NCBI RefSeq assembly: GCF_012933465.1
Contig: NZ_JABBND010000013.1
Span: 1 to 64,000, forward strand
Reading direction: 5' to 3'
DNA: 64,000 bases
Origin: Actinomycetospora sp. TBRC 11914
Lineage (GTDB): Bacteria > Actinomycetota > Actinomycetes > Mycobacteriales > Pseudonocardiaceae
The position numbers and the translations under genes were made by a program. Shown in pieces: positions 1 to 64,000 of this stretch (within the stretch, counting starts at the first letter, position 1; each line of letters opens with the position of its first letter). The notes under the pieces are model-generated. The model was not told the DNA's origin. It was given only the letters and a program-made list of their open reading frames with translations, and searched no databases.

Positions 1-223
1 GACCACTCCTGCTGCCCCACGTGCTCGTGATCACCCGGCCGACACCAGCCGACGCGGCGGATCGGCCTCGATCGGCTCGTCTACCGCTGTCTAGCGCGAA
101 TCCGAGACGGCCCGATGGTCCGTGAGACGAATCGAGAGCCGCCGCGATCCCGTGACGCAGGTAACACCTCGCGACGACGGCCGATACCCGGGATAGACCG
201 TCCAGAGCAATGGAGCACGTCCC
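1..223. other. Non-coding left edge, promoter region of the first small gene
   Basis: No convincing gene covers this stretch; the open frames in it are GC-rich shadows. It should hold the promoter of the small gene starting at 224, but I cannot place the -35 and -10 boxes with confidence. A ribosome binding site GGAG at 212-215 lies 8 bases before the ATG at 224. Confidence 0.4.
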
Positions 224-532
224 ATGAGCACGTCCGCCGCCGCCCCGCCCCGCTCGATCCCCGCTCCGCGCCGCTCGCCGGAGTCCGACCCGGCGATCAC
301 GCCCCGCGACCGGGCGGTCCTGCTCGCGGTCGCGGCCGGGCGCTGCACCGTCAGCCCGGACCCGGGCGCCGGCCTGCTCATCGACGGCCGGCCCTGCGCC
401 GACCAGTTCGCCGGGCAGCGCCTCCTCCGCGCGGGGCTGGTCGACGTCGTCGCCGAGCCGCCCGGGCGCCCGAGCACGACGGTCCTCACCGCCGCCGCGG
501 TCGGGCTCCTCGGACTGCCGATCGCGCTCTGA
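224..532 (+). CDS. Small hypothetical protein, 102 aa
   Basis: I do not recognise a family. The protein opens with a Pro/Ser/Arg-rich stretch of about 25 residues that looks disordered, followed by a compact part (about residues 27-102) rich in Ala, Leu and Val. There is no signal peptide and no clear membrane span. The segment around residues 30-80 has an alternating hydrophobic pattern that could be a small winged-helix-like fold, but no family signature supports this. The ATG at 224 is preceded by GGAG with 8-base spacing, which supports a real start. The neighbouring P450 gene lies on the other strand and ends only 15 bases downstream, so the two genes converge. Confidence 0.55.
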   Translation: MSTSAAAPPRSIPAPRRSPESDPAITPRDRAVLLAVAAGRCTVSPDPGAGLLIDGRPCADQFAGQRLLRAGLVDVVAEPPGRPSTTVLTAAAVGLLGLPIAL

Positions 533-547
533 CCTCGGGACCCCGCG

Positions 548-1891
548 TCAGACCCCGGCGGTCTCCCGCCGGGCCGGCCCCGGCAGGACCGGCATCGCCT
601 CGTACCCCCGCAGGATGCGGGTGGGACGCCGGCGGGCCTCGCCGGCCGGGGCCATCTCGGGGAAGCGCTCGAAGAGCGCCCGCAGGGCGACCTCGCCCTC
701 CATGCGGGCGAGCGCGGCGCCGAGGCAGTAGTGGATGCCGCTGGAGAAGGCGACGTGCTCGCGGGCGTTCTCCCGCCCGACGTCGAACCTCGCGGGGTCC
801 GCGAAGACGTCGGGGTCCCGGTTCGCGCCCGCCAGCACCGTCACCACCAGCGAGCCCGCCGGGATCTCCTCCCCCGCGACCACGGTGTCGCGGCGCGCCA
901 TCCGCGCCGTCCGCGACACCGGCGACTCCACCCGGAGCACCTCGTCGACCGCGGTCGGCCACAGCGACGGGTCCGCGGCGAGCCGCGCGCGCTGGTCCGG
1001 GTGGTCGAAGAGCAGCCGTGAGCCGTTCGCGACGAGGTTCACCGTGGTCTCGAACCCCGCGGCGAGCACCAGCAGGGCCGTCGAGACCAGCTCGTGCTCG
1101 GTCAGCCGGCTGCCGTCGTCGTCGGCCACCGTGACGAGCTGGGAGAGCAGGTCCTCGCCGGGGTCGGCGCGCAACCGCCGCAGGTGCCCGGTCATCCACC
1201 GGTGCAGGGCGGCCACGTTGGACTGGACGAGCTGCCAGCGCTCCCGGGGCAGCCCGAGGTCGAGCGCGGCGGCGGCCCCGTCGCCCCAGGCGAGGAACTG
1301 CCCGCGCATCGTGGTGGGGACGCCGAGCATCTCGGAGATCACGGTGACCGGGAGCAGGCTCGCGTAGCGCTCCACCAGGTCGACCGGCCCGTCGCCGGCG
1401 CCCGCGAGCTCGTCGAGGAGCTCGGCGGCGATCTCCTCGGTCCGCCCGCGCAGCGGCGCCACCCGGCGCGCGGTGAACGCGCGGGTCACCAGCCGCCGGT
1501 AGCGCGTGTGGTCCGGCGCGTCGACGGCGAGCATGGACGGCGGGTCGATCGGGCCCGGGTACGGCGGCGGCCCGGCGAGGCGCAGCGCGAGCCGCACCGC
1601 GGCTGGCATCGACCCGTCCCGGTCGGCGACCCCGAAGTCCTCGCTGCGCAGCACCTCCGTGCAGACGTCGTGGTGGACGCTGACCCGGGAGAACGCGCCG
1701 CGGGCGAAGGGCCGGTGCTCGCGCAGCCGCTCGTAGTGGGTGAACGGGTCGCCCTGCAGGTCGGGGTCGAGCAGCAGCGCGGCGTCGGGGTTGCCCCGGC
1801 GCGCCTGGCGCCGGATCGCCGCGCGCATCAGCCCGTGCGTGGCCGCCCACCGCACCGTGCTGTGCACCCGTCCGGGCCCGTCCGATGGCAT
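548..1891 (-). CDS. Cytochrome P450, 447 aa
   Basis: Soluble bacterial class I P450 haem monooxygenase. The oxygen-binding I-helix motif AGFETT, the ExxR of the K helix (DEVLR) and the haem-thiolate loop FSSGIHYCLG with the ligand Cys are all present, and the length is normal. Substrate unknown; it would need an external ferredoxin and reductase, neither of which is encoded nearby. The start at 1891 was chosen over an upstream in-frame ATG at 2020 because it has a purine-rich GGGGGACGGG directly upstream, whereas the longer version would run over the divergent SRPBCC gene. The 93-base gap to that gene carries an operator-like palindrome, so the two genes may share a local regulator. Confidence 0.92.
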   Translation of the reverse strand: MPSDGPGRVHSTVRWAATHGLMRAAIRRQARRGNPDAALLLDPDLQGDPFTHYERLREHRPFARGAFSRVSVHHDVCTEVLRSEDFGVADRDGSMPAAVRLALRLAGPPPYPGPIDPPSMLAVDAPDHTRYRRLVTRAFTARRVAPLRGRTEEIAAELLDELAGAGDGPVDLVERYASLLPVTVISEMLGVPTTMRGQFLAWGDGAAAALDLGLPRERWQLVQSNVAALHRWMTGHLRRLRADPGEDLLSQLVTVADDDGSRLTEHELVSTALLVLAAGFETTVNLVANGSRLLFDHPDQRARLAADPSLWPTAVDEVLRVESPVSRTARMARRDTVVAGEEIPAGSLVVTVLAGANRDPDVFADPARFDVGRENAREHVAFSSGIHYCLGAALARMEGEVALRALFERFPEMAPAGEARRRPTRILRGYEAMPVLPGPARRETAGV

Positions 1892-1918
1892 GCCCGTCCC
1901 CCGATCACGACGCCGACT

Positions 1919-1941
1919 GGTACGGCACTGTACCGATCGGT
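1919..1941. promoter_or_regulatory. Operator-like palindromes between divergent P450 and SRPBCC genes
   Basis: Two overlapping inverted repeats sit in the middle of the divergent gap: GGTAC(6)GTACC at 1919-1934 and the perfect 10-base ACCGATCGGT at 1932-1941. GTACCGATCGGT-type sites are typical of operators bound by TetR-family dimers in actinomycetes. No tetR gene is visible beside it, so the regulator would act from elsewhere. Confidence 0.45.
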
Positions 1942-1984
1942 GGCGGGACGCGTCGAGCCGAGTCCCGCGGGTACTCCCGGGCCC

Positions 1985-2389
1985 GTGCGCACCTCCGTCT
2001 CCGCCCGCGGGCCCGTCCACCCCGACGAGGCCTGGGAGCGCTACGCCGACCTGGACCGCTGGCCGCGCTGGGCACCGCAGATCAGCGGGGTCACCGCCGC
2101 GCGCCGCCGGCTCGAGCCCGGCCTGACCGGGACCGTCCGGGCCGCGGGGCTAGTGCACGTGCCGTTCGAGGTGCTCGCCGTCGACGAGGTGGCGCGCACC
2201 TGGTCGTGGCGGGTCCGGGTCGGTCCGGTGCGGCTGGTCCTGCAGCACGGGGTGGAGCCCGACGGCGACGGCACCCGGTCCTGGCTCGTCACCGAGGGCC
2301 CGGCGCTCGTCGTCGCCCCCTACACACCGGTCGCGTTCGTCGCGCTGCACGCCCACGTGGGTCCGCACGCGCGGGCGCTGCGGGGCTGA
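1985..2389 (+). CDS. SRPBCC / polyketide-cyclase-like protein, 134 aa
   Basis: A small START/Bet v1-fold (SRPBCC) protein of the type annotated as polyketide cyclase/dehydrase and lipid transport. The N-terminal RTSVSARGPVHPDEAWER is the usual first strand and helix, and W..PQISGV matches the WP.....V signature of the family (about residues 27-36). These proteins bind a hydrophobic ligand in a helix-grip pocket; the ligand cannot be told from sequence. GTG at 1985 is chosen because it puts the first strand at residue 2; longer forms enter the divergent P450 control region. The phosphodiesterase gene follows after 14 bases, so the two are probably co-transcribed. Confidence 0.8.
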   Translation: MRTSVSARGPVHPDEAWERYADLDRWPRWAPQISGVTAARRRLEPGLTGTVRAAGLVHVPFEVLAVDEVARTWSWRVRVGPVRLVLQHGVEPDGDGTRSWLVTEGPALVVAPYTPVAFVALHAHVGPHARALRG

Positions 2390-2403
2390 GGAGGGCCACG
2401 GCG

Positions 2404-2937
2404 ATGGGCGACGAGGTCATCCGGCTGGTGCTCGTGGCGGACACCCACCTGCCGTCGCGGGCGAAGGAGATCCCCGACGAGGTCTGGGCGGCGGTCGAGG
2501 CCGCGGACGTCGTCGTGCACGCGGGCGACTGGACCTCCCCGCCCGCCCTCGACGCCTTCGAGGCCCGGTCCGCCCGTCTCGTCGCGTGCTGGGGCAACAA
2601 CGACGGCGACGAGCTGCGCGCCCGCCTGCCCGAGGTGGCCCGGGTCGAGCTCGGGGGTCTGCGGTTCGCGGTCATCCACGAGACCGGCGACGCGCGCGGC
2701 CGGGAGCGGCGGTGCGACGAGTGGTTCGGGCCGGCGTCCGACGAGCCCGCCGACGTCGTGGTGTTCGGCCACAGCCACATCCCCTGGGACTCGACGACGC
2801 CGGGCGGGGTCCGCCTGCTCAACCCCGGCTCCCCGACCGACCGGCGCCGCCAGCCCGTCGCCACGTTCCTGACCGCCGACGTCGCCGGCGGGGTCCTCAC
2901 GGTCGGGCGACACGAGCTCCCGCCGCGCGTCCGGTAG
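2404..2937 (+). CDS. YfcE/MJ0936-type metallophosphoesterase, 177 aa
   Basis: Calcineurin-like phosphoesterase of the small YfcE/MJ0936 phosphodiesterase family. The metal-binding motifs occur in order: ADTH (near residue 11), HAGDW, WGNND, IHETGD and GHSHIP, giving the full di-metal ligand set. LLNPGSPTDRR near the end is the typical family tail. Such enzymes hydrolyse phosphodiester bonds of small substrates; the physiological substrate is unknown. The ATG at 2404 is preceded by GGAGGGCC in the short gap after the SRPBCC stop, supporting this start and co-transcription. Confidence 0.9.
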   Translation: MGDEVIRLVLVADTHLPSRAKEIPDEVWAAVEAADVVVHAGDWTSPPALDAFEARSARLVACWGNNDGDELRARLPEVARVELGGLRFAVIHETGDARGRERRCDEWFGPASDEPADVVVFGHSHIPWDSTTPGGVRLLNPGSPTDRRRQPVATFLTADVAGGVLTVGRHELPPRVR

Positions 2938-3278
2938 CGTCGCCGCTGATCACGAACGGTGAGGGCCGGACCGGCGCCCCGGCGGGCGTGAGGTCCGCGT
3001 GACGACCGGCCCGTACCGATTTCGACGATCACGAGCAACGTCGGGGTGGTCCCGACCGTCCCCCTGCATGAGCACGGTCAGTGATGCCCGTACCGTTCAC
3101 CCGTCACGTCGACGTGCACCACGACGACGCAGTACCGACCGGCTCCACCAGTGACACCGACGGGAGGACGGCAGTCGTCTCCGTTCCCGGGAGACCCCGG
3201 GCACGATGCACGACGCCACGACGACGAGGGACGCACGGACCCGCTGTGCGCCCCCTGCCATCGAGACGAAACGGCCCG
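2938..3278. other. 341-base gap with palindrome, leader of the glycosyltransferase gene
   Basis: No gene is supported here. It should carry the promoter and leader of the glycosyltransferase gene. The clearest structure is the perfect 12-base palindrome CACGTCGACGTG at 3105-3116, a candidate dimer-binding site. I see no known riboswitch. A longer N-terminal form of the downstream gene beginning at 3081 is possible, but that extra part is Arg/Pro/Thr-rich and unlike the family. Confidence 0.4.
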
Positions 3279-6200
3279 ATGACGCTTCTTGCCGAGAGAC
3301 CTGCCGACGAGGTCGACGAGAGTGAACTCGTCGTCGGACGTCGCATCCAGGAGTTCTCGCAGCTCGCGGGACCGATCCGCGAGCTGGACGGCGACGGCCA
3401 CGACTACCGGGTGTCCTACCGGGGTGTCGAGGCCGTGCACGGCCGAGGGCGCGTGTGGCGCTCGCTCGCCGTCGCCGCCCTGAACTTCGCCTTCGAGGCG
3501 CTCTTCTTCCTCTGGCTGCTGCACCCCTCGCACCGCCCGCCGGTCACGGGGCCGGCGATCGCGCAGTACGCGAACTGGGTCGTCATCGGCTCCATCGGCC
3601 TCATGGAGCTCCTGCGGCTGATCAACGTCTTCTCGCTGTCGCTCGCCTCGGTGATCTCCCGCGACCCGGTGCCGGTCCCGCCGCAGCCGAACCAGCGGAT
3701 CGCCTTCCTCACCACGATCGTCCCGAGCAAGGAGCCGATCGACGTCGTCCGCGGCACGCTGCAGGCCGCGCTGCGCATCCGCTACCAGGGGATCCTCGAC
3801 GTCTGGATCCTCGACGAGGGTGACGACCCGGCGGTCCGCGCGATGTGCCGCGAGCTGGGCGTCAACCACTTCACCCGCAAGGGCATCGATAAGTACAACC
3901 GCAAGAAGGGCGCCTTCAAGGCGAAGACTAAGCACGGGAACTACAACTCGTGGGTCGCCGAGCACGGCGACTCGTACGAGATCTTCCTGTCGGTCGACCC
4001 CGACCACGTCCCGCTGCCGAACTACGCCGAGCGCATCCTCGGGTACTTCCGGGACCCGGACGTCGCCTTCGTCGTCGGCCCGCAGTGCTACGCCAACGAC
4101 GAGACGTTCGTGACGCGGGCCGCCGAGTCCCAGCAGTTCCCGTTCCACTCGCTCATCCAGCGCGCGGCCAACCGCTACAACGCGGCGATGCTGGTCGGGA
4201 CGAACAACGCGATCCGCATCAGCTCCCTCAAGGGCATCGGCGGCCTGTCGGACTCGGTCACCGAGGACATGGCCACCGGCCTGAAGTTCCACGCGCGGCG
4301 CAACCCGGAGTCCGGGGCCCGCTGGAAGTCGGTGTACACGCCCGACGTCCTCGCCGTCGGTGAGGGCCCGTCGTCGTGGGGCGACTTCTTCTCCCAGCAG
4401 ATGCGCTGGTCGCGGGGCACGTTCGAGGTGCTCCTGACGGAGTTCTGGCGGCGGCTGCCGAAGCTCTCCCCGGGCCGCGCGCTGCACTACTGCCTGATCA
4501 CGACCTTCTACCCGTCGATGGCGATCGGCTGGATCCTCGGCGCGGTCAACGCGGTGCTCTTCCTCTCGCTGGGCGTCCAGGGCGTCGTCGTGCCGGTGCA
4601 GCTGTGGCTCGCGCTCTACATCGACGCCACCGCGTTCCAGCTCTGGGTCTACCTGCGCAACCGGCGCTACAACGTCAGCCCCTACGAGGCGGAGGGCTCC
4701 TCCGGCGTCAAGGGCATGCTGATGTCGATCTACGCGTCGCCGATCTTCGCGGCGTCGCTGATCGCGACGCTGCTGCGGCTGCCGGCGCGCTTCGTTGTCA
4801 CGCCGAAGGGCCTCTCGTCCACGGCCGACCACGTGCTGACCTTCCGCCGGCACCTGCAGTGGGCGCTGGTCCTCGTCGCGGCGATCGTGACCTCGATCGT
4901 CATGGGCTACGCCGCGCCGGCGGTGCTGCTGTGGCCCGTGGTCGCGCTGTGCGCCTGTCTGGCGCCGCCCGCGCTGTGGATCATCGAGCGGGTCGTGGGC
5001 CGCCAGCCGGTCCTGACCGCCGAGGGCCCGAGCACGTCCCAGGGCCGCACGGGCATCACCACCGAGTCGCTGCAGCGCGCCGCGCTCGACGCGCTCATCG
5101 CCCAGGGACCGGACTCCGAGCCCTTCCGCTCGCCGCTGGCCGAGCGGCTGCCCGACGGCTGGGTGCGCAACGGCGTGCCCGCCACCGTCGGGGCGGGCGT
5201 CGGGTCCGGCCTGGACGCCCCGACGACGGCCGTGCGGCCCGGCGAGCCCGGGCGGCCCGTCGCGGGCCGGCCGCCGCGCGAGGTCACCTCGGGGGACCGC
5301 TACCACCCGCTGCCCGCCGGCTGGGTGCGTGACGGCGAGGCCCCCGAGACCGAGGTGCAGCGCGCCGGCGCCCCGTCGCCCGGCCCGCGGGCCAACGGGC
5401 TCCGGCCGCGCGCCGTCCCCCCGCACGGCGAGCCCCGGCCCCGCCCCGCCGGTGGGCCCCCCACCGGCTCGCCCGTGCCCCCGCCGACCGGCTCGGCCCC
5501 GCCCGGGCCCGGCCGACCCGGGTCCGCGCGACCCGGTCCCGGCCAGAGCGGCGCCCCGGCGCCGGGTCCGGCCGCGGGCGGCGCCGCCTCGTCCGGTCCC
5601 GGTGCGCCCCGGCCCCCCGCCGGGCCGCGACCGAGCCCGACGCCCCGTCCCGGTCCGGCCCCGGCCGACCCGACCCGGGCACCGGGTCCGGCGCAGCCCG
5701 CGGACCGTCCGGCCGCCGAGGCGGCGCGCGGCGGTGAGCAGCCGGCCGAGGGCGAACGACCGACACCGTCCCCGCGCCCGGGCCGGGTGGCCCGTCCCGG
5801 CCAGCCCGCACCCTCCGCGGACGGCGTGCAGCCGGCGGACGCGCCGCGGCCCCCCGAGGGACGGGGCGAGAACGGTCGCCCGGCCCCCGGGCCGCGCCCC
5901 TCCGCCCGACCCCGGCCCCGGCCCACCGGGGCGGACGCGCCGGCCGCGTCGGCCCGCCCGGGCACGCCGGCTCCCGGCCCGTCGGAGCCCCGCCCCGAGC
6001 AGGCGGGACGGACGGCGGCGGTCCACCGCAACGAGATCGCGCCGCTCGAGCGGCGCTCCCGGTCCGCGGCCGGTCGTCCGACGCCGGACGGCGGCGTCGT
6101 GGAGGACGGTGCCGCTGCGAACGGCGTCGCGCCCGCCAACGGCACCGTGCCCGCCAACGGCACCGTGCCCGCCAACGGCACCGGCCCCGCGAACGGCACC

Positions 6201-6491
6201 GGCCCCGCCAACGGCACCGCCGTCCAGGGGACGGGCACCGGGCCCTCGTCGCCCGCGGGCGGCACGGCCGCTCCCGGTCGGCCGTCGCCGTCGGCGCGGC
6301 CGCGTCCGGCCCCGGCGGAGGCGTCGGGCGAGCCCGCGGAGCACGACGGGATGACGACCGCGGAGCGGTCGCTGCACGCGTCGACGGTCGCGGTCCGGGT
6401 GGTCGCGCTCGCGGCCGTGGCGCCCGCCGTCGCCGCGGCCCGCAGCGACGAGGCCCACCGCCGGGAGCCGGAGCAGACCGAGGCCAGCTGA
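3279..6491 (+). CDS. cslA: Cellulose-synthase-like GT2 glycosyltransferase with long Pro-rich tail, 1070 aa
   Basis: Membrane GT2 processive beta-glycosyltransferase resembling actinobacterial CslA. It has two N-terminal membrane segments (about residues 62-120), a cytoplasmic GT domain with DEGDD, the DxD motif DPDH (about residue 240), TED (about 327) and QQMRW (about 373), then four or more membrane segments (about 405-570). These are the catalytic hallmarks of BcsA-type enzymes; no PilZ domain is visible. From about residue 610 to the end the protein is a low-complexity Pro/Ala/Gly/Arg tail of some 450 residues, containing a hexapeptide repeat PANGT(V/G). Two related short segments, LPDGWVRNG and LPAGWVRDG, flank the start of the tail. 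ATG 3279 is preferred because family-like sequence begins there, although its ribosome binding site is weak. A GH6 glucanase gene follows. The polymer made is not proven; beta-glucan is inference. Confidence 0.85.
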   Translation: MTLLAERPADEVDESELVVGRRIQEFSQLAGPIRELDGDGHDYRVSYRGVEAVHGRGRVWRSLAVAALNFAFEALFFLWLLHPSHRPPVTGPAIAQYANWVVIGSIGLMELLRLINVFSLSLASVISRDPVPVPPQPNQRIAFLTTIVPSKEPIDVVRGTLQAALRIRYQGILDVWILDEGDDPAVRAMCRELGVNHFTRKGIDKYNRKKGAFKAKTKHGNYNSWVAEHGDSYEIFLSVDPDHVPLPNYAERILGYFRDPDVAFVVGPQCYANDETFVTRAAESQQFPFHSLIQRAANRYNAAMLVGTNNAIRISSLKGIGGLSDSVTEDMATGLKFHARRNPESGARWKSVYTPDVLAVGEGPSSWGDFFSQQMRWSRGTFEVLLTEFWRRLPKLSPGRALHYCLITTFYPSMAIGWILGAVNAVLFLSLGVQGVVVPVQLWLALYIDATAFQLWVYLRNRRYNVSPYEAEGSSGVKGMLMSIYASPIFAASLIATLLRLPARFVVTPKGLSSTADHVLTFRRHLQWALVLVAAIVTSIVMGYAAPAVLLWPVVALCACLAPPALWIIERVVGRQPVLTAEGPSTSQGRTGITTESLQRAALDALIAQGPDSEPFRSPLAERLPDGWVRNGVPATVGAGVGSGLDAPTTAVRPGEPGRPVAGRPPREVTSGDRYHPLPAGWVRDGEAPETEVQRAGAPSPGPRANGLRPRAVPPHGEPRPRPAGGPPTGSPVPPPTGSAPPGPGRPGSARPGPGQSGAPAPGPAAGGAASSGPGAPRPPAGPRPSPTPRPGPAPADPTRAPGPAQPADRPAAEAARGGEQPAEGERPTPSPRPGRVARPGQPAPSADGVQPADAPRPPEGRGENGRPAPGPRPSARPRPRPTGADAPAASARPGTPAPGPSEPRPEQAGRTAAVHRNEIAPLERRSRSAAGRPTPDGGVVEDGAAANGVAPANGTVPANGTVPANGTGPANGTGPANGTAVQGTGTGPSSPAGGTAAPGRPSPSARPRPAPAEASGEPAEHDGMTTAERSLHASTVAVRVVALAAVAPAVAAARSDEAHRREPEQTEAS
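6114..6218 (+). repeat. 18-bp in-frame tandem repeat in the glycosyltransferase tail
   Basis: Units of 18 bases, each encoding PANGTV or PANGTG, begin at 6132, 6150, 6168 and 6186, with a partial unit at 6204 and a diverged one at 6114. Identity between units is nearly complete, so the array is recent and probably varies in copy number between strains. Confidence 0.85.
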
Positions 6492-6543
6492 GACGCGGCG
6501 GCGGACCGATCCGCCGCGGCTCGGCGTGCGAAGAACCCCGGGC

Positions 6544-6560
6544 ACGGACCGGTGGTCCGT
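6544..6560. promoter_or_regulatory. Inverted repeat upstream of the GH6 gene
   Basis: ACGGACC(ggt)GGTCCGT is a perfect 7-base inverted repeat with a 3-base centre, in the gap between the glycosyltransferase stop and the GH6 start. It has no T run, so an operator is as likely as a weak terminator. Confidence 0.4.
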
Positions 6561-6702
6561 CCGGCTCCACACCGGGCGTGTGAGCAGGGTGAAGACCGGG
6601 GTGCCAATGGGTCACATCGACGTGGATGGGACTCTTGCCCGCGACGAGACCGGGCCCGGAGTCGGGCCCGGGCGCGAGGAACACCGGGGGTGGCTCGGAA
6701 GG

Positions 6703-7713
6703 ATGTCGGCACGACGGAGGCGCATCGCGTCGGCGGCGGTGGCCGCGGTCGCGGCGCTGACACTGGCGGCGTGCTCGGGCGGGTCGTCCCAGCAGCAGTC
6801 ACAGGCACCCCAGACGATCGTGCCGCCGGCGGCGTCGGAGTTCTGGGTGGACCCGGCGTCGGAGGCCGCGAAGCAGGTCGAGCAGTGGCGCAAGGACGGT
6901 CGCATCGCCGACGCCGCGCAGCTGGAGAAGATCGCGCGGCAGCCGGTGGCCCGCTGGATCGGCAGCGAGGGCAACACCACGAACGAGGTGAAGGGCGTCG
7001 TCGGCGAGGCCAAGCAGGCCGGCCGGACCCCCGTCCTCGTCGCCTACAACATCCCGAACCGCGACTGCGGCCAGTACTCCTCGGGCGGCGCGGAGAACGA
7101 CGACGCCTACCGCGACTTCGTCCAGCAGATGGCCGACGGCCTCGGCGGCACCAAGGCCGTCGTCGTGCTCGAGCCGGACGCGCTGGCCCAGACCCTCACC
7201 AAGTGCGAGGGCCAGGGCGAGCAGGGCGACCGGGAGGGCCTGCTGGCCGACGCGGTGAAGACGCTGAAGGGCGCGGGCGGCGAGGTCTACATCGACGCGG
7301 GCAACCCGGGCTTCGTGACCGACACCGGGCAGCTCGCGGACGGGCTGCGGAAGTCGGGGGTCGACGACGCCGCCGGGTTCGCCCTCAACGTCTCGAACTT
7401 CCAGACCAACGACGCCGTGGAGGCCTACGGCAAGAAGGTCTCCGACCAGCTCGGCGGCAAGAAGTTCGTCATCGACACCAGCCGCAACGGCAACGGCTCG
7501 TACAACGGCCCGGAGCAGCCGACCTGGTGCAACCCGCCGGGCCGGGCGCTCGGCACGCCGCCCACCCGCAACACCGGGGACTCCCGGGTCGCCGCGTATC
7601 TGTGGGTGAAGGAACCCGGCGACTCGGACGGCAACTGCCGCGGCGCCCCCGACGCCGGCGACTTCATGCCGGACTACGCGCTCGGCCTCGCGAAGGCGAC
7701 CAAGAGCTCCTGA
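6703..7713 (+). CDS. Secreted GH6 beta-1,4-glucanase, lipoprotein, 336 aa
   Basis: Glycoside hydrolase family 6 (endoglucanase/cellobiohydrolase). The signature blocks are present: YNIPNRDCGQYSSGG with the network Asp, VLEPDALA with the catalytic acid Asp, IDTSRNGNG, WCNPPGRALG and WVKEPGDSDGNC with the candidate base Asp. The N-terminus is a lipoprotein signal: MSARRRR, a hydrophobic core and the lipobox LAAC with Cys24, followed by a Ser/Gln-rich linker. ATG 6703 gives a normal signal length; the in-frame ATG at 6607 would add an acidic 32-residue extension that is unsuitable as a signal n-region. The close link to a cellulose-synthase-like gene mirrors the cslA-cslZ arrangement of streptomycetes, suggesting that the enzyme trims or releases the glycan made next door. 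Confidence 0.9.
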   Translation: MSARRRRIASAAVAAVAALTLAACSGGSSQQQSQAPQTIVPPAASEFWVDPASEAAKQVEQWRKDGRIADAAQLEKIARQPVARWIGSEGNTTNEVKGVVGEAKQAGRTPVLVAYNIPNRDCGQYSSGGAENDDAYRDFVQQMADGLGGTKAVVVLEPDALAQTLTKCEGQGEQGDREGLLADAVKTLKGAGGEVYIDAGNPGFVTDTGQLADGLRKSGVDDAAGFALNVSNFQTNDAVEAYGKKVSDQLGGKKFVIDTSRNGNGSYNGPEQPTWCNPPGRALGTPPTRNTGDSRVAAYLWVKEPGDSDGNCRGAPDAGDFMPDYALGLAKATKSS

Positions 7714-7714
7714 C

Positions 7715-7752
7715 GCGTGAGGGGGACCCGCGCCCGCGGGTCCCCCTCACGC
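7715..7752. terminator. Strong hairpin terminator after the GH6 gene
   Basis: A perfect 17-bp stem with arms at 7715-7731 and 7736-7752 and a 4-base loop starts just after the GH6 stop at 7713. It is the strongest simple hairpin I found and stands between two converging genes, so it can serve both directions. There is no T tract, as is usual in actinomycetes. Confidence 0.85.
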
Positions 7753-7789
7753 CGGTCAGGTGCACGCCGGAATCAGGTCCACGCCACGA

Positions 7790-8647
7790 TCAGGTTCCGT
7801 ACGCGTGGACCACCGCGGCCATGTCCTCCTCGCCGTGCCCGGCCTCGCTGGCCGCGCGCAGCCGGTCGGCGATGGCGTCGGCGAGCGTGGTCGCGGTGCC
7901 GGCCTCGGTCATCGCGTCCCGGATCAGGCTCGTGTCCTTGATGACGCCGTCGAGCTCGAAGGACGGCGTGTAGTCGCCGGTGAGCATGGCCTTGCCCTTG
8001 AGCTGCACGTAGGGCGAGTCGACGGCCTGGCCGTCGACCGCGTCGAGGAACTGCTGCGCGTCCAGCCCGAGGCCGCGGGCGAGCGCGATCGACTGGGCGA
8101 CACCGTTGACCATCGCGCCGATCCACGCGTTGACCGCGAGCTTGAGCTTGCTGGCGTCGCCGAGGGTCTCGGAGACCCACTGGGTGCGGGCCCCCATCGC
8201 CTCGAACGGCGCCGCCACCCGGTCGCGCAGGGCCGAGGGGCCGGAGACCAGGAACACCAGCTTCCCGTTCTCGGCGGGGGCCTTGGTGCCGAGCACCGGC
8301 GCGTCGAGCACGTCGATCCCGCGCTCGGCCGCGAAGGACTCCACGCGGCGCGTGCCCTCGACGCCGACGGTGCTGCACTGGGCCCAGACGGCCCCCGTCG
8401 GCCACGCCTCGGCCACGTCGGCCATCACCGACAGGACCGGCTCGATGTCGAAGAGCATGGTCACGACGACCTCGGCACCGGCGACGGCGTCGGCCGCGCT
8501 GTCCGCGACGGTCGCGCCGTCCTCGGCGAGCGGCTTCGCCTTCTCGGGGCTGCGGTTCCAGACGGTGACGTCGTGGCCCTCGCGGAGCAGGCTGCGGGTC
8601 ATCCCGGCGCCCATGATCCCGGTGCCGAGCACGGCTACTGAAGTCAT
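7790..8647 (-). CDS. NAD(P)-dependent beta-hydroxyacid dehydrogenase (MmsB/GlxR type), 285 aa
   Basis: Member of the 3-hydroxyisobutyrate dehydrogenase / glyoxylate reductase family. The N-terminal Rossmann motif is GTGIMGAGM, followed by VWNRSPEK, whose Arg after the second strand suggests NADP preference (inference). The conserved substrate-binding block is LDAPVLGT, and the catalytic Lys lies in ASKLKLAVN. The C-terminal helical domain is complete and the length is typical. The exact substrate (hydroxyisobutyrate, tartronate semialdehyde, succinic semialdehyde or an imine) cannot be fixed from sequence. It lies 15 bases downstream of the AhpD-like gene on the same strand and is probably co-transcribed with it. 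Confidence 0.88.
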   Translation of the reverse strand: MTSVAVLGTGIMGAGMTRSLLREGHDVTVWNRSPEKAKPLAEDGATVADSAADAVAGAEVVVTMLFDIEPVLSVMADVAEAWPTGAVWAQCSTVGVEGTRRVESFAAERGIDVLDAPVLGTKAPAENGKLVFLVSGPSALRDRVAAPFEAMGARTQWVSETLGDASKLKLAVNAWIGAMVNGVAQSIALARGLGLDAQQFLDAVDGQAVDSPYVQLKGKAMLTGDYTPSFELDGVIKDTSLIRDAMTEAGTATTLADAIADRLRAASEAGHGEEDMAAVVHAYGT

Positions 8648-8662
8648 GGGCGCCGGATACCC

Positions 8663-9226
8663 TCAGCGGCCCATCGTGAAGAACTCCGCATTGGGGCGCA
8701 GAGCGGTCAGGTGGGCCAGGCGGTTCGACATCGCGAACAGGGCGGTGATGGCCCCGACGTCCCAGATCTCGTCCTCGGACAGCCCGGCCTCCCGGGCCGC
8801 GTCGACGTCGTCGTCGGTGAACGACGCCGAGTCGACGGCGAGGGTCAGGGCCAGGTCGACGATCGCGCGCTGCCGCCCGGTGAGCTCCGCGCCATAGGGG
8901 TTGGCGCCGACGTGGTCGGCGATCTCCGGGTCCTTGGTGCGGATCCGCAGGATCGCCCCGTGCGCGACGATGCAGTAGGTGCAGTGGTTCGCCCCGGAGG
9001 TCGCGACGACGACGAGCTCGCGCTCGGCCTTGGAGAGGCCGTCGTCGCTGTCCATGAGGGCGTCGTGGTAGTCCAGGAAGGCCCGCAGCTCGCGGGGCCG
9101 CCGGCCCAGCGCCCGGAAGATGTTCGGGACGAACCCGGACTTCTCGGCGATCGCGCCGACGCGCGCACGCAGGTCCTCGGGGAGGTCGTCGAGCTCGACG
9201 ACGCCGAAGCGGCTCACATCGGTCAT
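8663..9226 (-). CDS. AhpD/carboxymuconolactone-decarboxylase-fold peroxidase-related protein, 187 aa
   Basis: CMD-domain protein of the uncharacterised peroxidase-related type. The redox motif HCTYCIVAH (CxxC followed by His) sits in the middle of the all-helical fold, preceded by ELVVVATSGAN as in AhpD. Members reduce peroxides or disulphides through the two cysteines, but the natural partner here is unknown. The C-terminal part AALFAMSNRLAHLTALRPN is typical of the peroxidase-related subfamily. ATG 9226 begins close to the family's usual start. The gene lies between a lipoprotein gene (22 bases upstream) and the dehydrogenase gene, all on the minus strand. Confidence 0.87.
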   Translation of the reverse strand: MTDVSRFGVVELDDLPEDLRARVGAIAEKSGFVPNIFRALGRRPRELRAFLDYHDALMDSDDGLSKAERELVVVATSGANHCTYCIVAHGAILRIRTKDPEIADHVGANPYGAELTGRQRAIVDLALTLAVDSASFTDDDVDAAREAGLSEDEIWDVGAITALFAMSNRLAHLTALRPNAEFFTMGR

Positions 9227-9248
9227 GGGCCCGACCGTAGCGGCGCGG

Positions 9249-9758
9249 TCAGGGCGTCGGGCGGAACGCGACGTGGCAGCGCTGCGCGGTCACGGTCTTG
9301 ATGTGCTCGACCGCCGGCCCGGCCTGCGCCTGGAGCGTCGCCAGCTCGGCCCGGTCGATCTTCTTCGGGTCCCCGCCGGTCTGCGCGAGCGAGTCGAGGC
9401 CCTGCTCGGTGAGGCGCTGGACGGTCCGCCAGTCGGCCGCGAGCTCCGGCGGGGCGGCCGCCACGAGGCCGGCGAGCTGGCGGCGCGTCGCCGCGCTGGC
9501 CGCCGTGACGCCGCCCTGGCCGGCCTGCGGGGAGGACTGCTCGGCCTGCACCCGCGCGACGGTGTCGCAGTAGGTCCGGTCGGCCGCGGCCACCGTCGTC
9601 GTCGGGGCGGCGGGGACCGCCGGGGCCGGGGAACCCGTCGTCGTCGTGTCGCCGCCGCCGCACGCACCGAGGAGCACCCCGGTGAGCACGAGCCCGGCGG
9701 CCAGGGCCGCCCGGCGCCCGCCGACCCGGGGAGCCGCCCCCGGAGCGCTCGTCCCCAT
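9249..9758 (-). CDS. Hypothetical lipoprotein, 169 aa
   Basis: A short exported protein of unknown function. The signal sequence has an Arg pair, a hydrophobic core and a lipobox-like LLGAC ending at Cys33, followed by a Gly/Thr/Pro linker of about 30 residues and a helical domain of about 100 residues with two Cys (YCDTV and QRCHV) that could form a disulphide. The spacing of helices and the paired Cys resemble small extracytoplasmic helical bundles of actinobacteria; I cannot name a family. ATG 9758 is supported by GGAGGGAC 8 bases upstream. Longer readings would include a non-coding-like Arg/Gly-rich part crossing the divergent promoter. Confidence 0.75.
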   Translation of the reverse strand: MGTSAPGAAPRVGGRRAALAAGLVLTGVLLGACGGGDTTTTGSPAPAVPAAPTTTVAAADRTYCDTVARVQAEQSSPQAGQGGVTAASAATRRQLAGLVAAAPPELAADWRTVQRLTEQGLDSLAQTGGDPKKIDRAELATLQAQAGPAVEHIKTVTAQRCHVAFRPTP

Positions 9759-9923
9759 CGCGCCGTCCCTCCCCGCGCCCGCCGACCGCCTGCGCACCCG
9801 ATCGTGGCAGCCGCCGGTCCGGCGTCCCGGCGCGGGTCCCTCGGCGCGCGTTCGCGACCGTCCGGGGTGACGCCGACCCGACGGGGCTCCCTCCTGAGCC
9901 GCCGTCGTGTCAGAGTGACCGCC

Positions 9924-10262
9924 ATGCACGTGAGCGACGAACACCGGGCGATCGTCCGACGCTGGTGCGCCCAGCGCGTGCCCGAGTCGCAGCGTGACTC
10001 GATGCAGATCTCCTACACCGAGCGCGCGGGCCGCATCACGCTCTCGTGCCGGCGCGCCCCCGTCTTCCCCGAGCTCGCCACCGAGTGGTCCACCGCCCCG
10101 ATCGCCCAGCTCCGCTTCGACGCCGCCGACGGCCGGTGGGTGCTGCTCTGGCCGGACTCCGGCGGCCGGTGGCACCGCTACCCGGACGAGACGAAGGCCG
10201 TGTCCCCGGCGCCGCTGCTCGACATCGTCGACGCCGACCCGACGGGGATCTTCTGGGGGTGA
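9924..10262 (+). CDS. DUF3024 family protein, 112 aa
   Basis: Small protein matching the DUF3024 pattern: an N-terminal helix ending in RWCAQRVP, then beta strands with RITLSCRRAP and W...PIAQLRFD and a C-terminal W.LLWPDSGGRWHRYP block. No catalytic role is known for the family. ATG 9924 begins directly at the first helix. Its stop codon overlaps the GTG start of the Nudix gene in a GTGA arrangement, so the two are translationally coupled and probably act in the same process. Confidence 0.8.
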   Translation: MHVSDEHRAIVRRWCAQRVPESQRDSMQISYTERAGRITLSCRRAPVFPELATEWSTAPIAQLRFDAADGRWVLLWPDSGGRWHRYPDETKAVSPAPLLDIVDADPTGIFWG

Positions 10263-10930
10263 GCAGCGACGACGGAGCGCAGCCCGACCCGGCCACGATC
10301 GCGGCGCGCGTCGCGGCGTTCGACGCCGCCCACCGCCGGGAGGTCGACCCCGCCGCGCTCGAGCCGGTCCGCGGTCGTGACGGCGACCTGCGCCCGCCCC
10401 GCCGGGCCGCCGTCGCCGTCGTCGTCCTGGACGACCCGGACCGCGGGCCGGGCGTCCTGCTCACCCGGCGGACGTCCGGGCTGCGCGACCATCCCGGACA
10501 GTTCGCGCTGCCGGGCGGGTCGGTGGACCCCGGCGAGGACGTCGTCACGGCGTCCCGGCGGGAGCTGGACGAGGAGCTCGGGCTGGCGGTCGGCCCGGAC
10601 GCCGTGGTCGGCCTGCTCGACGACTACGCGACGCGCTCCGGCTTCGTCATCACCCCGGTCGTCATGACCGTCGCGGCGCCGCTCGACGCGCTCGCGCCGT
10701 CGCCGGACGAGGTGGCGCGGGTCTACCACGTGACCCTCGCCGAGCTCGACGTCGAGCCGATCTACCTCGAGATCCCGGAGTCGGACCGGCCGGTGGTGCA
10801 GTTGCCGATCGTCGGCCACCGCGTGCACGCCCCGACGGCGGCGGTGATGCTCCAGTTCCGCGAGGTGGCGCTGCGTGACCGTCCGACGCGGGTCGACGGG
10901 CTCGAGCAGCCGGTGTTCGCCTGGCGCTGA
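10259..10930 (+). CDS. Nudix hydrolase, CoA-pyrophosphatase (NudL) type, 223 aa
   Basis: The complete Nudix box G-x5-E-x7-REL-x-EE-LGL lies at about residues 86-108 and should bind the divalent metals that cleave a nucleoside diphosphate linked to another moiety. Just before it is LLTRRTSGLRDHPGQFALPGG, matching the extra motif of the NudL/CoA pyrophosphatase subgroup (LLT.R...L..H.GQ..FPGG). That makes CoA or a CoA derivative the best guess for the substrate. The GTG at 10259 overlaps the stop of the DUF3024 gene, which decides the start. It is followed by a 160-base gap before asnB. Confidence 0.88.
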   Translation: MSSDDGAQPDPATIAARVAAFDAAHRREVDPAALEPVRGRDGDLRPPRRAAVAVVVLDDPDRGPGVLLTRRTSGLRDHPGQFALPGGSVDPGEDVVTASRRELDEELGLAVGPDAVVGLLDDYATRSGFVITPVVMTVAAPLDALAPSPDEVARVYHVTLAELDVEPIYLEIPESDRPVVQLPIVGHRVHAPTAAVMLQFREVALRDRPTRVDGLEQPVFAWR

Positions 10931-11090
10931 CGATCTCTCGTGGTGACGGTGAAGAAGCCAGAGTACCCACATCGTCGAGAGTTGAGCCCTAGACCGTTAA
11001 CGACGCGTGACGAGCGCCCCGATCCGGTGCGCCGAGCGGATCCTTCGTGGTTGTGTGGTCAGGCACCCTGACGAAGGAAGTGTGACGCTC
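10931..11090. promoter_or_regulatory. Promoter region of asnB
   Basis: This gap is less GC-rich than its surroundings, with TTGAGC and GTTAAC elements near 10981-11000, as expected for a promoter. It contains ACCCACATCGTCG at 10965-10977, which recurs at 13717-13729 before the TenA-like gene. GAAGGA at 11073-11078 serves the GTG start at 11091. Confidence 0.4.
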
Positions 11091-12650
11091 GTGTGCGGAA
11101 TCGTCGCTGCGTACGGTGACATCGATCCCGAGAAGTGCGAGCGCATGCTCGCCCGCATCAACCACCGCGGTCCCGACGACTCGGGCCGCATCCAGCTGGA
11201 GACGGCCTGGCTGGGCCACCAGCGTCTGTCGATCATGGACGTGACCGGCGGGAAGCAGCCGATCGCGGACGAGACCGACTCCGCCTACGTCGTCGGGAAC
11301 GGCGAGATCTACAACCACGAGGCGATCCGGGACCAGCTCTCGGAGGTCCGCTTCGCGACCGACTCGGACACCGAGTCGGCGTTCCGGCTGGTGCTGCGCG
11401 ACGGCTCGGCGGCCCTGCACGACCTGCGCGGTATGTACGCGCTCGCCATGGCCCACACCGACGGCCACGGCGTCGTCGCCCGCGACCCGATCGGCATCAA
11501 GCCGCTGTACTGGGCCCGCCTGGAGAACGTGACGCTGTTCGCGAGCGAGCTGCGGGCCTTCGACGAGGAGGACCAGCCGCACGTCGAGGCCTTCCCGCCC
11601 GGCTACGTCTGGACCCCGGGGTTGCCGGGCACCAACGTCGCCGACGGCTCGATGGTCCGGTTCGCCGACGCCGTCCCGGTGCAGGTCCGGCCGGCGCGCT
11701 ATGCCCCGGACAAGAACTGGGACGAGGCCACCCTCTCGCACGTCCGGATGGTGCTGTCGGACTCGGTCCGCCGGCACATGATGTCCGACGTCCCGGTCGG
11801 CGTCTTCCTCTCCGGCGGGCTGGACTCCGCGATCGTCGCCGCGGTGGCCGCGAAGGTCGCGCAGGAGAAGGGCGAGCGGCTGCCGACGTTCGCCGTCGGG
11901 ACCGAGAACAGCGCCGACCTGCTGGCCGCCCGCGCGGTGGCCGAGTACCTCGGCACGGACCACCACGAGATCATCCCGACCGCGGAGGACCTCGAGGAGG
12001 CCCTCGACGAGGCCGTCACGGTGATCGAGCACTTCGACCCGGCGCTGGTGCGCTCCGCGGTGCCGAACCTGCTCCTGGCGCGGGAGGCCGTGAAGCACGT
12101 CAAGGTGGTGCTCACCGGTGAGGGCGCCGACGAGCTCTTCGCCGGCTACAGCTACGTCCACGAGGACCCGGCCTTCGCTACGCCGGACGCCCTGCAGGCC
12201 GAGCTGGTCCGCTCGATCGAGACGCTGCACGAGCTGAACCTGCAGCGCTGCGACCGCACGACGATGAACTACGGCCTGGAGGCACGCGTCCCCTTCCTCG
12301 ACGCGACGGTGATGGAGGAGATGCTCGCCATCCCGGCCGAGTGGAAGCTCATGGGCGAGGGGCGCACCGAGAAGCAGCTCCTGCGCGAGGCGTTCCAGGA
12401 CATGGTGCTCGACGACATCCTCTGGCGCGGCAAGGAGCAGTTCGGCGACGGCTCCGGCGCCGGGGACGTGCTGGCCAAGCTGGTCGAGAAGGAGAAGGCC
12501 AAGGAGGGCGCGCAGGGCGCCGAGCCGCCCGCCGTCGAGAACGGCTGGGACCTGCGCAGCGACGAGGAGGTCGCCTACTACCGGACGTGGTTCCGGACGT
12601 TCTCGGGCGTGCGGCCGAACCGGACGCTCGGCGCGTTCGCGACGGCATAG
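11091..12650 (+). CDS. asnB: Asparagine synthetase (glutamine-hydrolysing), AsnB type, 519 aa
   Basis: Class II glutamine amidotransferase fused to an ATP-pyrophosphatase synthetase domain. The start is fixed by chemistry: GTG 11091 is followed directly by the codon for the catalytic Cys2 in CGIVAAYGD, the N-terminal nucleophile of the glutaminase. Further glutaminase motifs are INHRGPDDSG and the substrate loop VVGNGEIYNHE. The synthetase half has the PP-loop SGGLDSAIVAA, the block LTGEGADELFAGY and the late motif LEARVPFLD. It makes asparagine from aspartate, glutamine and ATP in the cytosol. It is slightly shorter than E. coli AsnB. The gene stands alone with its own promoter region; GAAGGA precedes the start. 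Confidence 0.93.
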   Translation: MCGIVAAYGDIDPEKCERMLARINHRGPDDSGRIQLETAWLGHQRLSIMDVTGGKQPIADETDSAYVVGNGEIYNHEAIRDQLSEVRFATDSDTESAFRLVLRDGSAALHDLRGMYALAMAHTDGHGVVARDPIGIKPLYWARLENVTLFASELRAFDEEDQPHVEAFPPGYVWTPGLPGTNVADGSMVRFADAVPVQVRPARYAPDKNWDEATLSHVRMVLSDSVRRHMMSDVPVGVFLSGGLDSAIVAAVAAKVAQEKGERLPTFAVGTENSADLLAARAVAEYLGTDHHEIIPTAEDLEEALDEAVTVIEHFDPALVRSAVPNLLLAREAVKHVKVVLTGEGADELFAGYSYVHEDPAFATPDALQAELVRSIETLHELNLQRCDRTTMNYGLEARVPFLDATVMEEMLAIPAEWKLMGEGRTEKQLLREAFQDMVLDDILWRGKEQFGDGSGAGDVLAKLVEKEKAKEGAQGAEPPAVENGWDLRSDEEVAYYRTWFRTFSGVRPNRTLGAFATA

Positions 12651-12717
12651 GACGGGAGGGCCCCGGGTCGGCCAGGCCACAGATTGCGGCCGCGACGGCC
12701 CGGGGTATCCGCGTGAC

Positions 12718-13548
12718 ATGAGCAACGTTCCCGCCATCGCGCTCAACAGCGGAGCCTCCATCCCGCAGCTCGGGTTCGGGGTCTTCCAGATCGACCCGAA
12801 GGACACGGCGGCGACCGTGCAGACCGCCTTCGAGATCGGCTACCGCCACATCGACACGGCGCAGATGTACGGCAACGAGGCCGAGGTCGGCGAGGCCATC
12901 GCGAGGTCGGGTCTCCCGCGGGACGAGCTCTTCATCACCACGAAGTGCAACAACTCGAACCACGGCTACGACGAGTCGCAGCGCGCGCTCGACGAGAGCC
13001 TGTCCAAGCTCGGCCTCGAGTTCGTGGATCTCTACCTCATCCACTGGCCGCTGCCGGGCAAGGACCTCTACGTCCAGACGTGGCAGGGCCTCGAGCAGGC
13101 CGCGAAGGACGGCAAGGCCCGCTCGATCGGCGTGTCGAACTTCAAGTCCCACCACCTCGACCGGCTCGCGCAGGAGACGGGCACGACGCCGGCGGTGAAC
13201 CAGATCGAGCTGCACCCGCACCTGCAGCAGCCCGAGATGCGCGCCTACGACCAGCAGCACGGCATCGCCACCGAGGCCTGGAGCCCGATCGGGCAGGGCA
13301 AGGGTGTCATCGACGACGACCGCATCGGCTCGATCGCGCAGGCGCACGGCAAGACGCCGGCCCAGGTCACGCTGCGCTGGCACATCCAGCTCGGCAACAT
13401 CATCTTCCCGAAGTCGGTCACCGAGTCCCGCATCCGCGAGAACTTCGACATCTTCGACTTCGAGCTCACCGACCAGGAGATGTCGACGATCGGCGAACTG
13501 GACCAGGGGAAGCGCCTGGGTCCCGACCCCGACGAGTTCGACCGCTGA
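12718..13548 (+). CDS. Aldo-keto reductase (AKR5-like), 276 aa
   Basis: NADPH-dependent aldo-keto reductase of the 2,5-diketo-gluconate-reductase type. The catalytic tetrad is intact: Asp46 and Tyr51 in HIDTAQMYGNE, Lys76 in TTKCNN and His109 in LIHWP. The family signature GVSNFKSHHL and the C-terminal coenzyme motif FPKSVTESRIREN are present, and length is normal. It reduces aldehydes or ketones in the cytosol; the physiological substrate is open. The start at 12718 matches the family's usual N-terminus, though the ribosome binding site is weak. Two hairpins follow the stop. Confidence 0.92.
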   Translation: MSNVPAIALNSGASIPQLGFGVFQIDPKDTAATVQTAFEIGYRHIDTAQMYGNEAEVGEAIARSGLPRDELFITTKCNNSNHGYDESQRALDESLSKLGLEFVDLYLIHWPLPGKDLYVQTWQGLEQAAKDGKARSIGVSNFKSHHLDRLAQETGTTPAVNQIELHPHLQQPEMRAYDQQHGIATEAWSPIGQGKGVIDDDRIGSIAQAHGKTPAQVTLRWHIQLGNIIFPKSVTESRIRENFDIFDFELTDQEMSTIGELDQGKRLGPDPDEFDR

Positions 13549-13555
13549 GACCCCT

Positions 13556-13635
13556 CCGGTCGCCCTCCCTCGGCGACCGGACGCCGGGACGGCCCGGGTG
13601 CCGACGCCCCACCCACGTCGGCACTCGGGCCGTCC
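13556..13635. terminator. Double hairpin terminator after the aldo-keto reductase gene
   Basis: Two hairpins follow the stop at 13548. The first has 9-base arms at 13556-13564 and 13572-13580. The second has 19-base arms at 13587-13605 and 13617-13635 with one non-Watson-Crick position and an 11-base loop. Together they form a strong intrinsic terminator without a T tract. Confidence 0.8.
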
Positions 13636-13653
13636 GCGTGCTCTCGCCTCCCT

Positions 13654-13700
13654 GATGCCAGCGAAGCGTCCCTATCGGCGTGCTCAACCGGACGCTGGCA
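13654..13700. repeat. Hairpin carrying a 17-mer that recurs inverted near 21.9 kb
   Basis: GATGCCAGCGAAGCGTC at 13654-13670 occurs again, inverted and identical, at 21883-21899. Here it forms the left arm of a hairpin with GGACGCTGGCA at 13690-13700, leaving GAAGC as a 5-base bulge. Both copies are intergenic, which suggests a short dispersed element. It lies upstream of the TenA-like gene. Confidence 0.5.
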
Positions 13701-13742
13701 GATCCAGTGGCAGGAAACCCACATCGTCGGGAGGCTCTCCGC

Positions 13743-14378
13743 ATGGGTTTCTGCGACGAGCTCCGAGCCGCGTGGGCGTCGACGTGGGACGCGGCCGTCG
13801 GGCACCGGTTCGTCGACGAGCTCTGGGCCGGCACCGTCGACGACGCCGTCCTCGCCCGCTACCTCGTCCAGGATCTCCAGTTCCTCGACGCGTTCGTGGC
13901 CCTGCTCGGCGCGGCGGTGGCCTCCGCCGACCGCCCGGGGCCCCGTCTCGTGCTCGCGCGCCAGCTCGGGCTCGTCGCCGGCGACGAGGACGACTACTTC
14001 TCCCGCGCCCTCGACCGGCTCGGGGTCCCTGCCGCGCGGCGCCGCGACCCGGAACTGCTCCCGCCCACCCGCGGCTTCCTCGCGCTGATGGACGAGGCCC
14101 GGCGGTCGGCCGATCACGCGGAGATCCTGACGGTGCTGCTGGTCGCCGAGTGGCTCTACGCCGACTGGGCCGCCCGTGACGCCGCGCTGCCCGCGGACCC
14201 GCTGCACGCCGAGTGGATCGAGCTGCACCGCGGCGAGGCGTTCACCGCGTGGGTGGCGTTCCTGCGCGACGAGGTGGACCGGGTGGCCGCGGGCGGCGCC
14301 GACCAGCAGCGGATGGCCGAGGTGTTCGGCCGGGCGGTGACGCTGGAGCTCGCGTTCTTCGACGCCGCCTACGGCTGA
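13743..14378 (+). CDS. TenA/THI-4 family protein, 211 aa
   Basis: All-helical TenA/PQQC-fold protein. The family motifs YLVQDLQFLDAFV (about residues 40-52) and LLVAEWLYADWA (about residues 132-143) are present, the latter with the conserved Glu and Tyr. The active-site Cys of classical TenA (TenA_C) is not seen at the expected place, so this fits the TenA_E branch, which is linked to salvage of thiamine pyrimidine degradation products; that assignment is inference. ATG 13743 is preceded by GGGAGG at 13729-13734. No other thiamine gene is nearby. The downstream HNH gene converges and ends 8 bases away. Confidence 0.82.
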   Translation: MGFCDELRAAWASTWDAAVGHRFVDELWAGTVDDAVLARYLVQDLQFLDAFVALLGAAVASADRPGPRLVLARQLGLVAGDEDDYFSRALDRLGVPAARRRDPELLPPTRGFLALMDEARRSADHAEILTVLLVAEWLYADWAARDAALPADPLHAEWIELHRGEAFTAWVAFLRDEVDRVAAGGADQQRMAEVFGRAVTLELAFFDAAYG

Positions 14379-14385
14379 CCGGGCA

Positions 14386-14769
14386 TCAGGCCGCCGCGCG
14401 TCGGAGGTTCGCCAGCCGGCGGCGCTGCGCGTCCAGGTGCGGGCGGGCCCGGCGCTGACCACCCCGCTCCTCGATGGCCGCCGCGAGGTCGTCGAGCACC
14501 CGGGCCAACCGCTCGGCGTCCGGGCTCCAGCCCCGCCGCTCGCACTCCTGCAGCCAGTCCACGGCCCCGCGGTGACCCCGCTCGCCGTTGCACCGCCGGC
14601 ACGCCGCGACCTCGTTCTCCAACCACGACGGCCCGCCCCTGACCTTGGGGACCACGTGGTCGGTGGTGGCGACGACGCGGCCGTCGAGCGGGCGGGCGCA
14701 CCACAGGCACGTCGCCCCGTCGCGGGCGTGGGCCGCGGCGAGGCGTTCGGCACGCCCGGGCTGTCGCAT
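14386..14769 (-). CDS. HNH endonuclease-type protein, 127 aa
   Basis: Small HNH nuclease domain. A zinc-knuckle pair CLWC and CRRCN brackets the HNH core: [11 protein letters not shown] (first His), the central Asn in [13 protein letters not shown], and the second Cys pair. This is the McrA-like, Cys4-stabilised form common in actinomycete chromosomes. The C-terminal third is Arg/Glu-rich and helical. It could be a DNA nicking enzyme or a defence-associated nuclease, but it stands without a recognisable partner. The GGAGG near ATG 14769 is only 2 bases away, so the start may be slightly different. It is divergent from the GH13 gene with a 48-base gap. Confidence 0.8.
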
Positions 14770-14817
14770 CCCCTCCAGGATGCCCCGCACCGGCGCCCGC
14801 CGGGGATGATCGGTCGC

Positions 14818-16437
14818 GTGACGACCGAGACGCCGTGGTGGCGCGACGCCGTGATCTACCAGGTCTACATCCGCAGCTTCGCGGACTCCGACGGCGACGG
14901 GATCGGCGACCTCGCGGGCCTCACCGACCGGCTCGGCTACCTGGCCGACCTCGGTGTGGACGCGGTGTGGATCAACCCCTGGTACGCATCGCCGCAGGTC
15001 GACAACGGCTACGACGTCGCCGACTACCGCGCGGTCGAGCCCGCCTACGGCACCCTCGCCGACGCCGAGAAGCTGATCGCGCGCGCCCACGAGCACGGGC
15101 TGCGGGTCATCCCCGACCTCGTGCCCAACCACCTCTCCGCGGAGCACGCCTGGTTCCGCGAGGCGCTCGCCGCCGGGCCCGGTTCCCCGGAGCGCGCCCG
15201 CTTCGTCTTCCGCCCGGGCCGGGGTCCCGACGGGGCGGAGCCCCCGACCAACTGGCGCGCCCACTTCGGGGGGCCGGCGTGGACGCGCGTCGCCGGCCCG
15301 GACGGTGGACCGGGCGAGTGGTACCTGCACCTGTTCGACCCGGGCCAGCCCGACCTGGACTGGCGCAACGCCGAGGTCCGCGCCGAGTTCGAGTCGGTGC
15401 TGCGCTTCTGGTTCGACCGCGGGGTGGACGGGTTCCGGGTGGACGTCGCCCACGGCCTGGTCAAGGACCCGGGGCTCCCGGACCTCGCGGACGTCGACGA
15501 CCTCACCGGCGCCTCGCTCGGGCCCGGCGCGCACCCGTTCGCCGACCGCGACGAGGTGCAGGAGATCTACGAGTCGTGGCGCCGGATCGCCGAGGAGTAC
15601 CCCGGCGCCCGGATGTTCGTCGCCGAGGCGTGGGTCCCGAGCCCGGAGCGGCTGGCCCGCTACGTGTCGCCGGGCCGGCTGCACACGGCGTTCAACTTCG
15701 ACTTCCTCCTCGCGCCGTGGGAGCCCGCGGCGCTGCGGGAGGCGATCGACACGACGACCGGCTACCTGCACGGGGTCGGCGCCCCGGCGACCTGGGTGCT
15801 GGAGAACCACGACGTGGTCCGGGCCCCGAGCCGCTACGGCCGCCGTCGGGACGGCGCGGTGGACGTCGCGCTGGGGGAACGGCGGGCCCGTGCCGCGTTC
15901 GTGCTGATGGCCGCGCTGCCGGGCGGGGTGTACGTCTACCAGGGCCAGGAGCTGGGGCTGCCCCAGGTCGACGACATCCCCGACGAGGCCCTGCGCGACC
16001 CCACCTGGGAACGCTCCGGGCACACCGAGCGCGGCCGCGACGGCTCGCGGGTGCCGCTGCCGTGGACCGCCGGCGGCTCCTCGTTCGGCTTCGGTCCCGA
16101 CGGCGGGGACGCGCCGTGGCTGCCGCAGCCGGACTGGTTCGGCCGGTACGCGGTCGACGTCGAGTCCGACGACGCCGGGTCCACGCTCGCGCTCGTGCGG
16201 GCGGCCCTCGCCCGCCGGGCCGCGCTCGACGCCCTCGGCGAGGGCCCGCTGACGTGGGAGTCCGAGCCCGGCGACCCGGTGCTGTCCTTCCGGCGTGGGC
16301 CGGGGTTCGCGTGCGTGGTGAACCTCGCCGCGGCGCCCGTCCCGCTGCCGGAGCACGCCGAGGTCCTGCTCACCAGCGCCCCCCTCGACGACGGTCTGCT
16401 CCCGGCGGACTGCGCCGTGTGGCTCAGCGTGGGGTGA
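14818..16437 (+). CDS. GH13 alpha-glucosidase / oligo-1,6-glucosidase-like enzyme, 539 aa
   Basis: Glycoside hydrolase family 13 enzyme of the alpha-glucosidase group. It starts with the typical [26 protein letters not shown] and has the conserved regions in order: [17 protein letters not shown] with the nucleophile Asp, FVAEAW with the acid/base Glu and LENHDVVR with the stabilising Asp. A short C-terminal beta domain (from about residue 450) closes the protein. The likely role is cytosolic release of glucose from malto- or isomalto-oligosaccharides, or trehalose-type metabolism; the linkage is undecided. GTG 14818 has GGGGA 11 bases upstream; an in-frame ATG at 14806 is the alternative. The MetX-like gene follows on the same strand. 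Confidence 0.9.
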
Positions 16438-16538
16438 GCGACCCCGTCGAGCGCACGGTGTTCCGTCGCTCGGCGGCTGGCGGGACCGGGCGCCGGGCTG
16501 CTGGGCTCGACCACACGTCCGTCTCCAGGGAGGCCCCG

Positions 16539-17576
16539 ATGCCACCACCCACCGATGCCCAGTACTTCGAGCTGGGCGACGTCACCCTCGCCCACGGCGC
16601 GACGCTCCGGGGGGCCCGCCTGGCCTACCAGACCTACGGCACGCTCAACGCCGACCGCAGCAACGCGATCCTCTACCCGACCTGGTACTCGGGCTGGCAC
16701 ACCGACAACGAGTGGCTGATCGGCCCCGACAAGACGCTGGACCCGGCCGAGTGGTTCATCATCGTGCCGAACATGCTCGGCAACGGGCTGTCGACCTCGC
16801 CGTCGAACGCCGCGCCGCCCTACGACCACGCGCGGTTCCCGCTGGTGACCTTCGCCGACCAGGTGGAGTGCCAGTACCGGCTGGTCACCGAGCACTTCGG
16901 GATCTCGACGCTGCCGCTGGTCACCGGGTGGTCGATGGGCGCGGGTCAGACCTACCAGTGGGCGGTCGCCCACCCGGAGATGGTGCAGCGGGCGGTCCCG
17001 TTCTGCGGGTCGGCCATCACCGCCCCGCACAACAAGGTCTTCCTCGAGTCGCTCGCGACGGCCCTGGTGGTCGACCCGGTGTACGCCGGCGGCGAGTACG
17101 ACCGGCCGCCGGTGGAGGGCCTGCGCGCCTTCGCCCGCATCTACTCCGGGTGGGGCTTCTCGCAGGCGTTCTACTGGCGCGAGGAGTGGCGCACGCTCGG
17201 CTTCACCTCGCTCGACGACTTCCTCTACGGCTTCTGGGAGGCGTTCTTCCGCGACGGGCGGGACCCGAACAACCTGCTCGCGATGCTCCGGACCTGGCAC
17301 GCCGGGGACGTGGGCAACACCCCGGGCTTCGGGGGCGACACCGAGGCCGCCCTGCGCTCGATCCGGTGCCCGCTGCTCTCCCTGCCCGCGGAGAAGGACC
17401 TGTACTTCCCGCCCGAGGACGAGCAGTGGTCCTCGCAGTTCATCCCGCACGGCGACGTGCGCGTGATCCCGGGGGTGTGGGGCCACTTCGCCGGGGGCGG
17501 GCAGAACGCGGAGGACACGGCGTTCATCGACGCGGCCCTGCGGGAGGTGCTCAAACAGCCCGGCTACACCGGCTGA
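16539..17576 (+). CDS. Homoserine-acetyltransferase-like alpha/beta hydrolase, 345 aa
   Basis: Alpha/beta-hydrolase-fold protein of the MetX-like group. Its N-terminus [29 protein letters not shown] and [13 protein letters not shown] match that group. The nucleophile elbow is GWSMGAGQ with the Ser, the Asp lies in PAEKDLYF and the His in GVWGHFAGG. True MetX proteins carry GGSMGG and act in methionine synthesis; this variant is of the uncharacterised homoserine O-acetyltransferase-like branch, so an acyltransferase or esterase role is open. ATG 16539 is preceded by CAGGGAGG. It converges with the membrane protein gene, whose stop is 6 bases away. Confidence 0.85.
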
Positions 17577-17581
17577 GACGC

Positions 17582-18313
17582 CTACGACGCGAGCAGCGAC
17601 AGGACCGCGGCGGCCACGGCCGCCAGGCCGACGACCATCCCGGTCACCGCCACCGGGCGTCCCGCCCGGTGGCGTCCGGTGCCCACGGCCGCGCACGCGG
17701 TCGCGAGCAGCCCGGCGGCCACGAGGGCGCCGAGGGCGAGCGGGGAGGTCCCGAGCGGCCCGAGGACCGGCAGGTGGGCGGCCGGGGCCGCGGCGGCGAC
17801 CACCGCGCCGAGCAGGGCGAGCACGCCCAGGACGAGCCCGACGAGCCCGGGCGCGCGCCCGGTGCCGGGCCCCTCGGGGCGCCCGGGACGGCCCCGGCGG
17901 TCCGGTCCGGCCACCAGTTCGGTGACGGCGTCGTCGTCGGGCGGGGTGGCCCGGACCGGCGCGGGCTGCGGCCGGCGGGGCGGCGCGGCCGGGACCGCCG
18001 GCCGGGCGGCAGTGGCGCGCGCCTGCTCGACGCGCGCCAGGGCGTCGGGGGTGCTGCGCCGGGCGGCGGCCGGGACGGCGTGGCGGGAGAGCTCGGCGGG
18101 GCGCGGCGACGCGGCACGCGGGGCGCCGGCACCGGCGGGGGCAGGTGCGGCCGGGGTCGGCGCGCCGCCGGGGTCCGGGGTGCGGTGGCGCCCGGGGACC
18201 ATCGCCGGGACCGGTGAGGCCGCGACGCCCGCCGGCCGCACCCGCTGCCCGCGGGCCACCGGCACGGCGACGCGCTGGGGATCGGGGCGGGGCGACGGGG
18301 TCGGACGGGGCAT
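17582..18313 (-). CDS. Hypothetical membrane protein with Pro/Ala-rich cytoplasmic part, 243 aa
   Basis: No family recognised. About residues 1-150 are Pro/Ala/Arg-rich and probably disordered; the C-terminal 90 residues form three hydrophobic segments (LVGLVLGVLALLGAVVAA, LALGALVAAGLLATACAAV and VTGMVVGLAAVAAAVLSLL), so the protein is a small membrane protein with a long hydrophilic N-terminal tail. The layout resembles actinobacterial DUF4190-type proteins but without their signature. ATG 18313 has GGAG 8 bases upstream. The CaCA exchanger gene on the same strand ends 113 bases upstream; co-transcription is possible. Confidence 0.65.
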   Translation of the reverse strand: MPRPTPSPRPDPQRVAVPVARGQRVRPAGVAASPVPAMVPGRHRTPDPGGAPTPAAPAPAGAGAPRAASPRPAELSRHAVPAAARRSTPDALARVEQARATAARPAVPAAPPRRPQPAPVRATPPDDDAVTELVAGPDRRGRPGRPEGPGTGRAPGLVGLVLGVLALLGAVVAAAAPAAHLPVLGPLGTSPLALGALVAAGLLATACAAVGTGRHRAGRPVAVTGMVVGLAAVAAAVLSLLAS

Positions 18314-18425
18314 GCGGGGGCTCCGGACGGTCGAGGGTGCGGCTGCCGGTGGGATCGCCCCCGAACGGGGCCGTGTTACCCGGCCGTGACGCGGACGGGT
18401 GCCGGCTGCCTGTCGACGGCGGGCG

Positions 18426-19793
18426 TCACCGCTCCTGCTCCCGGGTGAGCTCGGCGTACGGCGTCCGGAGGCCGTCGCGCAGCAGGGAGCCGAGCGATCT
18501 CCACCGGCGGGCGAAGAGCGCGACCGCGAGCACCACGTAGATCCCGGAGATGATGAGGAGCTCGGCGTCCTGCAGCGGACCGCTGAGCACGGCGGCGAGC
18601 ACGAACTGGAGGGCGAACAGCCCGACGAGGGCGAGCGCGCCGGTCACCGTGATGGACAGCGTCACCAGCAGCGCCACCGCGAACAACGACTGCGCGGCGG
18701 TGAGCAGGAGCTCCTCGCGCTGCTCACCGTCGATCGGCAGGCCGTGCAGCGAGCCGGAGGCCAGCGCGAAGACCAGCGGCAGCGTCCCCACGAGCAGGGA
18801 CCACTGGTTGACCTTCGAGGAGACCAGGGCGGCGAGCGCGTCGGTCGTCTTCAGCCGCCACGCGTAGAGGCCCGCGACGAGGAGCTCCGGGGCCTCGGAG
18901 GCGAAGGGGGCCAACCACTGCACGAGGAAGAACTGGCTGATGCCGAGCTCGGTGCCGGTCTCGACGAGCGAGTCCGCGAAGTGCTCGGCGCAGAGCAGGA
19001 TGATCGCGGCGGCCACGACGAACAGGCCGATGTACCAGGCGCGCCGCGGCGTCGCGGCCTGCCGCCCGACCCACGCGGAGGGCCCGATGAGCTCCGGGTC
19101 CTCGGCGGGCGCCCGGGCGACCCGGATGCTGTACCCGACGAAGATCCCGACGAGCACCACCAGGTCGACGAGCGTGATGCTGACACGGAACGGCAGGGTC
19201 AGGGAGTACAGCGTCGCGACCAGCAGGAACACCAGCGGCACCGAGTCGGTGCGCAGCAGCGTGACCCGGGTGGAGTGGCCCTCCCGGCGGAGGGTGCCGC
19301 CGTCGCCGTGCGGGTCGCGGCCCCGGGACGCGTCGCGCCGCACCCGGATCGCGGCGAGCAGCACCACCAGCGCCCAGCCGATGCCGACGAGGATCCGGTT
19401 GGCGCCGGTCATGTTGGCCAGGGCGAGCCCGCACGGGGACTGCGCCGTCGAGCCCGGCGGCAGGCACGTCGGCCCGTACTGCTGGTAGGCGTTCCCGCCC
19501 TGGATGGTGAACACGAAGTCGACCGCGTACTCGGGCAGGACGGCGACGAGCGCGAGCAGCGCGATGGCGAGGCCGGCGGAGATGTCGACCTGCGCGGCCT
19601 CGGCCGCCCAGGACAGCAGGAACGCCGCCCCGACGATCGCCAGCCCGTAGAGCAGCGCGTCGACCGGCGGGGAGATCGACAGCCCCGCGACGCTCATCAC
19701 CACGCCCGGCAGCGCGAGGGCGACGGTCCCGGCCACCAGGAGGGGGGAGCGGTCGCGGCCGCGCGGCGGGGAGGTCCCCGCGGAGTCGGGCAT
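18426..19793 (-). CDS. Sodium/calcium exchanger (CaCA) family membrane protein, 455 aa
   Basis: Integral membrane protein with about 11 hydrophobic spans and the two alpha-repeats expected of CaCA cation/proton or Na/Ca antiporters: LLALVAVLPEYAVDFVF in the first half and LAPFASEAPELLVAGLYA in the second, each with the Pro-Glu pair that coordinates the cation. A cytoplasmic loop of about 45 residues rich in Arg and Asp separates the halves. The ion transported is not deducible. ATG 19793 is chosen because AGGGA lies 8 bases upstream and the upstream reading frame is Arg/Gly-rich non-coding-like sequence. It diverges from the MscS gene; the 167-base gap holds CCCGAC(ggt)GTCGGG at 19865-19879. 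Confidence 0.85.
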   Translation of the reverse strand: MPDSAGTSPPRGRDRSPLLVAGTVALALPGVVMSVAGLSISPPVDALLYGLAIVGAAFLLSWAAEAAQVDISAGLAIALLALVAVLPEYAVDFVFTIQGGNAYQQYGPTCLPPGSTAQSPCGLALANMTGANRILVGIGWALVVLLAAIRVRRDASRGRDPHGDGGTLRREGHSTRVTLLRTDSVPLVFLLVATLYSLTLPFRVSITLVDLVVLVGIFVGYSIRVARAPAEDPELIGPSAWVGRQAATPRRAWYIGLFVVAAAIILLCAEHFADSLVETGTELGISQFFLVQWLAPFASEAPELLVAGLYAWRLKTTDALAALVSSKVNQWSLLVGTLPLVFALASGSLHGLPIDGEQREELLLTAAQSLFAVALLVTLSITVTGALALVGLFALQFVLAAVLSGPLQDAELLIISGIYVVLAVALFARRWRSLGSLLRDGLRTPYAELTREQER

Positions 19794-19960
19794 ATCGGAG
19801 TCCCTACCCGGCACGGGCCCGCGGCACCCGCCCGCCACGCCGTCCCGACCCCCCTGTCGTGTCACCCGACGGTGTCGGGCACCGTGTCGGGCCGGACCGC
19901 AGAAGGATCCACGACCGACGACCGACCGCACCCGATCGTCCTCGAGGTGAACCCCGCGCC

Positions 19961-20935
19961 GTGCTCCCCCTCGCTGCCCTGCTCCCCGCCCTCGCGCCGC
20001 CCTTCGGCGGCACCGCGCCCGACTGCGCGGCCGACGCCGGCTCCTGGTGCGCCCGGGTCTGGTCCTGGACCGGCACCGCCTGGCTCGCCCGCGGCGCCGA
20101 CGGGACCGTGTCCGTGCTCGTCTCGGTGATCGGGATCGTCCTGGCCGCCGTCGCGCTGCGCACGGTCGTCGACCGCGTCATCTCCCACGTGGCCGCGGGC
20201 GTCGGCATGCCCGGTGTGACCGGTCTGCTGCGCCGCCGGCACCGGGTCAGCGACGCCCAGCGCATCGAGGCCTTCGGGTCCGCCCGGCGCGCCCAGCGCG
20301 CGCGGACCGTCGGCTCGGTGCTGCGCTCCGCCGCGTCCATCGTGATCTTCGGGACCGCGTTCATGATGGTGCTCTCGCGCTTCGGCGTGAACCTCGCGCC
20401 GGTGCTCGCGTCCGCCGGGGTCCTGGGCCTCGCCGTCGGGTTCGGCGCGCAGAACCTCGTCCGTGACTTCCTCTCCGGCATCTTCATGCTGCTCGAGGAC
20501 CAGTACGGGGTCGGCGACCACGTCGACCTCGGGGACGCGGTCGGCACGATCGAGCGCGTCGGGCTCCGGACGACGTCGGTGCGCGATGTCACCGGCGTCG
20601 TCTGGTACGTGCGCAACGGCACGATCGAGCGCGTCGGCAACGCCTCGCAGGACCACGCCGTCGCCGTCGTCGACGTCCCCATCGAGCTCGACGCCGACGT
20701 CGAGGCGGTCGGCCGGGTCGCCGAGCGGGCGGCCCGCGAGGCGGTCGACGACGGCCTCGCCCGCGACGTCCTCGACCAGCCCCGGGTCCTGGGGGTGCAG
20801 ACGGTCAGCGAGTCCGGCATGACGCTGCGCGTCACCACCACGACGCGGCCCAACCGCCAGTGGGCGGTCCGGCGGGCGGTCACCGAGCGGGTGGTGTCGG
20901 AGCTGCGGACGTCGCCGGAGTCCCCGGCCGCGTGA
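19961..20935 (+). CDS. MscS-type small-conductance mechanosensitive channel, 324 aa
   Basis: MscS-family channel that opens on membrane tension to release solutes during hypo-osmotic shock. After a hydrophobic N-terminal segment there is a second span (VSVLVSVIGIVLAAVAL), a third (SIVIFGTAFMMVLSRF) and the pore helix block VLASAGVLGLAVGFGAQNLVRDFLSGIFMLLEDQYGVGD, cited only by its landmarks AGVLG and GAQN. The beta domain follows with VGTIERVGLRTT and VRNGTIERVGN. GTG 19961 has GAGG 13 bases upstream and places the hydrophobic N-terminus at once; an upstream frame is open but non-hydrophobic. It is divergent from the exchanger gene, a pairing that fits ion and osmotic homeostasis. Confidence 0.9.
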   Translation: MLPLAALLPALAPPFGGTAPDCAADAGSWCARVWSWTGTAWLARGADGTVSVLVSVIGIVLAAVALRTVVDRVISHVAAGVGMPGVTGLLRRRHRVSDAQRIEAFGSARRAQRARTVGSVLRSAASIVIFGTAFMMVLSRFGVNLAPVLASAGVLGLAVGFGAQNLVRDFLSGIFMLLEDQYGVGDHVDLGDAVGTIERVGLRTTSVRDVTGVVWYVRNGTIERVGNASQDHAVAVVDVPIELDADVEAVGRVAERAAREAVDDGLARDVLDQPRVLGVQTVSESGMTLRVTTTTRPNRQWAVRRAVTERVVSELRTSPESPAA

Positions 20936-20962
20936 CGGTCGGCGCCGTTAGGGTCGGCGCCC

Positions 20963-21772
20963 GTGGAGAGCCTGCGCCGCGTGGAGGACTGGCCGGTCGA
21001 GCACGCGGCGGCCGCGGTGGTGAGCTCCTCGGGCACCGCCACCCACGGTGAGGCGGACCGGCGCTTCCCGCTCGCGTCGGTGACGAAGCTGCTCGTCGCG
21101 GTGGCCGCGCTGCTCGCCGTCGAGGAGGAGGCGATCACCCTCGACGAGCCCGCCGGGCCGGAGGGCTCGACGGTGCGCCACCTGTTGGCCCACACGTCCG
21201 GGCTGGCGTTCTCCGAGCACCGCGTCATGGCGCCGCCCGGGACGCGGCGGCTGTACTCCTCGGCGGGCTTCGAGGTCCTGGCCGACCACCTCGCAGGGCG
21301 CACCGGCATCGCCTTCGCCGACTACCTCCACGAGGCGGTGTGCGAGCCCCTCGGCATGTCCTCGACGACGCTGGACGGCTCGCCCGGGCACGGCGCCACG
21401 TCGACCCTTGCCGACCTCGCGGTGTTCGCGGGCGAGCTGCGGGCACCGTCGCTGCTGGCGCCCGAGACGCTGGCCGCGGCGCGCACCGTGCAGTTCCCGG
21501 GACTGAACGGGGTGCTGCCCGGGCTCGGGCACCAGAAGCCGAACGACTGGGGGCTGGGCTTCGAGCTCCGCGACCACAAGTCCCCCCACTGGACGGGCGC
21601 GTCGAGCTCGCCGGAGACGTTCGGGCACTTCGGGCAGTCGGGGACGTTCCTGTGGGTCGATCCCGCCGTCGACGCGGCCTGCGTGGTGCTGACCGACCGC
21701 GACTTCGGGGACTGGGCCAAGGAGGCGTGGCCGCCCTTCACGGACGGGGTGCTGGCGGAGCTGGCCGGCTGA
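20963..21772 (+). CDS. Serine hydrolase, beta-lactamase/EstB-like, 269 aa
   Basis: Class C beta-lactamase-related serine hydrolase. The nucleophile motif SVTK (SxxK, about residue 39) is followed by the Tyr motif YSS and a C-terminal HFGQSGT corresponding to the KTG/HxG box. The protein is shorter than AmpC-like enzymes and has no signal peptide, so it is probably a cytosolic esterase or peptidase rather than a lactamase. The family-typical LLAHTSGL is present. GTG 20963 is accepted because the family part starts soon after; the ribosome binding site is weak. A 50-bp palindrome-ended repeat lies just after its stop. Confidence 0.85.
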   Translation: MESLRRVEDWPVEHAAAAVVSSSGTATHGEADRRFPLASVTKLLVAVAALLAVEEEAITLDEPAGPEGSTVRHLLAHTSGLAFSEHRVMAPPGTRRLYSSAGFEVLADHLAGRTGIAFADYLHEAVCEPLGMSSTTLDGSPGHGATSTLADLAVFAGELRAPSLLAPETLAAARTVQFPGLNGVLPGLGHQKPNDWGLGFELRDHKSPHWTGASSSPETFGHFGQSGTFLWVDPAVDAACVVLTDRDFGDWAKEAWPPFTDGVLAELAG

Positions 21773-21783
21773 TCATGCGCGGC

Positions 21784-21833
21784 GCCGAGTGGACCCCGGT
21801 GGCTGGCCCGGCAGCCCTGACGGTCCACTCGGC
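21784..21833. repeat. 50-bp palindrome-ended dispersed repeat, solitary copy
   Basis: GCCGAGTGGAC at 21784-21794 and GTCCACTCGGC at 21823-21833 form perfect 11-base inverted ends, and GGCAGCCCTGACGGTCC in the right half matches the four-copy cluster at 31.3-31.5 kb. It sits between two converging genes and could act as a terminator. Confidence 0.85.
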
Positions 21834-21870
21834 CGGGATCGGTCGCGTCGGCGGGGCTTTTCTGTCACTC

Positions 21871-21899
21871 GATGCAAGCAACGACGCTTCGCTGGCATC
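21871..21899. repeat. Imperfect palindrome with second copy of a 17-mer
   Basis: The segment begins GATGCAAGC and ends GCTGGCATC, an imperfect inverted repeat. Positions 21883-21899 are the reverse complement of 13654-13670 without mismatch. It lies in the same converging gap as the 50-bp repeat and ends 5 bases before the yaaA stop codon at 21905. Confidence 0.5.
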
Positions 21900-21904
21900 C
21901 GGCG

Positions 21905-22636
21905 TCAGCGCGGCACCACGAGCAGCAGCGACGTCGCGTCCGCCCGCTCCACCGGTAGACCCGCGTCGGCGAGGACGGCCTGCACCCCGTCGGTGTCCTT
22001 GGGACGACGCCGGGTCGCCGCCAGCAGCCGGGCCGCGTGCCCCTTGTGGGACTTGTTGGCGTGGCTGACCGTCGTCCGGGACCCGCCGGCGGCCTCGGAG
22101 ACGACGTCGAGCGTCGTCGCCCCCGGCGCCGGGGCCAGCGCCGCGTAGCCGCCGGAGCGCAGGTCGACCACGTGCTCGTCGAGGTCCGCGAGGACCGGGC
22201 CGAGCACCGGGCGCCACACCGTGCGCAGCCCGCCGCGTCCGGGCAGCGCGGAGCCCGCGGAGAGCCGGTAGGCCGGGATCGGGTCGGTGCCCATGACCAG
22301 CCCGAACAGCGCCGAGCAGACCGCGATCCGCCGCCGGGCCGCCGTCGTGAGGGAGCCGGCGTCGAGGGCGTCGTAGAGCACGCCGGTGTAGCGGCGCAGC
22401 GCCGGCGCGGTGCGGGAGGTCCACAGCGCCGCGTTCCGCTCGATCTCGTCGTCCTGCCGCTCGCTGACCCCCAGCGCCTCGCGGGAGGCGGGGACGTCGT
22501 CGGCGAGCGCCACCAGGTCGTCCACCAGCTCGCGGCGCACCACGTTCAGCGCCGGGAACGAGAGCGCGTCGAGGTCGAGCGGCGCGCCGCGACCGCCCGC
22601 GGCCTTGGTCTCGGACGGCGGCAGGACGACGAGCAC
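21905..22636 (-). CDS. yaaA: YaaA family protein (peroxide stress, DUF328), 243 aa
   Basis: Member of the YaaA/UPF0246 family; E. coli YaaA lowers free intracellular iron under hydrogen peroxide stress. The typical start MLVVLPPSETKAAGG is present, as are the middle block RYTGVLYDALDAGSL, the substrate-like motif YRLSAGSALPG and the C-terminal SHANKSHKGHAARLL. The gene begins with GTG at 22636 with a GGGAG about 10 bases upstream. It is divergent from the APH-fold gene with only a few dozen bases between, so each promoter must overlap the other gene's leader. Confidence 0.92.
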   Translation of the reverse strand: MLVVLPPSETKAAGGRGAPLDLDALSFPALNVVRRELVDDLVALADDVPASREALGVSERQDDEIERNAALWTSRTAPALRRYTGVLYDALDAGSLTTAARRRIAVCSALFGLVMGTDPIPAYRLSAGSALPGRGGLRTVWRPVLGPVLADLDEHVVDLRSGGYAALAPAPGATTLDVVSEAAGGSRTTVSHANKSHKGHAARLLAATRRRPKDTDGVQAVLADAGLPVERADATSLLLVVPR

Positions 22637-22668
22637 GGTGCATGATCTCCCGGGAGGGGGTGGGCCGG

Positions 22669-23592
22669 GTGGCGGGGGACTCCGAGGAGCGGTTCGCCGA
22701 GGTGCTCGCGTGGGCCGACGCCCACGTCCGCCGCACCGGGCCCCCGGAGGCCCGCGAGCGGCCGTGGTCGACGGTGCTGCGCCTGCCCACCGCCGACGGT
22801 CCGGTCTGGCTCAAGGCGACGACGGCGGCCGCGCGGGCCGAGGTCGGCCTCTACCGGGTGCTCGCGGCGCGGACCCCGGGGGCGGTCCTCGTCCCGATCG
22901 CCCGCGACGACCGGCGCGGGTGGCTGCTGCTGCCCGACGGCGGCCCGACGCTGCGCGACGGTCCGCCGGAGCGGGTCGCGGACGGCGTCGCCGCGGCCCT
23001 GCGGGTGTACGCCGCGCTGCAGCGGGCTGTGGCCCCGGCCTGGGCGGAGATCCTGGCGGCCGGCGTCCCCGACGCGTCCCCGGCCGCGCTGCCCGCACGC
23101 TTCACCGAGGCGGTGGCCGCCACCGGCCTGGACGACGACGTGCCGCGCCGCCGGGCCCTCGTCGCACACTGGGCCGCCGTCCTCGCCGACTCCCCGGGCG
23201 CGGACCTCGTCACCGTCGACCACCAGGACCTGCACCCCGGCAACGTGCTCACCGCCGGTCCCCGCTTCTACGACTGGGGCGACGCGGTGCTCGCCCACCC
23301 GTTCGCCAGCCTGCTCGTGGCGCTCGGGGGGCTCGCCCGCACCCTCGGCGTCGGGCCCGACGACCCGGCGGTGCTCGCCGCCCGCGACGCCTACCTCGAC
23401 GTCTTCGCCGACCTGGCCGGCCACCGCGAGCTCGTCCGCATCGCCGAGATCGCCTGCCGGGCCGCGGTCGTCGCCCGCGCGCTCACGTGGCACCGCGCGG
23501 TCGGCGCCGCGGGGCCGGACCACCGGTTCGCGGACGCGCCGCGCACGACGCTCGCCACCCTCGGGTCGGCGTCGCCGTTCCACGCGGCGTGA
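22669..23592 (+). CDS. APH-fold phosphotransferase, 307 aa
   Basis: Aminoglycoside-phosphotransferase-like kinase. The catalytic loop is DHQDLHPGNVL with the presumed base Asp, and the metal-binding DxD-equivalent is YDWGDA. The N-lobe retains WLKAT as the ATP-binding Lys motif. The substrate is unknown; such stand-alone kinases act on small molecules and rarely on antibiotics. Three in-frame starts are possible: ATG 22642, GTG 22660 and GTG 22669. I chose 22669 because GGGAGG at 22652-22657 lies 11 bases upstream of it. The SMC-type gene follows after 61 bases on the same strand; a shared transcript is possible, but a functional link is not evident. Confidence 0.82.
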   Translation: MAGDSEERFAEVLAWADAHVRRTGPPEARERPWSTVLRLPTADGPVWLKATTAAARAEVGLYRVLAARTPGAVLVPIARDDRRGWLLLPDGGPTLRDGPPERVADGVAAALRVYAALQRAVAPAWAEILAAGVPDASPAALPARFTEAVAATGLDDDVPRRRALVAHWAAVLADSPGADLVTVDHQDLHPGNVLTAGPRFYDWGDAVLAHPFASLLVALGGLARTLGVGPDDPAVLAARDAYLDVFADLAGHRELVRIAEIACRAAVVARALTWHRAVGAAGPDHRFADAPRTTLATLGSASPFHAA

Positions 23593-23653
23593 CCCCGCTG
23601 CCCCGGTCGGGCGTGAGCCGGGACCGTCGGGGGAGGTCCGTACCCTCCGACGG

Positions 23654-26600
23654 GTGGCTCAGACCGAGCGGAACAGACGCTGGCGGCCGTCCCGCGCCGG
23701 GATCCTGAACGTGTACCAGTACCAGGACGAGGTGCTGGACTTCGCCGACGGACGCCTGCTGCTGCGCGGGGTCAACGGCTCGGGCAAGTCGACGGCGATG
23801 AACATGCTGCTGCCGTTCCTGCTCGAGGCCGACGTCCGCAAGATCGACGCCGCGGGCGAGCAGCGGGGCGTGCTGCGCAGCTGGATGCTCTCCGACAACG
23901 ACGACACGCAGCGCACCGGCTACCTGTGGATCGAGTTCGTCCGCGACGCCGCCGACGGAGGTGTCGAGCACCGCACCGTCGGCTGCGGCATCCGCGCCAA
24001 CCGGAGCACCGACCGCGTCACCACCTGGTGGTTCTCCACCGACCGGCGCGCGAAGATCGACTTCCGGCTCACCGAGGCGGACGTCCCGTTCTCGGCCGAG
24101 GTGCTGCGCGGCGAGCTGGGCGGGCGCGGGGCGGTGTTCACCTCCACCGCGGAGTACCGCGCCGAGATCGCCCGCCGGTTCTTCGGCGGCACCGACCCGC
24201 AGGCCTACTTCCGGCTGCTCCACCAGGTCCGCAACCCCCGGGTGGGCGACCGCATCGACACCGACCTCCCGCGCACGCTCCGCGAGGCGCTGCCGCCGGT
24301 GCCCGAGGACGCCGTCTCCGACGCCGCGCAGCCGCTCGAGGACCTCGAGGACCACCGCCGCAACGTCACCGACCTCGCGAGGACGGCGCAGGCCCTCGAC
24401 GGCGTCGTCGAGGTCTACGCGGACTACGCCCGCCGGGTGCTCATGACGGCCGTCGAGGGTGCCGCCTCGGCGGTCGACGCGGCCCGGACGGCGTCGACGC
24501 GCCTGGAGCGCGACCGGGCGGCGGCCGGTCGCGCGGTGGCGGCCCGCGAGGCGGCGACGCGCGGCGTCGGCGAGCTGACCGACGAGCACGCCCGGGCGAC
24601 GGCGGAGCGCCAGGGCCTGGTGAGCCTCCCGGAGTACTCCGCCCACGCCGACCTGGTCCGCCGCCGCGACGAGCTGACCCGCGCCGACGAGACCACGGCC
24701 ACGCTGGACGCGGTGCGGGAGCGCGCCCGCAGACGGACCACGACGGCGGCCGACGCGGTCGCCGCGGCGCGGGGCCAGCTGGAGTCCGACCTCGCGGGCA
24801 TCACCGAGCACCTGGCGGGGGTGGCGACGGCGGCCCGGACGGCGTCGGCGGGCCCGGCGCTCGCGCGCCTGCCCGACCCGCCCGCCCTGGTCACCGAGCC
24901 GCGTCACGACGAGGCCGGGGGCACCACTGTCGAGGTCCCCGAGGACGCGTCCGATCCGGCGGAGGACCTGGCCACCGCCCTCGTCGGGATCGGCGACGGC
25001 CTGCGGGCACACCGGACGACGCTGCGCGACCTGCGGGAGCGTGCCGTCGCCGCCGACCGCGAGACCGCGGCGGCCGACCGCGCCGACACCGAGGCCGCGG
25101 AGGCCCGGGAGCGCGCCGAGGAGGCCGCCGAGCAGGCCGACGTCGCCCGGCGGGCCGCCCGGGCGGCGGCCGACGAGCACGCCGGGGCCGTCGGCGCGTG
25201 GCGGGGACGCCTCGCCGCGCACCTGGCCGCCGTGCCCGCGGCCGAGCCCGGCGGACCGGTCGGGTGGCTGACGCCCGACGACCCCGCCGAGGTCCCCGAC
25301 GACGCCGACCCCGGCGACGACCTGCGGGCCCGCGCCGACGCGCTGGTGGCGGCCGCGCGGCGGCGCGCCGACGACGCGTCCGGGGCGCTGGCCGCCGCGC
25401 ACGGGCGGGCCACGTCCGCCGTGGAGCAGGTGGGCGGTGAGGTCGAGGAGCTCCGGGCCGAGCGGGCCCGGGTCGAGGCCGCGGGCGAGCTGCCGCTGCC
25501 GCGGGAGCCGTGGCGGACCGACGCCGACACCGCGGACGGTGCGCTGTTCGCGTCCGTCGTGGACTTCGCCGAGGACCTCGACGACGCCGGCCGGGCCGGT
25601 CTCGAGGCGGCGCTGGAGGCCTCCGGCCTCCTCGCGGCACGGGTGGGCGCCGACGGCGCGCTGCGCGGCGCGGGCGGGGAACTGCTGGTGGCCGCCGACC
25701 CGGCAGCGCCCGGCGCGGGCGCGGGCGGGCTCGCGCGGTGGCTGACCCCGGTCGACACCGGGGCCGTGCCGGTGGAGGTCGTGGCCGGCGTGCTGGCGGC
25801 GGTGGGCGACCACCCCGAGGCCGGCGCGCTGTGGGTGCGCGACGACGGGTCGTTCGGCGCCGGACCCCTGCGCGGGCGCCACACCAAGCCCGCGGCCGAG
25901 CACGTCGGCACCGGCGCGCGGGCGCAGGCCCGGGCGCGGCGGCTGGCGGAGCTGGCCGCGCGGGTGGCGGCGGCGCAGGACCGGCTGGTGGCGGCGCGGG
26001 AGGTGTCGGCGGCCCTCGACGCGCACGCCGAGGCGCTGCGCGTCCTCGTGCGCGAGCTGCCCCCGACGCGGGCCGTCGACGACGCGGTGTCCACCGCGAC
26101 GGGAGCGGTGCGCTACGCCGAGCAGGCGCAGGGGCGGTCGGCCGAGCGGTCGGCCGCCGCGACGGAGGCCCGCCGTCGGGCGGACGAGGCGGTGGCGCGC
26201 CTGCAGCAGGAGGCCTCGGACGCGGGCCTGCCGACCGACCCGGCGCGGCTGGAGGAGCTGCTCGAGGCGACCGCCGACGCGGAGCGGGCGCTGGCGGCGG
26301 TCCAGTCGGCCGCCGAGCGGGCGCGGCGCAGCGCCCGGGCGTGGCGCGAGGCGATCGCGGGCTGGGAGCGGGAGGTGGCCGAGCTCGGGCCGGCGGTGGC
26401 CGACCATCGCGCGGCCGCGGGCCACGCGGCCGCGGTGCGCACCGAGCTGGAGACGGCGGAGGCGGCGCTGGGCGAGGAGCCCGCGAAGGTCGCCGCGCGG
26501 GTCGGCGAGCTGGACGAGCACCTGCGGGAGGTCGCGGGCCGGCTGGACGCCGCGCGCGAGGAGCAGACCGGCGCGACCGTGGCCGTGCGCGAGGCCGAGC

Positions 26601-27862
26601 TCCGGGTGGAGGCGGCGCGGGAGACGCTGGCCGAGCGCGAGGCGGCGGCGACGGCGGGCCGCGCGCGGCTCGTCGAGGCGGTGGAGGTTCCCGGGCTGCT
26701 CGCCGCGGCCGAACGGCCCACCACCGTGTCGACCGCAGCCGGGACGAACGACTCGTTCGTGCAGGTAGACGCCACGAACGAGTCGTTCGTCCCGGAAGGC
26801 GGGGAGGACGACGCCGGCTCACCGGAGCCGATCCCGGCGACCCCGGCGACCGTCGACGGCGCGCGGGAACTGGTCGAGGCCCTGCGCGCCCGGATCGCCG
26901 CCCCGCGGGTGCAGGTCAGCGAGGACGCGCTGGAGAAGGCGCTGCGCGCCACGCGCGACCAGCTGGCCTCGGGCTGGGACATCGAGTCGCGCCGCGGGGC
27001 CGACGGCGCCCCGCTGGCCGTGCACGTCACCGGGCCGAGCCGTGCGGTGCTGGCCCAGATGGTGCACCGGATCGCCGTTCAGCGGCGACGCGCGACCAGC
27101 CTGCTCTCGGCCCACCAGGACCAGGCGCTGCGCAACCTGCTCCACGGGCGCATCGCCCGCGAGGTCGCCGACGCGCTGTTCGCCGCCCGCGAGCTGGTGA
27201 CGCGCATCAACGGCATCCTGCGCGGGGTCACCTCGAGCCAGGGGATCGGCGTGCGGCTCGACTGGCGGCCGCGCTCCGACCTCGACCCGGAGACCGCGAC
27301 CGCGCTGGAGCTGCTCGGCAAGCACCCCGACCTGCGCACCCCCGACGAGGACGACCGCGTCCGCGAGGCGGTGAAGGGCCTCGTCGAGCAGGCCCGCGGC
27401 CAGGACCCGGAGGCGTCCTACCGCACCGTCATCGGCGACGTCCTCGACTACCGCACGTGGCACGAGATGCGGATCTACCTGCGGCGGCCGGGCCGCAACG
27501 ACGAGCTGCTGACGCGGCGCACCACGCTCTCCGAGGGCGAGAAGAAGCTGGTCACGGTGCTGCCGATGGCCTCGGCGGCGGCGGCCAGCGCCGCGGCCCA
27601 CGACCCGCACGCCGTCGGCGCGCCCCGGCTCGTGCTGCTCGACGACGCCTTCGCCAAGGTCTCCGAGGACAACCACGCGAAGCTCTTCGGCCTCCTCGTG
27701 GACCTCGACGTGGACTTCGTCGTCACCTCCGAGCGGCTGTGGGGCACGCACGCCAACGTGCCGGCGCTCGCGATCACCGAGGTGCTGCGCGACCCGGAGC
27801 TGCGCGCGATCGCGCTCGTGCACTACCGCTGGAACGGCCACGAGCTCGCGGTGGCCGCGTGA
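23654..27862 (+). CDS. jetC: SMC-like ATPase, JetC/MukB type (TIGR02680), 1402 aa
   Basis: Large SMC-family ATPase of the MukB/MksB/JetC branch. The Walker A motif GVNGSGKST lies at about residues 38-47, the ABC signature LSEGEKK at about 1291 and Walker B LVLLDDAF at about 1325, separated by long Ala/Arg/Glu-rich coiled-coil segments. These proteins dimerise, bind DNA and extrude loops; in Wadjet they recognise plasmids by topology. The start is GTG 23654, with GGGGGAGG about 17 bases upstream. The stop overlaps the next gene's GTG by 4 bases. Odd feature: a 53-base perfect inverted repeat (26741-26793) sits in frame at about residues 1030-1047, just before the C-terminal head, and encodes TNDSFV and TNESFV. 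This stretch looks like a tolerated insertion. Confidence 0.88.
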   Translation: MAQTERNRRWRPSRAGILNVYQYQDEVLDFADGRLLLRGVNGSGKSTAMNMLLPFLLEADVRKIDAAGEQRGVLRSWMLSDNDDTQRTGYLWIEFVRDAADGGVEHRTVGCGIRANRSTDRVTTWWFSTDRRAKIDFRLTEADVPFSAEVLRGELGGRGAVFTSTAEYRAEIARRFFGGTDPQAYFRLLHQVRNPRVGDRIDTDLPRTLREALPPVPEDAVSDAAQPLEDLEDHRRNVTDLARTAQALDGVVEVYADYARRVLMTAVEGAASAVDAARTASTRLERDRAAAGRAVAAREAATRGVGELTDEHARATAERQGLVSLPEYSAHADLVRRRDELTRADETTATLDAVRERARRRTTTAADAVAAARGQLESDLAGITEHLAGVATAARTASAGPALARLPDPPALVTEPRHDEAGGTTVEVPEDASDPAEDLATALVGIGDGLRAHRTTLRDLRERAVAADRETAAADRADTEAAEARERAEEAAEQADVARRAARAAADEHAGAVGAWRGRLAAHLAAVPAAEPGGPVGWLTPDDPAEVPDDADPGDDLRARADALVAAARRRADDASGALAAAHGRATSAVEQVGGEVEELRAERARVEAAGELPLPREPWRTDADTADGALFASVVDFAEDLDDAGRAGLEAALEASGLLAARVGADGALRGAGGELLVAADPAAPGAGAGGLARWLTPVDTGAVPVEVVAGVLAAVGDHPEAGALWVRDDGSFGAGPLRGRHTKPAAEHVGTGARAQARARRLAELAARVAAAQDRLVAAREVSAALDAHAEALRVLVRELPPTRAVDDAVSTATGAVRYAEQAQGRSAERSAAATEARRRADEAVARLQQEASDAGLPTDPARLEELLEATADAERALAAVQSAAERARRSARAWREAIAGWEREVAELGPAVADHRAAAGHAAAVRTELETAEAALGEEPAKVAARVGELDEHLREVAGRLDAAREEQTGATVAVREAELRVEAARETLAEREAAATAGRARLVEAVEVPGLLAAAERPTTVSTAAGTNDSFVQVDATNESFVPEGGEDDAGSPEPIPATPATVDGARELVEALRARIAAPRVQVSEDALEKALRATRDQLASGWDIESRRGADGAPLAVHVTGPSRAVLAQMVHRIAVQRRRATSLLSAHQDQALRNLLHGRIAREVADALFAARELVTRINGILRGVTSSQGIGVRLDWRPRSDLDPETATALELLGKHPDLRTPDEDDRVREAVKGLVEQARGQDPEASYRTVIGDVLDYRTWHEMRIYLRRPGRNDELLTRRTTLSEGEKKLVTVLPMASAAAASAAAHDPHAVGAPRLVLLDDAFAKVSEDNHAKLFGLLVDLDVDFVVTSERLWGTHANVPALAITEVLRDPELRAIALVHYRWNGHELAVAA
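26741..26793. repeat. 53-base perfect inverted repeat inside the SMC gene
   Basis: Two 21-base arms at 26741-26761 and 26773-26793 are exact reverse complements around an 11-base spacer. Each arm is itself built on the odd-centred palindrome ACGAACGA(C/G)TCGTTCGT. The base composition is clearly less GC-rich than the gene around it, and the local protein sequence (Ser/Thr/Asn/Asp) interrupts the Ala/Arg/Glu-rich helix region. It looks like a palindromic element accepted within a coding sequence. Confidence 0.9.
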
Positions 27863-29334
27863 GCACGCCCGGGATCCGGACGACGGTCTTCTCCTACGTC
27901 ACCGAGTCACCCGACTACCGCGCCGTCCTCGCCGTCTTCGCCGGCACGTTCTTCGCCGAGCTGACGCCGGCCGAGGTGACCGCGCGGCTCGCCGAGTCCG
28001 GGACGGCGCTCGAGGAGGCCACGGTCACCCAGCGGCTCGAGCAGCTGCGGGAGTGGGGCAACCTCGAGGTGTCGGCGTCGGTCGGGCAGGTCGGCACCGT
28101 CGAGGACTACTACCGGCGGCGGAACCGGTACCTGATCACCCGGGTCGGCCAGGAGGTCCACGACCTCGTCGAGGGGGTGCTCGCCCAGGTCGACGACGTC
28201 CGCGACGTCTCGCTGGGACGCCTCGAGCAGCTCCGCGCGGGCCTCGAGGCGCTCACCGGGCTCGACGCGGCCACCGCCCCGCCCGACCGGCTCGCCGAGG
28301 CCGTCCGGGCGGTGTTCGACCCGCACGTCGCGTTCTCGGCGGAGATCACCCAGTTCTTCGCCGCGATCAACCAGTGGCAGTCGCGCTTCGACCTCGACGA
28401 GGACGAGTTCGCCTTCTTCTCCGAGGTGCTCGTCGGGTACGTCGGCGAGCGGCTGGAGACGCTGCGCCGCGCCGCGCGGCCGATCGCCGGGCTGCTCACC
28501 GAGGTGGCGCCCGCCGTCGGGACGATCGTGGAGCGCGCCGCCGACGGCCTCGCCGCCCGGGTCGCCGCGGCGGGCCTGTCGAGCGTGCGGGTGCGCCGCG
28601 AGCCGGGGGCCGCCGTCGCCGACTGGGAGAACCTGGCGTCCTGGTTCGTGTCCGCCCCCGGGCGGCCGAGCCGGGTCCAGACGCTGGAACGGGACGCGGT
28701 CGACGCCGTCCGGACCCTCACGCAGAACCTCACGCGGCTGTCGCGGACCGGGACCGCCGGGTCCTCCCGGCGCGTCGACTTCCTCCGGCTGGCCCTGTTC
28801 TTCGCGCGCTCCGACGCCGCGCGGGCCCACGAGCTGGCGTCGGCGGCGTTCGGGATGTTCGGCGCCCGCCATCTCGGCGGCGCGGGCGGTGACGACACCG
28901 ACCCGGTGTCGTCGGCGACGTCGTGGTGGGACGCGCCGGTCGCGACGGTGCCGGTGTCGCTGCGCGAGCGCGGCGACACCACGAGCCGGGGCCGGACCTC
29001 GCGGGTGCAGGACCGGACCCAGGAGCGTCGTCACCTGCTCGCCCGGCGGGAGGAGGCCGAGAAGCGCGCCGCCGCGGCCCGCGCCGAGCTGCTCGAGGCG
29101 GGCGCGGCCGGGTTCACCGACCGGCTCTCCGAGCCCGCGCTCCGCGAGCTGCAGCGGGTCCTGACGCGGGCCGTGGCCGACCTGGGCGCGGGGACGAGCC
29201 CGTCGGGCAGCGTCGCGCTCGACGGGGTGCGCTGCGAGGTCCGCCGCGAGCCCGGCACGACGACGAGCGTGCCCACCCACGCGGGCGCGCTACGGATCGA
29301 GGGGATGGCGCTGACGGTGGAGCCGGCCCCGTGA
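27859..29334 (+). CDS. jetA: JetA-like kleisin (DUF2397/TIGR02677), 491 aa
   Basis: Matches the DUF2397 family that accompanies TIGR02680 SMC proteins: N-terminal VFSYVTESPDYRAVLAVF, the winged-helix-like part AEVTARLAESG...VTQRLEQLREWGNL, DYYRRRNRYLIT, and long helices in the middle. By analogy with JetA/MksF it should be the kleisin that bridges the SMC heads; this role is inferred from family and context. The C-terminal part has a charged helix with EEAEKRAAAARAELLEAG. GTG 27859 overlaps the SMC stop in GTGA, and its own stop overlaps the next gene the same way, so all three are made together. Confidence 0.85.
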   Translation: MSTPGIRTTVFSYVTESPDYRAVLAVFAGTFFAELTPAEVTARLAESGTALEEATVTQRLEQLREWGNLEVSASVGQVGTVEDYYRRRNRYLITRVGQEVHDLVEGVLAQVDDVRDVSLGRLEQLRAGLEALTGLDAATAPPDRLAEAVRAVFDPHVAFSAEITQFFAAINQWQSRFDLDEDEFAFFSEVLVGYVGERLETLRRAARPIAGLLTEVAPAVGTIVERAADGLAARVAAAGLSSVRVRREPGAAVADWENLASWFVSAPGRPSRVQTLERDAVDAVRTLTQNLTRLSRTGTAGSSRRVDFLRLALFFARSDAARAHELASAAFGMFGARHLGGAGGDDTDPVSSATSWWDAPVATVPVSLRERGDTTSRGRTSRVQDRTQERRHLLARREEAEKRAAAARAELLEAGAAGFTDRLSEPALRELQRVLTRAVADLGAGTSPSGSVALDGVRCEVRREPGTTTSVPTHAGALRIEGMALTVEPAP

Positions 29335-30491
29335 CCACCCCGCGCTCCGACCCCCAGCGCGACGGCGAGCTCGTCGCGGCCACCCGGGCGCTGCTCGCCC
29401 GGCCGTGGCGCACCGCCGAGTCCGACCCCGAGCTGGTGGCGTCGGTCCGGCGGCACGCCGACGCGCTCGACGCCTGGTTCACCCAGGAGCTGAACTACCG
29501 GCTCGTCGTCACCGCCGACACCGCCCGGCTGGTCAAGACCGGGCACGTCCCGCCCGACCGTCCGCTGCGGACCGTCTCGGCCACGCCGCGGGCGTTCACC
29601 TCGGCCGAGTACACCGCGCTCGCGCTGGTGCTCGCCGCGACCACCTCCGGCCCCGACCGCACGAGCCTGCGCGACCTCGTCAACGCCGTGCACTCCGCCG
29701 CCGCGGAGGCCGGCGTCGTCATGGACACCGACGCGGCGTCGCGCCGGGCGCTGGTGACCGCGCTGCGCTGGCTGATCGCCCAGGGGATGCTCCGCGAGCT
29801 CGACCGCGGGGTCGCCTCCTACGAGCACGACGCCGACGCGGACGCCCTCCTCGAGGTCCGCCAGGACCGGATGGCGCTGCTGCCCACGGGCGCCGTCGTG
29901 GGGGCGGAGACCCCCGACGAGCTGGTGGCGCGGGCGCGGGAGCGGGGGTCGGCGGCGACGGCGGCCCGGCGCCGGCTGATCGAGGACCCGGTGCTGCTGG
30001 CCGGCGACCTCGACGCCGCCCGGTTCGCCGAGCTGCGGCGCCGCGCCGGCGACGAGGCCCGGCGGATCGAGGCCCGCACCGGGCTCGTGCTCGAGGCGCG
30101 CGCGGAGGGGTTCGCCGCGCTCGACGTCGACGGCGGGTGCTCCGACGTCGCGTTCCCGGCGGGCGGCACCCTCGCCCACGCGGCGTTGCTGCTGGTCAGC
30201 GAGCTGGTGTTCCAGTTCCGGCCGGCGGAGGACCCCGACCCGATCCCGTGGCCGTCGGTCCGCGAGGTGCTCGACGAGCTGGTCGCCGAGCACGGGCGGT
30301 ACTGGTCGAAGGCCGCGCTGGCCGACCGCGACCGCTTCGCCGCCGACGTCCTCGCCCTGCTGGTCTCGGTCCGGCTCGTCGCGGTGGCCGAGGACGGCGC
30401 GGTGCGGGTGCTCCCGCCCGCCGCGCGCTACGTGCCCGAGGTGACGGTGGCCGACGGCGAGGCCGAGGACGAGCAGCCGACGCTGCTGTAG
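29331..30491 (+). CDS. jetB: JetB-like KITE-type subunit (DUF2398/TIGR02678), 386 aa
   Basis: Matches the DUF2398 family that always travels with DUF2397 and the SMC partner. Visible blocks are RALLARPWRTAESDPELVASVRRH and the wing-like parts SLRDLVNAV and LRWLIAQGMLRELDRG, consistent with tandem winged helices of a KITE/MksE protein; function is inferred from the Wadjet and MksBEF complexes. GTG 29331 overlaps the jetA stop by 4 bases. It ends one base before the converging EI24 gene, so the cluster stops here: the toprim-type fourth gene (TIGR02679/JetD) expected in a complete system is not next to it on either side. Confidence 0.83.
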   Translation: MTTPRSDPQRDGELVAATRALLARPWRTAESDPELVASVRRHADALDAWFTQELNYRLVVTADTARLVKTGHVPPDRPLRTVSATPRAFTSAEYTALALVLAATTSGPDRTSLRDLVNAVHSAAAEAGVVMDTDAASRRALVTALRWLIAQGMLRELDRGVASYEHDADADALLEVRQDRMALLPTGAVVGAETPDELVARARERGSAATAARRRLIEDPVLLAGDLDAARFAELRRRAGDEARRIEARTGLVLEARAEGFAALDVDGGCSDVAFPAGGTLAHAALLLVSELVFQFRPAEDPDPIPWPSVREVLDELVAEHGRYWSKAALADRDRFAADVLALLVSVRLVAVAEDGAVRVLPPAARYVPEVTVADGEAEDEQPTLL

Positions 30492-30492
30492 G

Positions 30493-31242
30493 TCAGGCCG
30501 AGGTCGGCTCGCCGCACAGCTCGCGGGCCAGCAGCGTCGCGGCGGCCGCCCCGACCGGCACGGCGACGATGCCGACGAGCGGGACCAGGCACAACAGGTA
30601 GGTGGGGACACCGACGGCCCAGCCGAGCAGGCGTCGTGAGCGCACCAGCCGGCGCCGCGCGGCGAACCCGTACCCGCGCCGGTCCAGCGCGGGCGCGGCC
30701 AGCTCCAGCACCAGCAGCCGTCCACCCACGAGCGCCGCGAGCACCGGCACCAGGGTCTGCCCCAGCACCGGCACGAACCCCGCCACGAACAGCGGTACCG
30801 CCGTGAGCACCGAGAAGACCACGAGCACCAGGCCGTCGCGGGCGCCCCGCACCAGCGCGGCGGCGGTGCCGCGCCGGGGGCCCTCGGGCACCGCGCCGAC
30901 CCCGTCGTCGACGATCTCCGAGAGCCGCTCGTAGAACGGGCCGCCGATCGCCAGGGTCACCGCGACGAAGCTCAGCACCGCCACCAGCGCGACCGCCGCC
31001 ACGAGCGCGACCCCGACGACGACGTCGGCGGCCTCCCGCGCCGACGGCGACCACCCGGCGGCGAACGGCGTCAGCAGGTCCACCAGGTCGGGGAGGAACC
31101 GCGCGAGCAGCACGAACACCCCGGCATAGAGCAGCACCGCGACGAGCGCGGGCAGTGCCCCGAGGCGCAGCAGCCGCGCCGAGCCCAGCACGGTGGCCGC
31201 CCCGCGGGCGTAGAGCCGCAGCCCGAGCACGAGGTCCGACAC
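30493..31242 (-). CDS. EI24/CysZ-like membrane protein, 249 aa
   Basis: Integral membrane protein of the EI24 (CysZ-like) family with about five hydrophobic segments and the family features FAGWSPS near residue 70, IGGPFYERLSEIVDD in the first cytoplasmic loop and GRLLVLELAAPALDRRGY before the last spans. CysZ is a sulphate transporter in enterobacteria; for actinobacterial relatives no function is established. GTG 31242 is chosen because it precedes SDLVLGLRLYARG, the first conserved helix; the longer frame runs through the repeat cluster and is not credible. It is divergent from the BtuF-like gene, with the 50-bp repeat cluster filling the gap. Confidence 0.8.
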   Translation of the reverse strand: MSDLVLGLRLYARGAATVLGSARLLRLGALPALVAVLLYAGVFVLLARFLPDLVDLLTPFAAGWSPSAREAADVVVGVALVAAVALVAVLSFVAVTLAIGGPFYERLSEIVDDGVGAVPEGPRRGTAAALVRGARDGLVLVVFSVLTAVPLFVAGFVPVLGQTLVPVLAALVGGRLLVLELAAPALDRRGYGFAARRRLVRSRRLLGWAVGVPTYLLCLVPLVGIVAVPVGAAAATLLARELCGEPTSA

Positions 31243-31308
31243 GTCCGGATCGTCCCGCAGGCGGCGCCGGCCCGTGCGCGCGGACCGCCGCGGGGGCCGG
31301 CCGCCCGC

Positions 31309-31541
31309 GCCGAGTGGGCGCGCATGGCTGCTCGGCCAACCCTGGAGGTCCACTCGACGGGTGCGGCGCCGAGTGGGCTCCCACGGCTCCCGCGGCAGCC
31401 CTGACGGTCCACTCGGCGGGGCTACCAGTGCCGAGTGGGCTCCCACGGCTCCCGCGGCAGCCCTGACGGTCCACTCGGCGGGGCTACCAGTGCCGAGTGG
31501 GCTCCCACGGCTCCCGCGGCAGCCCTGACGGTCCACTCGGC
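31309..31541. repeat. Cluster of four 50-bp palindrome-ended repeats
   Basis: Copies lie at 31309-31358, 31368-31417, 31430-31479 and 31492-31541. Each runs from GCCGAGTGG to GTCCACTCG(G/A)C. The last three are essentially identical, including the 12-base linker, and form a 62-base tandem period; the first is diverged inside but keeps its ends. The cluster fills most of the divergent gap between the EI24 and BtuF-like genes (31243-31578). It is not a CRISPR array, because the linkers are identical. Confidence 0.92.
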
Positions 31542-31578
31542 GGGCTCCCGCAGCACCGCGGACCTAGGCTCGGACCCC

Positions 31579-32475
31579 ATGCGGATCGCCTCGCTCCTGC
31601 CGGCGGCGACCGAGATCGTGGGGGCGCTCGGCCGGTCCGACGACCTCGTCGCGGTGACCTTCGAGTGCGACCATCCGGCCGGGGTCCGCGACCGCGTCCC
31701 GGTCGTGGTCCGGTCCGCGCTGGCCGACGGCATGACCCCGGCCGAGATCGACGCGTGCGTCCGCGACCGCGCGGCCGCGGGGCTGCCGATGTACGACCTG
31801 GACCGCGAGGTCCTGCGGGCGGCCGCGCCCGACGTCGTCGTCACCCAGGATCTCTGCCGGGTCTGCGCCCTCCCCGGCGCGACCGTCGCCGAGGCCCTCG
31901 ACGAGCTGGGGCTCGACGACGTCGCGGTGCACTCCTACGACCCGCACACCCTCGACGGCGTCCTCGACGGCATCGCCGCGCTCGGGACGGCCCTCGGGAC
32001 CGACCCGGCGCCGCTGCTCGCCGACCTGCGCGCCCGGCTCGACGCGGTGGCGGACGCGGTGGCGGACGCGCTGGCGGGCCGGCCCCGCCCGCGGGTCCTC
32101 GTCCTGGAGTGGACCGACCCGCCGTTCCTGCCCGGCCACTGGGTGCCCGAGCTGGTCCGCCGGGCGGGCGGCGACCCGGTCTCGGGCACCGACGGCGGGC
32201 GCAGCGTCCCCGCCGCGTGGGAGGAGCTCACCGCCGGGCCGCGGCCCGACGCGGTCGTGGTCACCCCGTGCGGGTTCGGGCTCGCGGACGCGTGCGCCCA
32301 GGCGGAGTCGGTGGCGGCCCGGTTGCCCGGCGTCCCGCTGGTGGCGATCGACTCGGCGTCGTACGTGGTGCGCGCCGCGCCGCGGCTGGTCGACGGGATC
32401 GAGGCGCTCGCCCACGCGCTGCACCCCGACGCGGTCCCGGCGCCGCCGGCGGGGCGGGTGGCGCGGGTCGCGTGA
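31579..32475 (+). CDS. BtuF/FecB-fold cobalamin-binding-like protein without signal peptide, 298 aa
   Basis: Helical-backbone metal-chelate-binding (periplasmic-binding) fold. The start MRIASLLPAATEIVGALG is the first strand and helix of BtuF-like proteins, and CDHPAG, QDLCRVCALP and TPCGFGLADA match the cobalamin-binding-protein branch. In contrast to true solute-binding proteins there is no signal peptide or lipobox and no ABC transporter genes next to it, so it is presumably cytosolic and its ligand unknown. Several Cys cluster (C..C in LCRVCALP), possibly for a metal or cofactor. ATG 31579 begins exactly at the conserved strand. It converges with soxR, whose stop is 7 bases away. Confidence 0.83.
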   Translation: MRIASLLPAATEIVGALGRSDDLVAVTFECDHPAGVRDRVPVVVRSALADGMTPAEIDACVRDRAAAGLPMYDLDREVLRAAAPDVVVTQDLCRVCALPGATVAEALDELGLDDVAVHSYDPHTLDGVLDGIAALGTALGTDPAPLLADLRARLDAVADAVADALAGRPRPRVLVLEWTDPPFLPGHWVPELVRRAGGDPVSGTDGGRSVPAAWEELTAGPRPDAVVVTPCGFGLADACAQAESVAARLPGVPLVAIDSASYVVRAAPRLVDGIEALAHALHPDAVPAPPAGRVARVA

Positions 32476-32482
32476 CGGCGGC

Positions 32483-32923
32483 TCACGCCAGCCGGCGCGG
32501 CCCCGGGCCCTCCTCGCCGAGCCGGTCGCCCGCGTTGAACATCGTGCACCGGTCCAGCGAGAGGCAGCCGCAGCCGATGCAGCCGGAGAAGTCGTCGCGC
32601 AGCTGCTGCAGCCGGCGGATGCGGTCGTCGAGCTCGGCCCGCCAGGCCTGTGAGAGGGCCTCCCAGTCGGCGCGGGTCGGTGTCCGCGAGTCGGGGAGCT
32701 CGTCGAGCGCCTCGCGGACCTGGGCGAGCGGGACCCCGACCCGCTGGGCGATGCGGATGAACGCGATGCGGCGCAGGACCTCGCGCCGGAAGCGACGTTG
32801 GTTGCCGGACGTCCGGCGGCTCTGGATGAGCCCTTCACGCTCGTAGAAGTGCAGGGCCGACACGGCGACCCCGCTGCGTCGGGAGACCTCCCCGACGGTC
32901 AGCTCGGCAGTGGCCGCGGTCAT
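32483..32923 (-). CDS. soxR: Redox-sensing MerR-family activator SoxR, 146 aa
   Basis: MerR-type regulator with an N-terminal winged helix-turn-helix (LTVGEVSRRSGVAVSALHFYEREGLI), a long dimerisation helix and the [2Fe-2S] ligand motif CIGCGCLSLDRC near residue 117, which defines SoxR. In actinomycetes SoxR responds directly to redox-active small molecules rather than through SoxS. The ATG start at 32923 lies just downstream (minus strand) of a 22-base near-palindrome at 32937-32958 that is the likely operator, suggesting autoregulation. Targets outside soxR are not identifiable here. Confidence 0.94.
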   Translation of the reverse strand: MTAATAELTVGEVSRRSGVAVSALHFYEREGLIQSRRTSGNQRRFRREVLRRIAFIRIAQRVGVPLAQVREALDELPDSRTPTRADWEALSQAWRAELDDRIRRLQQLRDDFSGCIGCGCLSLDRCTMFNAGDRLGEEGPGPRRLA

Positions 32924-32936
32924 GCCCTCGACCGTG

Positions 32937-32958
32937 GACCTCGACCATGGTCCAGGTC
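32937..32958 (-). promoter_or_regulatory. Probable SoxR operator and promoter
   Basis: On the minus strand, GACCTGGACCA and TGGTCGAGGTC form a 22-base palindrome with one mismatched pair. It is centred just downstream of a TTGACC -35-like box (32955-32960, minus strand) and precedes soxR, the usual MerR-family layout in which the regulator binds between -35 and -10. Confidence 0.55.
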
Positions 32959-33228
32959 AAGACGGATCGGGAGGGCCGGACCCGGTACGGCCCGGCCCTC
33001 CCGTCCGTGCGTGGGTCCGGTGCTCCCCCCGGTGCCCCGAACCGCACGCGCCGCCGTCGCCGGCGGTCGCCCCCCGTGGGCGCCCGGGGCGCTCGCCCGT
33101 CCCCGTACCCACACCTCGCCAACGGCCCGACACCCGTCAGGAGAACGGTCGACCGCCGGGCACCACCCGACCGGGCGATCGACGATCGCCGAGCGTGTCC
33201 GGCAAAGGCGTCGCGGATCGCCTCGGGC
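32959..33228. other. Gap upstream of soxR, with a perfect 17-base palindrome
   Basis: No gene is supported between the soxR promoter and the stop at 33229. GGCGATCG(a)CGATCGCC at 33174-33190 is a perfect palindrome with a one-base centre, 38 bases past the end of the minus-strand gene at 33229. It might be a terminator for that gene or a protein-binding site. Confidence 0.45.
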
Positions 33229-33657
33229 TCAGCCGGGCGTCGCCGCGAGGAGGTGCACGGTGGCCAGCGTCGCGTCCTCCGTGCTCACCCGGGCGTCCTC
33301 CGCCCACGACGAGACGGGTCGGGGCGAGCCGAGGGCGGCGAGCAGGCCGGCCGGGACGCCGGGCGGGTCGGCCGCCGGCCGCGCCAGGTCGGCGACGACC
33401 TCGTCGCACGCCGTGAGGATCTCGGACCGACGGCGGGCGAGGTGCTCGGCGAGCAGGTGGCGCAGCTCGGTGAGGGCCTCCTCGTGGCCGGCCGCGAGGT
33501 CGGTGCCGGCGCGGCGCAGCAGCCGCCGCAGCGTCTCGGCGGGCAGCCCGCGCCCGACGTCGGTCCGCGCCGCCGGCGGACCGTCGGCCGGGACGCCGCG
33601 CCGCTGGTCACGACGACGCTGCTTGGCCGCGCGACGCTCGCGGTTCGAGGTGCCCAC
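33229..33657 (-). CDS. Hypothetical protein next to DUF2786 gene, 142 aa
   Basis: Family not recognised. The N-terminal 20 residues (NRERRAAKQRRRDQRR) are strongly basic and may bind nucleic acid; the rest is helical and Ala/Leu/Arg-rich with several acidic pairs. It follows the DUF2786 gene by 30 bases on the same strand, and such basic-tailed small proteins are often found with DUF2786 genes in actinomycetes, so a joint function is likely. The start is GTG 33657. No signal peptide, no membrane span and no Cys motif are seen. Confidence 0.65.
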   Translation of the reverse strand: MGTSNRERRAAKQRRRDQRRGVPADGPPAARTDVGRGLPAETLRRLLRRAGTDLAAGHEEALTELRHLLAEHLARRRSEILTACDEVVADLARPAADPPGVPAGLLAALGSPRPVSSWAEDARVSTEDATLATVHLLAATPG

Positions 33658-33687
33658 GCCACGATCGTGACAGGGCCCGGCGCCGGC

Positions 33688-34878
33688 TCACTCCAGCGCC
33701 TCCCGGCCGAGGTGCAGGCTCGCCGCGTCCGCGGCCTCCCGGCCGGCTCGCCAGCCCGCGGCGTTGCCGACCGAGAACCGCTTGGTGGTGATCGTGGGGA
33801 AGAGCTCCGCGGTGGTGCGCTCCACCGCCTCCCCCCGCGCCGCGAGCACCGGGAGCAGGGCGCCGTCGGACTCGCGCACCGCCTCCTCCTGGGCCGTCGC
33901 GCCCGCCTCCCGCAGCCGCTCCCCGATCCGGGTGGCGTAGGAGAGCAGGAACGCGTGCCGGAAGGAGCGGGTCCGCGAGCCGCCGGTGCGCGAGCCGCGG
34001 GAGCCCTCCGCGGCCATCGCCCGCCCGGCCTGCACCAGCAGGGACGTCACGAGCAGCTCGACGGTGTCGAGATCGGTCGGCCAGCCGATCACCGTCACGA
34101 GGTCCAGCGCCGCGAGGCTCACCGCCCGGCAGCGGTTCGCGCCGGCGACCTGGTGGACGAGGCTGGACTTCGCCGAGGTGTACGGCGCGTCGAGCCACAG
34201 CCGGCGCACCGAGGCGCTCGCCGCCCCGCCGCGCGGGGCGGGGTCGACCACCGCCCGCTCGAGCGCGTGCCGGGCCATCAGCTCCTGGGCCTTCGCCGAG
34301 AGCGCCTCGGCCTCCTCCGGGAACGACGTCGACTCCGCCTTCGCGAGCAGCCCTCGCACCCGGGCGAGGATGCGGGGGTCCGCGCCCCCGGCCCCGTCGT
34401 CACCCGCGGGCCCGACGGCGGGCAGCGCCGGGAGCCGCCGCGCTGCGCCGACCACCCGCACGACCCACCCCAGCGCCTCGCCGTGCGGGAGCCCCCGGCC
34501 GGTGCGCCACTGCGTGACCAGCGGGGACCCGACGTCCCACCACACCGTCGCGTCGACGCCCGCCAGCGACCAGGTGGCCGGACGGCGCCGCGCGTCGGCC
34601 GCGAGCACGTCCCCGAGCGGCGCCACCACACCGGTGCCGAGGCGGCGGCGCAGCACCTCCACGGCGTCGCGCGGGGTCCACCCCCGGACCCACAGCGCGT
34701 CGACGGTCTCGAGCAGCGCCCGGTCGGCGGCGGCGTCGAGCACCGCGTCGGCCCACCGCCCGACGAGCACCGCGCGGACCCGCCCGACGTCCTCCTCGCC
34801 GCCCGAGCACCCGACCGCGAGCTCGGTGAGCAGGGCGGCGGCGTGTGCGACCGGCTCCGCGTCCGTGGTCCGGGTCAT
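33688..34878 (-). CDS. DUF2786 domain protein, 396 aa
   Basis: The DUF2786 block ILARVRGLLAKAESTSFPEEA and KAQELMARHALE is seen at about residues 183-215. It is flanked by an N-terminal helical part (residues 1-170) and a C-terminal region with RSFRHAFLLSYATRIGERL and FSVGNAAGWRAGREAAD that is typical of the longer DUF2786 proteins. The function of the family is unknown; phage and chromosomal members exist. No enzymatic motif is evident. ATG 34878 lies 2 bases after GGAGGG. The basic 142-residue protein downstream is probably co-transcribed. It is divergent from the 634-residue protein gene. Confidence 0.82.
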   Translation of the reverse strand: MTRTTDAEPVAHAAALLTELAVGCSGGEEDVGRVRAVLVGRWADAVLDAAADRALLETVDALWVRGWTPRDAVEVLRRRLGTGVVAPLGDVLAADARRRPATWSLAGVDATVWWDVGSPLVTQWRTGRGLPHGEALGWVVRVVGAARRLPALPAVGPAGDDGAGGADPRILARVRGLLAKAESTSFPEEAEALSAKAQELMARHALERAVVDPAPRGGAASASVRRLWLDAPYTSAKSSLVHQVAGANRCRAVSLAALDLVTVIGWPTDLDTVELLVTSLLVQAGRAMAAEGSRGSRTGGSRTRSFRHAFLLSYATRIGERLREAGATAQEEAVRESDGALLPVLAARGEAVERTTAELFPTITTKRFSVGNAAGWRAGREAADAASLHLGREALE

Positions 34879-35014
34879 GGCCCTCCGATCATCGTCGTCG
34901 TGGGCTTCGACACGACAGGGGCCCCGTCGGTTCCCTCGGGACGGGCCCGCCGGGTGAACATGGGCCGAATCGCGGGCGGCGCTGGTCCGTTGAGACCCGG
35001 GGAGGTGGACCACG

Positions 35015-36919
35015 GTGACGGCCATGGCGGAGCTGACGGGCGAGGACCCGCCCGAGCCCCCGGGCGACGTGTCCCCCGACCCCTCGGGCTCCGCGGCGGC
35101 GGCCACCACCCACGCGCCCCGCCCGCCCGCGCCGCACCGCACCGTCCTCACCCGCCTCGGCGAGGGGCCCGGCGGCGTCGTCGTCACCGGGCAGGACGAC
35201 GAGGCCCGCACCGCCCTGGTGCGCGGCCTGCGCCGCCCGGGGCGCCGGGTGCTGGTGGCGGCGACGAGCGCGGCGGACGCCGCGGCGTGGCGGGCGCGGC
35301 TCGGCGAGCCGGAGGCGGAGACCCACCGCGTCGCGCCCGGGTTCGCGGGCACCGAGGACGAGGTCGCCGAGCAGCTCGCGGCCACCGCCGAGACCGACGG
35401 GTGGCTGACGGTGCTGCTCGGCCCGCCCGGCGCGGACTCCGCCGACGACGAGCCGGTCTCACCGCCGCTGGACGCCCGCGAGCTCGCCGACCTGCGCCGC
35501 CTGCTCGTCGCCGAGCACGGCCCGGAGCCCCGGCTCGACCCGGCCCGCCGCGCCCAGGTGCTGCCGCCGCCCGCCGAGCTGCCGCCCGAGCCGCACGTGG
35601 AGCAGCTCGCCGACGAGCTGCTCGACGTCGTCGGGCCCGCGTCGTCCCCGGCCCGCGAGGCCGTCCGCCCCCTCGTCGCCGCCCTCGCGTGCCTCCCTCC
35701 GGACGCCGGGAGCGCGCTGGAGCCGGTGCTGCGCCGCATCGACGACGCGATGGGGGCGCTCGGGCGCACGGGCGAGGACGCGCGGTGGGCGAAGGGCGTC
35801 GTCGAGGGTGTCCTCGAGGGCCGGGCGGCCCAGGCCTGGTCCCGGGTCGCCCGGGCGGCGCGCGACGTCGAGCGGGTCGGCGACCACGACCTCGGCGCGG
35901 GCACCGCGCAGGTCCGCGTCACCGGGGACGTCGACCCGGGCGCGGCCGCCGAGGTGTTCGAGCGGTTCGCGGCGTTCCTCGACGAGGGGGGCGCGGTGCG
36001 GCGGATGTTCAAGTCCGAGGAGCAGCGCGACGCCGAGGCCCTGCTGCCGGCGCTGGCGATCAACCGGGTCGACCCCACCACGGCCGAGGGCGCGGCCGCC
36101 GTCGCGCACCACCTGCGGCTGCGCCAGATCGAGGCCGCGATGACGACCGCGCTCGCCGGGCTGGGCCGGGCCCTGCGCCCCGCCGAGCAGCGGGCCCTCC
36201 TGGTGCACCGGCTGCTCTCGCTGCGGGAGGTCTGCCTGCGGATCGGGAACGTGCTGGAGGCGGTCGGGCGGCTGCGCGTGCTGCTCGGTGGCCTGCCCGC
36301 GGCCGTGCGGCCGCCGACCGACGGGCTGGTGGCCGTCGGGCGGATCGTCGCCACCGGCCGGCGGCTGGCCGCCCGGCCCAGCGCCGACCTCGCGCGCCGC
36401 GAGCTCGGCGACGTCGTCGCGCGCCTGGGCGACGTCGCCCCGCCCGCCGCGCAGGCCCCGGAGCTGCGCGCCGCGCTCGCCGCCCTGCTCCGCCTCGACG
36501 TCGAGCGCTACGCCTGGGCGGCCGACACCGTCGACGCCGCCCGCGAGGAGCAGCGCGACCTGCGCCGCAGCGACTCCCTCGCCGCGCGCCTGGCGGCCTG
36601 GCCCGCGCTGCTCGAGGCGCTGGACGCGGACACCTCCGACGCGACCTGGGGGCCCCGCGAGGCGCGCTGGTCGGCGTCCTGGGCGCACCGCACGGCGGTG
36701 GGCTGGCTCGCGCGCCGCGCGCCCGGGCCCGTCACGACGACGACGGTGCTGGCCGGGCGGGAGCACGCCGCCACCGCCGGCGTCGACCTGGTCGTCGTCG
36801 GCCCGCTGCGCGACGGCGAGGGGCCGCCGGCCGCGCTGGGACCGCGCCCGGAGCGCGTCGTCGACCTGCCCGGCGGCCCCGACGACGGCCGCTGCCTGGT
36901 CGTCCTGCCCGTCGGCTGA
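35015..36919 (+). CDS. Unrecognised 634-aa protein, possibly a degenerate helicase-related fragment
   Basis: I cannot assign a family. There is a Pro/Ala-rich N-terminus (about 40 residues), then a part with alternating strands and helices (VVVTGQDDEARTALVRGLRRPGRRVLVAATSAADA) that looks like the start of a P-loop helicase domain but lacks any Walker A GxxxxGK. The middle is purely helical; the segment AFLDEGGAVRRMFKSEEQRDAEALLPAL recalls the insert helices of large DNA2/UvrD-like helicases, only an impression. The end (VDLVVVGPLRDG, CLVVLPVG) again resembles a Rossmann-type strand set. GTG 35015 has GGGGAGG 9 bases upstream. The gene converges with the EcsC gene, 10 bases apart. Codon use is like its neighbours. 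Confidence 0.7.
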   Translation: MTAMAELTGEDPPEPPGDVSPDPSGSAAAATTHAPRPPAPHRTVLTRLGEGPGGVVVTGQDDEARTALVRGLRRPGRRVLVAATSAADAAAWRARLGEPEAETHRVAPGFAGTEDEVAEQLAATAETDGWLTVLLGPPGADSADDEPVSPPLDARELADLRRLLVAEHGPEPRLDPARRAQVLPPPAELPPEPHVEQLADELLDVVGPASSPAREAVRPLVAALACLPPDAGSALEPVLRRIDDAMGALGRTGEDARWAKGVVEGVLEGRAAQAWSRVARAARDVERVGDHDLGAGTAQVRVTGDVDPGAAAEVFERFAAFLDEGGAVRRMFKSEEQRDAEALLPALAINRVDPTTAEGAAAVAHHLRLRQIEAAMTTALAGLGRALRPAEQRALLVHRLLSLREVCLRIGNVLEAVGRLRVLLGGLPAAVRPPTDGLVAVGRIVATGRRLAARPSADLARRELGDVVARLGDVAPPAAQAPELRAALAALLRLDVERYAWAADTVDAAREEQRDLRRSDSLAARLAAWPALLEALDADTSDATWGPREARWSASWAHRTAVGWLARRAPGPVTTTTVLAGREHAATAGVDLVVVGPLRDGEGPPAALGPRPERVVDLPGGPDDGRCLVVLPVG

Positions 36920-36929
36920 GCCCGCCGGG

Positions 36930-37757
36930 TCACGACGCGGCGGCGGGCCGCTCCCCGACGACCGCGCCGTACTTCTCGCACAGGAACCGCTCGGTGTAGA
37001 GGTGCTCGGCGGTCTCGAGGACCCGCGCGACCTGCCGGGTCGAGAGCACGACGCCGAGGCCGACCCCGAGCACGGGGAGCCCGCGGGCGATCCCGCAGTG
37101 CCCGGAGACCGCGACGCGGGGCTCGCCCACCACCGCGCGGGCCGGGTCGGGGGACAGCCCGGCGGCCAGCACGGCGAGGGCGAACTCGCGCTCGGTCGGC
37201 TCGGCCGGGTCGTAGCCGTAGTGCATCGCCGTCCGCGCCACGGCCCGCGTGCACGTCGCGGCGGTGAGTACGGTGTCCAGCGCGGCGGCGGCCAGGGCGG
37301 CCACGACGCCGGTGGCGGCGCTCGAGGCCCCGGCCGCGGCACCCGCCGCGGCGCCGGTGAGCCCGCCCCGCAGGCCGGCGGCGCCGACGTGGACCCGGGC
37401 GAGCGACACCCGGACCGCCCGCAGGTCCTCGACGTCGAGGCGGCGCAGGTCCGCGCCGGTCGCCACGGGGTGCCCGGCGGCGGCGAGCGCGGCGACCACC
37501 GTCTCGCTGCGTCCCGCGACCAGCCAGCCCAGCCACACCCCGGCGTCGCGCAGCGGCCCGGCGACCGCGCCGACCACGACGTCGTCGACCAGGTCCGCAC
37601 CGGGCAGCAACCGCAGACCGGACAGCGCGAGCGAGGAGACACGGCCCCAGAACCCGGACCCGGGCGGCTCGGCGGACCGCCACCGCCGCACCGCCTCCCA
37701 GGCCCGCGCGTCCCCGGCGGACATCACGACCGGGTCCGGCGCCACCGCCGCGCACAT
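36930..37757 (-). CDS. EcsC family protein (paralogue 1), 275 aa
   Basis: EcsC-family protein. The central glycine/alanine-rich hydrophobic part (LTGAAAGAAAGASSAATGVV), the segment LTAATCTRAVARTAMHYGYD and the C-terminal LPVLGVGLGVVLSTRQVARVLETAEHLYTERFL are typical. EcsC of Bacillus accompanies an ABC transporter and is linked to secretion and processing, but actinobacterial members stand alone and their role is unknown. The glycine-rich hydrophobic parts may be membrane associated. The paralogue upstream on the same strand shares the same order of blocks, so the pair arose by tandem duplication. ATG 37757 is used; an internal ATG 11 codons later is possible. Confidence 0.82.
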   Translation of the reverse strand: MCAAVAPDPVVMSAGDARAWEAVRRWRSAEPPGSGFWGRVSSLALSGLRLLPGADLVDDVVVGAVAGPLRDAGVWLGWLVAGRSETVVAALAAAGHPVATGADLRRLDVEDLRAVRVSLARVHVGAAGLRGGLTGAAAGAAAGASSAATGVVAALAAAALDTVLTAATCTRAVARTAMHYGYDPAEPTEREFALAVLAAGLSPDPARAVVGEPRVAVSGHCGIARGLPVLGVGLGVVLSTRQVARVLETAEHLYTERFLCEKYGAVVGERPAAAS

Positions 37758-37852
37758 GTCCCGGACGCTACGGAGCGCGCGCGGCGACGCCGTGGAGGTG
37801 ACGTGGACGGCGGGTGAACCGGCGATGTCACGGTGGCCGCGCGGTCACCCGC

Positions 37853-38839
37853 TCAGCCCAGCTCGGCCAGGATCTCCTCGGGGGGCTCCTCGGAGAAGGG
37901 GATCTCGTACTTCTCGTGCAGGAAGCGCTCGCGGTACAGGTGCTCGGCGGCGTCGACCACGCGGGCGAGCAGCCGGGCGGAGAGCACCGCCCCGATCCCG
38001 ACGCCGACCACCGGCACGAGCTGGGCGAGCTCGCGCTGCCCGATCTGGGAGAGCAGGCGCTGGTGCACCGCGCGGGCGAGGCGCCGCATCTGGCGCTGCT
38101 GGCGCTTCTTCTTCTCCTTGTCCTTCTCCCGCGACGCGATCAGCGACGCGACCTCCTCGTACGCCTCGGGCGCGTCGGCGTCGGAGGAGAGCCCGACGGC
38201 GAGGATCGCGAGCGCCAGGACCTGCTCGGAGCGCTTGGTGACGTCGTAGCCGTAGTACGCCCCGACGTGCGCGACCGCGCGGGTGCAGGCGGCGACGGTG
38301 AGCAGCGCGTCGCCGGTCAGCGAACCGACGATGACCGCGATCCCCGGCAGCCCGCCGAGCCCGACCAGGCCCGCGCCGCCCGTGGCGGCCGAGGCACCCG
38401 TCGTCAGGAGCAGGCTCGTCGTGCCGCCCTGCAGCCCGGCGACCGCCGGGTACGCGAGGTCGAGGCGGGGCATCGCCTCCTGCACGTGCCCGACGTCGAG
38501 CTTCCGGATGTCCTTGAAGTCGGCGACGTCGTGCCCGAGCGCCCGGTAGCGGGCGAACACCGACTCGCGCCGCAGCGTCGCCGCCCCGGCCCCGGCGCCG
38601 GCGGCCGCGAGCTGGTGCAGGACGTCGTGGACGACGTCGTCGAGCTGGGCCACGCCGGGGACGCGCCGCAGCCCGCCCTGCACGAACGAGCGCACCTCGC
38701 CGACGGTGTCGCGCAGCGGGGCGAGCGCCCCGCCCCCGTCCTCGGTGATGCGCTCCTTCCACTCGGTCACCTCGCGCCACTGCTCGGCGTCGCCGGTGCG
38801 CAGGGTCGCCGCGTCAGCCGCGCTGCTCGTCGCCGTCAC
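37853..38839 (-). CDS. EcsC family protein (paralogue 2), 328 aa
   Basis: Second EcsC-type protein, clearly homologous to the gene at 36930: LRRVPGVAQLDDVVHDVL, KLDVGHVQEAMPRLD, the Gly-rich hydrophobic core GASAATGGAGLVGLGGLPG, TVAACTRAVAHVGAYYGYD and the end VVDAAEHLYRERFLHEKYEI line up. It has an extra Lys/Glu/Arg-rich charged helix (SREKDKEKKKRQQRQMRR, about residues 231-248) not seen in the neighbour. GTG 38839 gives a short N-terminus before RTGDAEQWREVTEWKE; no strong ribosome binding site is visible, so the start is uncertain. The two genes are 95 bases apart and probably form a transcript. Confidence 0.82.
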   Translation of the reverse strand: MTATSSAADAATLRTGDAEQWREVTEWKERITEDGGGALAPLRDTVGEVRSFVQGGLRRVPGVAQLDDVVHDVLHQLAAAGAGAGAATLRRESVFARYRALGHDVADFKDIRKLDVGHVQEAMPRLDLAYPAVAGLQGGTTSLLLTTGASAATGGAGLVGLGGLPGIAVIVGSLTGDALLTVAACTRAVAHVGAYYGYDVTKRSEQVLALAILAVGLSSDADAPEAYEEVASLIASREKDKEKKKRQQRQMRRLARAVHQRLLSQIGQRELAQLVPVVGVGIGAVLSARLLARVVDAAEHLYRERFLHEKYEIPFSEEPPEEILAELG

Positions 38840-38956
38840 GCCGGGAAGGTACCCACACCCCGCCGTGCGCCGCGCGCGCCGACCAGGTCCCGGACGCGGT
38901 GATCGTCTCGATCCGCCGATGCCAGGGCGGCCCGTCCGACGTCGGGGGTGCTTCGG

Positions 38957-38972
38957 TGCCCCCTTGGGGGCA
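38957..38972. promoter_or_regulatory. Inverted repeat upstream of the second P450
   Basis: TGCCCCC(tt)GGGGGCA is a perfect 7-base inverted repeat in the 203-base gap between the divergent EcsC and P450 genes, about 70 bases before the P450 start. It is a candidate operator. It does not resemble the KstR site that controls sterol P450s in mycobacteria. Confidence 0.4.
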
Positions 38973-39042
38973 GCCCGGGTTTGTCGGCGCGGTGAGCCGG
39001 TGCACAGGAGGGGCACGCCGACGACCCCCAGAGGAGACGCCG

Positions 39043-40323
39043 ATGTCCGTGCAGACCAGCCCCGCCTCCGGACGCGAGTACTCCGCCATCGACATCTCGG
39101 GACAGGAGTTCTGGGACGCGACGGCCGAGGAGCGCGAGGAGACCTTCGCCCGGCTCCGTCGCGAGGATCCGGTGTCCTGGCAGCGCCCCGTCGAGAACGC
39201 CGTGGCTCCGGACCCGGAGGACCCGGGCTACTGGGCGGTCGTGCGGCACGAGGACATCGCGACGGTCAGCACCGGCAACGACGTCTTCGTCTCCGGGCAG
39301 GGCGTGCTGTTCGACCAGCTGCCGCCGGAGTTCCTCGAGATGACGCAGTCGTTCCTGGCGATGGACAACCCGCGCCACAACGGCCTGCGCAAGCTCGTCC
39401 AGAAGGCGTTCACCCCGAAGCGGATCCAGCGGATCTCCGAGCAGGTGGAGCAGGCCGCGCAGGAGGTCGTCGACTCCTTCGCCGGCGAGCCCTCGGGCGA
39501 GATCGAGTTCGTCGAGCGGTGCGCGGGCCGGCTGCCGCTGCGGATGTTCTCCGCGATGTTCGGGGTGCCCGAGCACCTCCAGGAGGAGACGGCGGCCGCG
39601 GCCCAGGAGATCGTGTCGTGGGCCGACCCGGAGCACCTCGCGGGCCGGGACCCGTCGCAGGTCCAGCTCGAGGCGGCGCAGAAGCTGCACCGGATCGCCG
39701 CCGAGATCGTGGCCGAGCGCCGGCAGGACCCGGGCGAGGACCTGTTCACCGGCCTCATCGAGGCGGAGGTCGACGGCCAGCACCTGACCGACTCCGAGAT
39801 CGGCGCCTTCTTCGTGCTGCTCGCGGTGGCGGGCAACGACACGACGAAGCACACCTCGACGCTGACGATCAAGCACTTCACCGAGAACCCCGACCAGCGG
39901 GACTGGCTCGCGGCCGACCTCGACGAGCGGATCGGCACGGCCGTCGAGGAGTTCGTCCGCTACGCCAGCCCGGTCATGACGTTCCGGCGGACCGCGGTGA
40001 CCGACACCGAGCTGGGCGGGCGCGCGATCCGCGAGGGCGACAAGGTCGTGATGTTCTACTCCTCGGGCAACCGCGACGCCGACGTCTTCGACGACCCGGG
40101 CGCGTTCGACCTCGCCCGCAGCCCGAACCCCCACGTCGGGTTCGGCGGCGGCGGCACCCACTACTGCCTGGGCAACCAGCTGGCCAAGACGATGCTGCGG
40201 GCGCTCTTCCGCCAGATCCTCACCCGCGTGCCCGACATCCACGTCACCGCCGAGCCCGAGCTCCTCGGCACCAACTTCATCCGCGGGGTGAAGCGGCAGC
40301 AGGTGGCGTTCACGCCGGAATAG
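39043..40323 (+). CDS. Cytochrome P450, CYP124/125-like, 426 aa
   Basis: Soluble P450 with the I-helix AGNDTTKH, ExxR in EEFVRYASP and the haem loop FGGGGTHYCLG. The motif AGNDTT with the preceding FFVLLAVAG and the HYCLGNQLAK end are typical of the CYP124/125/142 group that hydroxylates the terminal carbon of sterol side chains or methyl-branched lipids; this substrate guess is inference. No sterol-degradation genes are in the window. ATG 39043 has GAGGAGA 5 bases upstream. Its TAG stop (40321-40323) is the first triplet of a 72-bp palindromic repeat that links it to the DUF427 gene. Confidence 0.9.
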   Translation: MSVQTSPASGREYSAIDISGQEFWDATAEEREETFARLRREDPVSWQRPVENAVAPDPEDPGYWAVVRHEDIATVSTGNDVFVSGQGVLFDQLPPEFLEMTQSFLAMDNPRHNGLRKLVQKAFTPKRIQRISEQVEQAAQEVVDSFAGEPSGEIEFVERCAGRLPLRMFSAMFGVPEHLQEETAAAAQEIVSWADPEHLAGRDPSQVQLEAAQKLHRIAAEIVAERRQDPGEDLFTGLIEAEVDGQHLTDSEIGAFFVLLAVAGNDTTKHTSTLTIKHFTENPDQRDWLAADLDERIGTAVEEFVRYASPVMTFRRTAVTDTELGGRAIREGDKVVMFYSSGNRDADVFDDPGAFDLARSPNPHVGFGGGGTHYCLGNQLAKTMLRALFRQILTRVPDIHVTAEPELLGTNFIRGVKRQQVAFTPE

Positions 40324-40394
40324 GTGCGCTTCGCGCTCGTGAGCAGAAACTGTCGCTATGACGACACTTTCTGCTCACAGGGCCGAAGGCCACC
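40323..40394. repeat. 72-bp palindromic dispersed element, copy 1
   Basis: The core at 40339-40378 has 17-base arms (GTGAGCAGAAACTGTCG and its partner) with one mismatch around CTATGA. It is flanked by mini-hairpins GCGC(TTC)GCGC at 40326-40336 and GGCC(GAA)GGCC at 40381-40391, inside GGTG...CACC ends. It begins with the last base of the P450 stop codon and contains the ATG of the DUF427 gene. Confidence 0.9.
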
Positions 40395-41044
40395 TCAAGC
40401 GGGTCCGGGCGGTGCTCGGGGGACGGGTCGTCGTCGACACCCTCGCGCCCGTGCTCGTGTGGGAGTGGCCGTACTACCCGACCTACCACCTGCCCGTCGC
40501 CGACGTGGACCTCGACGCGCTCCCGACGACGGCCGTGCGGCGGCTCGTGCTGGACGTGGACGGACGGCCCACCGACCTCGTGCGCGTCGAGTGGTCCGCG
40601 ATGGACCAGTGGTTCGAGGAGGACGAGCCGGTCGAGGTCCACCCGCGGGACCCGTACGTCCGCATCGACGCGCTCGCGAGCTCGCGGCACGTCGAGGTGG
40701 CCGTCGACGGCGTGGTGCTCGCCGACTCCACCCGCCCGACGGTGCTCTTCGAGACCCGCCTGCCGCCCCGGTTCTACCTCCCCCTGCCCGACCTGCGGCT
40801 CGACCTGCTCCGCCCGTCCGACACCGTGACCCGCTGCCCGTACAAGGGCACCGCCACCTACTGGTCGGTCGAGCTCCCCGACGGCACCTGGCACCCGGAC
40901 CTGTTCTGGACGTACCGCGCCCCCGTGGCGGAGAGCCAGAAGGTCGCCGGGCTGGCCGCGGTGTGGACCGAGAAGGTCGACCTGCGCCTCGACGGCGTGC
41001 CCCAGGACCGGGCCCGCACCCACTTCGAGGTGCCGGGGACCTGA
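40358..41044 (+). CDS. DUF427 family protein with two tandem domains, 228 aa
   Basis: Two consecutive DUF427 domains are visible: VRAVLGGRVVVDTLAPVLVWEWPYYPTYHLP (about residues 16-50) and the better conserved second VEVAVDGVVLADSTRPTVLFETRLPPRFYLPLPDLR with CPYKGTATYWSVEL (about 108-170). DUF427 domains are small beta-rich folds of unknown function, common in actinomycetes. The only in-frame ATG is at 40358, inside the centre of the palindromic element upstream, so the repeat appears to supply the first codons (TTLSAH). It lacks a good ribosome binding site; expression may depend on the P450 message. Confidence 0.85.
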   Translation: MTTLSAHRAEGHLKRVRAVLGGRVVVDTLAPVLVWEWPYYPTYHLPVADVDLDALPTTAVRRLVLDVDGRPTDLVRVEWSAMDQWFEEDEPVEVHPRDPYVRIDALASSRHVEVAVDGVVLADSTRPTVLFETRLPPRFYLPLPDLRLDLLRPSDTVTRCPYKGTATYWSVELPDGTWHPDLFWTYRAPVAESQKVAGLAAVWTEKVDLRLDGVPQDRARTHFEVPGT

Positions 41045-41146
41045 CGGCCACGGGTTTGTCCAAACGGCCACGGCCGACGCGGGCCCGGTGTCACGATCGC
41101 GACGCCTGCGCCGTCCGGCGCCGGCGGACCCGCCCGGAGGTGGCCC
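41045..41146. promoter_or_regulatory. Promoter region of the flavocytochrome operon, with inverted repeat
   Basis: GTTTG(tc)CAAAC at 41054-41065 is set within repeated GGCCACGG blocks and is the only AT-richer spot in the gap. It probably marks the promoter or operator of the operon. CGGAGG at 41135-41140 is the ribosome binding site. Confidence 0.4.
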
Positions 41147-42562
41147 GTGACCGCTCTCGCCGAGCGCGCCGTCGACCCCCGCCGCGGTGCCGACCGGGGG
41201 GTCGCGCCCGCCCCGGCGGCGCTGCGGGACCGCGCCGTGCGCACCGCGTGCCGGACGGTCCTCGCCGCGGCGATCGCCGTCATCGTCCTGTCCTGGGCCA
41301 CCGGCGGCGGGCTCGCCGACCTGGGCGGCTGGGCGACCGGGCTGATGTCGCTGGGCCGGCTGACCGGGGTGCTCGCCTCGCTGCTCATGCTGGTGCAGGT
41401 CCTGCTCATGGCCCGGGTGCCGCCGTTCGAGCGGGCCTTCGGGCAGGACCGGCTCGCGGTCCTGCACGGGCTGGTGGGGTTCACGTCGTTCACCGGGATG
41501 ATCGCCCACGTCGGGCTCATCACCTGGGGCTACGCGGCGGGCGATCTCGCGGCCGCCCCGGGCGAGCTGTGGGACCTCACGGTGACCTACCCGGGCATGC
41601 TGCTCGCCGCGGCCGGCACGGCCTGCCTGGTCCTGGTCACGGTGACCAGCCTCCGCGCGGCCCGGGTGCGGTTGCGCTACGAGTCGTGGCACCTGGTGCA
41701 CCTGTACGCGTACCTGGGGGTCGGGCTGGCGCTGCCCCACCAGCTCTGGACCGGGCAGGAGTTCCTGGCCTCGACCGCGCGCACGGTGTTCTGGTGGACC
41801 GCGTGGGCGCTGGCCGCGGGCGCGGTGCTGGTGTGGCGGGTGGGCGCGCCGCTCTACCGCACGCTGCACCACCGCCTCGTCGTCACCTCGGTGGTGGGAG
41901 AGGGCGACGGCTGCGTGTCGGTCTACCTGACCGGCGAGTACCTGGGGGAGCTCGACGTCCGCGCCGGGCAGTTCCTGACCTGGCGGTTCCTCACCGGCAC
42001 GGGGTGGATGCGCGCCCACCCGTACTCGCTGTCCGCGGCCCCGGACGGTCGCAGCCTGCGGATCACGGTCAAGGACCTCGGCGACGGCACGGCGGAGGTC
42101 CCCGGCCTGCGGCCCGGCACCAAGGTGCTCATCGAGGGCCCCTTCGGCCGGCTCACGGCGCGCGCCCGCACCCGGCCGGGGGTCGCGCTGATCGGGGCCG
42201 GGGTCGGCATCACCCCGATCCGCGCGCTGGCCGAGGAGCTCGCGGCCGACGCGGCCGACGTCGTCGTGCTGCACCGCTTCACCGGGCCGCCGCTGTTCGC
42301 CCGGGAGTTCGCGGTGCTCGCGCGGAGCCGACGGGTCACGCTCGTCCCGCTGCCCGGCCGCCGCCGGGCGCCGGACTCCTGGTTCGGGCCCGGGGCGGGC
42401 CCGGACGACGACGTGGCCGTGCTGCGGGGGCGGGTGCCCGACATCGCCGAGCGCGACGTCTACCTCTGCGGACCCACCCCGTGGACCGACCTCGTGCAGC
42501 GCACGCTCCTCGCGGCGGGCACCCCGGCCGACCGCGTCCACGTCGAGGCGTTCGGGTGGTGA
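41147..42562 (+). CDS. Ferric-reductase-like transmembrane flavocytochrome, 471 aa
   Basis: Membrane oxidoreductase of the ferric reductase/NADPH oxidase type. The N-terminal half has about six spans with His residues placed for haem b (LHGLVGF, MIAHVGL, SWHLVHLYAYL, ALPHQLW). The C-terminal half is an FAD/NAD(P) ferredoxin-reductase-like module: HPYSLSAAP for FAD, GAGVGITPIRAL for NAD(P) and YLCGPTPW at the end. It should pass electrons from NAD(P)H across the membrane. GTG 41147 has CGGAGG 6 bases upstream. It is the first gene of an overlapping operon with an FMN-binding protein and ApbE, which suggests that the electrons go on to a covalently flavinylated outer protein. Confidence 0.9.
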   Translation: MTALAERAVDPRRGADRGVAPAPAALRDRAVRTACRTVLAAAIAVIVLSWATGGGLADLGGWATGLMSLGRLTGVLASLLMLVQVLLMARVPPFERAFGQDRLAVLHGLVGFTSFTGMIAHVGLITWGYAAGDLAAAPGELWDLTVTYPGMLLAAAGTACLVLVTVTSLRAARVRLRYESWHLVHLYAYLGVGLALPHQLWTGQEFLASTARTVFWWTAWALAAGAVLVWRVGAPLYRTLHHRLVVTSVVGEGDGCVSVYLTGEYLGELDVRAGQFLTWRFLTGTGWMRAHPYSLSAAPDGRSLRITVKDLGDGTAEVPGLRPGTKVLIEGPFGRLTARARTRPGVALIGAGVGITPIRALAEELAADAADVVVLHRFTGPPLFAREFAVLARSRRVTLVPLPGRRRAPDSWFGPGAGPDDDVAVLRGRVPDIAERDVYLCGPTPWTDLVQRTLLAAGTPADRVHVEAFGW

Positions 42563-43104
42563 GCCCGGTGACGGCCCGCTCGCGCCTCGACCGCGGCACC
42601 CGCCGGATCGCGCTGTGCGGGCTGACCACCCTCGGCGCGGTCGTCCTGCTCTTCTCCTACCGCACCTCCACGTCCGCGGAGCTCCCGGACGCCGCGGGCA
42701 ACGCCGCGGCGGACGCCGGCTCCTCGGGGACCGGGGCGACCGCGGCCGCGGCCGTGCCGGCCGCCGTCCCCGCCGCCGGGTCCGGCGCCGGATCCGGCGA
42801 GGCGCCGTCCGGTCGCCCGGGGTGGTCGGGAACGGTCACCGGGCCGGTGGTGCAGGTCAAGTGGGGTCAGGTCCAGGTCCGGGCGACGCTGCGGCAGGGA
42901 CGGATCACGGCCGTCGACGTGCTCCGCCACCCCGACGAGAACGCCCGCGACCGCCAGATCAACGCCGCGGCCGTCCCGCAGCTGGTCTCCGAGACCCTGC
43001 AGGTCCAGAGCGCCCGGATCGACATGGTCAGCGGGGCGACCTTCACCTCGACGGGCTACGTGCAGTCGCTGCAGGCCGCGCTGGACCGGGCTGGCACGAC
43101 GTGA
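42559..43104 (+). CDS. Membrane-anchored FMN-binding domain protein, 181 aa
   Basis: One N-terminal membrane segment (IALCGLTTLGAVVLLFSY), an Ala/Gly/Ser-rich linker of about 65 residues and a C-terminal FMN-binding domain with GPVVQVKWGQVQVRATL and the flavinylation motif SGATFTS, whose Thr is the expected site of phosphoester-linked FMN. The domain faces outside by prediction. GTG 42559 overlaps the preceding stop in GTGA; a GTG three codons later is the alternative. The next gene is the ApbE transferase that would attach the FMN. This is the RnfG/NqrC-like domain in a minimal form. Confidence 0.88.
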   Translation: MSPVTARSRLDRGTRRIALCGLTTLGAVVLLFSYRTSTSAELPDAAGNAAADAGSSGTGATAAAAVPAAVPAAGSGAGSGEAPSGRPGWSGTVTGPVVQVKWGQVQVRATLRQGRITAVDVLRHPDENARDRQINAAAVPQLVSETLQVQSARIDMVSGATFTSTGYVQSLQAALDRAGTT

Positions 43105-43871
43105 CCGTTCCCGCCGCCGAGCGCGTGGCGCGGCGGGTGGAGCACGTGATGGGGATGCCGGTCAGCCTGGCGCTGCGCGGCCTCCACACCGACGACGACG
43201 AGGCCGACGCCGCGTGGGCGGCGGTGCTGGCGAGCCTGCGCGAGACCGACCGGGTGTTCAGCACCTACCGGGACGACTCGGTCGTCGCCGCGATCCGCCG
43301 CGGCGAGCTCGCCGTCGCCGACGCCCCGCGCGACGTGGCGGAGGTCCTCGCGCTCGGCGCCCGCGCCGCCCGGGCCAGCGACGGCGCGTTCTCGGTGTGG
43401 CGCCCCGGACCCGACGCCCACCCGGTGCTCGACCCGAGCGGGGTGGTCAAGGGGTGGGCGCTCGAGCGGGCCGCCGCCGCGCTGCACGCCATGCCCGGCA
43501 CCGACTCGTGTGTCTCCGCGGGCGGGGACATGGTGTGCCGGTCACGCTCGGGGCAGCCGTGGCGGGTCGGGATCGAGGACCCCCACGACCCCGCCCGGGT
43601 GCTGGCCACCGTGGAGATCACCGACGGCGCGGTGGCGACCTCCGGGGCCGCGCACCGCGGGCCGCACGTGGTGGACGCCCGCACCGGGGCCGTCCCGGGC
43701 AGCGTCGCGCAGGTGACGGTGGTGGCGGCGTCGCTGACCGACGCCGACATCGACGCCACCGCCGCCTACGCCCTGGGCGCCCGCGCCGCGCAGTGGCTCG
43801 GGCAGCGGGTCGGGCGCAGCGGCCTGGTCGTGTGGGCCGACGGCACCACCACCACGGTCACCACGACCTAG
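43101..43871 (+). CDS. apbE: FAD:protein FMN transferase (ApbE), 256 aa
   Basis: ApbE-family flavin transferase that moves FMN from FAD to Thr or Ser in SGAT-type motifs. Visible family blocks are VEHVMGMPVSLAL at the start, FSTYRDDS, the FAD-binding LDPSGVVKGWALERAA, VSAGGDM with the metal ligand, and DGAVATSG and HVVDARTG near the end. There is no signal peptide, so transfer occurs inside or the protein is exported another way. It starts by GTGA overlap with the FMN-binding protein gene. Its TAG stop shares bases with the stop of the converging L,D-transpeptidase gene (CTAG at 43868-43871). Confidence 0.92.
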   Translation: MTVPAAERVARRVEHVMGMPVSLALRGLHTDDDEADAAWAAVLASLRETDRVFSTYRDDSVVAAIRRGELAVADAPRDVAEVLALGARAARASDGAFSVWRPGPDAHPVLDPSGVVKGWALERAAAALHAMPGTDSCVSAGGDMVCRSRSGQPWRVGIEDPHDPARVLATVEITDGAVATSGAAHRGPHVVDARTGAVPGSVAQVTVVAASLTDADIDATAAYALGARAAQWLGQRVGRSGLVVWADGTTTTVTTT

Positions 43872-44695
43872 AAGACCGTGACCCCGTCGCCGATGCGCAG
43901 CGTGTCGAAGAACGTCGTCGCGTCCGCGGCCGAGAGGTGGATGCAGCCGTTCGACGAGGTGGTGAGGCTGCCCTCGTGGAAGGCGATGCCGCCGGGCGCG
44001 AAGTACACCGCGTGGTTCATCGGCTCGTGGAACTCCGTGGAGTACCCGTCCTTGTCCTTGCGCAGGACGTGGAACGAGCCGGTCGGGGTGGCGGACGAGT
44101 CGGGACCGGGCGGGCGCTTGAACGTGTCCGCGCCCGGGAGCATCTCCACCGGCCCCGTCAGGACCTCGCCGTCGCGCTGCAGCCACGCGGTGTGGGCGGC
44201 GAGGTCCACGCACGCCACCGACTCGGCGGGGCAGCGGGCGAGCTCCGCCTGGGTCAGCGCCGCGGGCCGGGCCGGGCCCGCCGCGGGGTGCACGACGGCG
44301 GCCGCGGGTGCCGCCGCCGGGTTCGGCGCGGCCGCGGCCGGGGGCGCGCCGGCCCTGCCGCCCGAGAACGCCACCAGCACGGTGCCCATGGCGAGGAGCA
44401 CGCCGAGCGCGAGCACCAGCACGAGCCCGGTCCGCCGGCGCGGCTCGCGGCTCGCGGCGGGCCGGCGCGGCGGCTCCCGGCGGGCGAGCGCGGCCGACGG
44501 CGACCGGGTGCCCGCGACCGGGCGGGGCGCGGACCGACCGTCGGACGGGCCGCCGGCGCGTCCCTCGGCCGGGGACGGGCGCCGGGGCGCCGGCGGGCGG
44601 CGCACACCGGCGGGGCGGGGCTCCAGGGCCAGCTGCCGGGCGGGGGAGCGGTGGGTCCGCTCCCGCGCCGAGCGGGCGGAGTGGCGTGGCGCGAT
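43868..44695 (-). CDS. L,D-transpeptidase (YkuD fold), about 275 aa, unusual start
   Basis: Cell wall L,D-transpeptidase. The catalytic block HEGSLTTSSNGCIH with the Cys is near the C-terminus. An N-terminal Pro/Arg-rich cytoplasmic part of about 95 residues, one membrane anchor (TGLVLVLALGVLLAMGTVLVAF) and an Ala/Pro linker precede the domain. It should make 3-3 peptidoglycan crosslinks or attach proteins outside. Start problem: the excellent ribosome site GGAGGAAGGAG ends 9 bases before an ATC codon (44695), with no ATG, GTG or TTG at a normal distance in frame. The nearest standard start is GTG 44605, without a ribosome site. Either ATC is used or a base is wrong. Confidence 0.85.
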   Translation of the reverse strand: MAPRHSARSARERTHRSPARQLALEPRPAGVRRPPAPRRPSPAEGRAGGPSDGRSAPRPVAGTRSPSAALARREPPRRPAASREPRRRTGLVLVLALGVLLAMGTVLVAFSGGRAGAPPAAAAPNPAAAPAAAVVHPAAGPARPAALTQAELARCPAESVACVDLAAHTAWLQRDGEVLTGPVEMLPGADTFKRPPGPDSSATPTGSFHVLRKDKDGYSTEFHEPMNHAVYFAPGGIAFHEGSLTTSSNGCIHLSAADATTFFDTLRIGDGVTVF

Positions 44696-44813
44696 GGCGA
44701 CGTCTCCTTCCTCCCGCGACCCCGGACCGTGCCTCTGTCGACCCTCACGGTAGCCAGGACCGTGATCGGATGGCCGGTCAGGGGTGGCAGCGCGCGCCGA
44801 GCGGGCCCCTCGG

Positions 44814-45236
44814 TCAGGCGGGACGACGTTCCAGCAGCACGACCGGGATCGTCCGGGACGTCTTGCGCTCGTAGTCGGCGAACCCGGGGTACCGCTCCTT
44901 CTGCGTCTCCCACACCGGATCGCGCTCGGTCGCGGGGAGGTCACGGGCGCGTACCGGGACGGTCTCGATGCGCTCGCCGTCGCCGAGCTCGATCGACACC
45001 TCGGGGTTCGCGAGCAGGTTGTGGTACCAGTCCGGATTGTCCGGGGCACCCGCCTTGGACGCGAAGACCGCCCAACCGTCGTCCACGGCCTGGTACATGA
45101 CCGGGGCGAGGCGCTCGGTGCCGCTGCGGCGGCCGACGTGGTGCAGGAGGAGCAGCGGTGCGCCCTCGAACTGCCCGCCGACGTGCCCGCCGTGGGAACG
45201 GAACTCCTCGATGATCTGCTGGTTCCAGTCGCTCAC
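44814..45236 (-). CDS. Deazaflavin-dependent nitroreductase-like protein (DDN family), 140 aa
   Basis: F420-binding split-barrel protein of the Ddn/nitroreductase family found in mycobacteria and relatives. Visible blocks are NQQIIEEFRSHGG, PLLLLHHVGRRSGTERLAPVMY, WAVFASKAGAPDNPDWYHNLLANPEV and YERKTSRTIPVVLLER. The family reduces quinones or nitro compounds with F420H2; the native substrate is unknown. GTG 45236 has GGAGGAG 12 bases upstream. It is divergent from the B3/4-domain gene (36-base gap) and lies upstream of the L,D-transpeptidase gene on the same strand. Confidence 0.92.
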   Translation of the reverse strand: MSDWNQQIIEEFRSHGGHVGGQFEGAPLLLLHHVGRRSGTERLAPVMYQAVDDGWAVFASKAGAPDNPDWYHNLLANPEVSIELGDGERIETVPVRARDLPATERDPVWETQKERYPGFADYERKTSRTIPVVLLERRPA

Positions 45237-45272
45237 GGGCCCAGTCAACTCCTCCGGGCCGCGGGAGGCACC

Positions 45273-45929
45273 GTGACCGCGCCGCGCGAGGGTGAGGTCG
45301 TCGCCGGGACCGTCGACCCCACGGTCCGCGCCGAGCTCGGGGAGATCGAGCTGTGGACCGCGACGGCGACGGTCGCGCCGGGCGCCGACGCCGCCGGGCG
45401 CGAGCGGCTCGGGCGCCTGTCCGGGACCTTCCGCGCGGCCGACCGGATCCGCGAGCGGGCCGGCCGCCTCCTCGACCCGGCCTACCTCGCCTTCGAGCGC
45501 CAGGTCGGCCTCGACCCGACGCAGCCCCCGACGGCCCTCGAGCGGGACGCGCGCGAGGTCGTCGTCACCGGCGCCCTGCTGCCCGAGCACCCCTGCCACG
45601 ACGTCCGGCTCGCCGTCCTGGCCGAGGTCGGGGTGCCGCTCGGGGTGCTCGACGGCCGCCGCACCCGCGGCCCGTGGAGCCTGCGCCCCGCCGTCGCGGG
45701 GGAGCGGTGGGCGCACGAGGGGCGCGGCGAGGCGCTGCCCGCCGGGGCGCTCGTCGTCGCGGATCCCGACGGGCCGGTGGCACCCGCCGCCGGGGACCCC
45801 CCGGCGGCGCTGGCCGCGGGCCGGCGCACCCGCGAGGCGGTCCTCTACGCGGTGAGGGTGCCGGGCGTGGCCAGCTGGGAGGTCAGCGAGGCGGTGTGGC
45901 GCGCCGCGCGCTACCTCTCCGGGACCTGA
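45273..45929 (+). CDS. Stand-alone B3/4-domain protein, 218 aa
   Basis: The middle (about residues 65-150) matches the B3/4 fold of the phenylalanyl-tRNA synthetase beta chain, which hydrolyses mischarged Tyr-tRNA(Phe): YLAFERQVGLDPTQPPTALERDAREVV, then a segment corresponding to the family's LPxxxPxVDxxN (LPEHPCHDVRLAVLAEVGVPLG) and LRPAVAGERWAHEG. Free-standing B3/4 proteins occur in many bacteria and may edit tRNA, but that is unproven. GTG 45273 has GGGAGG 5 bases upstream. The protein has no Zn site and no HTH. The adjacent divergent gene is the F420-dependent protein; no functional link is visible. Confidence 0.72.
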   Translation: MTAPREGEVVAGTVDPTVRAELGEIELWTATATVAPGADAAGRERLGRLSGTFRAADRIRERAGRLLDPAYLAFERQVGLDPTQPPTALERDAREVVVTGALLPEHPCHDVRLAVLAEVGVPLGVLDGRRTRGPWSLRPAVAGERWAHEGRGEALPAGALVVADPDGPVAPAAGDPPAALAAGRRTREAVLYAVRVPGVASWEVSEAVWRAARYLSGT

Positions 45930-46037
45930 GCCCCGGGCCGGCCGGCACTGGCGCGACCGGGCCCGACCCCGCAGACTCGGCGGCCGCTGGGTGAGATCCG
46001 GGCGGAGCGGGATCCGGGCCGACGTGACGGGGGAGCG

Positions 46038-46523
46038 ATGACCGCCATCGAGGAGCGTGCCCACCGGGCCGCCGAACTGCTGCTCCCGGCCCTCGACACG
46101 CCCGAGACGCTCGCCGCCCGGCGCGGCCTGCGCGAGCAGGTGACGGCGCTGCACGAGGAGCTCCGTCAGGCGCTGCAGGCGTCGTGGGCGCCGGAGACGC
46201 TCGCGGCCGCGGGCGGCGCGGCCGGCACCGGCGACGTGGCGCGGCTGCTCGACCTCGGGGAGCTCGAGACCGTGCGGGACGGCCTCCTCGCGAGCCTGGG
46301 GCGCGTCCGCGAGGCCGCGGCCCGCCGGGCGGAGGCGCAGGAGCGGGCCCGCGCCCTGCTCGACGCGATGTACGCCGACCCGGCCGCCCACCGCGGCGTC
46401 CGCCTCACCACCGACGACCTGGGCCTGCCCGGCTGCTGCCGGTGGCAGGTCAGGCCGGTGCTCGGGGTGGTCGGGCGGCTCGCCGGCTGGTGGCGGGTCA
46501 GGGTGTCGTCCGGCTGCCCTTGA
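46038..46523 (+). CDS. Hypothetical helical protein, 161 aa
   Basis: No family recognised. About residues 1-120 are strongly helical (Ala/Leu/Glu/Arg-rich, several heptad-like runs such as LGELETVRDGLLASLGRVREAAARR) and may form a coiled coil; the last 40 residues hold a Cys pair (PGCCRW) and a Trp/Val/Gly-rich end. There is no signal peptide. ATG 46038 follows GGGGGAG by 2-3 bases, so the start is likely though the spacing is tight. The downstream DUF3293-type gene converges with a 5-base gap. Confidence 0.65.
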   Translation: MTAIEERAHRAAELLLPALDTPETLAARRGLREQVTALHEELRQALQASWAPETLAAAGGAAGTGDVARLLDLGELETVRDGLLASLGRVREAAARRAEAQERARALLDAMYADPAAHRGVRLTTDDLGLPGCCRWQVRPVLGVVGRLAGWWRVRVSSGCP

Positions 46524-46528
46524 CGCGG

Positions 46529-46990
46529 CTACCCCCGCTCGACCGTCCAGCCCGACCGCAGCGGCGGGCCGCCGTCGCACGGCACCACCTCCCACGCCTC
46601 CGCTGACCACCGGAAGAGCGCGTCCTGGCCGTGGCGGCGCGCCAGCGCGAGCGCGGCGGCGTCGTCCCACCCGACGACGGCGGCCGACTCCTCGGCGTGC
46701 GTGCCGTCCGGCGCGGACGCCACCGCCCGGACGACGGTGAGGCCCGCCGCGGCGAGGTCGGCCTCCAGCGCCCGCTGCCGCCGGCGGTTCTCGGCGTCGC
46801 CGGGACGCTCGGGGCCCGGGTTGTGCGCGGTGAGCACGTGCACCGGGGACGCCCCGCAGGGGTACGGCCCCGGCCGGGCGGCGGGCCGCACGGTGAGGCG
46901 GCCGCCGTCGGGCCGGGTGAACACCACCTGCGCGCGCCGGTAGCCCGCGAGGCGCTCGTCGCGCGGCGGGGGACCGGACGGGTCGGGCAC
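46529..46990 (-). CDS. DUF3293 family protein, 153 aa
   Basis: Matches the DUF3293 pattern: VHVLTAHNPGPERPGDAENRRRQRALEADLAAAGL (about residues 48-82), followed by a strand-rich part ending with EVVPCDGGPPL. Members are small and of unknown function. GTG 46990 has GGAGG 7 bases upstream. It is divergent from recC, with about 100 bases between the starts that must carry both promoters. Confidence 0.75.
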   Translation of the reverse strand: MPDPSGPPPRDERLAGYRRAQVVFTRPDGGRLTVRPAARPGPYPCGASPVHVLTAHNPGPERPGDAENRRRQRALEADLAAAGLTVVRAVASAPDGTHAEESAAVVGWDDAAALALARRHGQDALFRWSAEAWEVVPCDGGPPLRSGWTVERG

Positions 46991-47093
46991 GGCGCGCCTC
47001 CACGGTGCGGCGGCGGGGGGCGGCCCACGCTGTCGGAGGGCGCGTCTAGCGTGCCGGGCAGAGGGGACGGAAGAGCGAGCGGGGGGTGGCGGC

Positions 47094-50000
47094 GTGACGC
47101 TCCACGTGCACCGCGCCGAGCGGGCCGACCGGCTCGCCGAGGCGCTGGCCGAGGTGCTCGCGGTCCCGCCGGCGGACCCGTTCGCCGCGGACGTCGTCGC
47201 CGTGCCGACCCGCGGGGTGGAGCGCTGGCTCGCCCAGCGCCTGGCGCACCGCCTCGGCGCCGGCCCGGGCGAGGACGGGGTGTGCGCCCGGGTCGAGTTC
47301 CCGCCGCCGGCCGAGCTCGTGGCCCGGGCCCGGGGCCGCGCGGAGGACGACCCGTGGCGGCCCGAGCGGCTGGTGTGGCCGCTGCTCGCGGTGGTCGACG
47401 AGTGCGCCGGCGAGGACTGGTGCGCGCCGCTGGGCACCTACCTCGGGCTGGTCGGCGACGCCTCCGGGACCCGCGCCGGCCGGCGCTTCGCCGCCGCCCG
47501 CCACCTGGCGCGGCTCTTCGACGCCTACGGCGAGCACCGCCCCGCGATGCTGCGGGCCTGGGCCGCGAAGGAGGACGAGGACGGCGCGGGGGGCGAGGTG
47601 CCGCCCGACCTGCGGTGGCAGCCCGAGCTGTGGCGCCGGCTGCGCGACCGGGTGGCGGTCCCCGGTCCCGGCGAGACGCTGCCGGAGCACTGCGAGGTCG
47701 TCGCCCGCGGCGGCGGCGACCTCCCCGGGCGCGTGTCGCTGTTCGGGCCCACGCGGCTCGCCACCGCCCACCTCGAGGTCCTCGAGGCGCTCGCCCGCAC
47801 CCGCGAGGTCCACCTCTGGTTGCCGCACCCCTCGCCCGCGCTGTGGGACGCGGTGGCCGGGGCCGGCCCGGTCGGCAGCCCCCGCCGCGCCGCCGACCCG
47901 ACGGCGGACGCGGCGGCGCACCCCCTGCTGCGCTCGCTCGCGCGCGACGCCCGCGAGCTGCAGCTGCGTCTGCCCGCCGGCGCCACCGACGTCCACCACC
48001 CCGCGCCCGGACACCCCCCGACGACGCTGCTGGAGCGCCTCCAGGACGACCTCCGGCGCGACCACGCGCCGGTGCCCACCGAGATCCCGCCGGACGAGAG
48101 CGTCGTCGTGCACTCCTGCCACGGGCCCGACCGGCAGGTGGAGGTGCTGCGCGAGGCGGTGCTGGGCCTGCTGGCGGACGACCCCACGCTCGAGCCGCGC
48201 GACGTGGTCGTCATGTGCCCCGACGTCGAGACGTTCGCCCCGCTGATCACCGCGGCGTTCGGGGCCGGCGGGTCCGACGGCTCCGACGGGACCGCCGGCC
48301 ACCCCGGCCACCGGCTGGCGGTCCGGCTGGCCGACCGCGCGCTCACCCAGGTCAACCCGCTGCTGGGCGTGCTCGGGACGGTGCTCGACCTCGCCGACGC
48401 GCGGTTGTCCGCGAGCGAGCTGCTCGACCTCGCGGAGTCCGAGCCGGTCCGGCGCCGCTTCCGGTTCGACGACGACGACCTCGAGCGCCTGCGCACGCTC
48501 GTGGCGCGGGCGGGGGTCCGCTGGGGGCTCGACCGCGAGCACCGGGCCTCCTACCGGCTGGGGGGCGTCGCGGAGAACACGTGGGAGCGCGGCCTCGACC
48601 GGCTGCTCGTCGGCGTCGCGATGTCGGGCGACGAGCAGGTGTGGCTCGACACCGCGCTGCCCCTCGACGAGGTCGACTCCCGCGACGCCGACCTCGTGGG
48701 CCGGCTCGCCGAGCTCGTCGACCGGGTCGGCGAGGTGCTCCACCCGATGCGCGGCGAGCAGCCCCTCGGCACCTGGCTCGACGCGCTGACGCTCGCGGTC
48801 GACGCCCTCACCGCCACCCCGCCGTCGGAGGTCTGGCAGCTCACCCAGACCCGCGCCGTGCTCGCCGAGGTGCGCGGCGCCGGCGCCGGCGCCCCCGACC
48901 CGCTGCTCACCCTCCACGACGTCCGCGCCGTGCTCGCCGACCACCTCGCGGGGCGGCCCACCCGCGCGAACTTCCGCACCGGCACGCTCACCGTCGCCAC
49001 GCTGCTGCCGATGCGCAGCGTCCCCCACCGGGTGGTGTGCCTGCTCGGCCTCGACGACCAGGTGTTCCCCCGTGAGACCGCCACCGACGGCGACGACGTG
49101 CTCGCGCGCGACCCGTGCGTCGGCGAGCGCGACGCCGCCGCCGAGGACCGCCAGCTGCTCCTCGACGCGGTCCTCGCCGCCACCGAGCGCCTCGTCGTCG
49201 TGCACTCCGGCGCCGACGAGCGCACCAACGCGCCCCGCCCGCCCGCCGTCCCGATCGGCGAGCTGCTCGACACCCTCGACGCCACGGCCACCGTCGGCGG
49301 CCGGCCGGCCCGCGAGCACGTCGTCCGCCACCACCCGCTGCAGCCGTTCGCGCCGCGGAACTTCTCGACCCGGGCCGGCCGCCCGTTCAGCTTCGACGCC
49401 GCCCAGCTCGCCGGGGCCCGGGCGCTGGTCGCGGGGCGGGCGACCCCGCCGCGGTTCCTCGACGGCCCGCTGCCGGCGCACCCCCGGGACGGCGCAGCAC
49501 CGACCGACGTCGACCTGGCCGACCTGGTGCGCTTCGTCGAGCACCCGGTGCGGGCATTCCTGCGGCAGCGGCTGTCGCTCGTCGCCCGCGGCGAGGAGGA
49601 GGAGCCCGACGAGGCGCTGCCGGTCGACCCGGACGGCCTCGAGGTGTACAAGATCGGCAAGCGGCTGCTCGCCGACCGGCTCGCGGGGCACGACGTGTCG
49701 GCGTGCATGGAGGCGGAGCGCCGGCGCGGCAGCCTCCCGCCGGGCGCGCTCGGGGTCGCGCTGCTGCGCCGGGTCGGCCAGCAGGCCGAGAAGATCCGGC
49801 TGGCGGCGGCGCCGCTGTGGGAGACCCCCGCCCACGACCTCACGGTCGCCGCGGCCCTCGACGACGGCACGACGGTCGTGGGGACGGTGCCGGGGGTGCG
49901 GGGCACCACGCTCGCGTCGGTGTCGTTCGCCCGCCTCGCGGCGAAGCACCGGGCGGCCGCGTGGGTCCAGGTGCTCGCGCTCGCGGTGGCCTACCCGGAC

Positions 50001-50438
50001 CAGCCGTGGTCGGCGACCACGATCGGGAAGGGCGGCCGCGAGGAGCCCACGGCGGCCGCGGTGATCCCGCGGATCGACCCCGAGCGGGCCCGGGCGGCGC
50101 TGACCGACCTGGTCGCGCTGCGCGCCGAGGGCCTGCGCGAACCCCTCCCGCTCTTCGCGAAGGCCTCCGAGCGCTACGTCGCCGACCGCCCGCGCAGAAC
50201 GACCCGGCAGGCCTTCGACGCGGCACGGCGCTCCTGGTCGGCCGACTGGGGCGACGGGCGCGACCCGGCGCACGTCCTGGTGTGGGGCCGGGACCGCCCG
50301 CTCGACGACGTCGCCGGCGCCCCCACCGGCGCCGGGCCCGACGCCGGGGGCGAGTCGACACGGTTCGGGGAGCTCGCGGTGCGGCTGTGGCGCCCGCTGC
50401 GCGAGGCGGAGTCCGGGCGCGAGGAGCACTACCGGTGA
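47094..50438 (+). CDS. recC: Exodeoxyribonuclease V gamma subunit RecC, 1114 aa
   Basis: RecC scaffold of the RecBCD helicase-nuclease. The N-terminal LHVHRAERADRLAEALAEVL and VPTRGVERWLAQRLAHRLG match RecC, and VHSCHGPDRQVEVLREAVLGLL and VVCLLGLDDQVFPRE are the relics of the inactive helicase domains, which bind the 3' strand and recognise chi in E. coli. There are no Walker residues, as expected. GTG 47094 lies after a G-rich stretch (GGGGGGTGGCG). Its stop overlaps the recB GTG by 4 bases, so the order is recC-recB-recD, all translationally coupled. Confidence 0.94.
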   Translation: MTLHVHRAERADRLAEALAEVLAVPPADPFAADVVAVPTRGVERWLAQRLAHRLGAGPGEDGVCARVEFPPPAELVARARGRAEDDPWRPERLVWPLLAVVDECAGEDWCAPLGTYLGLVGDASGTRAGRRFAAARHLARLFDAYGEHRPAMLRAWAAKEDEDGAGGEVPPDLRWQPELWRRLRDRVAVPGPGETLPEHCEVVARGGGDLPGRVSLFGPTRLATAHLEVLEALARTREVHLWLPHPSPALWDAVAGAGPVGSPRRAADPTADAAAHPLLRSLARDARELQLRLPAGATDVHHPAPGHPPTTLLERLQDDLRRDHAPVPTEIPPDESVVVHSCHGPDRQVEVLREAVLGLLADDPTLEPRDVVVMCPDVETFAPLITAAFGAGGSDGSDGTAGHPGHRLAVRLADRALTQVNPLLGVLGTVLDLADARLSASELLDLAESEPVRRRFRFDDDDLERLRTLVARAGVRWGLDREHRASYRLGGVAENTWERGLDRLLVGVAMSGDEQVWLDTALPLDEVDSRDADLVGRLAELVDRVGEVLHPMRGEQPLGTWLDALTLAVDALTATPPSEVWQLTQTRAVLAEVRGAGAGAPDPLLTLHDVRAVLADHLAGRPTRANFRTGTLTVATLLPMRSVPHRVVCLLGLDDQVFPRETATDGDDVLARDPCVGERDAAAEDRQLLLDAVLAATERLVVVHSGADERTNAPRPPAVPIGELLDTLDATATVGGRPAREHVVRHHPLQPFAPRNFSTRAGRPFSFDAAQLAGARALVAGRATPPRFLDGPLPAHPRDGAAPTDVDLADLVRFVEHPVRAFLRQRLSLVARGEEEEPDEALPVDPDGLEVYKIGKRLLADRLAGHDVSACMEAERRRGSLPPGALGVALLRRVGQQAEKIRLAAAPLWETPAHDLTVAAALDDGTTVVGTVPGVRGTTLASVSFARLAAKHRAAAWVQVLALAVAYPDQPWSATTIGKGGREEPTAAAVIPRIDPERARAALTDLVALRAEGLREPLPLFAKASERYVADRPRRTTRQAFDAARRSWSADWGDGRDPAHVLVWGRDRPLDDVAGAPTGAGPDAGGESTRFGELAVRLWRPLREAESGREEHYR

Positions 50439-53400
50439 GCGCCCCGACCGCCGAGGCCGTGACCCCGTTCGACGTCCTCGGCCGCTTGCCGCAGGGCACC
50501 ACCGTGCTGGAGGCCAGTGCGGGGACGGGGAAGACCTACACGATCGCCGCGCTCGCGGCCCGCTACGTGGCGGAGGCGGGGGTGCCGCTCTCCGCGCTCA
50601 TGCTCGTCACCTTCGGCCGCGAGGCCACCCGCGAGCTGCGGGAACGGGTCCGGGAGCGCCTCGTCGCGGTCGAGCGGGCGCTCGCCGCCGACGAGCCGGG
50701 GACCGAGCCGGGCACCGACCCGGTCACCGCGCTCGTCGTCGGGGCCGGGGTGGTCGACGACGCCGAGCGCACCCGCCGTCGTCGTCGCCTCGCGCACGCC
50801 CTGGCGCACTTCGACGAGGCGACCATCGCCACCACCCACCAGTTCTGCCAGGACATGCTCGCGGGACTGGGCGTGGCCGGGGACACCGACGCCGACGCGC
50901 GGTTCGTCGAGCAGATCGACGACGTGGTCGCCGAGGTCGTCGACGACTTCTACGTCCGCGCCTACGCGCCCGACCACGCGCCCGCGCCGCCGTTCGACCG
51001 GACCACCGCGCTCGCGCTCGGGCGGGCCGCCGTCGCCGACCCCACCGCGGTCATCGCCCCGGCGCCCGGCGCCACCACCGGCGAGGCGGACGCGCGGGCC
51101 CGGTTCGCGGCGGCCGTGCGCGACGAGGTCGACCGGCGCAAGCGGACCCGGCGGCTCTACACCTTCGACGACATGCTCACCCGGCTGCACGCGGCGCTCG
51201 TCGACCCCCGGCTCGGCGGGGCCGCCTGCGCCCGGCTCCGGCAGCGCTACCGGGTGGTGCTGGTCGACGAGTTCCAGGACACCGACCCCACGCAGTGGGA
51301 CATCCTGCGCGTGGCCTTCCACGGGCACTCCACCCTCACCGTGATCGGCGACCCCAAGCAGGCGATCTACGCCTTCCGGGGCGCCGACGTCGTCTCCTAC
51401 CTCGCGGCCGCGTCGAGCGCCGGGACGCGGGCGACGCTCGCGACGAACCACCGCAGCGACGCCGGCCTGCTCGCCGCCCTCGACACCGTGTTCGGCGGCG
51501 CCGCGCTCGGCGACGAGCGGATCGTGGTCCACCCGGTCGCCGCCGCGCACGAGGGCCCCCGGCTCGCCGGGGCGCCGGACGCCACGCCGTTCCGGCTGCG
51601 GGTCGTGCCGCGGGCCGGGCTGCGGGCGAACTGGCGCACCGGCCTGCCCGAGATCGGGCCGGCCCGGGCGCGGGTCGCGGCCGACCTCACCGCCGACGTC
51701 ACCGCGCTGCTCGCCTCCCACGCGACGTGGGAGGGCGCGCCGCTCTCGCCGGGGCACCTCGCGGTGCTCGTACGCACCAACGCCCAGGCCGACCTGGTCC
51801 GCGACGCGCTCGCCGGGTCCGGCGTCCCCGCCGTGCTGGGTGGCGCCGCCAGCGTGTTCGCCACCGAGGCCGCCCGGGAGTGGCTGGCGCTGCTGGAGGC
51901 CCTCGAGCAGCCGGGCCGCGTCGTCCGGGTCCGGGCGGCGGCGCTGACCTGCTTCGTCGGGAAGCGGGCGGCCGAGCTCGACGCCGACCCGGACGGTGTG
52001 CTGGCCGAGGTCGGCGAGGACCTGCGCCGGTGGGCCGCGGTCCTGCGCGACCGCGGGGTCGCCGCCATGCTCGAGGCCGTCTCGGCGCGCCACGACCTGG
52101 TCCGCCGGGTGCTCGGCACCCTCGGGGGCGAGCGGCTGCTCACCGACGTGCGCCACGTCGGGCAGGTGCTGCACGCCGAGGCCGCCGAGCACCGGCTGGG
52201 GGTCGTCGCGATCACCGAGTGGCTGCGGCTGCGGATCGTGGAGAGCGAGGCCCGGCGGGGCGAGGCGCGCCCGGAGCGGACCCGGCGCCTGGAGTCCGAC
52301 GACGACGCCGTCCAGATCCTCACCGTGCACAAGTGCAAGGGCCTGGAGTTCCCGGTGGTGTACGTGCCCTTCGGGTGGGACCGCTGGGTCCCCGGCGAGC
52401 CCCGCGAGGTGCTCCACCACGACGCCGCGGGCCGCCGGGTCCGGGCGGTCGGCGGGCCCGGCGACCCGGCGTGGGGCGAGCACACCCGGCTGCAGCGCAT
52501 CGAGGACGACGGCGAGGACCTCCGGCTGCTCTACGTGGCGCTCACCCGCGCGCAGGGCCAGGTCGTGGCGTGGTGGGCCCCGTCGTCGCAGACCGCGCCC
52601 TCGGCGCTCAACCGCGTGCTGCGCGGGCGGGCGGGGCCCGGCGTCGAACCGCACCCCAGCGTGATCCTCACCGACGACACCACCGTGTCCGCGGAGCTCG
52701 CGGCGCTGGCCGGGCCCCACCTCGCCGTCGAGCCGGTCGAGACGCGCACGCCGCTGCCGTACGTGCCGCCCGCCGTCGAGCACGGGGGTCTCGGCGTGGC
52801 CTGCTTCGACCGGGAGCTCGACCTCGCGTGGCGGCGGTCGTCGTACTCCTCGCTGACCGCCGACGCCCATGCCCACGGCGTGCCGTCCGGGCTGCCGGGC
52901 CTGCCCGACCCGGCCACGTCGGAGCCCGAGGAGGCGACGGTCACCGACGAGGCCGACCTCGAGGTCGACCCGGCCGACACCACCGCCCTGCCCTCCCCGA
53001 TGGCCGACCTCCCGCTCGGGCCGGCCTTCGGGGTGCTGGTGCACTCCGTGCTTGAGACCGTCGACACCGCGTCGGCCGACCTCGGCGCGGCCCTCACCGA
53101 GGCCGCCGCCGAGCACCTGGCCCGCCGCCCGCTCGCGGGGGTGACCGCGGTCGAGCTCGCGGCCGCGCTGGAGCCGGTGGTGCGGACCCCGGTCGAGCGG
53201 GACGGCTGGGCCTACGCCGACATCGCCCCGGGCGACCGGCTCGCCGAGCTCGACTTCGAGCTCCCCCTGGCGGGCGGCGACCGGCCGGGGTCGCGGGAGA
53301 CGGTGACGCTCGGGCGGGCGGCGGCGCTGCTGCGCGACCACCTGCCGCCCGACGACCCGCTGGCCGGCTACCCCGAGGTGCTGGAGACCCTGGCCGGGCA

Positions 53401-53827
53401 GGTCCTGCGCGGCTACCTCACCGGCAGCATCGACGCCGTCCTGCGCACCCCGGACGGCCGGTTCGTCATCGTCGACCACAAGACCAACTGGCTCGGGCCG
53501 GCCCCCGTGGAGGGTGCCGGCGGGGCGGGCGACGCCCTGACCAGCGCGCACTACGGCCCGGCACAGATGACCACCGCGATGATCCGGGCGCACTACCCGC
53601 TGCAGGCGCTGCTCTACGGGGTCGCGCTGCACCGGTTCCTGCGCTGGCGGCTCCCGTCGTACCGCCCGGACCGCCACCTCGGCGGCGTCGCCTACCTGTT
53701 CCTGCGCGGGATGTGCGGGCCGGACACGCCCGTCCTCGACGGCACCACCTGCGGGGTCTTCCGGTGGTCCCCGCCGCCCGCGCTCACCGTCGCCCTGTCC
53801 GATCTCCTCGCCGGGGGGCCCGCGTGA
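50435..53827 (+). CDS. recB: Exodeoxyribonuclease V beta subunit RecB, 1130 aa
   Basis: SF1 helicase plus nuclease. Walker A ASAGTGKT is near residue 29, motif II VLVDEFQDTDPTQWD near 270, GDPKQAIYAFRGAD follows, and VLTVHKCKGLEFPVV (as ILTVHKCKGLEF) and LYVALTRAQ are the late helicase motifs. The C-terminal nuclease keeps GSIDAVL and VDHKTNW with the metal-binding Asp and Lys, and QALLYGVAL further on. It unwinds from double-strand ends and degrades DNA until regulated by chi-like sites. GTG 50435 overlaps the recC stop, and the gene ends by overlap with recD. Confidence 0.95.
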   Translation: MSAPTAEAVTPFDVLGRLPQGTTVLEASAGTGKTYTIAALAARYVAEAGVPLSALMLVTFGREATRELRERVRERLVAVERALAADEPGTEPGTDPVTALVVGAGVVDDAERTRRRRRLAHALAHFDEATIATTHQFCQDMLAGLGVAGDTDADARFVEQIDDVVAEVVDDFYVRAYAPDHAPAPPFDRTTALALGRAAVADPTAVIAPAPGATTGEADARARFAAAVRDEVDRRKRTRRLYTFDDMLTRLHAALVDPRLGGAACARLRQRYRVVLVDEFQDTDPTQWDILRVAFHGHSTLTVIGDPKQAIYAFRGADVVSYLAAASSAGTRATLATNHRSDAGLLAALDTVFGGAALGDERIVVHPVAAAHEGPRLAGAPDATPFRLRVVPRAGLRANWRTGLPEIGPARARVAADLTADVTALLASHATWEGAPLSPGHLAVLVRTNAQADLVRDALAGSGVPAVLGGAASVFATEAAREWLALLEALEQPGRVVRVRAAALTCFVGKRAAELDADPDGVLAEVGEDLRRWAAVLRDRGVAAMLEAVSARHDLVRRVLGTLGGERLLTDVRHVGQVLHAEAAEHRLGVVAITEWLRLRIVESEARRGEARPERTRRLESDDDAVQILTVHKCKGLEFPVVYVPFGWDRWVPGEPREVLHHDAAGRRVRAVGGPGDPAWGEHTRLQRIEDDGEDLRLLYVALTRAQGQVVAWWAPSSQTAPSALNRVLRGRAGPGVEPHPSVILTDDTTVSAELAALAGPHLAVEPVETRTPLPYVPPAVEHGGLGVACFDRELDLAWRRSSYSSLTADAHAHGVPSGLPGLPDPATSEPEEATVTDEADLEVDPADTTALPSPMADLPLGPAFGVLVHSVLETVDTASADLGAALTEAAAEHLARRPLAGVTAVELAAALEPVVRTPVERDGWAYADIAPGDRLAELDFELPLAGGDRPGSRETVTLGRAAALLRDHLPPDDPLAGYPEVLETLAGQVLRGYLTGSIDAVLRTPDGRFVIVDHKTNWLGPAPVEGAGGAGDALTSAHYGPAQMTTAMIRAHYPLQALLYGVALHRFLRWRLPSYRPDRHLGGVAYLFLRGMCGPDTPVLDGTTCGVFRWSPPPALTVALSDLLAGGPA

Positions 53828-55734
53828 CGATCCTCGACCCGACCACCCGCGCGGCCCTGGCCGCCGAGGACGGCCTCCGGCTGGCCGTGCGCGCCACCGG
53901 CCTGCTCGCGACCTTCGGCGCCCGCGGGGTGCTCGCCCCGTCCGACGTCGCGGTCGCCCGCCGGCTCGGGCGCCTCGGCGGCGAGACCGACGAGGAGGTC
54001 CTGCTCGCGGCGGCGCTCACGGTGCGGGCGCTGCGCTCCGGGTCGGTGTGCCTGGAGCTCGCCGACGTCGACCGCCGCGTCCTCGGCGAGGACGACGCGC
54101 TCGTCCCGACCGACGACCTCCCCTGGCCCGAGCCGGCCGGGTGGGCGGCGGCCCTGGCGGCGAGCCCGTTGACCGCGCCGGGCGGCCCGCTGCGCCTCGA
54201 CGACGGCCTGCTCTGGCTCGACCGGTACCGGCGTCAGGAGGACCAGGTCCGCGACGACCTCACGGCCCGGTCGGTGGCGGCGCCGCCGTCGGTCGACCCC
54301 GCACGGCTGCGGGCCGCCCTGGACCGGCTGTTCGGCGACGTCGGGGCGGACGACCACCAGCGCCTGGCCTGCGCGGTCGCGACGCTGCGGTGGACCGCGG
54401 TCGTCGCCGGCGGCCCCGGCACCGGGAAGACGACGACGGTGGCCCGCCTGCTCGCCGTGCTGCGCGACCAGGACCCCGGGCTGCGGATCGCCCTCGCGGC
54501 CCCCACCGGCAAGGCCGCCGCCCGGCTCGGCGAGGCCATCGGCGAGGAACGGCTGCCCGACGCCGACCGGGCGCGGGTGGGTACGCCCGAGGCCTCCACG
54601 ATCCACCGCCTGCTCGGCCCGCGCGCGGACACGTCGTCCCGGTTCCGGCACGACCGGCACCGCCGGCTCCCGCACGACGTCGTCGTGGTGGACGAGACCT
54701 CGATGGTGTCGCTGACCCTGATGGCGCGGCTGCTCGAGGCGGTGCGCGACGACGCCCGCGTGGTGTTCGTGGGCGACCCGGACCAGCTGGCCTCGGTGGA
54801 GGCCGGTGCCGTGCTGGGCGACCTGGTGTCGGCACCCGACCTGGCCGGCGCCGCGGCGCGCGACGACGTCCTCGGCGCGGCCCTCGACGCCGCGGGCTGC
54901 ACGTCCCGGCCCGCGGCCAACGGCGTCGTGCGGCTCGACCGCAACTACCGCAACAACGCCGACATCGCCGCCCTCGCCGCGGCCATCCGGGCCGGGGACG
55001 CCGACGCCGCCCTCGAGCGGCTGCGTGGTGCGGCCTCGCTGGAGTTCGTGGAGTACGACGACGCCGCGGCGCTCACCGAGCGGGAGCCGGCCGGTCTGGA
55101 GGGGCTGCGCGAGGAGGTCGTCAGCGGCGCGCGGGAGGTCGCGGCGGCCGCCCGGACCGGCGACGCGGACACCGCGCTCGAGCAGGCCGAGGAGCACCGA
55201 CTGCTGTGCGCGCACCGGCGCGGCCCCTACGGCGTGTCGCGGTGGGCCGCGCAGGTGGAGCGGTGGCTGGACCGGGCGGACGAGGACGGCGACGTGCTGG
55301 TCGACCCCGACCGCGCGGCCGGCGCCGAGTGGTGGCCGGGTCGTCCGCTGCTCGTCACCGCCAACGACTACGACCTGGGGCTCTACAACGGCGACACCGG
55401 CGTCGTCGTCGAGCTCCCCACGCCCGGAGGCGGCACCCGGCCCGTCGCGGTGTTCAGCCGGGGCGGGACGCCGCTGCAGCGCTCGCCCGCCCTGCTGTCC
55501 GGGGTCCAGACGGTGCACGCGATGACGGTCCACCGCGCGCAGGGAAGCCAGTACGCCCGGGTTAGCGTGCTGCTCCCGCCGCCGGAGTCGCCGCTGCTGA
55601 CCCGGGAGCTGCTCTACACCGCGGTGACCCGGGCCCGGACTGGGGTGCGCGTGGTGGGGTCCGCCGAGGCGGTCCGGGCGGCGGTGGAGCGTCCGGTCAG
55701 CCGTGCCTCGGGGTTCGCGCGCCGGGTGCCGTGA
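53824..55734 (+). CDS. recD: Exodeoxyribonuclease V alpha subunit RecD, 636 aa
   Basis: 5'-3' SF1B helicase of RecBCD. The N-terminal part (about 170 residues) is the domain that docks on RecC. Then come Walker A GGPGTGKTTT (about residue 198), VVVDETSMVSL (Walker B), VFVGDPDQLASVEAGAVLGD, the RNYRNN block and the C-terminal AMTVHRAQGSQYARV and LYTAVTRAR. The length is typical. GTG 53824 overlaps the recB stop. No recombination gene follows; a small membrane protein gene comes after 68 bases. Confidence 0.94.
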   Translation: MTILDPTTRAALAAEDGLRLAVRATGLLATFGARGVLAPSDVAVARRLGRLGGETDEEVLLAAALTVRALRSGSVCLELADVDRRVLGEDDALVPTDDLPWPEPAGWAAALAASPLTAPGGPLRLDDGLLWLDRYRRQEDQVRDDLTARSVAAPPSVDPARLRAALDRLFGDVGADDHQRLACAVATLRWTAVVAGGPGTGKTTTVARLLAVLRDQDPGLRIALAAPTGKAAARLGEAIGEERLPDADRARVGTPEASTIHRLLGPRADTSSRFRHDRHRRLPHDVVVVDETSMVSLTLMARLLEAVRDDARVVFVGDPDQLASVEAGAVLGDLVSAPDLAGAAARDDVLGAALDAAGCTSRPAANGVVRLDRNYRNNADIAALAAAIRAGDADAALERLRGAASLEFVEYDDAAALTEREPAGLEGLREEVVSGAREVAAAARTGDADTALEQAEEHRLLCAHRRGPYGVSRWAAQVERWLDRADEDGDVLVDPDRAAGAEWWPGRPLLVTANDYDLGLYNGDTGVVVELPTPGGGTRPVAVFSRGGTPLQRSPALLSGVQTVHAMTVHRAQGSQYARVSVLLPPPESPLLTRELLYTAVTRARTGVRVVGSAEAVRAAVERPVSRASGFARRVP

Positions 55735-55802
55735 CGCCGGGGGAGGTGACGTTCGGCGGGGGGCGGTGACTGTCGGGGGGCGCGTCGGGTATCTATCCAG
55801 CC

Positions 55803-56096
55803 ATGGACCCCTCCCAGGCCCGCAACCCGTCGGCGCTGCCGGACAGCTCGCCCGAGAAGCAGAGCGAGCTGAAGCTCAACGCCGGGATCGGCATCATCGG
55901 CACGATCCTGTCGCTGTTCGTCACGGTCGTCTTCATCGCGGTGATCGACGAGCTCGTGCTCGGCATCGTCTTCGCGGTGGTGACCATCGTGTCGGCGGCG
56001 ATCACGCTGTACGTGCTCGGGCGCAAGCGCCGGGGTGCGGCCGCGGCGGCGCGGTCCGACTCCGCGACGTCGTCCGGGACCGCCGCGGCCCACTAG
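55803..56096 (+). CDS. Small two-span membrane protein, 97 aa
   Basis: Function unknown. A hydrophilic N-terminus of about 25 residues with a Pro/Ser/Glu stretch is followed by two adjacent membrane segments (GIGIIGTILSLFVTVVFIAVI and LGIVFAVVTIVSAAITLYVLG, described by their borders at about 28-48 and 52-72) and a basic, Ala/Ser-rich cytoplasmic tail (RKRRG). Such small hairpin membrane proteins are common in actinomycetes. ATG 55803 is clear but without a strong ribosome site. Its TAG stop at 56094-56096 is the first triplet of the second 72-bp palindromic element. Confidence 0.7.
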   Translation: MDPSQARNPSALPDSSPEKQSELKLNAGIGIIGTILSLFVTVVFIAVIDELVLGIVFAVVTIVSAAITLYVLGRKRRGAAAAARSDSATSSGTAAAH

Positions 56097-56166
56097 GTGG
56101 CCTGCGGCCTCGTGAGCACAAAATGTCGGTATAGCGACACTTAGTGCTCACGGGGCGTCAGCCACC
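56096..56166. repeat. 72-bp-type palindromic dispersed element, copy 2
   Basis: Core 56112-56151: arms GTGAGCACAAAATGTCG and its partner pair at 15 of 17 positions around GTATAG. Flanking hairpins are GGCC(TGC)GGCC at 56099-56109 and GGC(GTCA)GCC at 56154-56163, within GGTG...CACC ends. It begins at the last base of the upstream stop and covers the stop of the converging pentapeptide gene. Confidence 0.88.
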
Positions 56167-56907
56167 TGGCCCGACGACCAGCCCCAGCGCCCGGCACACG
56201 TCGGCGGCCTGCGACTCGCTGACGACGGCGCCCCGCAGCGTGCGCGGGGCGTCCTCGGTGAGCTCGCCGAGGTCGGCGCCGCGCAGGTCCGCGCCGGTCA
56301 GGCGGGTGTGGGCGAGGTCGACGTCGCGCAGCGTGCACCCCACGAGCGTGGCGTCGCGCAGGTCGGCGCCCCGCAGGTCGGCCTCCGAGAGGTCCAGCCC
56401 CCGCAGCACCACGCCGCGCCAGACCACGTCCTGCAGGTTCGCGAGCCCGAGGTTCGACCCGTCGAGGCGGTAGGTGACGGCGAGCCCGCGCACCCCCGAC
56501 AGGTCGGCGCCGATCATGCGGCAGTCGGTGAACCGGGTCTCGGTGAGCAGCGAGCCGGTGAGGCGGAGCCGCGAGAGGTCGGTGGCCTCGAAGACGGCGT
56601 CGGTCAGATCGGCGTCGACCACGATCGCGCCGGCCAGCGAGCCACCGCGCACGCGGGCCCGGTCGAGGGTCGTGCCGCGCAGGTCGGCGCCGGGGAAGTG
56701 GCACCCCTCGAGGGTGAGGCCGGTGAGGTCGGCGCCGTGCAGGTCCGGCTCGTCAGCGGTGCAGCGCCGCAGGACGGGGTCGCGTCGCCCGTCGAGCAGG
56801 ACACGCAGGTCGAGGCCGGACAGGTCCGCGTCCTCGACCGGCTCGCCCGCCGCCAGCAGGGCCGCGACCTCCTCGGCGCCCGGCTGCGTCGCTGTCACGG
56901 CGTCCAC
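56158..56907 (-). CDS. Pentapeptide repeat protein, 249 aa
   Basis: From about residue 26 the protein is a series of A(D/N)LxG-type pentapeptides (ADLSGLDLR, ADLTGLTLEG, ADLRGTTLD, ADLTDAVFEATDL, ADLRGADLRDATL), which fold as a right-handed quadrilateral beta helix. The short N-terminal 25 residues and the C-terminal segment VVSESQAADVCRALGLVVG, which is common at the end of actinobacterial members, complete it. Some relatives mimic DNA and protect gyrase, but nothing here shows that role. GTG 56907 opens the frame. The upstream region (minus strand) carries two copies of a 47-bp palindromic repeat. Confidence 0.88.
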   Translation of the reverse strand: MDAVTATQPGAEEVAALLAAGEPVEDADLSGLDLRVLLDGRRDPVLRRCTADEPDLHGADLTGLTLEGCHFPGADLRGTTLDRARVRGGSLAGAIVVDADLTDAVFEATDLSRLRLTGSLLTETRFTDCRMIGADLSGVRGLAVTYRLDGSNLGLANLQDVVWRGVVLRGLDLSEADLRGADLRDATLVGCTLRDVDLAHTRLTGADLRGADLGELTEDAPRTLRGAVVSESQAADVCRALGLVVGPGG

Positions 56908-56936
56908 CCTGGCACCGGCGGGCCCGGGCCGTTCCG

Positions 56937-56983
56937 GCGAGGGGAACCCGCGGTCGCTCTAGCCGACCGAGGGGTCCCCTCAC
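56937..56983. repeat. 47-bp palindrome-ended repeat, copy 1
   Basis: GCGAGGGGA at the left end and TCCCCTCAC at the right form inverted ends, 8 of 9 bases paired. Inside, CGGTCG(ctctagc)CGACCG is a second inverted repeat. Identical to copy 2 except for a few bases. Confidence 0.88.
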
Positions 56984-57010
56984 TCGACACGGGGCCGGCC
57001 CGGTGTTCCG

Positions 57011-57057
57011 GCGAGGGGAACCCGCGGTCGCTCTAGCCGACCGAAGGGTCCCCTCGC
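57011..57057. repeat. 47-bp palindrome-ended repeat, copy 2
   Basis: Starts 74 bases after copy 1 in direct orientation. The ends GCGAGGGGA and TCCCCTCGC are perfect 9-base inverted repeats, and the inner CGGTCG...CGACCG is preserved. The homology extends six bases to the left (GTTCCG). It lies 17 bases after the carboxylesterase stop (minus strand), where it may act as a terminator. Confidence 0.9.
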
Positions 57058-57073
57058 GCGGAACGCGGCGCCC

Positions 57074-58639
57074 TCAGCGGTAGCCGCGGAACCCCTGCCA
57101 GGCCAGCCGCCGATCCCGGCGCGGGTCGCTCTCGATGCGGTCGTCCACGTCGAAGATCCGCGTCAGCCGGTCCTCCGCGGTGTAGCGCGGCCAGAACCCG
57201 GCGGGCTCGCCGTCGTGGGCGAACGTCGTCCACGCGCGCTGCATCCGCCGCGAGGCGTCGCGCAGGGCCCGGCGCCCGCCGAGCGCCGTCAGCACCCGGC
57301 CGACGCGGGAGTCGGCCAGCCCGAACACGGTGTAGAGCTCCGTCCCGTGCGTGGCGCGCAGGCCGAGCAGCCGCAGCAGGCGCGGCGCCAGGTCGAAGCG
57401 GTAGGCGTGCACCGGGTGCCCCGCCGCCGCGTGCGACTCCATGACCCGCACCGACGGGTACCAGAACAGGTAGTCCCCGCCGAGGTCCTTACGGTGGCGG
57501 GTGCCCCGGTAGGCGGCGAGGACCTGCTCGCTGAGCTCGGGCTGCGTCGCGGCGAAGAGGGCGTCGGCGCGCTCGTCGGAGACCAGCAGGTCGAGCCGGA
57601 GCCCGGGGAGCTCGAACAGCCGGCCCTCGGTGTCGTTGGTGCCGATGATCAACGGGACGGGGTGGCTGCGGCCGGCCTCGAAGGCGTCGAGGGGGGCCTC
57701 CGGGAGCAGGTCGCCGTCCACGGTGGGCCCGGTGACGAGCACGCCCGGCGTGTCGTCCGCGGCGTGGCGCATCCGCCGGGACGCGGCGACGAGGTCCTCG
57801 GTCGAGGCGGCGTCGAGCAGCCGCGCCGCGGTCGTGGCGGGCAACGGCTCCCGACCCGTGCCGGGCACCGGGATGCCGTGGAGCCCCGCCAGCTCCCGCA
57901 GGTACTGCCGGGCCCAGCCGCCCGCGCGCTCGGCGGACCACGCGACCCCGGGCGCGGAGCTCTCGGCGATCGCGCGGTGGAAGAGCCCGCGGGCGGCGGG
58001 CACGGTCATCAGCGCGGTCACCGAGATCGCGCCGGCGGACTCACCGAAGATCGTGACGTTGTCCGGGTCACCGCCGAACGCCGCGATGTTGTCGCGCACC
58101 CAGCGCAGTGCCGCGAGCTGGTCGCGCAGCCCCAGGTTGCCGTCCATCGGCCGCTCGGGCGTCGAGAACGACGAGAAGTCCAGGTAGCCCAGCGCGCCGA
58201 GCCGGTAGTTGACGCTGACGTAGACGACGTCGCCGGAGCGGACCAGGCCGTAGCCGCGGTAGGTGGGCGCCGACGCGGCCCCGAGGACGAACGCGCCGCC
58301 GTAGAACCACACCATCACCGGGCGCGGACGGTCCGACGGCTCGGCGGGCGCGACGACGTTGAGGGTGAGGCAGTCCTCGTCCATCGGGGTGTGCTTGCCG
58401 GCGCCGATGAACTCGCCGATCCGCTCCTGCGGGGGCACCGGCCCGAACTCCACGGCGTCCCGGACGCCCTCCCACGGCTCCGGCGGCTCCGGCGCCCGGA
58501 GGCGGCGGGGCCCCACCGGCGGGGCGGCGTACCGGATCCCCCGCCAGGTGTTCACCCCGCGCTGTGTGCGACCGCGTACGACGCCGGCCGTGGTCTTGAC
58601 CTCCGTGCCCGCGAGGGCGTCCGTTCGGCTCCCGTTCAC
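57074..58639 (-). CDS. Type B carboxylesterase, 521 aa
   Basis: Carboxylesterase/lipase of the type B alpha/beta-hydrolase family. Recognisable blocks are VNTWRGIRYAAPPVGPRRL, EDCLTLNV, VWFYGGAF as the oxyanion hole, the nucleophile FGESAGA, LIIGTNDTEG and HGTELYTVFG with the catalytic His. No signal peptide is seen, so it is cytosolic. It hydrolyses esters of unknown type; para-nitrobenzyl esterases belong here. GTG 58639 has GGAG only a few bases upstream, so the start could be a few codons off. The gap to the divergent gene at 58838 is AT-richer and probably carries both promoters. Confidence 0.92.
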   Translation of the reverse strand: MNGSRTDALAGTEVKTTAGVVRGRTQRGVNTWRGIRYAAPPVGPRRLRAPEPPEPWEGVRDAVEFGPVPPQERIGEFIGAGKHTPMDEDCLTLNVVAPAEPSDRPRPVMVWFYGGAFVLGAASAPTYRGYGLVRSGDVVYVSVNYRLGALGYLDFSSFSTPERPMDGNLGLRDQLAALRWVRDNIAAFGGDPDNVTIFGESAGAISVTALMTVPAARGLFHRAIAESSAPGVAWSAERAGGWARQYLRELAGLHGIPVPGTGREPLPATTAARLLDAASTEDLVAASRRMRHAADDTPGVLVTGPTVDGDLLPEAPLDAFEAGRSHPVPLIIGTNDTEGRLFELPGLRLDLLVSDERADALFAATQPELSEQVLAAYRGTRHRKDLGGDYLFWYPSVRVMESHAAAGHPVHAYRFDLAPRLLRLLGLRATHGTELYTVFGLADSRVGRVLTALGGRRALRDASRRMQRAWTTFAHDGEPAGFWPRYTAEDRLTRIFDVDDRIESDPRRDRRLAWQGFRGYR

Positions 58640-58837
58640 CTCTCCACTCTGCGCCGGGCAGGCGGCACCCGTCCGGCCCGTGTGGTGCTCCTGACGACCA
58701 TCGGGTGACTGGACACCGGATCGGCCGCGACGCGGTTCCCTGCCTGGCCGTACGCGAGAACACGAAGAGTGACACCATCGAGTAGAAAGCGCCCGATCAG
58801 TGAGGCGTGTCGCCTTGTCGGCCCAGAGAATCGCGGA

Positions 58838-59497
58838 ATGGACGCGGAGGTGGCGGCGGCGTTGTGGCAGTTGGAGGCCGCCTTCGTCGCGCACCAGGCT
58901 CGCGAGGTCCTGGAGAACCTCACCCCCCGGCAGAAGCCCGTCGTGCTCGCCGAGGCCGATCCGCTGGCGCTCGCCCTCGGGCTCGGCGAGACGATCGGCG
59001 CCCCCGACGACGTCCGGGCGCTGACCCCGTGGCTGTTGCGCGCGGTGGTCTCCGACGACCGCGTCGACCTGCACTCGGTGCTCTCCCGCATCGCCGTCTT
59101 CTGGGACGGCTGGACCACCGCCGAGCGGACCGCGGTGCGCGACTTCGTCGACACCCTGTGGGTCGCCCTCCTCGACCGGCACCCCGGCCCCGTCTCCACC
59201 CTCCCGGTGGCCACGGCGGTCTCGTTCCTCGACGACGCCTCCGGGCTGGGCGACGGGCCCGCGCGGCTGCTCGGGATCTGGGAGTACAAGGACACCGCGA
59301 GCGCCGACCACCACCTCGCCGAGCTCGTGATCGACGCCCACTACGGCGCCCGGGTCGCCCCGGAGGTCCTGACGTGGGCCCGCGCGGTCCCGCAGCGCGA
59401 GCGGCTCGCGCGGGCGGCTGACCGTGACCGCCTCGAACCGTGGGCGAGCGACCTCGGGGCCGCGCTCGACGTCCTCGCCGCCACCCCGCCGGAGTGA
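58838..59497 (+). CDS. Hypothetical helical protein, 219 aa
   Basis: Family not recognised. The sequence is mostly helical with a Trp/Leu-rich hydrophobic core (ALTPWLLRAVVSDDRVDLHSVLSRIAVFWDGW, TLWVALLDRHPGP) and conserved-looking acidic patches. It has no signal, no span and no motif. A longer form from ATG 58769 is possible; ATG 58838 is preferred because MDAEVAAALWQLEAAFVAHQ is a clean first helix and the added part is basic and unstructured. It lies 77 bases upstream of the EcsC-like gene on the same strand. Confidence 0.62.
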   Translation: MDAEVAAALWQLEAAFVAHQAREVLENLTPRQKPVVLAEADPLALALGLGETIGAPDDVRALTPWLLRAVVSDDRVDLHSVLSRIAVFWDGWTTAERTAVRDFVDTLWVALLDRHPGPVSTLPVATAVSFLDDASGLGDGPARLLGIWEYKDTASADHHLAELVIDAHYGARVAPEVLTWARAVPQRERLARAADRDRLEPWASDLGAALDVLAATPPE

Positions 59498-59574
59498 GCC
59501 GGACCGAGCCGGACCGAGCCGGACCCGGTCGGCCGCGGGCGGCCCGGGCCGCGGGTCCGTGACAGGCTGGCGGG

Positions 59575-60243
59575 GTGTCCGAGGGTGGCGCGGTGGAGTC
59601 CTCGTGGTCCGGTGACCGGCTGGTCGGCGAGCTGGTGCGCCGGGGCATCGGCGGGGCCGGCCCGTGGCATTCCGCGCGGCGGGTCGCCGAGGACCACCTC
59701 GCCGACGCCGGGGGCGACGTCGAGACCGCGGTGCGCCGGCTGATCTCCACCCACGTGCGCCTCGCCGCCAGCTCCGGGCTCGTCACCAGCCTCGGCGGGG
59801 CGGCGACGATGGTCGTCACCGCGCCGGCCGGCGTCACCGGCCTCTACCTGGTGTGCACGCGCCTCGCGGCCGCCGTCGCGATCGCCCGCGGCCACGACCC
59901 GGCGGACCCCGTCGTGCGCACCGCCATCCTGCTCTGCGTCCTGGGCGCCGACGGCTCGGAGCTCGCCACCCGCACCGGGATCGACCTGCAGGAGATCTCG
60001 CTGCTCCCCGGGCTGCGGCGGCTGCCGTCCGAGGTCCGGGCCCAGCTCGACCGCCGCATCGGGTACCGCCTCGTGAGCCGCGCCGGTCGCCGCGGGGTGC
60101 TCAACCTGACCAAGCTCATCCCCGTGGTCGCCGGCCCGATCGGCGCCGGCGCGGACGGCATCACCGCCCGGTCGGTCGCGACCTACGCCGACGTCACCTT
60201 CTGGACGCGGGCCCTGCCCCCTCCTTCGAGTGATCCACGGTGA
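59575..60243 (+). CDS. EcsC-related protein, 222 aa
   Basis: Resembles the EcsC family: a glycine-rich hydrophobic segment GLVTSLGGAATMVVTAPAGVTGLYLVCTRLAAAVAIARGHD, followed by TAILLCVLGAD and the C-terminal TKLIPVVAGPIGAGADGITARSVATYAD, which matches the family end. It is more distant from the tandem EcsC pair at 37-39 kb than these are from each other. It may associate with the membrane; function unknown. GTG 59575 is used, followed by the short acidic start SEGGAVESSW. The secreted amidase gene follows after 69 bases. Confidence 0.72.
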   Translation: MSEGGAVESSWSGDRLVGELVRRGIGGAGPWHSARRVAEDHLADAGGDVETAVRRLISTHVRLAASSGLVTSLGGAATMVVTAPAGVTGLYLVCTRLAAAVAIARGHDPADPVVRTAILLCVLGADGSELATRTGIDLQEISLLPGLRRLPSEVRAQLDRRIGYRLVSRAGRRGVLNLTKLIPVVAGPIGAGADGITARSVATYADVTFWTRALPPPSSDPR

Positions 60244-60312
60244 GTCGTGGTGCGAATGTGACGCATGTGGGTGTCAGAGTCCTCGCGCGAGCACCAGTGA
60301 GCGGAGGACACG

Positions 60313-61893
60313 ATGGCGGCGCGGTCGGCATCCGGGACGACGGGCGGCGGACGCCGCGGCCCCGGCGGGCGTGACCGCCGCGGTCGTCCCGACGACGGCG
60401 GGCGGCGCCGCCCCCGGCGGACGCGGCTGCTGCTCGGGCTGGGCGCCGTCGTCCTCGTGGCCGCGCTCGCCCCGGCCGCCGTCGCCGACCCGGAGCCCGC
60501 GGCGACCCCCGACCCCGCCCGCGCCGTGAGCGCCCTGCCGGCGGCGACGCTCCCCCCGGCGGACGCCACCGGCGCCTCGATCACCGCGCTCCCGCTCACC
60601 TCGGTGGCGCGCGACGGCGAGGGGACGCAGGTCGCGCGGTCCGCGGCCCCGCTGCAGCTCGTCGCGGTGACGTGGACCGGTCCGACCCCCGACACGATCG
60701 CGCTGCGCTCCACCGACGCCGCGGGCCGGTGGGGCACCTGGCTCCCGCTCGACTCCAACGCCGACGAGCGCGACGGCACCCCAGCCCGGACGACCGGCGG
60801 GGGGACCGACCCCGTCTGGGTCGGCGACCGCACGCAGGTCGAGGTGCGGGCCACCCGCGGCGGCGCGCCGGTGACGGACGGCCTGACGGTGCGGCGCATC
60901 GACCCCGGCAGCTCGGCGAACGACGCCGCGATCGGCGCCCGGGCCCGGGAGCGCGACTCCTCGGCCCGTGCGGGCGCCCCGCCCGCGCCCGCCTACGTCA
61001 CCCGCGCCCAGTGGGGAGCCGATCCGAAGCTCATGACGTGGGCGCCGCAGTACACGGCGACGACGCGGGCGGTGACGATCCACCACACCGCCGAGTCGAA
61101 CGACTACACCCCCGAGCAGTCGGCGGCGATCGTGCGCGGCATCTACGCCTACCACTCGGTGCAGAACGGCTGGGGCGACATCGGCTACAACGCCCTCGTC
61201 GACAAGTACGGGACGATCTTCGAGGGCCGCGCGGGCGGCATGGACCGGCCCGTCGTCGCCGCCCACGCCGGCGGGTTCAACCAGGAGACCTTCGGCATCG
61301 CGATGATGGGCACGCTCACCGCCACCCCGCCCACCCCGGCGGAGCTGGCGTCGGTGGAGCGCCTCGCCGCGTGGAAGCTCGGCGGGATGTACCGCGACCC
61401 GTCGCAGAAGATCACGCTGACCTCCGCCGGGGGCGGGACCTCGAAGTACGCGAAGGGGCAGACGGCGACCGTCGACGCCCTCTTCGCCCACCGCGACGTC
61501 GGGAACACCGAGTGCCCGGGCAACGCGGGCTACGCGGCCATGGACACCATCCGCGCCGAGACCGCGAAGCTCATCGCCGCCGCGGGCACCGACGTCCGCT
61601 CCGCGTGGACGGCGCACCCCGACCTCGGCCAGCCCACCCGCGACGAGCAACCGACCGCGGACGGGCGCGCCCGGTTCACCGACTTCGAGCACGGGTCGGT
61701 CTACTGGTCGCGGGCCACCGGCGCGCACGAGGTGTCCGGGCCCATCCTGGCGACGTGGCGGGCCCGGGGCGCGGAGCGCTCCCCGTTGGGCCTGCCGACC
61801 GGCGACGAGCACGCCGTCGATGGGGGCCGGGCCCAGTCCTTCGAGCACGGGACGCTGCGCCTCGACACCGTCACGCAGGCCGTCTCGGGGTGA
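60313..61893 (+). CDS. Secreted PGRP-type N-acetylmuramoyl-L-alanine amidase with LGFP repeats, 526 aa
   Basis: An Arg-rich N-terminus (about 38 residues) precedes a signal sequence (TRLLLGLGAVVLVAALAPAAVADP). A beta-rich region of about 150 residues follows, then the amidase_2/PGRP domain: YVTRAQWGAD, the zinc site IHHTAESN, GDIGYNALVD, VVAAHAGGFN, and AHRDVGNTECPGN with the last ligands. The end holds LGFP-type repeats (RGAERSPLGLPTGDE) known in actinobacterial cell-wall proteins. It cleaves the lactyl-L-Ala bond of peptidoglycan outside the cell. ATG 60313 has GGAGG 5 bases upstream. The unusually long, basic n-region fits Tat or a late Sec signal. Confidence 0.93.
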   Translation: MAARSASGTTGGGRRGPGGRDRRGRPDDGGRRRPRRTRLLLGLGAVVLVAALAPAAVADPEPAATPDPARAVSALPAATLPPADATGASITALPLTSVARDGEGTQVARSAAPLQLVAVTWTGPTPDTIALRSTDAAGRWGTWLPLDSNADERDGTPARTTGGGTDPVWVGDRTQVEVRATRGGAPVTDGLTVRRIDPGSSANDAAIGARARERDSSARAGAPPAPAYVTRAQWGADPKLMTWAPQYTATTRAVTIHHTAESNDYTPEQSAAIVRGIYAYHSVQNGWGDIGYNALVDKYGTIFEGRAGGMDRPVVAAHAGGFNQETFGIAMMGTLTATPPTPAELASVERLAAWKLGGMYRDPSQKITLTSAGGGTSKYAKGQTATVDALFAHRDVGNTECPGNAGYAAMDTIRAETAKLIAAAGTDVRSAWTAHPDLGQPTRDEQPTADGRARFTDFEHGSVYWSRATGAHEVSGPILATWRARGAERSPLGLPTGDEHAVDGGRAQSFEHGTLRLDTVTQAVSG

Positions 61894-61932
61894 TCCCGCG
61901 CGCGGTGACCTCCGGCGCGGGACCATGACCGC

Positions 61933-62739
61933 GTGAACGGAGAGGCCGGGTCGCCACCGCCCGGGGTGGCGGACGCCCTGGCGCGCCTCCGGGAGCTGCT
62001 CGCCGACGGTGATCCACCCCTCGACGAAGCGGCGCTGCAGATCGCCCGGCTCGCGGACCCCGACGCCGACGTCGACGCCGCGCTCGCCGAGCTGGACCGG
62101 CTGGCCGAGGGCGTCACCGACCTCGACGGCCTCGTCGTGCGCCTCTACACCGAGGAGGGCTTCGCCGGGAACCGCGAGGAGTACTACGACCCCCGCAACT
62201 CCTCGCTCGTCGAGGTCCTCGCCCGGCGCCGCGGCATCCCGATCACCCTCGCCGTCGTCGTCCTCGAGGTGGGGCGCCGCGCCGGGCTCGCCCTGGAGCC
62301 CGTCGGCATGCCGGGACACTTCCTGGTCCACCCCCGCGACTCGGGGTGGTACCTGGACCCGTTCACCGGCGACCTGCTCGGGCTCGACGAGTGCGAGGCG
62401 CTCTTCCGGGCCTCGACCGGCGTCGGCCGCGACGTGCCGTTCCACCCGGCGCTGCTCGTGCCGGTCTCGGTGCAGTCGGTCCTCGTGCGGATGCTGACCA
62501 ACCTCCGCGTGATCCACCGCGCCGCGGGGCGCGTGCCGGAGCTGCGCTGGGTGCTCGAGGCACGGCTGCTGCTCGCGGGTGTCGGGGCGGACGAGGTCGT
62601 CGAGCTCGCGACGACGGTGGGCCGCCGGGGGGACTACCTCGCCGCGGCCCGCCTGCTCGACCACTGGACCGAGCGGCTCCCCCGCGACACCGCCCGGCTC
62701 GCCCGCCACGCGCGCGCCTGGCGGGCCTACCTCAACTAG
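61933..62739 (+). CDS. SirB1/transglutaminase-like family protein, 268 aa
   Basis: SirB1-type protein (transglut_core2 and TPR). The conserved block EEYYDPRNSSLVEVLARRRGIPITLAVVVLEVGRRAGL, GMPGHFLV and WYLDPFTG are visible, then the tetratricopeptide-like helices VLEARLLLAG and AARLLDHW. The usual Cys of active transglutaminases is not evident, as in most SirB1 proteins. Its role is unclear; the family lies near release-factor genes in other bacteria. GTG 61933 begins 38 bases after the amidase stop. Its TAG stop (62737-62739) is the first triplet of the third 72-bp element. Confidence 0.87.
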   Translation: MNGEAGSPPPGVADALARLRELLADGDPPLDEAALQIARLADPDADVDAALAELDRLAEGVTDLDGLVVRLYTEEGFAGNREEYYDPRNSSLVEVLARRRGIPITLAVVVLEVGRRAGLALEPVGMPGHFLVHPRDSGWYLDPFTGDLLGLDECEALFRASTGVGRDVPFHPALLVPVSVQSVLVRMLTNLRVIHRAAGRVPELRWVLEARLLLAGVGADEVVELATTVGRRGDYLAAARLLDHWTERLPRDTARLARHARAWRAYLN

Positions 62740-62810
62740 GTGCGCTCCGCGCTCGTGAGCACTAACTGTCGCTATACCGACACTTTCTGCTCACGAGCGC
62801 GGAGCGCACC
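62739..62810. repeat. 72-bp palindromic dispersed element, copy 3, between converging stops
   Basis: Core 62755-62794 has 17-base arms paired at 14 positions around CTATAC. Flanks are identical inverted blocks with mini-hairpins GCGC(TCC)GCGC at 62742-62752 and GCGC(GGA)GCGC at 62797-62807, so nearly the whole 76 bases 62737-62812 is palindromic. Both ends are the TAG stops of the converging genes. It should act as a bidirectional terminator. Confidence 0.92.
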
Positions 62811-63451
62811 TACTCGAGGCCCTGCTCGATCGCGTAGCGGGCGAGCTCGACGCGGTTGGTGAGCTGGAGCTTGCGGAGCACGTTCTGCACGTGGTTCTCG
62901 ACGGTGCGGTGGGACAGGCCGAGGCGCTCGGCGATGCGACGGGCGGTGAGGCCCTTCGCCACGAGTCGCAGCACCTCGGTCTCGCGCGGGGTGAGGGCGG
63001 CCCCGGCGGCGTCGGCCGGGGCCTCCCGAGCCCGGCGGCGGAACTCCCCGAGCACGAGGCCGGCGAGCTCCGGCCCGAACACCGCCTGCCCGGCGGCCGT
63101 CCGCTCCACCGCGTCGACGAGCTCCGCCACCTGCGCCGACTTCACCAGGTAGCCGGACGCGCCGGCCCGCACCGCGGCGAGCACGTCGCCCTGCTCGGCG
63201 CTCGCCGAGAGCACCAGGACGCGCGTGCCCGGGAGCGCCTCGAGGAGCGCGGCGGTGGCGCCGGCGCCGTCGAGCCGCGGCATCTGCAGGTCCATGAGCA
63301 CGACGTCGGGCCGCGCGGCCGGGGCGATCCGGACGGCGGCGGCCCCGTCGCCCGCCGTCGCCACCACCTCGAGCCCCCGCTCGCCGAGGTCCCGCGCCAC
63401 GCCCTCGCGCCACATCGGGTGGTCGTCGACCACCATGACCCGCACCGTCAC
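62810..63451 (-). CDS. NarL/LuxR-type response regulator, 213 aa
   Basis: Receiver domain with VMVVDDHPMWREGVA and the phosphoacceptor Asp in VVLMDLQMPRLDG, followed by SGYLVKSA with the conserved Lys. The C-terminal LuxR HTH is LTPRETEVLRLVAKGLTARRIAERLGLSHRTVENHVQNVLRKL (landmarks TPRE and HRTVENH). It is activated by the histidine kinase encoded directly upstream; GTG 63451 overlaps the kinase stop by 4 bases, which decides the start and shows coupling. The input signal and targets are not visible. The gene ends in the third 72-bp palindrome, which supplies its TAG stop. Confidence 0.95.
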   Translation of the reverse strand: MTVRVMVVDDHPMWREGVARDLGERGLEVVATAGDGAAAVRIAPAARPDVVLMDLQMPRLDGAGATAALLEALPGTRVLVLSASAEQGDVLAAVRAGASGYLVKSAQVAELVDAVERTAAGQAVFGPELAGLVLGEFRRRAREAPADAAGAALTPRETEVLRLVAKGLTARRIAERLGLSHRTVENHVQNVLRKLQLTNRVELARYAIEQGLE

Positions 63452-64000
63452 CGGTCCGCCTCCCCCTCCGCGGCGGCGTCCCGCGGCACCCGGATCTCCC
63501 ACTCGACACCCTCCCCGGGCCCGGTCACCAGGGCCGCGCGTCCGCCGAGCTCGGCGACCCGGCCCCGGATCGACGACGCGACCCCGAGGTGGCCCTGCGC
63601 CGCCGCGGCCTCGAGGCGCCCGTCGGGGATGCCGGGGCCGTCGTCGCGCACGCTCACCGTCACCGCGTCCGGGTCGTCCTCGAGCAGCACCCAGAGCCCG
63701 GTGCCGGGCCCGGCGTGGGCGTCGGCGTTGGCCGCGGCCTCCCGGACCACCGCGAGCAGCGGGCGCGCGCGGCCGCCCGCGAGCCACACCGGGTCCGGGG
63801 GCACGGCCAGCACCGCCCGCGCCGGCAGCGCCGCGCCGAGCGCGGCGCCGAGGTCGACCGGCTCGTCGTCGGGTCCGTCGAGACCGACCGGGCCGCGCGT
63901 GATCAACCGCCGCAGCGACGCCTCCTGCTCCGCGGCCGCCCGCGCCAGCTCGGGGTCGCCCAGGGCCGGCCCGCGCCGCGTGACCAGCGCGAGGACCTGC
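63448..64000 (-). CDS. Sensor histidine kinase, C-terminal part, runs off the window
   Basis: Only the last 183 residues are inside the window. They hold a HATPase_c domain: VVREAAANADAHAG (N box), VTVSVRDDGPGIPDG (G1 box), GHLGVASSIRGRVAELGGR (G2-type box) and the ending VEWEIRVPRD. The visible part starts VLALVTRRGPALGDPELARAAAEQEASLRRL. The dimerisation His and any sensor or membrane region lie beyond 64000. The degenerate spacing and pairing with a NarL-type regulator fit the HisKA_3 group. Its stop overlaps the regulator start, so the pair forms one operon. Confidence 0.9.
   Translation of the reverse strand, partial: QVLALVTRRGPALGDPELARAAAEQEASLRRLITRGPVGLDGPDDEPVDLGAALGAALPARAVLAVPPDPVWLAGGRARPLLAVVREAAANADAHAGPGTGLWVLLEDDPDAVTVSVRDDGPGIPDGRLEAAAAQGHLGVASSIRGRVAELGGRAALVTGPGEGVEWEIRVPRDAAAEGEADR

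Follow-up and report, generated by a model that had tools for sequence, protein, structure and literature searches.

Three copies of a 72-bp palindromic unit are found at gene ends in the window (the whole stretch of 64,000 nucleotides of Actinomycetospora sp. TBRC 11914 DNA that was analysed), raising the question of what kind of element they represent and how it is copied and kept. An earlier note had reported these copies with their coordinates, ends, mini-hairpins and core, and all are present as described. The pattern GTGAGCA-N20..30-TGCTCAC occurs exactly three times in the window and in none of 100 shuffles. The copies and the gene features that they touch are as follows:

40323..40394, no strand: copy 1 of the 72-bp unit, as read from the sequence
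40326..40336, no strand: copy 1, left mini-hairpin GCGC-TTC-GCGC
40339..40378, no strand: copy 1, palindromic core of 40 nt
40381..40391, no strand: copy 1, right mini-hairpin GGCC-GAA-GGCC
40321..40323, + strand: TAG stop of the P450-like gene 38899-40323, spanning the left edge of copy 1
40358..41044, + strand: DUF427 gene, the first start codon of its open frame (ATG) lying in the copy 1 core loop
56096..56166, no strand: copy 2, 71 bp
56099..56109, no strand: copy 2, left mini-hairpin GGCC-TGC-GGCC
56112..56151, no strand: copy 2, core
56154..56163, no strand: copy 2, right mini-hairpin GGC-GTCA-GCC
56094..56096, + strand: TAG stop at the left edge of copy 2
56158..56160, - strand: TGA stop of the convergent pentapeptide-repeat gene, within copy 2
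62739..62810, no strand: copy 3
62742..62752, no strand: copy 3, left mini-hairpin GCGC-TCC-GCGC
62755..62794, no strand: copy 3, core
62797..62807, no strand: copy 3, right mini-hairpin GCGC-GGA-GCGC
62737..62739, + strand: TAG that ends the transglutaminase-like gene 61933-62739, left edge of copy 3
62810..62812, - strand: TAG (CTA on the + strand) that ends the convergent response-regulator gene, right edge of copy 3

In the A. endophytica counterpart of copy 1, an in-frame ATG was located by hand elsewhere in the unit. The MIRU repeats of mycobacteria overlap the stop and start codons of flanking genes; the 72-bp unit shares this overlap but differs in sequence, and we know of no comparable hairpin design among MIRU repeats.

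The unit is composed of GGT, a 4-bp stem closed over TNC, TC, the 40-nt core, GA, a second stem closed over GNA, and ACC, while the core reads GTGAGCA-N10-N6-N10-TGCTCAC. Using the 102 of 147 own-genome copies with at least 60 nt of sequence on each side, a core length of exactly 40 nt was observed in 101/102. Stems of at least 4 bp occur on the left in 88/101 and on the right in 96/101 copies, as against 682/5000 random 22-mers. Read inwards, the loop is TNC or TNNC in 83/88 left and 91/96 right mini-hairpins, and the closing pair is C-G in 87/88 and 94/96, respectively. The TNC rule also holds with different stems in G004 (10/10 sides), in G562 (16/19 sides having a stem, of 32 in total) and in sampled copies of other Actinomycetospora (23/25 sides having a stem), although in the latter a stem of at least 4 bp was found on only 25/48 sides sampled. 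The inward TNC loop and C-G closing pair together place C-GNA-G on the opposite strand, which we take to be an unusually stable DNA mini-hairpin motif; the stability of GNA-loop DNA mini-hairpins was reportedly described by Yoshizawa in 1997. The bases preceding the stem read (A)GGT, with GTGG arising only by overlap with stems that start with GG. The ends of the element thus comprise an AGGTG foot, a short stem, a TNC loop (GNA on the other strand) and a C-G closing pair.

The family extends far beyond the window, with 147 cores in its own genome (G000; 6.52 Mb in 63 contigs) against none for the reversed-pattern control. A covariance model built from ten copies returned 150 matches at E <= 0.1, which equals the number of candidates scored and includes many copies counted on both strands. 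GTGAGCA cores are carried by 18/18 Actinomycetospora genomes (2-184 each), while 279 other genomes of the family, the g26 genomes excepted, hold 0-5 each (reversed controls 0-3). Among the g26 genomes, 61, 23, 11 and 11 cores were counted, with 3-7 in some others. A broader 40-nt core pattern (GTGMGYR) occurs 62-269 times per Actinomycetospora genome versus 0-4 in the control, and several core versions therefore exist in each of these genomes. A class-wide scan at the fixed 40-nt length matched 29/394 genomes; among the matches listed outside G000 and G562, there are one or two per genome and these look non-palindromic. A second model, based on 16 diverse copies, matched 8/249 genomes of the order at E <= 1e-4. 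No more than 19 candidates were scored in each genome, with stricter filters, and the counts are thus lower bounds. The genomes matched are G000, G004 (g5, same family), G562 (another family), G708 and four g16 genomes. A BLAST search of G562 with one of its own units gave 55 matches over both strands, while G708 has the element at one place only, in a 320-contig assembly where contamination is possible. The weak g16 matches are 40-nt cores that lack mini-hairpins, as are g16 hairpins such as GTGAGTGGTAAGGACGG...CCGTCCTTACCACTCAC (L244-L247, L250-L253, L256), and mini-hairpins are nearly absent beside related 40-nt cores in g16 (1/18 sides) and g26 (1/20 sides). The full unit design recurs in a few other genomes of the order, a patchy distribution that suggests transfer or repeated loss. 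No match was obtained in the window with Rfam at gathering scores, nor any similar element in the plasmid and phage collections at E <= 0.01. Among the papers listed by literature searches on REPIN/RAYT in actinobacteria, Actinomycetospora repeats, terminators, interspersed repeats with stop codons, and gene conversion, no account of the family was seen.

The earlier note had taken the three copies for members of a dispersed, REP/BIME-like family that conserves base pairing rather than sequence, with GCGC and GGCC alternatives changing on both sides at once. Besides the 147 cores, the pairing statistics bear this out. Among the 101 own-genome copies with a 40-nt core, 87 have a Watson-Crick pair at the local positions 5-13 and 89 have one at 6-12, where 45 and 49 would be expected if the positions were independent. 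For the pairs of the outer stem, the counts at positions 5, 6, 12 and 13 are 37, 42, 33 and 41, versus 43.9, 49.5, 48.3 and 50.2 expected. Variable pairs of the core interior are mostly complementary above expectation in the same 101 copies (e.g. 75 vs 56.5, 74 vs 46.5 and 57 vs 36.5); pair 13-28 (86 vs 84.3) and, on the loop side, pair 18-23 (32 vs 44.8) depart from this. No covariation was detected in A. endophytica at pair 16-25 (16/42 vs 20.1) or at the central pairs. A covariation test on 16 diverse copies gave a score of 0.51 (0.176 after shuffling, no more than 0.154 when the partners are slid) and two-sided changes at 20/30 pairs. There is thus strong covariation of the local pairing and none of the outer pairing.

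The left and right stems of a copy are of the same type in 19/68 own-genome copies, compared with 27.9 when shuffled (P 0.012), and GCGC and GGCC stems alone are likewise anti-associated (Fisher 0.03). Such unlike stems handicap the long hairpin. This anti-association is absent in A. endophytica, where 12/13 copies have the same type (12.0 expected). The earlier note held that copy 1 could not form the long outer stem; the predicted minimum of this copy is in fact a register-shifted long stem, at -23.9 kcal/mol for DNA and -44.4 kcal/mol for RNA, and long hairpins are the predicted minima of all three window copies. The three-hairpin fold lies on average 6.9 kcal/mol above the minimum as DNA (3.8 in 47 copies with different stems) and 12.3 kcal/mol as RNA (8.0 for different-stem copies) in the own genome. 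None of 65 own-genome and none of 16 A. endophytica strict copies comes within 0.5 kcal/mol of the predicted minimum in this fold. The predicted energies thus lend no support to a cross-shaped, three-hairpin ground state, although the local pairing is conserved. The state under selection may instead be a protein-bound or transient form.

The position of the units relative to genes is strongly skewed. Using our codon-usage score, which is independent of annotation, 67 of the 102 own-genome copies were placed between convergent, 34 between co-directional and one between divergent genes. Genes reading into the unit stop at its edge or inside it in 160/168 cases in the own genome, where the scored segment of nine of the 168 entering gene ends contains an in-frame stop and their assignment is possibly wrong, and in 68/69 cases in A. 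endophytica. For 96/168 entering gene ends the stop is a TAG formed by TA and the first G of the unit, while the remaining genes use the TGA of GTGAGCA or a TAA or TAG in the core; the background among 99 gene-like ORFs (units included) is 69 TGA, 25 TAG and 5 TAA. Stops in all six frames are present in 35/101 own units (2.6 when shuffled) and 27/42 A. endophytica units (1.3). For the core and a palindrome-preserving null, the corresponding values are 25/101 versus 7.1 and 25/42 versus 4.8. No six-frame core was found in G562 (0/16), G004 (0/5) or g26 (0/10), with null means of 1.2, 0.1 and 0.0, respectively, and other Actinomycetospora show 2/26 against a null mean of 1.1. With no excess outside the two genomes, the multi-frame stop therefore belongs to some versions only. 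The unit has a stable predicted hairpin at gene 3' ends, and it shares a strong hairpin between convergent genes with bidirectional intrinsic terminators. However, the sequence of the three window copies, read directly, shows no T-run downstream of the hairpin, and the unit is thus not a canonical intrinsic terminator; it differs from that class also in being a single dispersed family with flanking mini-hairpins.

Own-genome copies were placed in 840 kb of A. endophytica, the closest relative, where any flank matched for 24/105 and both flanks were adjacent for twelve. A GTGAGCA-type unit is found at the same place in 10/12 of these sites (one begins ATGAGCA). Of the remaining two, L112 has a different hairpin and window copy 3 has GGTGTCCGCG alone, which at 62.74 kb may be the scar of a left mini-hairpin. 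In the reverse direction, 13/42 A. endophytica units could be placed, and the own genome has a unit at nine of these sites and lacks one at four, counts that carry a bias, as the units had guided the choice of the own-genome stretches; within the window alone, two are present and three absent. At the 62.7-kb gene end, nine of ten other Actinomycetospora (A. endophytica excluded) have intact strong hairpins and one a degenerate one, in the versions GTGAGCA, GTGAGCG, GTGAGTG and GTGCGTG. With different hairpin versions at shared sites, the gene ends thus look like long-lived slots whose sequence turns over by species. The edges are identical or nearly so between the own genome and A. endophytica at orthologous sites. 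Interior identity is 0.477 between orthologs and 0.485 between cross-species non-orthologs, versus 0.711 and 0.623 within species, and in 10/10 pairs the paralogs resemble the own copy, on average, more closely than its ortholog does. A permutation test for an ortholog signal gave P values of 0.63 (interior), 0.052 (right 16 nt) and 0.39 (left 16 nt). The lack of ortholog signal in the arms at ten orthologous sites makes this a clear case of dispersed concerted evolution, and the differently spelled but still self-pairing units at shared sites suggest re-copying by some machinery. The earlier note, whose interpretation as a whole is partly supported, did not describe the location at gene ends, the stop codons that genes take from the unit or the replacement of the arms species by species.

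These data bear on two alternatives. The units could constitute a purely functional class of two-way terminators without mobility, in which selection keeps the hairpins while the arms drift through fast compensatory substitution. Their gene-end position, the intact hairpins in several sequence versions at the 62.7-kb site and the compensatory terminator evolution documented for Bacillus cereus in the available part of PMC5381666 agree with this, as does the presence of another dispersed inverted-repeat family, GCCGAGTGGAC...CCACTCGGC, at 3/4 own sites that lack a unit. Independent drift cannot, however, make dispersed copies share species-specific arms, nor does it explain why the complete unit is met again in other genomes, and we consider this alternative unlikely. 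Alternatively, each species may have received independent site-specific insertions at the same gene ends, instead of old copies being overwritten. Gains and losses do exist, and near-identical edges at orthologous sites would be expected, but the same exact sites would have to be hit in both lineages at 10/12 sites and some hairpin occupies the 62.7-kb site in nearly all genomes compared, making such insertion rather improbable. Sites occupied in one species only do exist, so that the family withstands the refutation set out in the earlier note (only three copies in the genome, or neither empty sites nor covariation); no site compared with A. endophytica shows a clean pre-insertion state with a target duplication.

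The explanation that we favour, and hold to be probable by a modest measure, is a REPIN-like element copied within the genome, with units surviving at gene ends as putative terminators and suppliers of stop codons. The unit would be copied intragenomically via a single-stranded hairpin form, and this form would be recognised by a trans-acting enzyme other than a PF01797 RAYT, with the cores at old sites being overwritten by the current species version. Units at gene ends would act as two-way transcription terminators and provide stops in several frames on both strands, and would survive there because of these two properties.

The closest known kind of element is the REPIN, minus the RAYT. According to the accessible text of PMC3116915, REPINs, such as GI of Pseudomonas fluorescens SBW25, are inverted REP doublets associated with RAYTs, and an alignment of 101 GI copies was considered in terms of hairpin and 'clover' folds. 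The 72-bp unit resembles that description in having two inverted small hairpin ends round a variable spacer, constrained in length and pairing and with compensatory changes, and the family is likewise dispersed, high-copy, extragenic and palindromic. The earlier note knew of no named family with such a design, but REPINs nearly match it and a 'clover' fold has been described. Differences from REPINs include the foot, which is AGGT before the stem instead of the GT[AG]G tetranucleotide that serves as a REP criterion in the available part of PMC6006769, the position of the unit directly on stop codons, the 40-nt core with conserved GTGAGCA ends, and arms that vary by species at the same sites. 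Compared with enterobacterial REP/BIME elements, sequence and fold differ and the 72-bp unit is three-part. Gene conversion is said to have been proposed by Higgins in 1988 for the evolution of REP elements.

A further difference from REPINs is that no RAYT/Y1_Tnp was found in the genus. The Y1/RAYT transposase (PF01797), which the earlier note had proposed to look for, was detected in 0/18 Actinomycetospora genomes, while 5/14 controls were positive. It is absent at E <= 1 from G000, G219, G004 and G708, and was also not found in G562 and G208. The single Y1_Tnp match, in G262, is L240 (G262:C122:49441-49803, a 405-aa open frame); G262 is a g26 genome with 58-61 GTGAGCA cores, and sampled g26 cores lack mini-hairpins. 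Thus, PF01797 being negative in the genus and in the other carriers, G262 excepted, a RAYT was rejected as mobiliser. For the Actinobacteridae in the sample of PMC6006769, the available part of that paper lists only subclass 1.1 tnpA-Y1. The copies might also be MITEs, derived from a conventional (DDE) transposon whose terminal repeats are AGGTG/CACCT and whose target duplication is TA, on account of their TAGGTG...CACCTA edges, with TA on both sides in 28/96 copies and on one side in 52. The TA is, however, mostly found where an in-frame TAG stop forms, and, apart from the local hairpins, conservation of the terminal repeat extends over only about 5 bp. A MITE origin appears very unlikely.

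A recognition signal, either DUS-like or a nucleoid-protein or gyrase site, could have species dialects that are maintained by its binding protein. BIMEs bind gyrase, which counts in favour of such a role. Furthermore, inverted DUS pairs of Neisseria act as terminators according to the available part of PMC2397512, and DUS species dialects are reportedly described in PMC3630211. The 72-bp family is similarly made up of dispersed hairpins with species dialects and a presumed terminator role. Unlike the Neisseria DUS, it is longer, implies no uptake role and has no single-copy motif in the stretches compared: in own-genome stretches, which are biased to element sites, the half motifs never stand singly, 158 being in palindromes and two in degenerate palindromes. 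Since the arms also vary at paired positions within one genome, unlike a fixed binding site, a recognition signal is highly improbable.

Returning to the REPIN-like element, a more far-reaching formulation is that Actinobacteria possess one that is copied by a non-Y1 system, which replaces, in situ, the arms of over 100 copies and produces species dialects at old gene ends where the element is stop codon and terminator. We put this forward tentatively, as possible but with less than even confidence. REPINs have been proposed to depend on RAYTs, and a near-identical anatomy found without Y1 makes the question of copying directly testable. The family also offers dispersed concerted evolution in a bacterium for which related species are available for comparison. 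In addition, it presents a common repeat that marks the ends of genes and from which the neighbours on either side take their stop codons.

Several other hairpins were observed at gene ends. The inverted-repeat family GCCGAGTGGACCGTCAGGG...CCCACTCGGC is located at 31310-31540, with several adjacent copies at about 31.3-31.5 kb, and at 21815-21832 of the window, as well as in L086 (1365) and L112 (2189), and has members at gene ends that in A. endophytica are occupied by the 72-bp unit. ACGAACGACTCGTTCGT...ACGAACGAGTCGTTCGT, at 26739-26795 of the window, represents a second dispersed hairpin family; in A. endophytica it also separates convergent genes in L198 and L204, and L173 has a related hairpin. 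At 7715-7752 of the window, a perfect hairpin with 18-nt arms, GCGTGAGGGGGACCCGCG, lies between convergent genes. A. endophytica L174 (joined position 193061 of E_L165) has TGTAGGTGCGCTCCGCACCTACA between two convergent TAG stops, apparently a remnant consisting of the unit edges without the core. Finally, three G000 contig ends fall at or within a unit (C4:202028, C11:1 and C2:217095), and the hairpins or repeats may therefore break assemblies.
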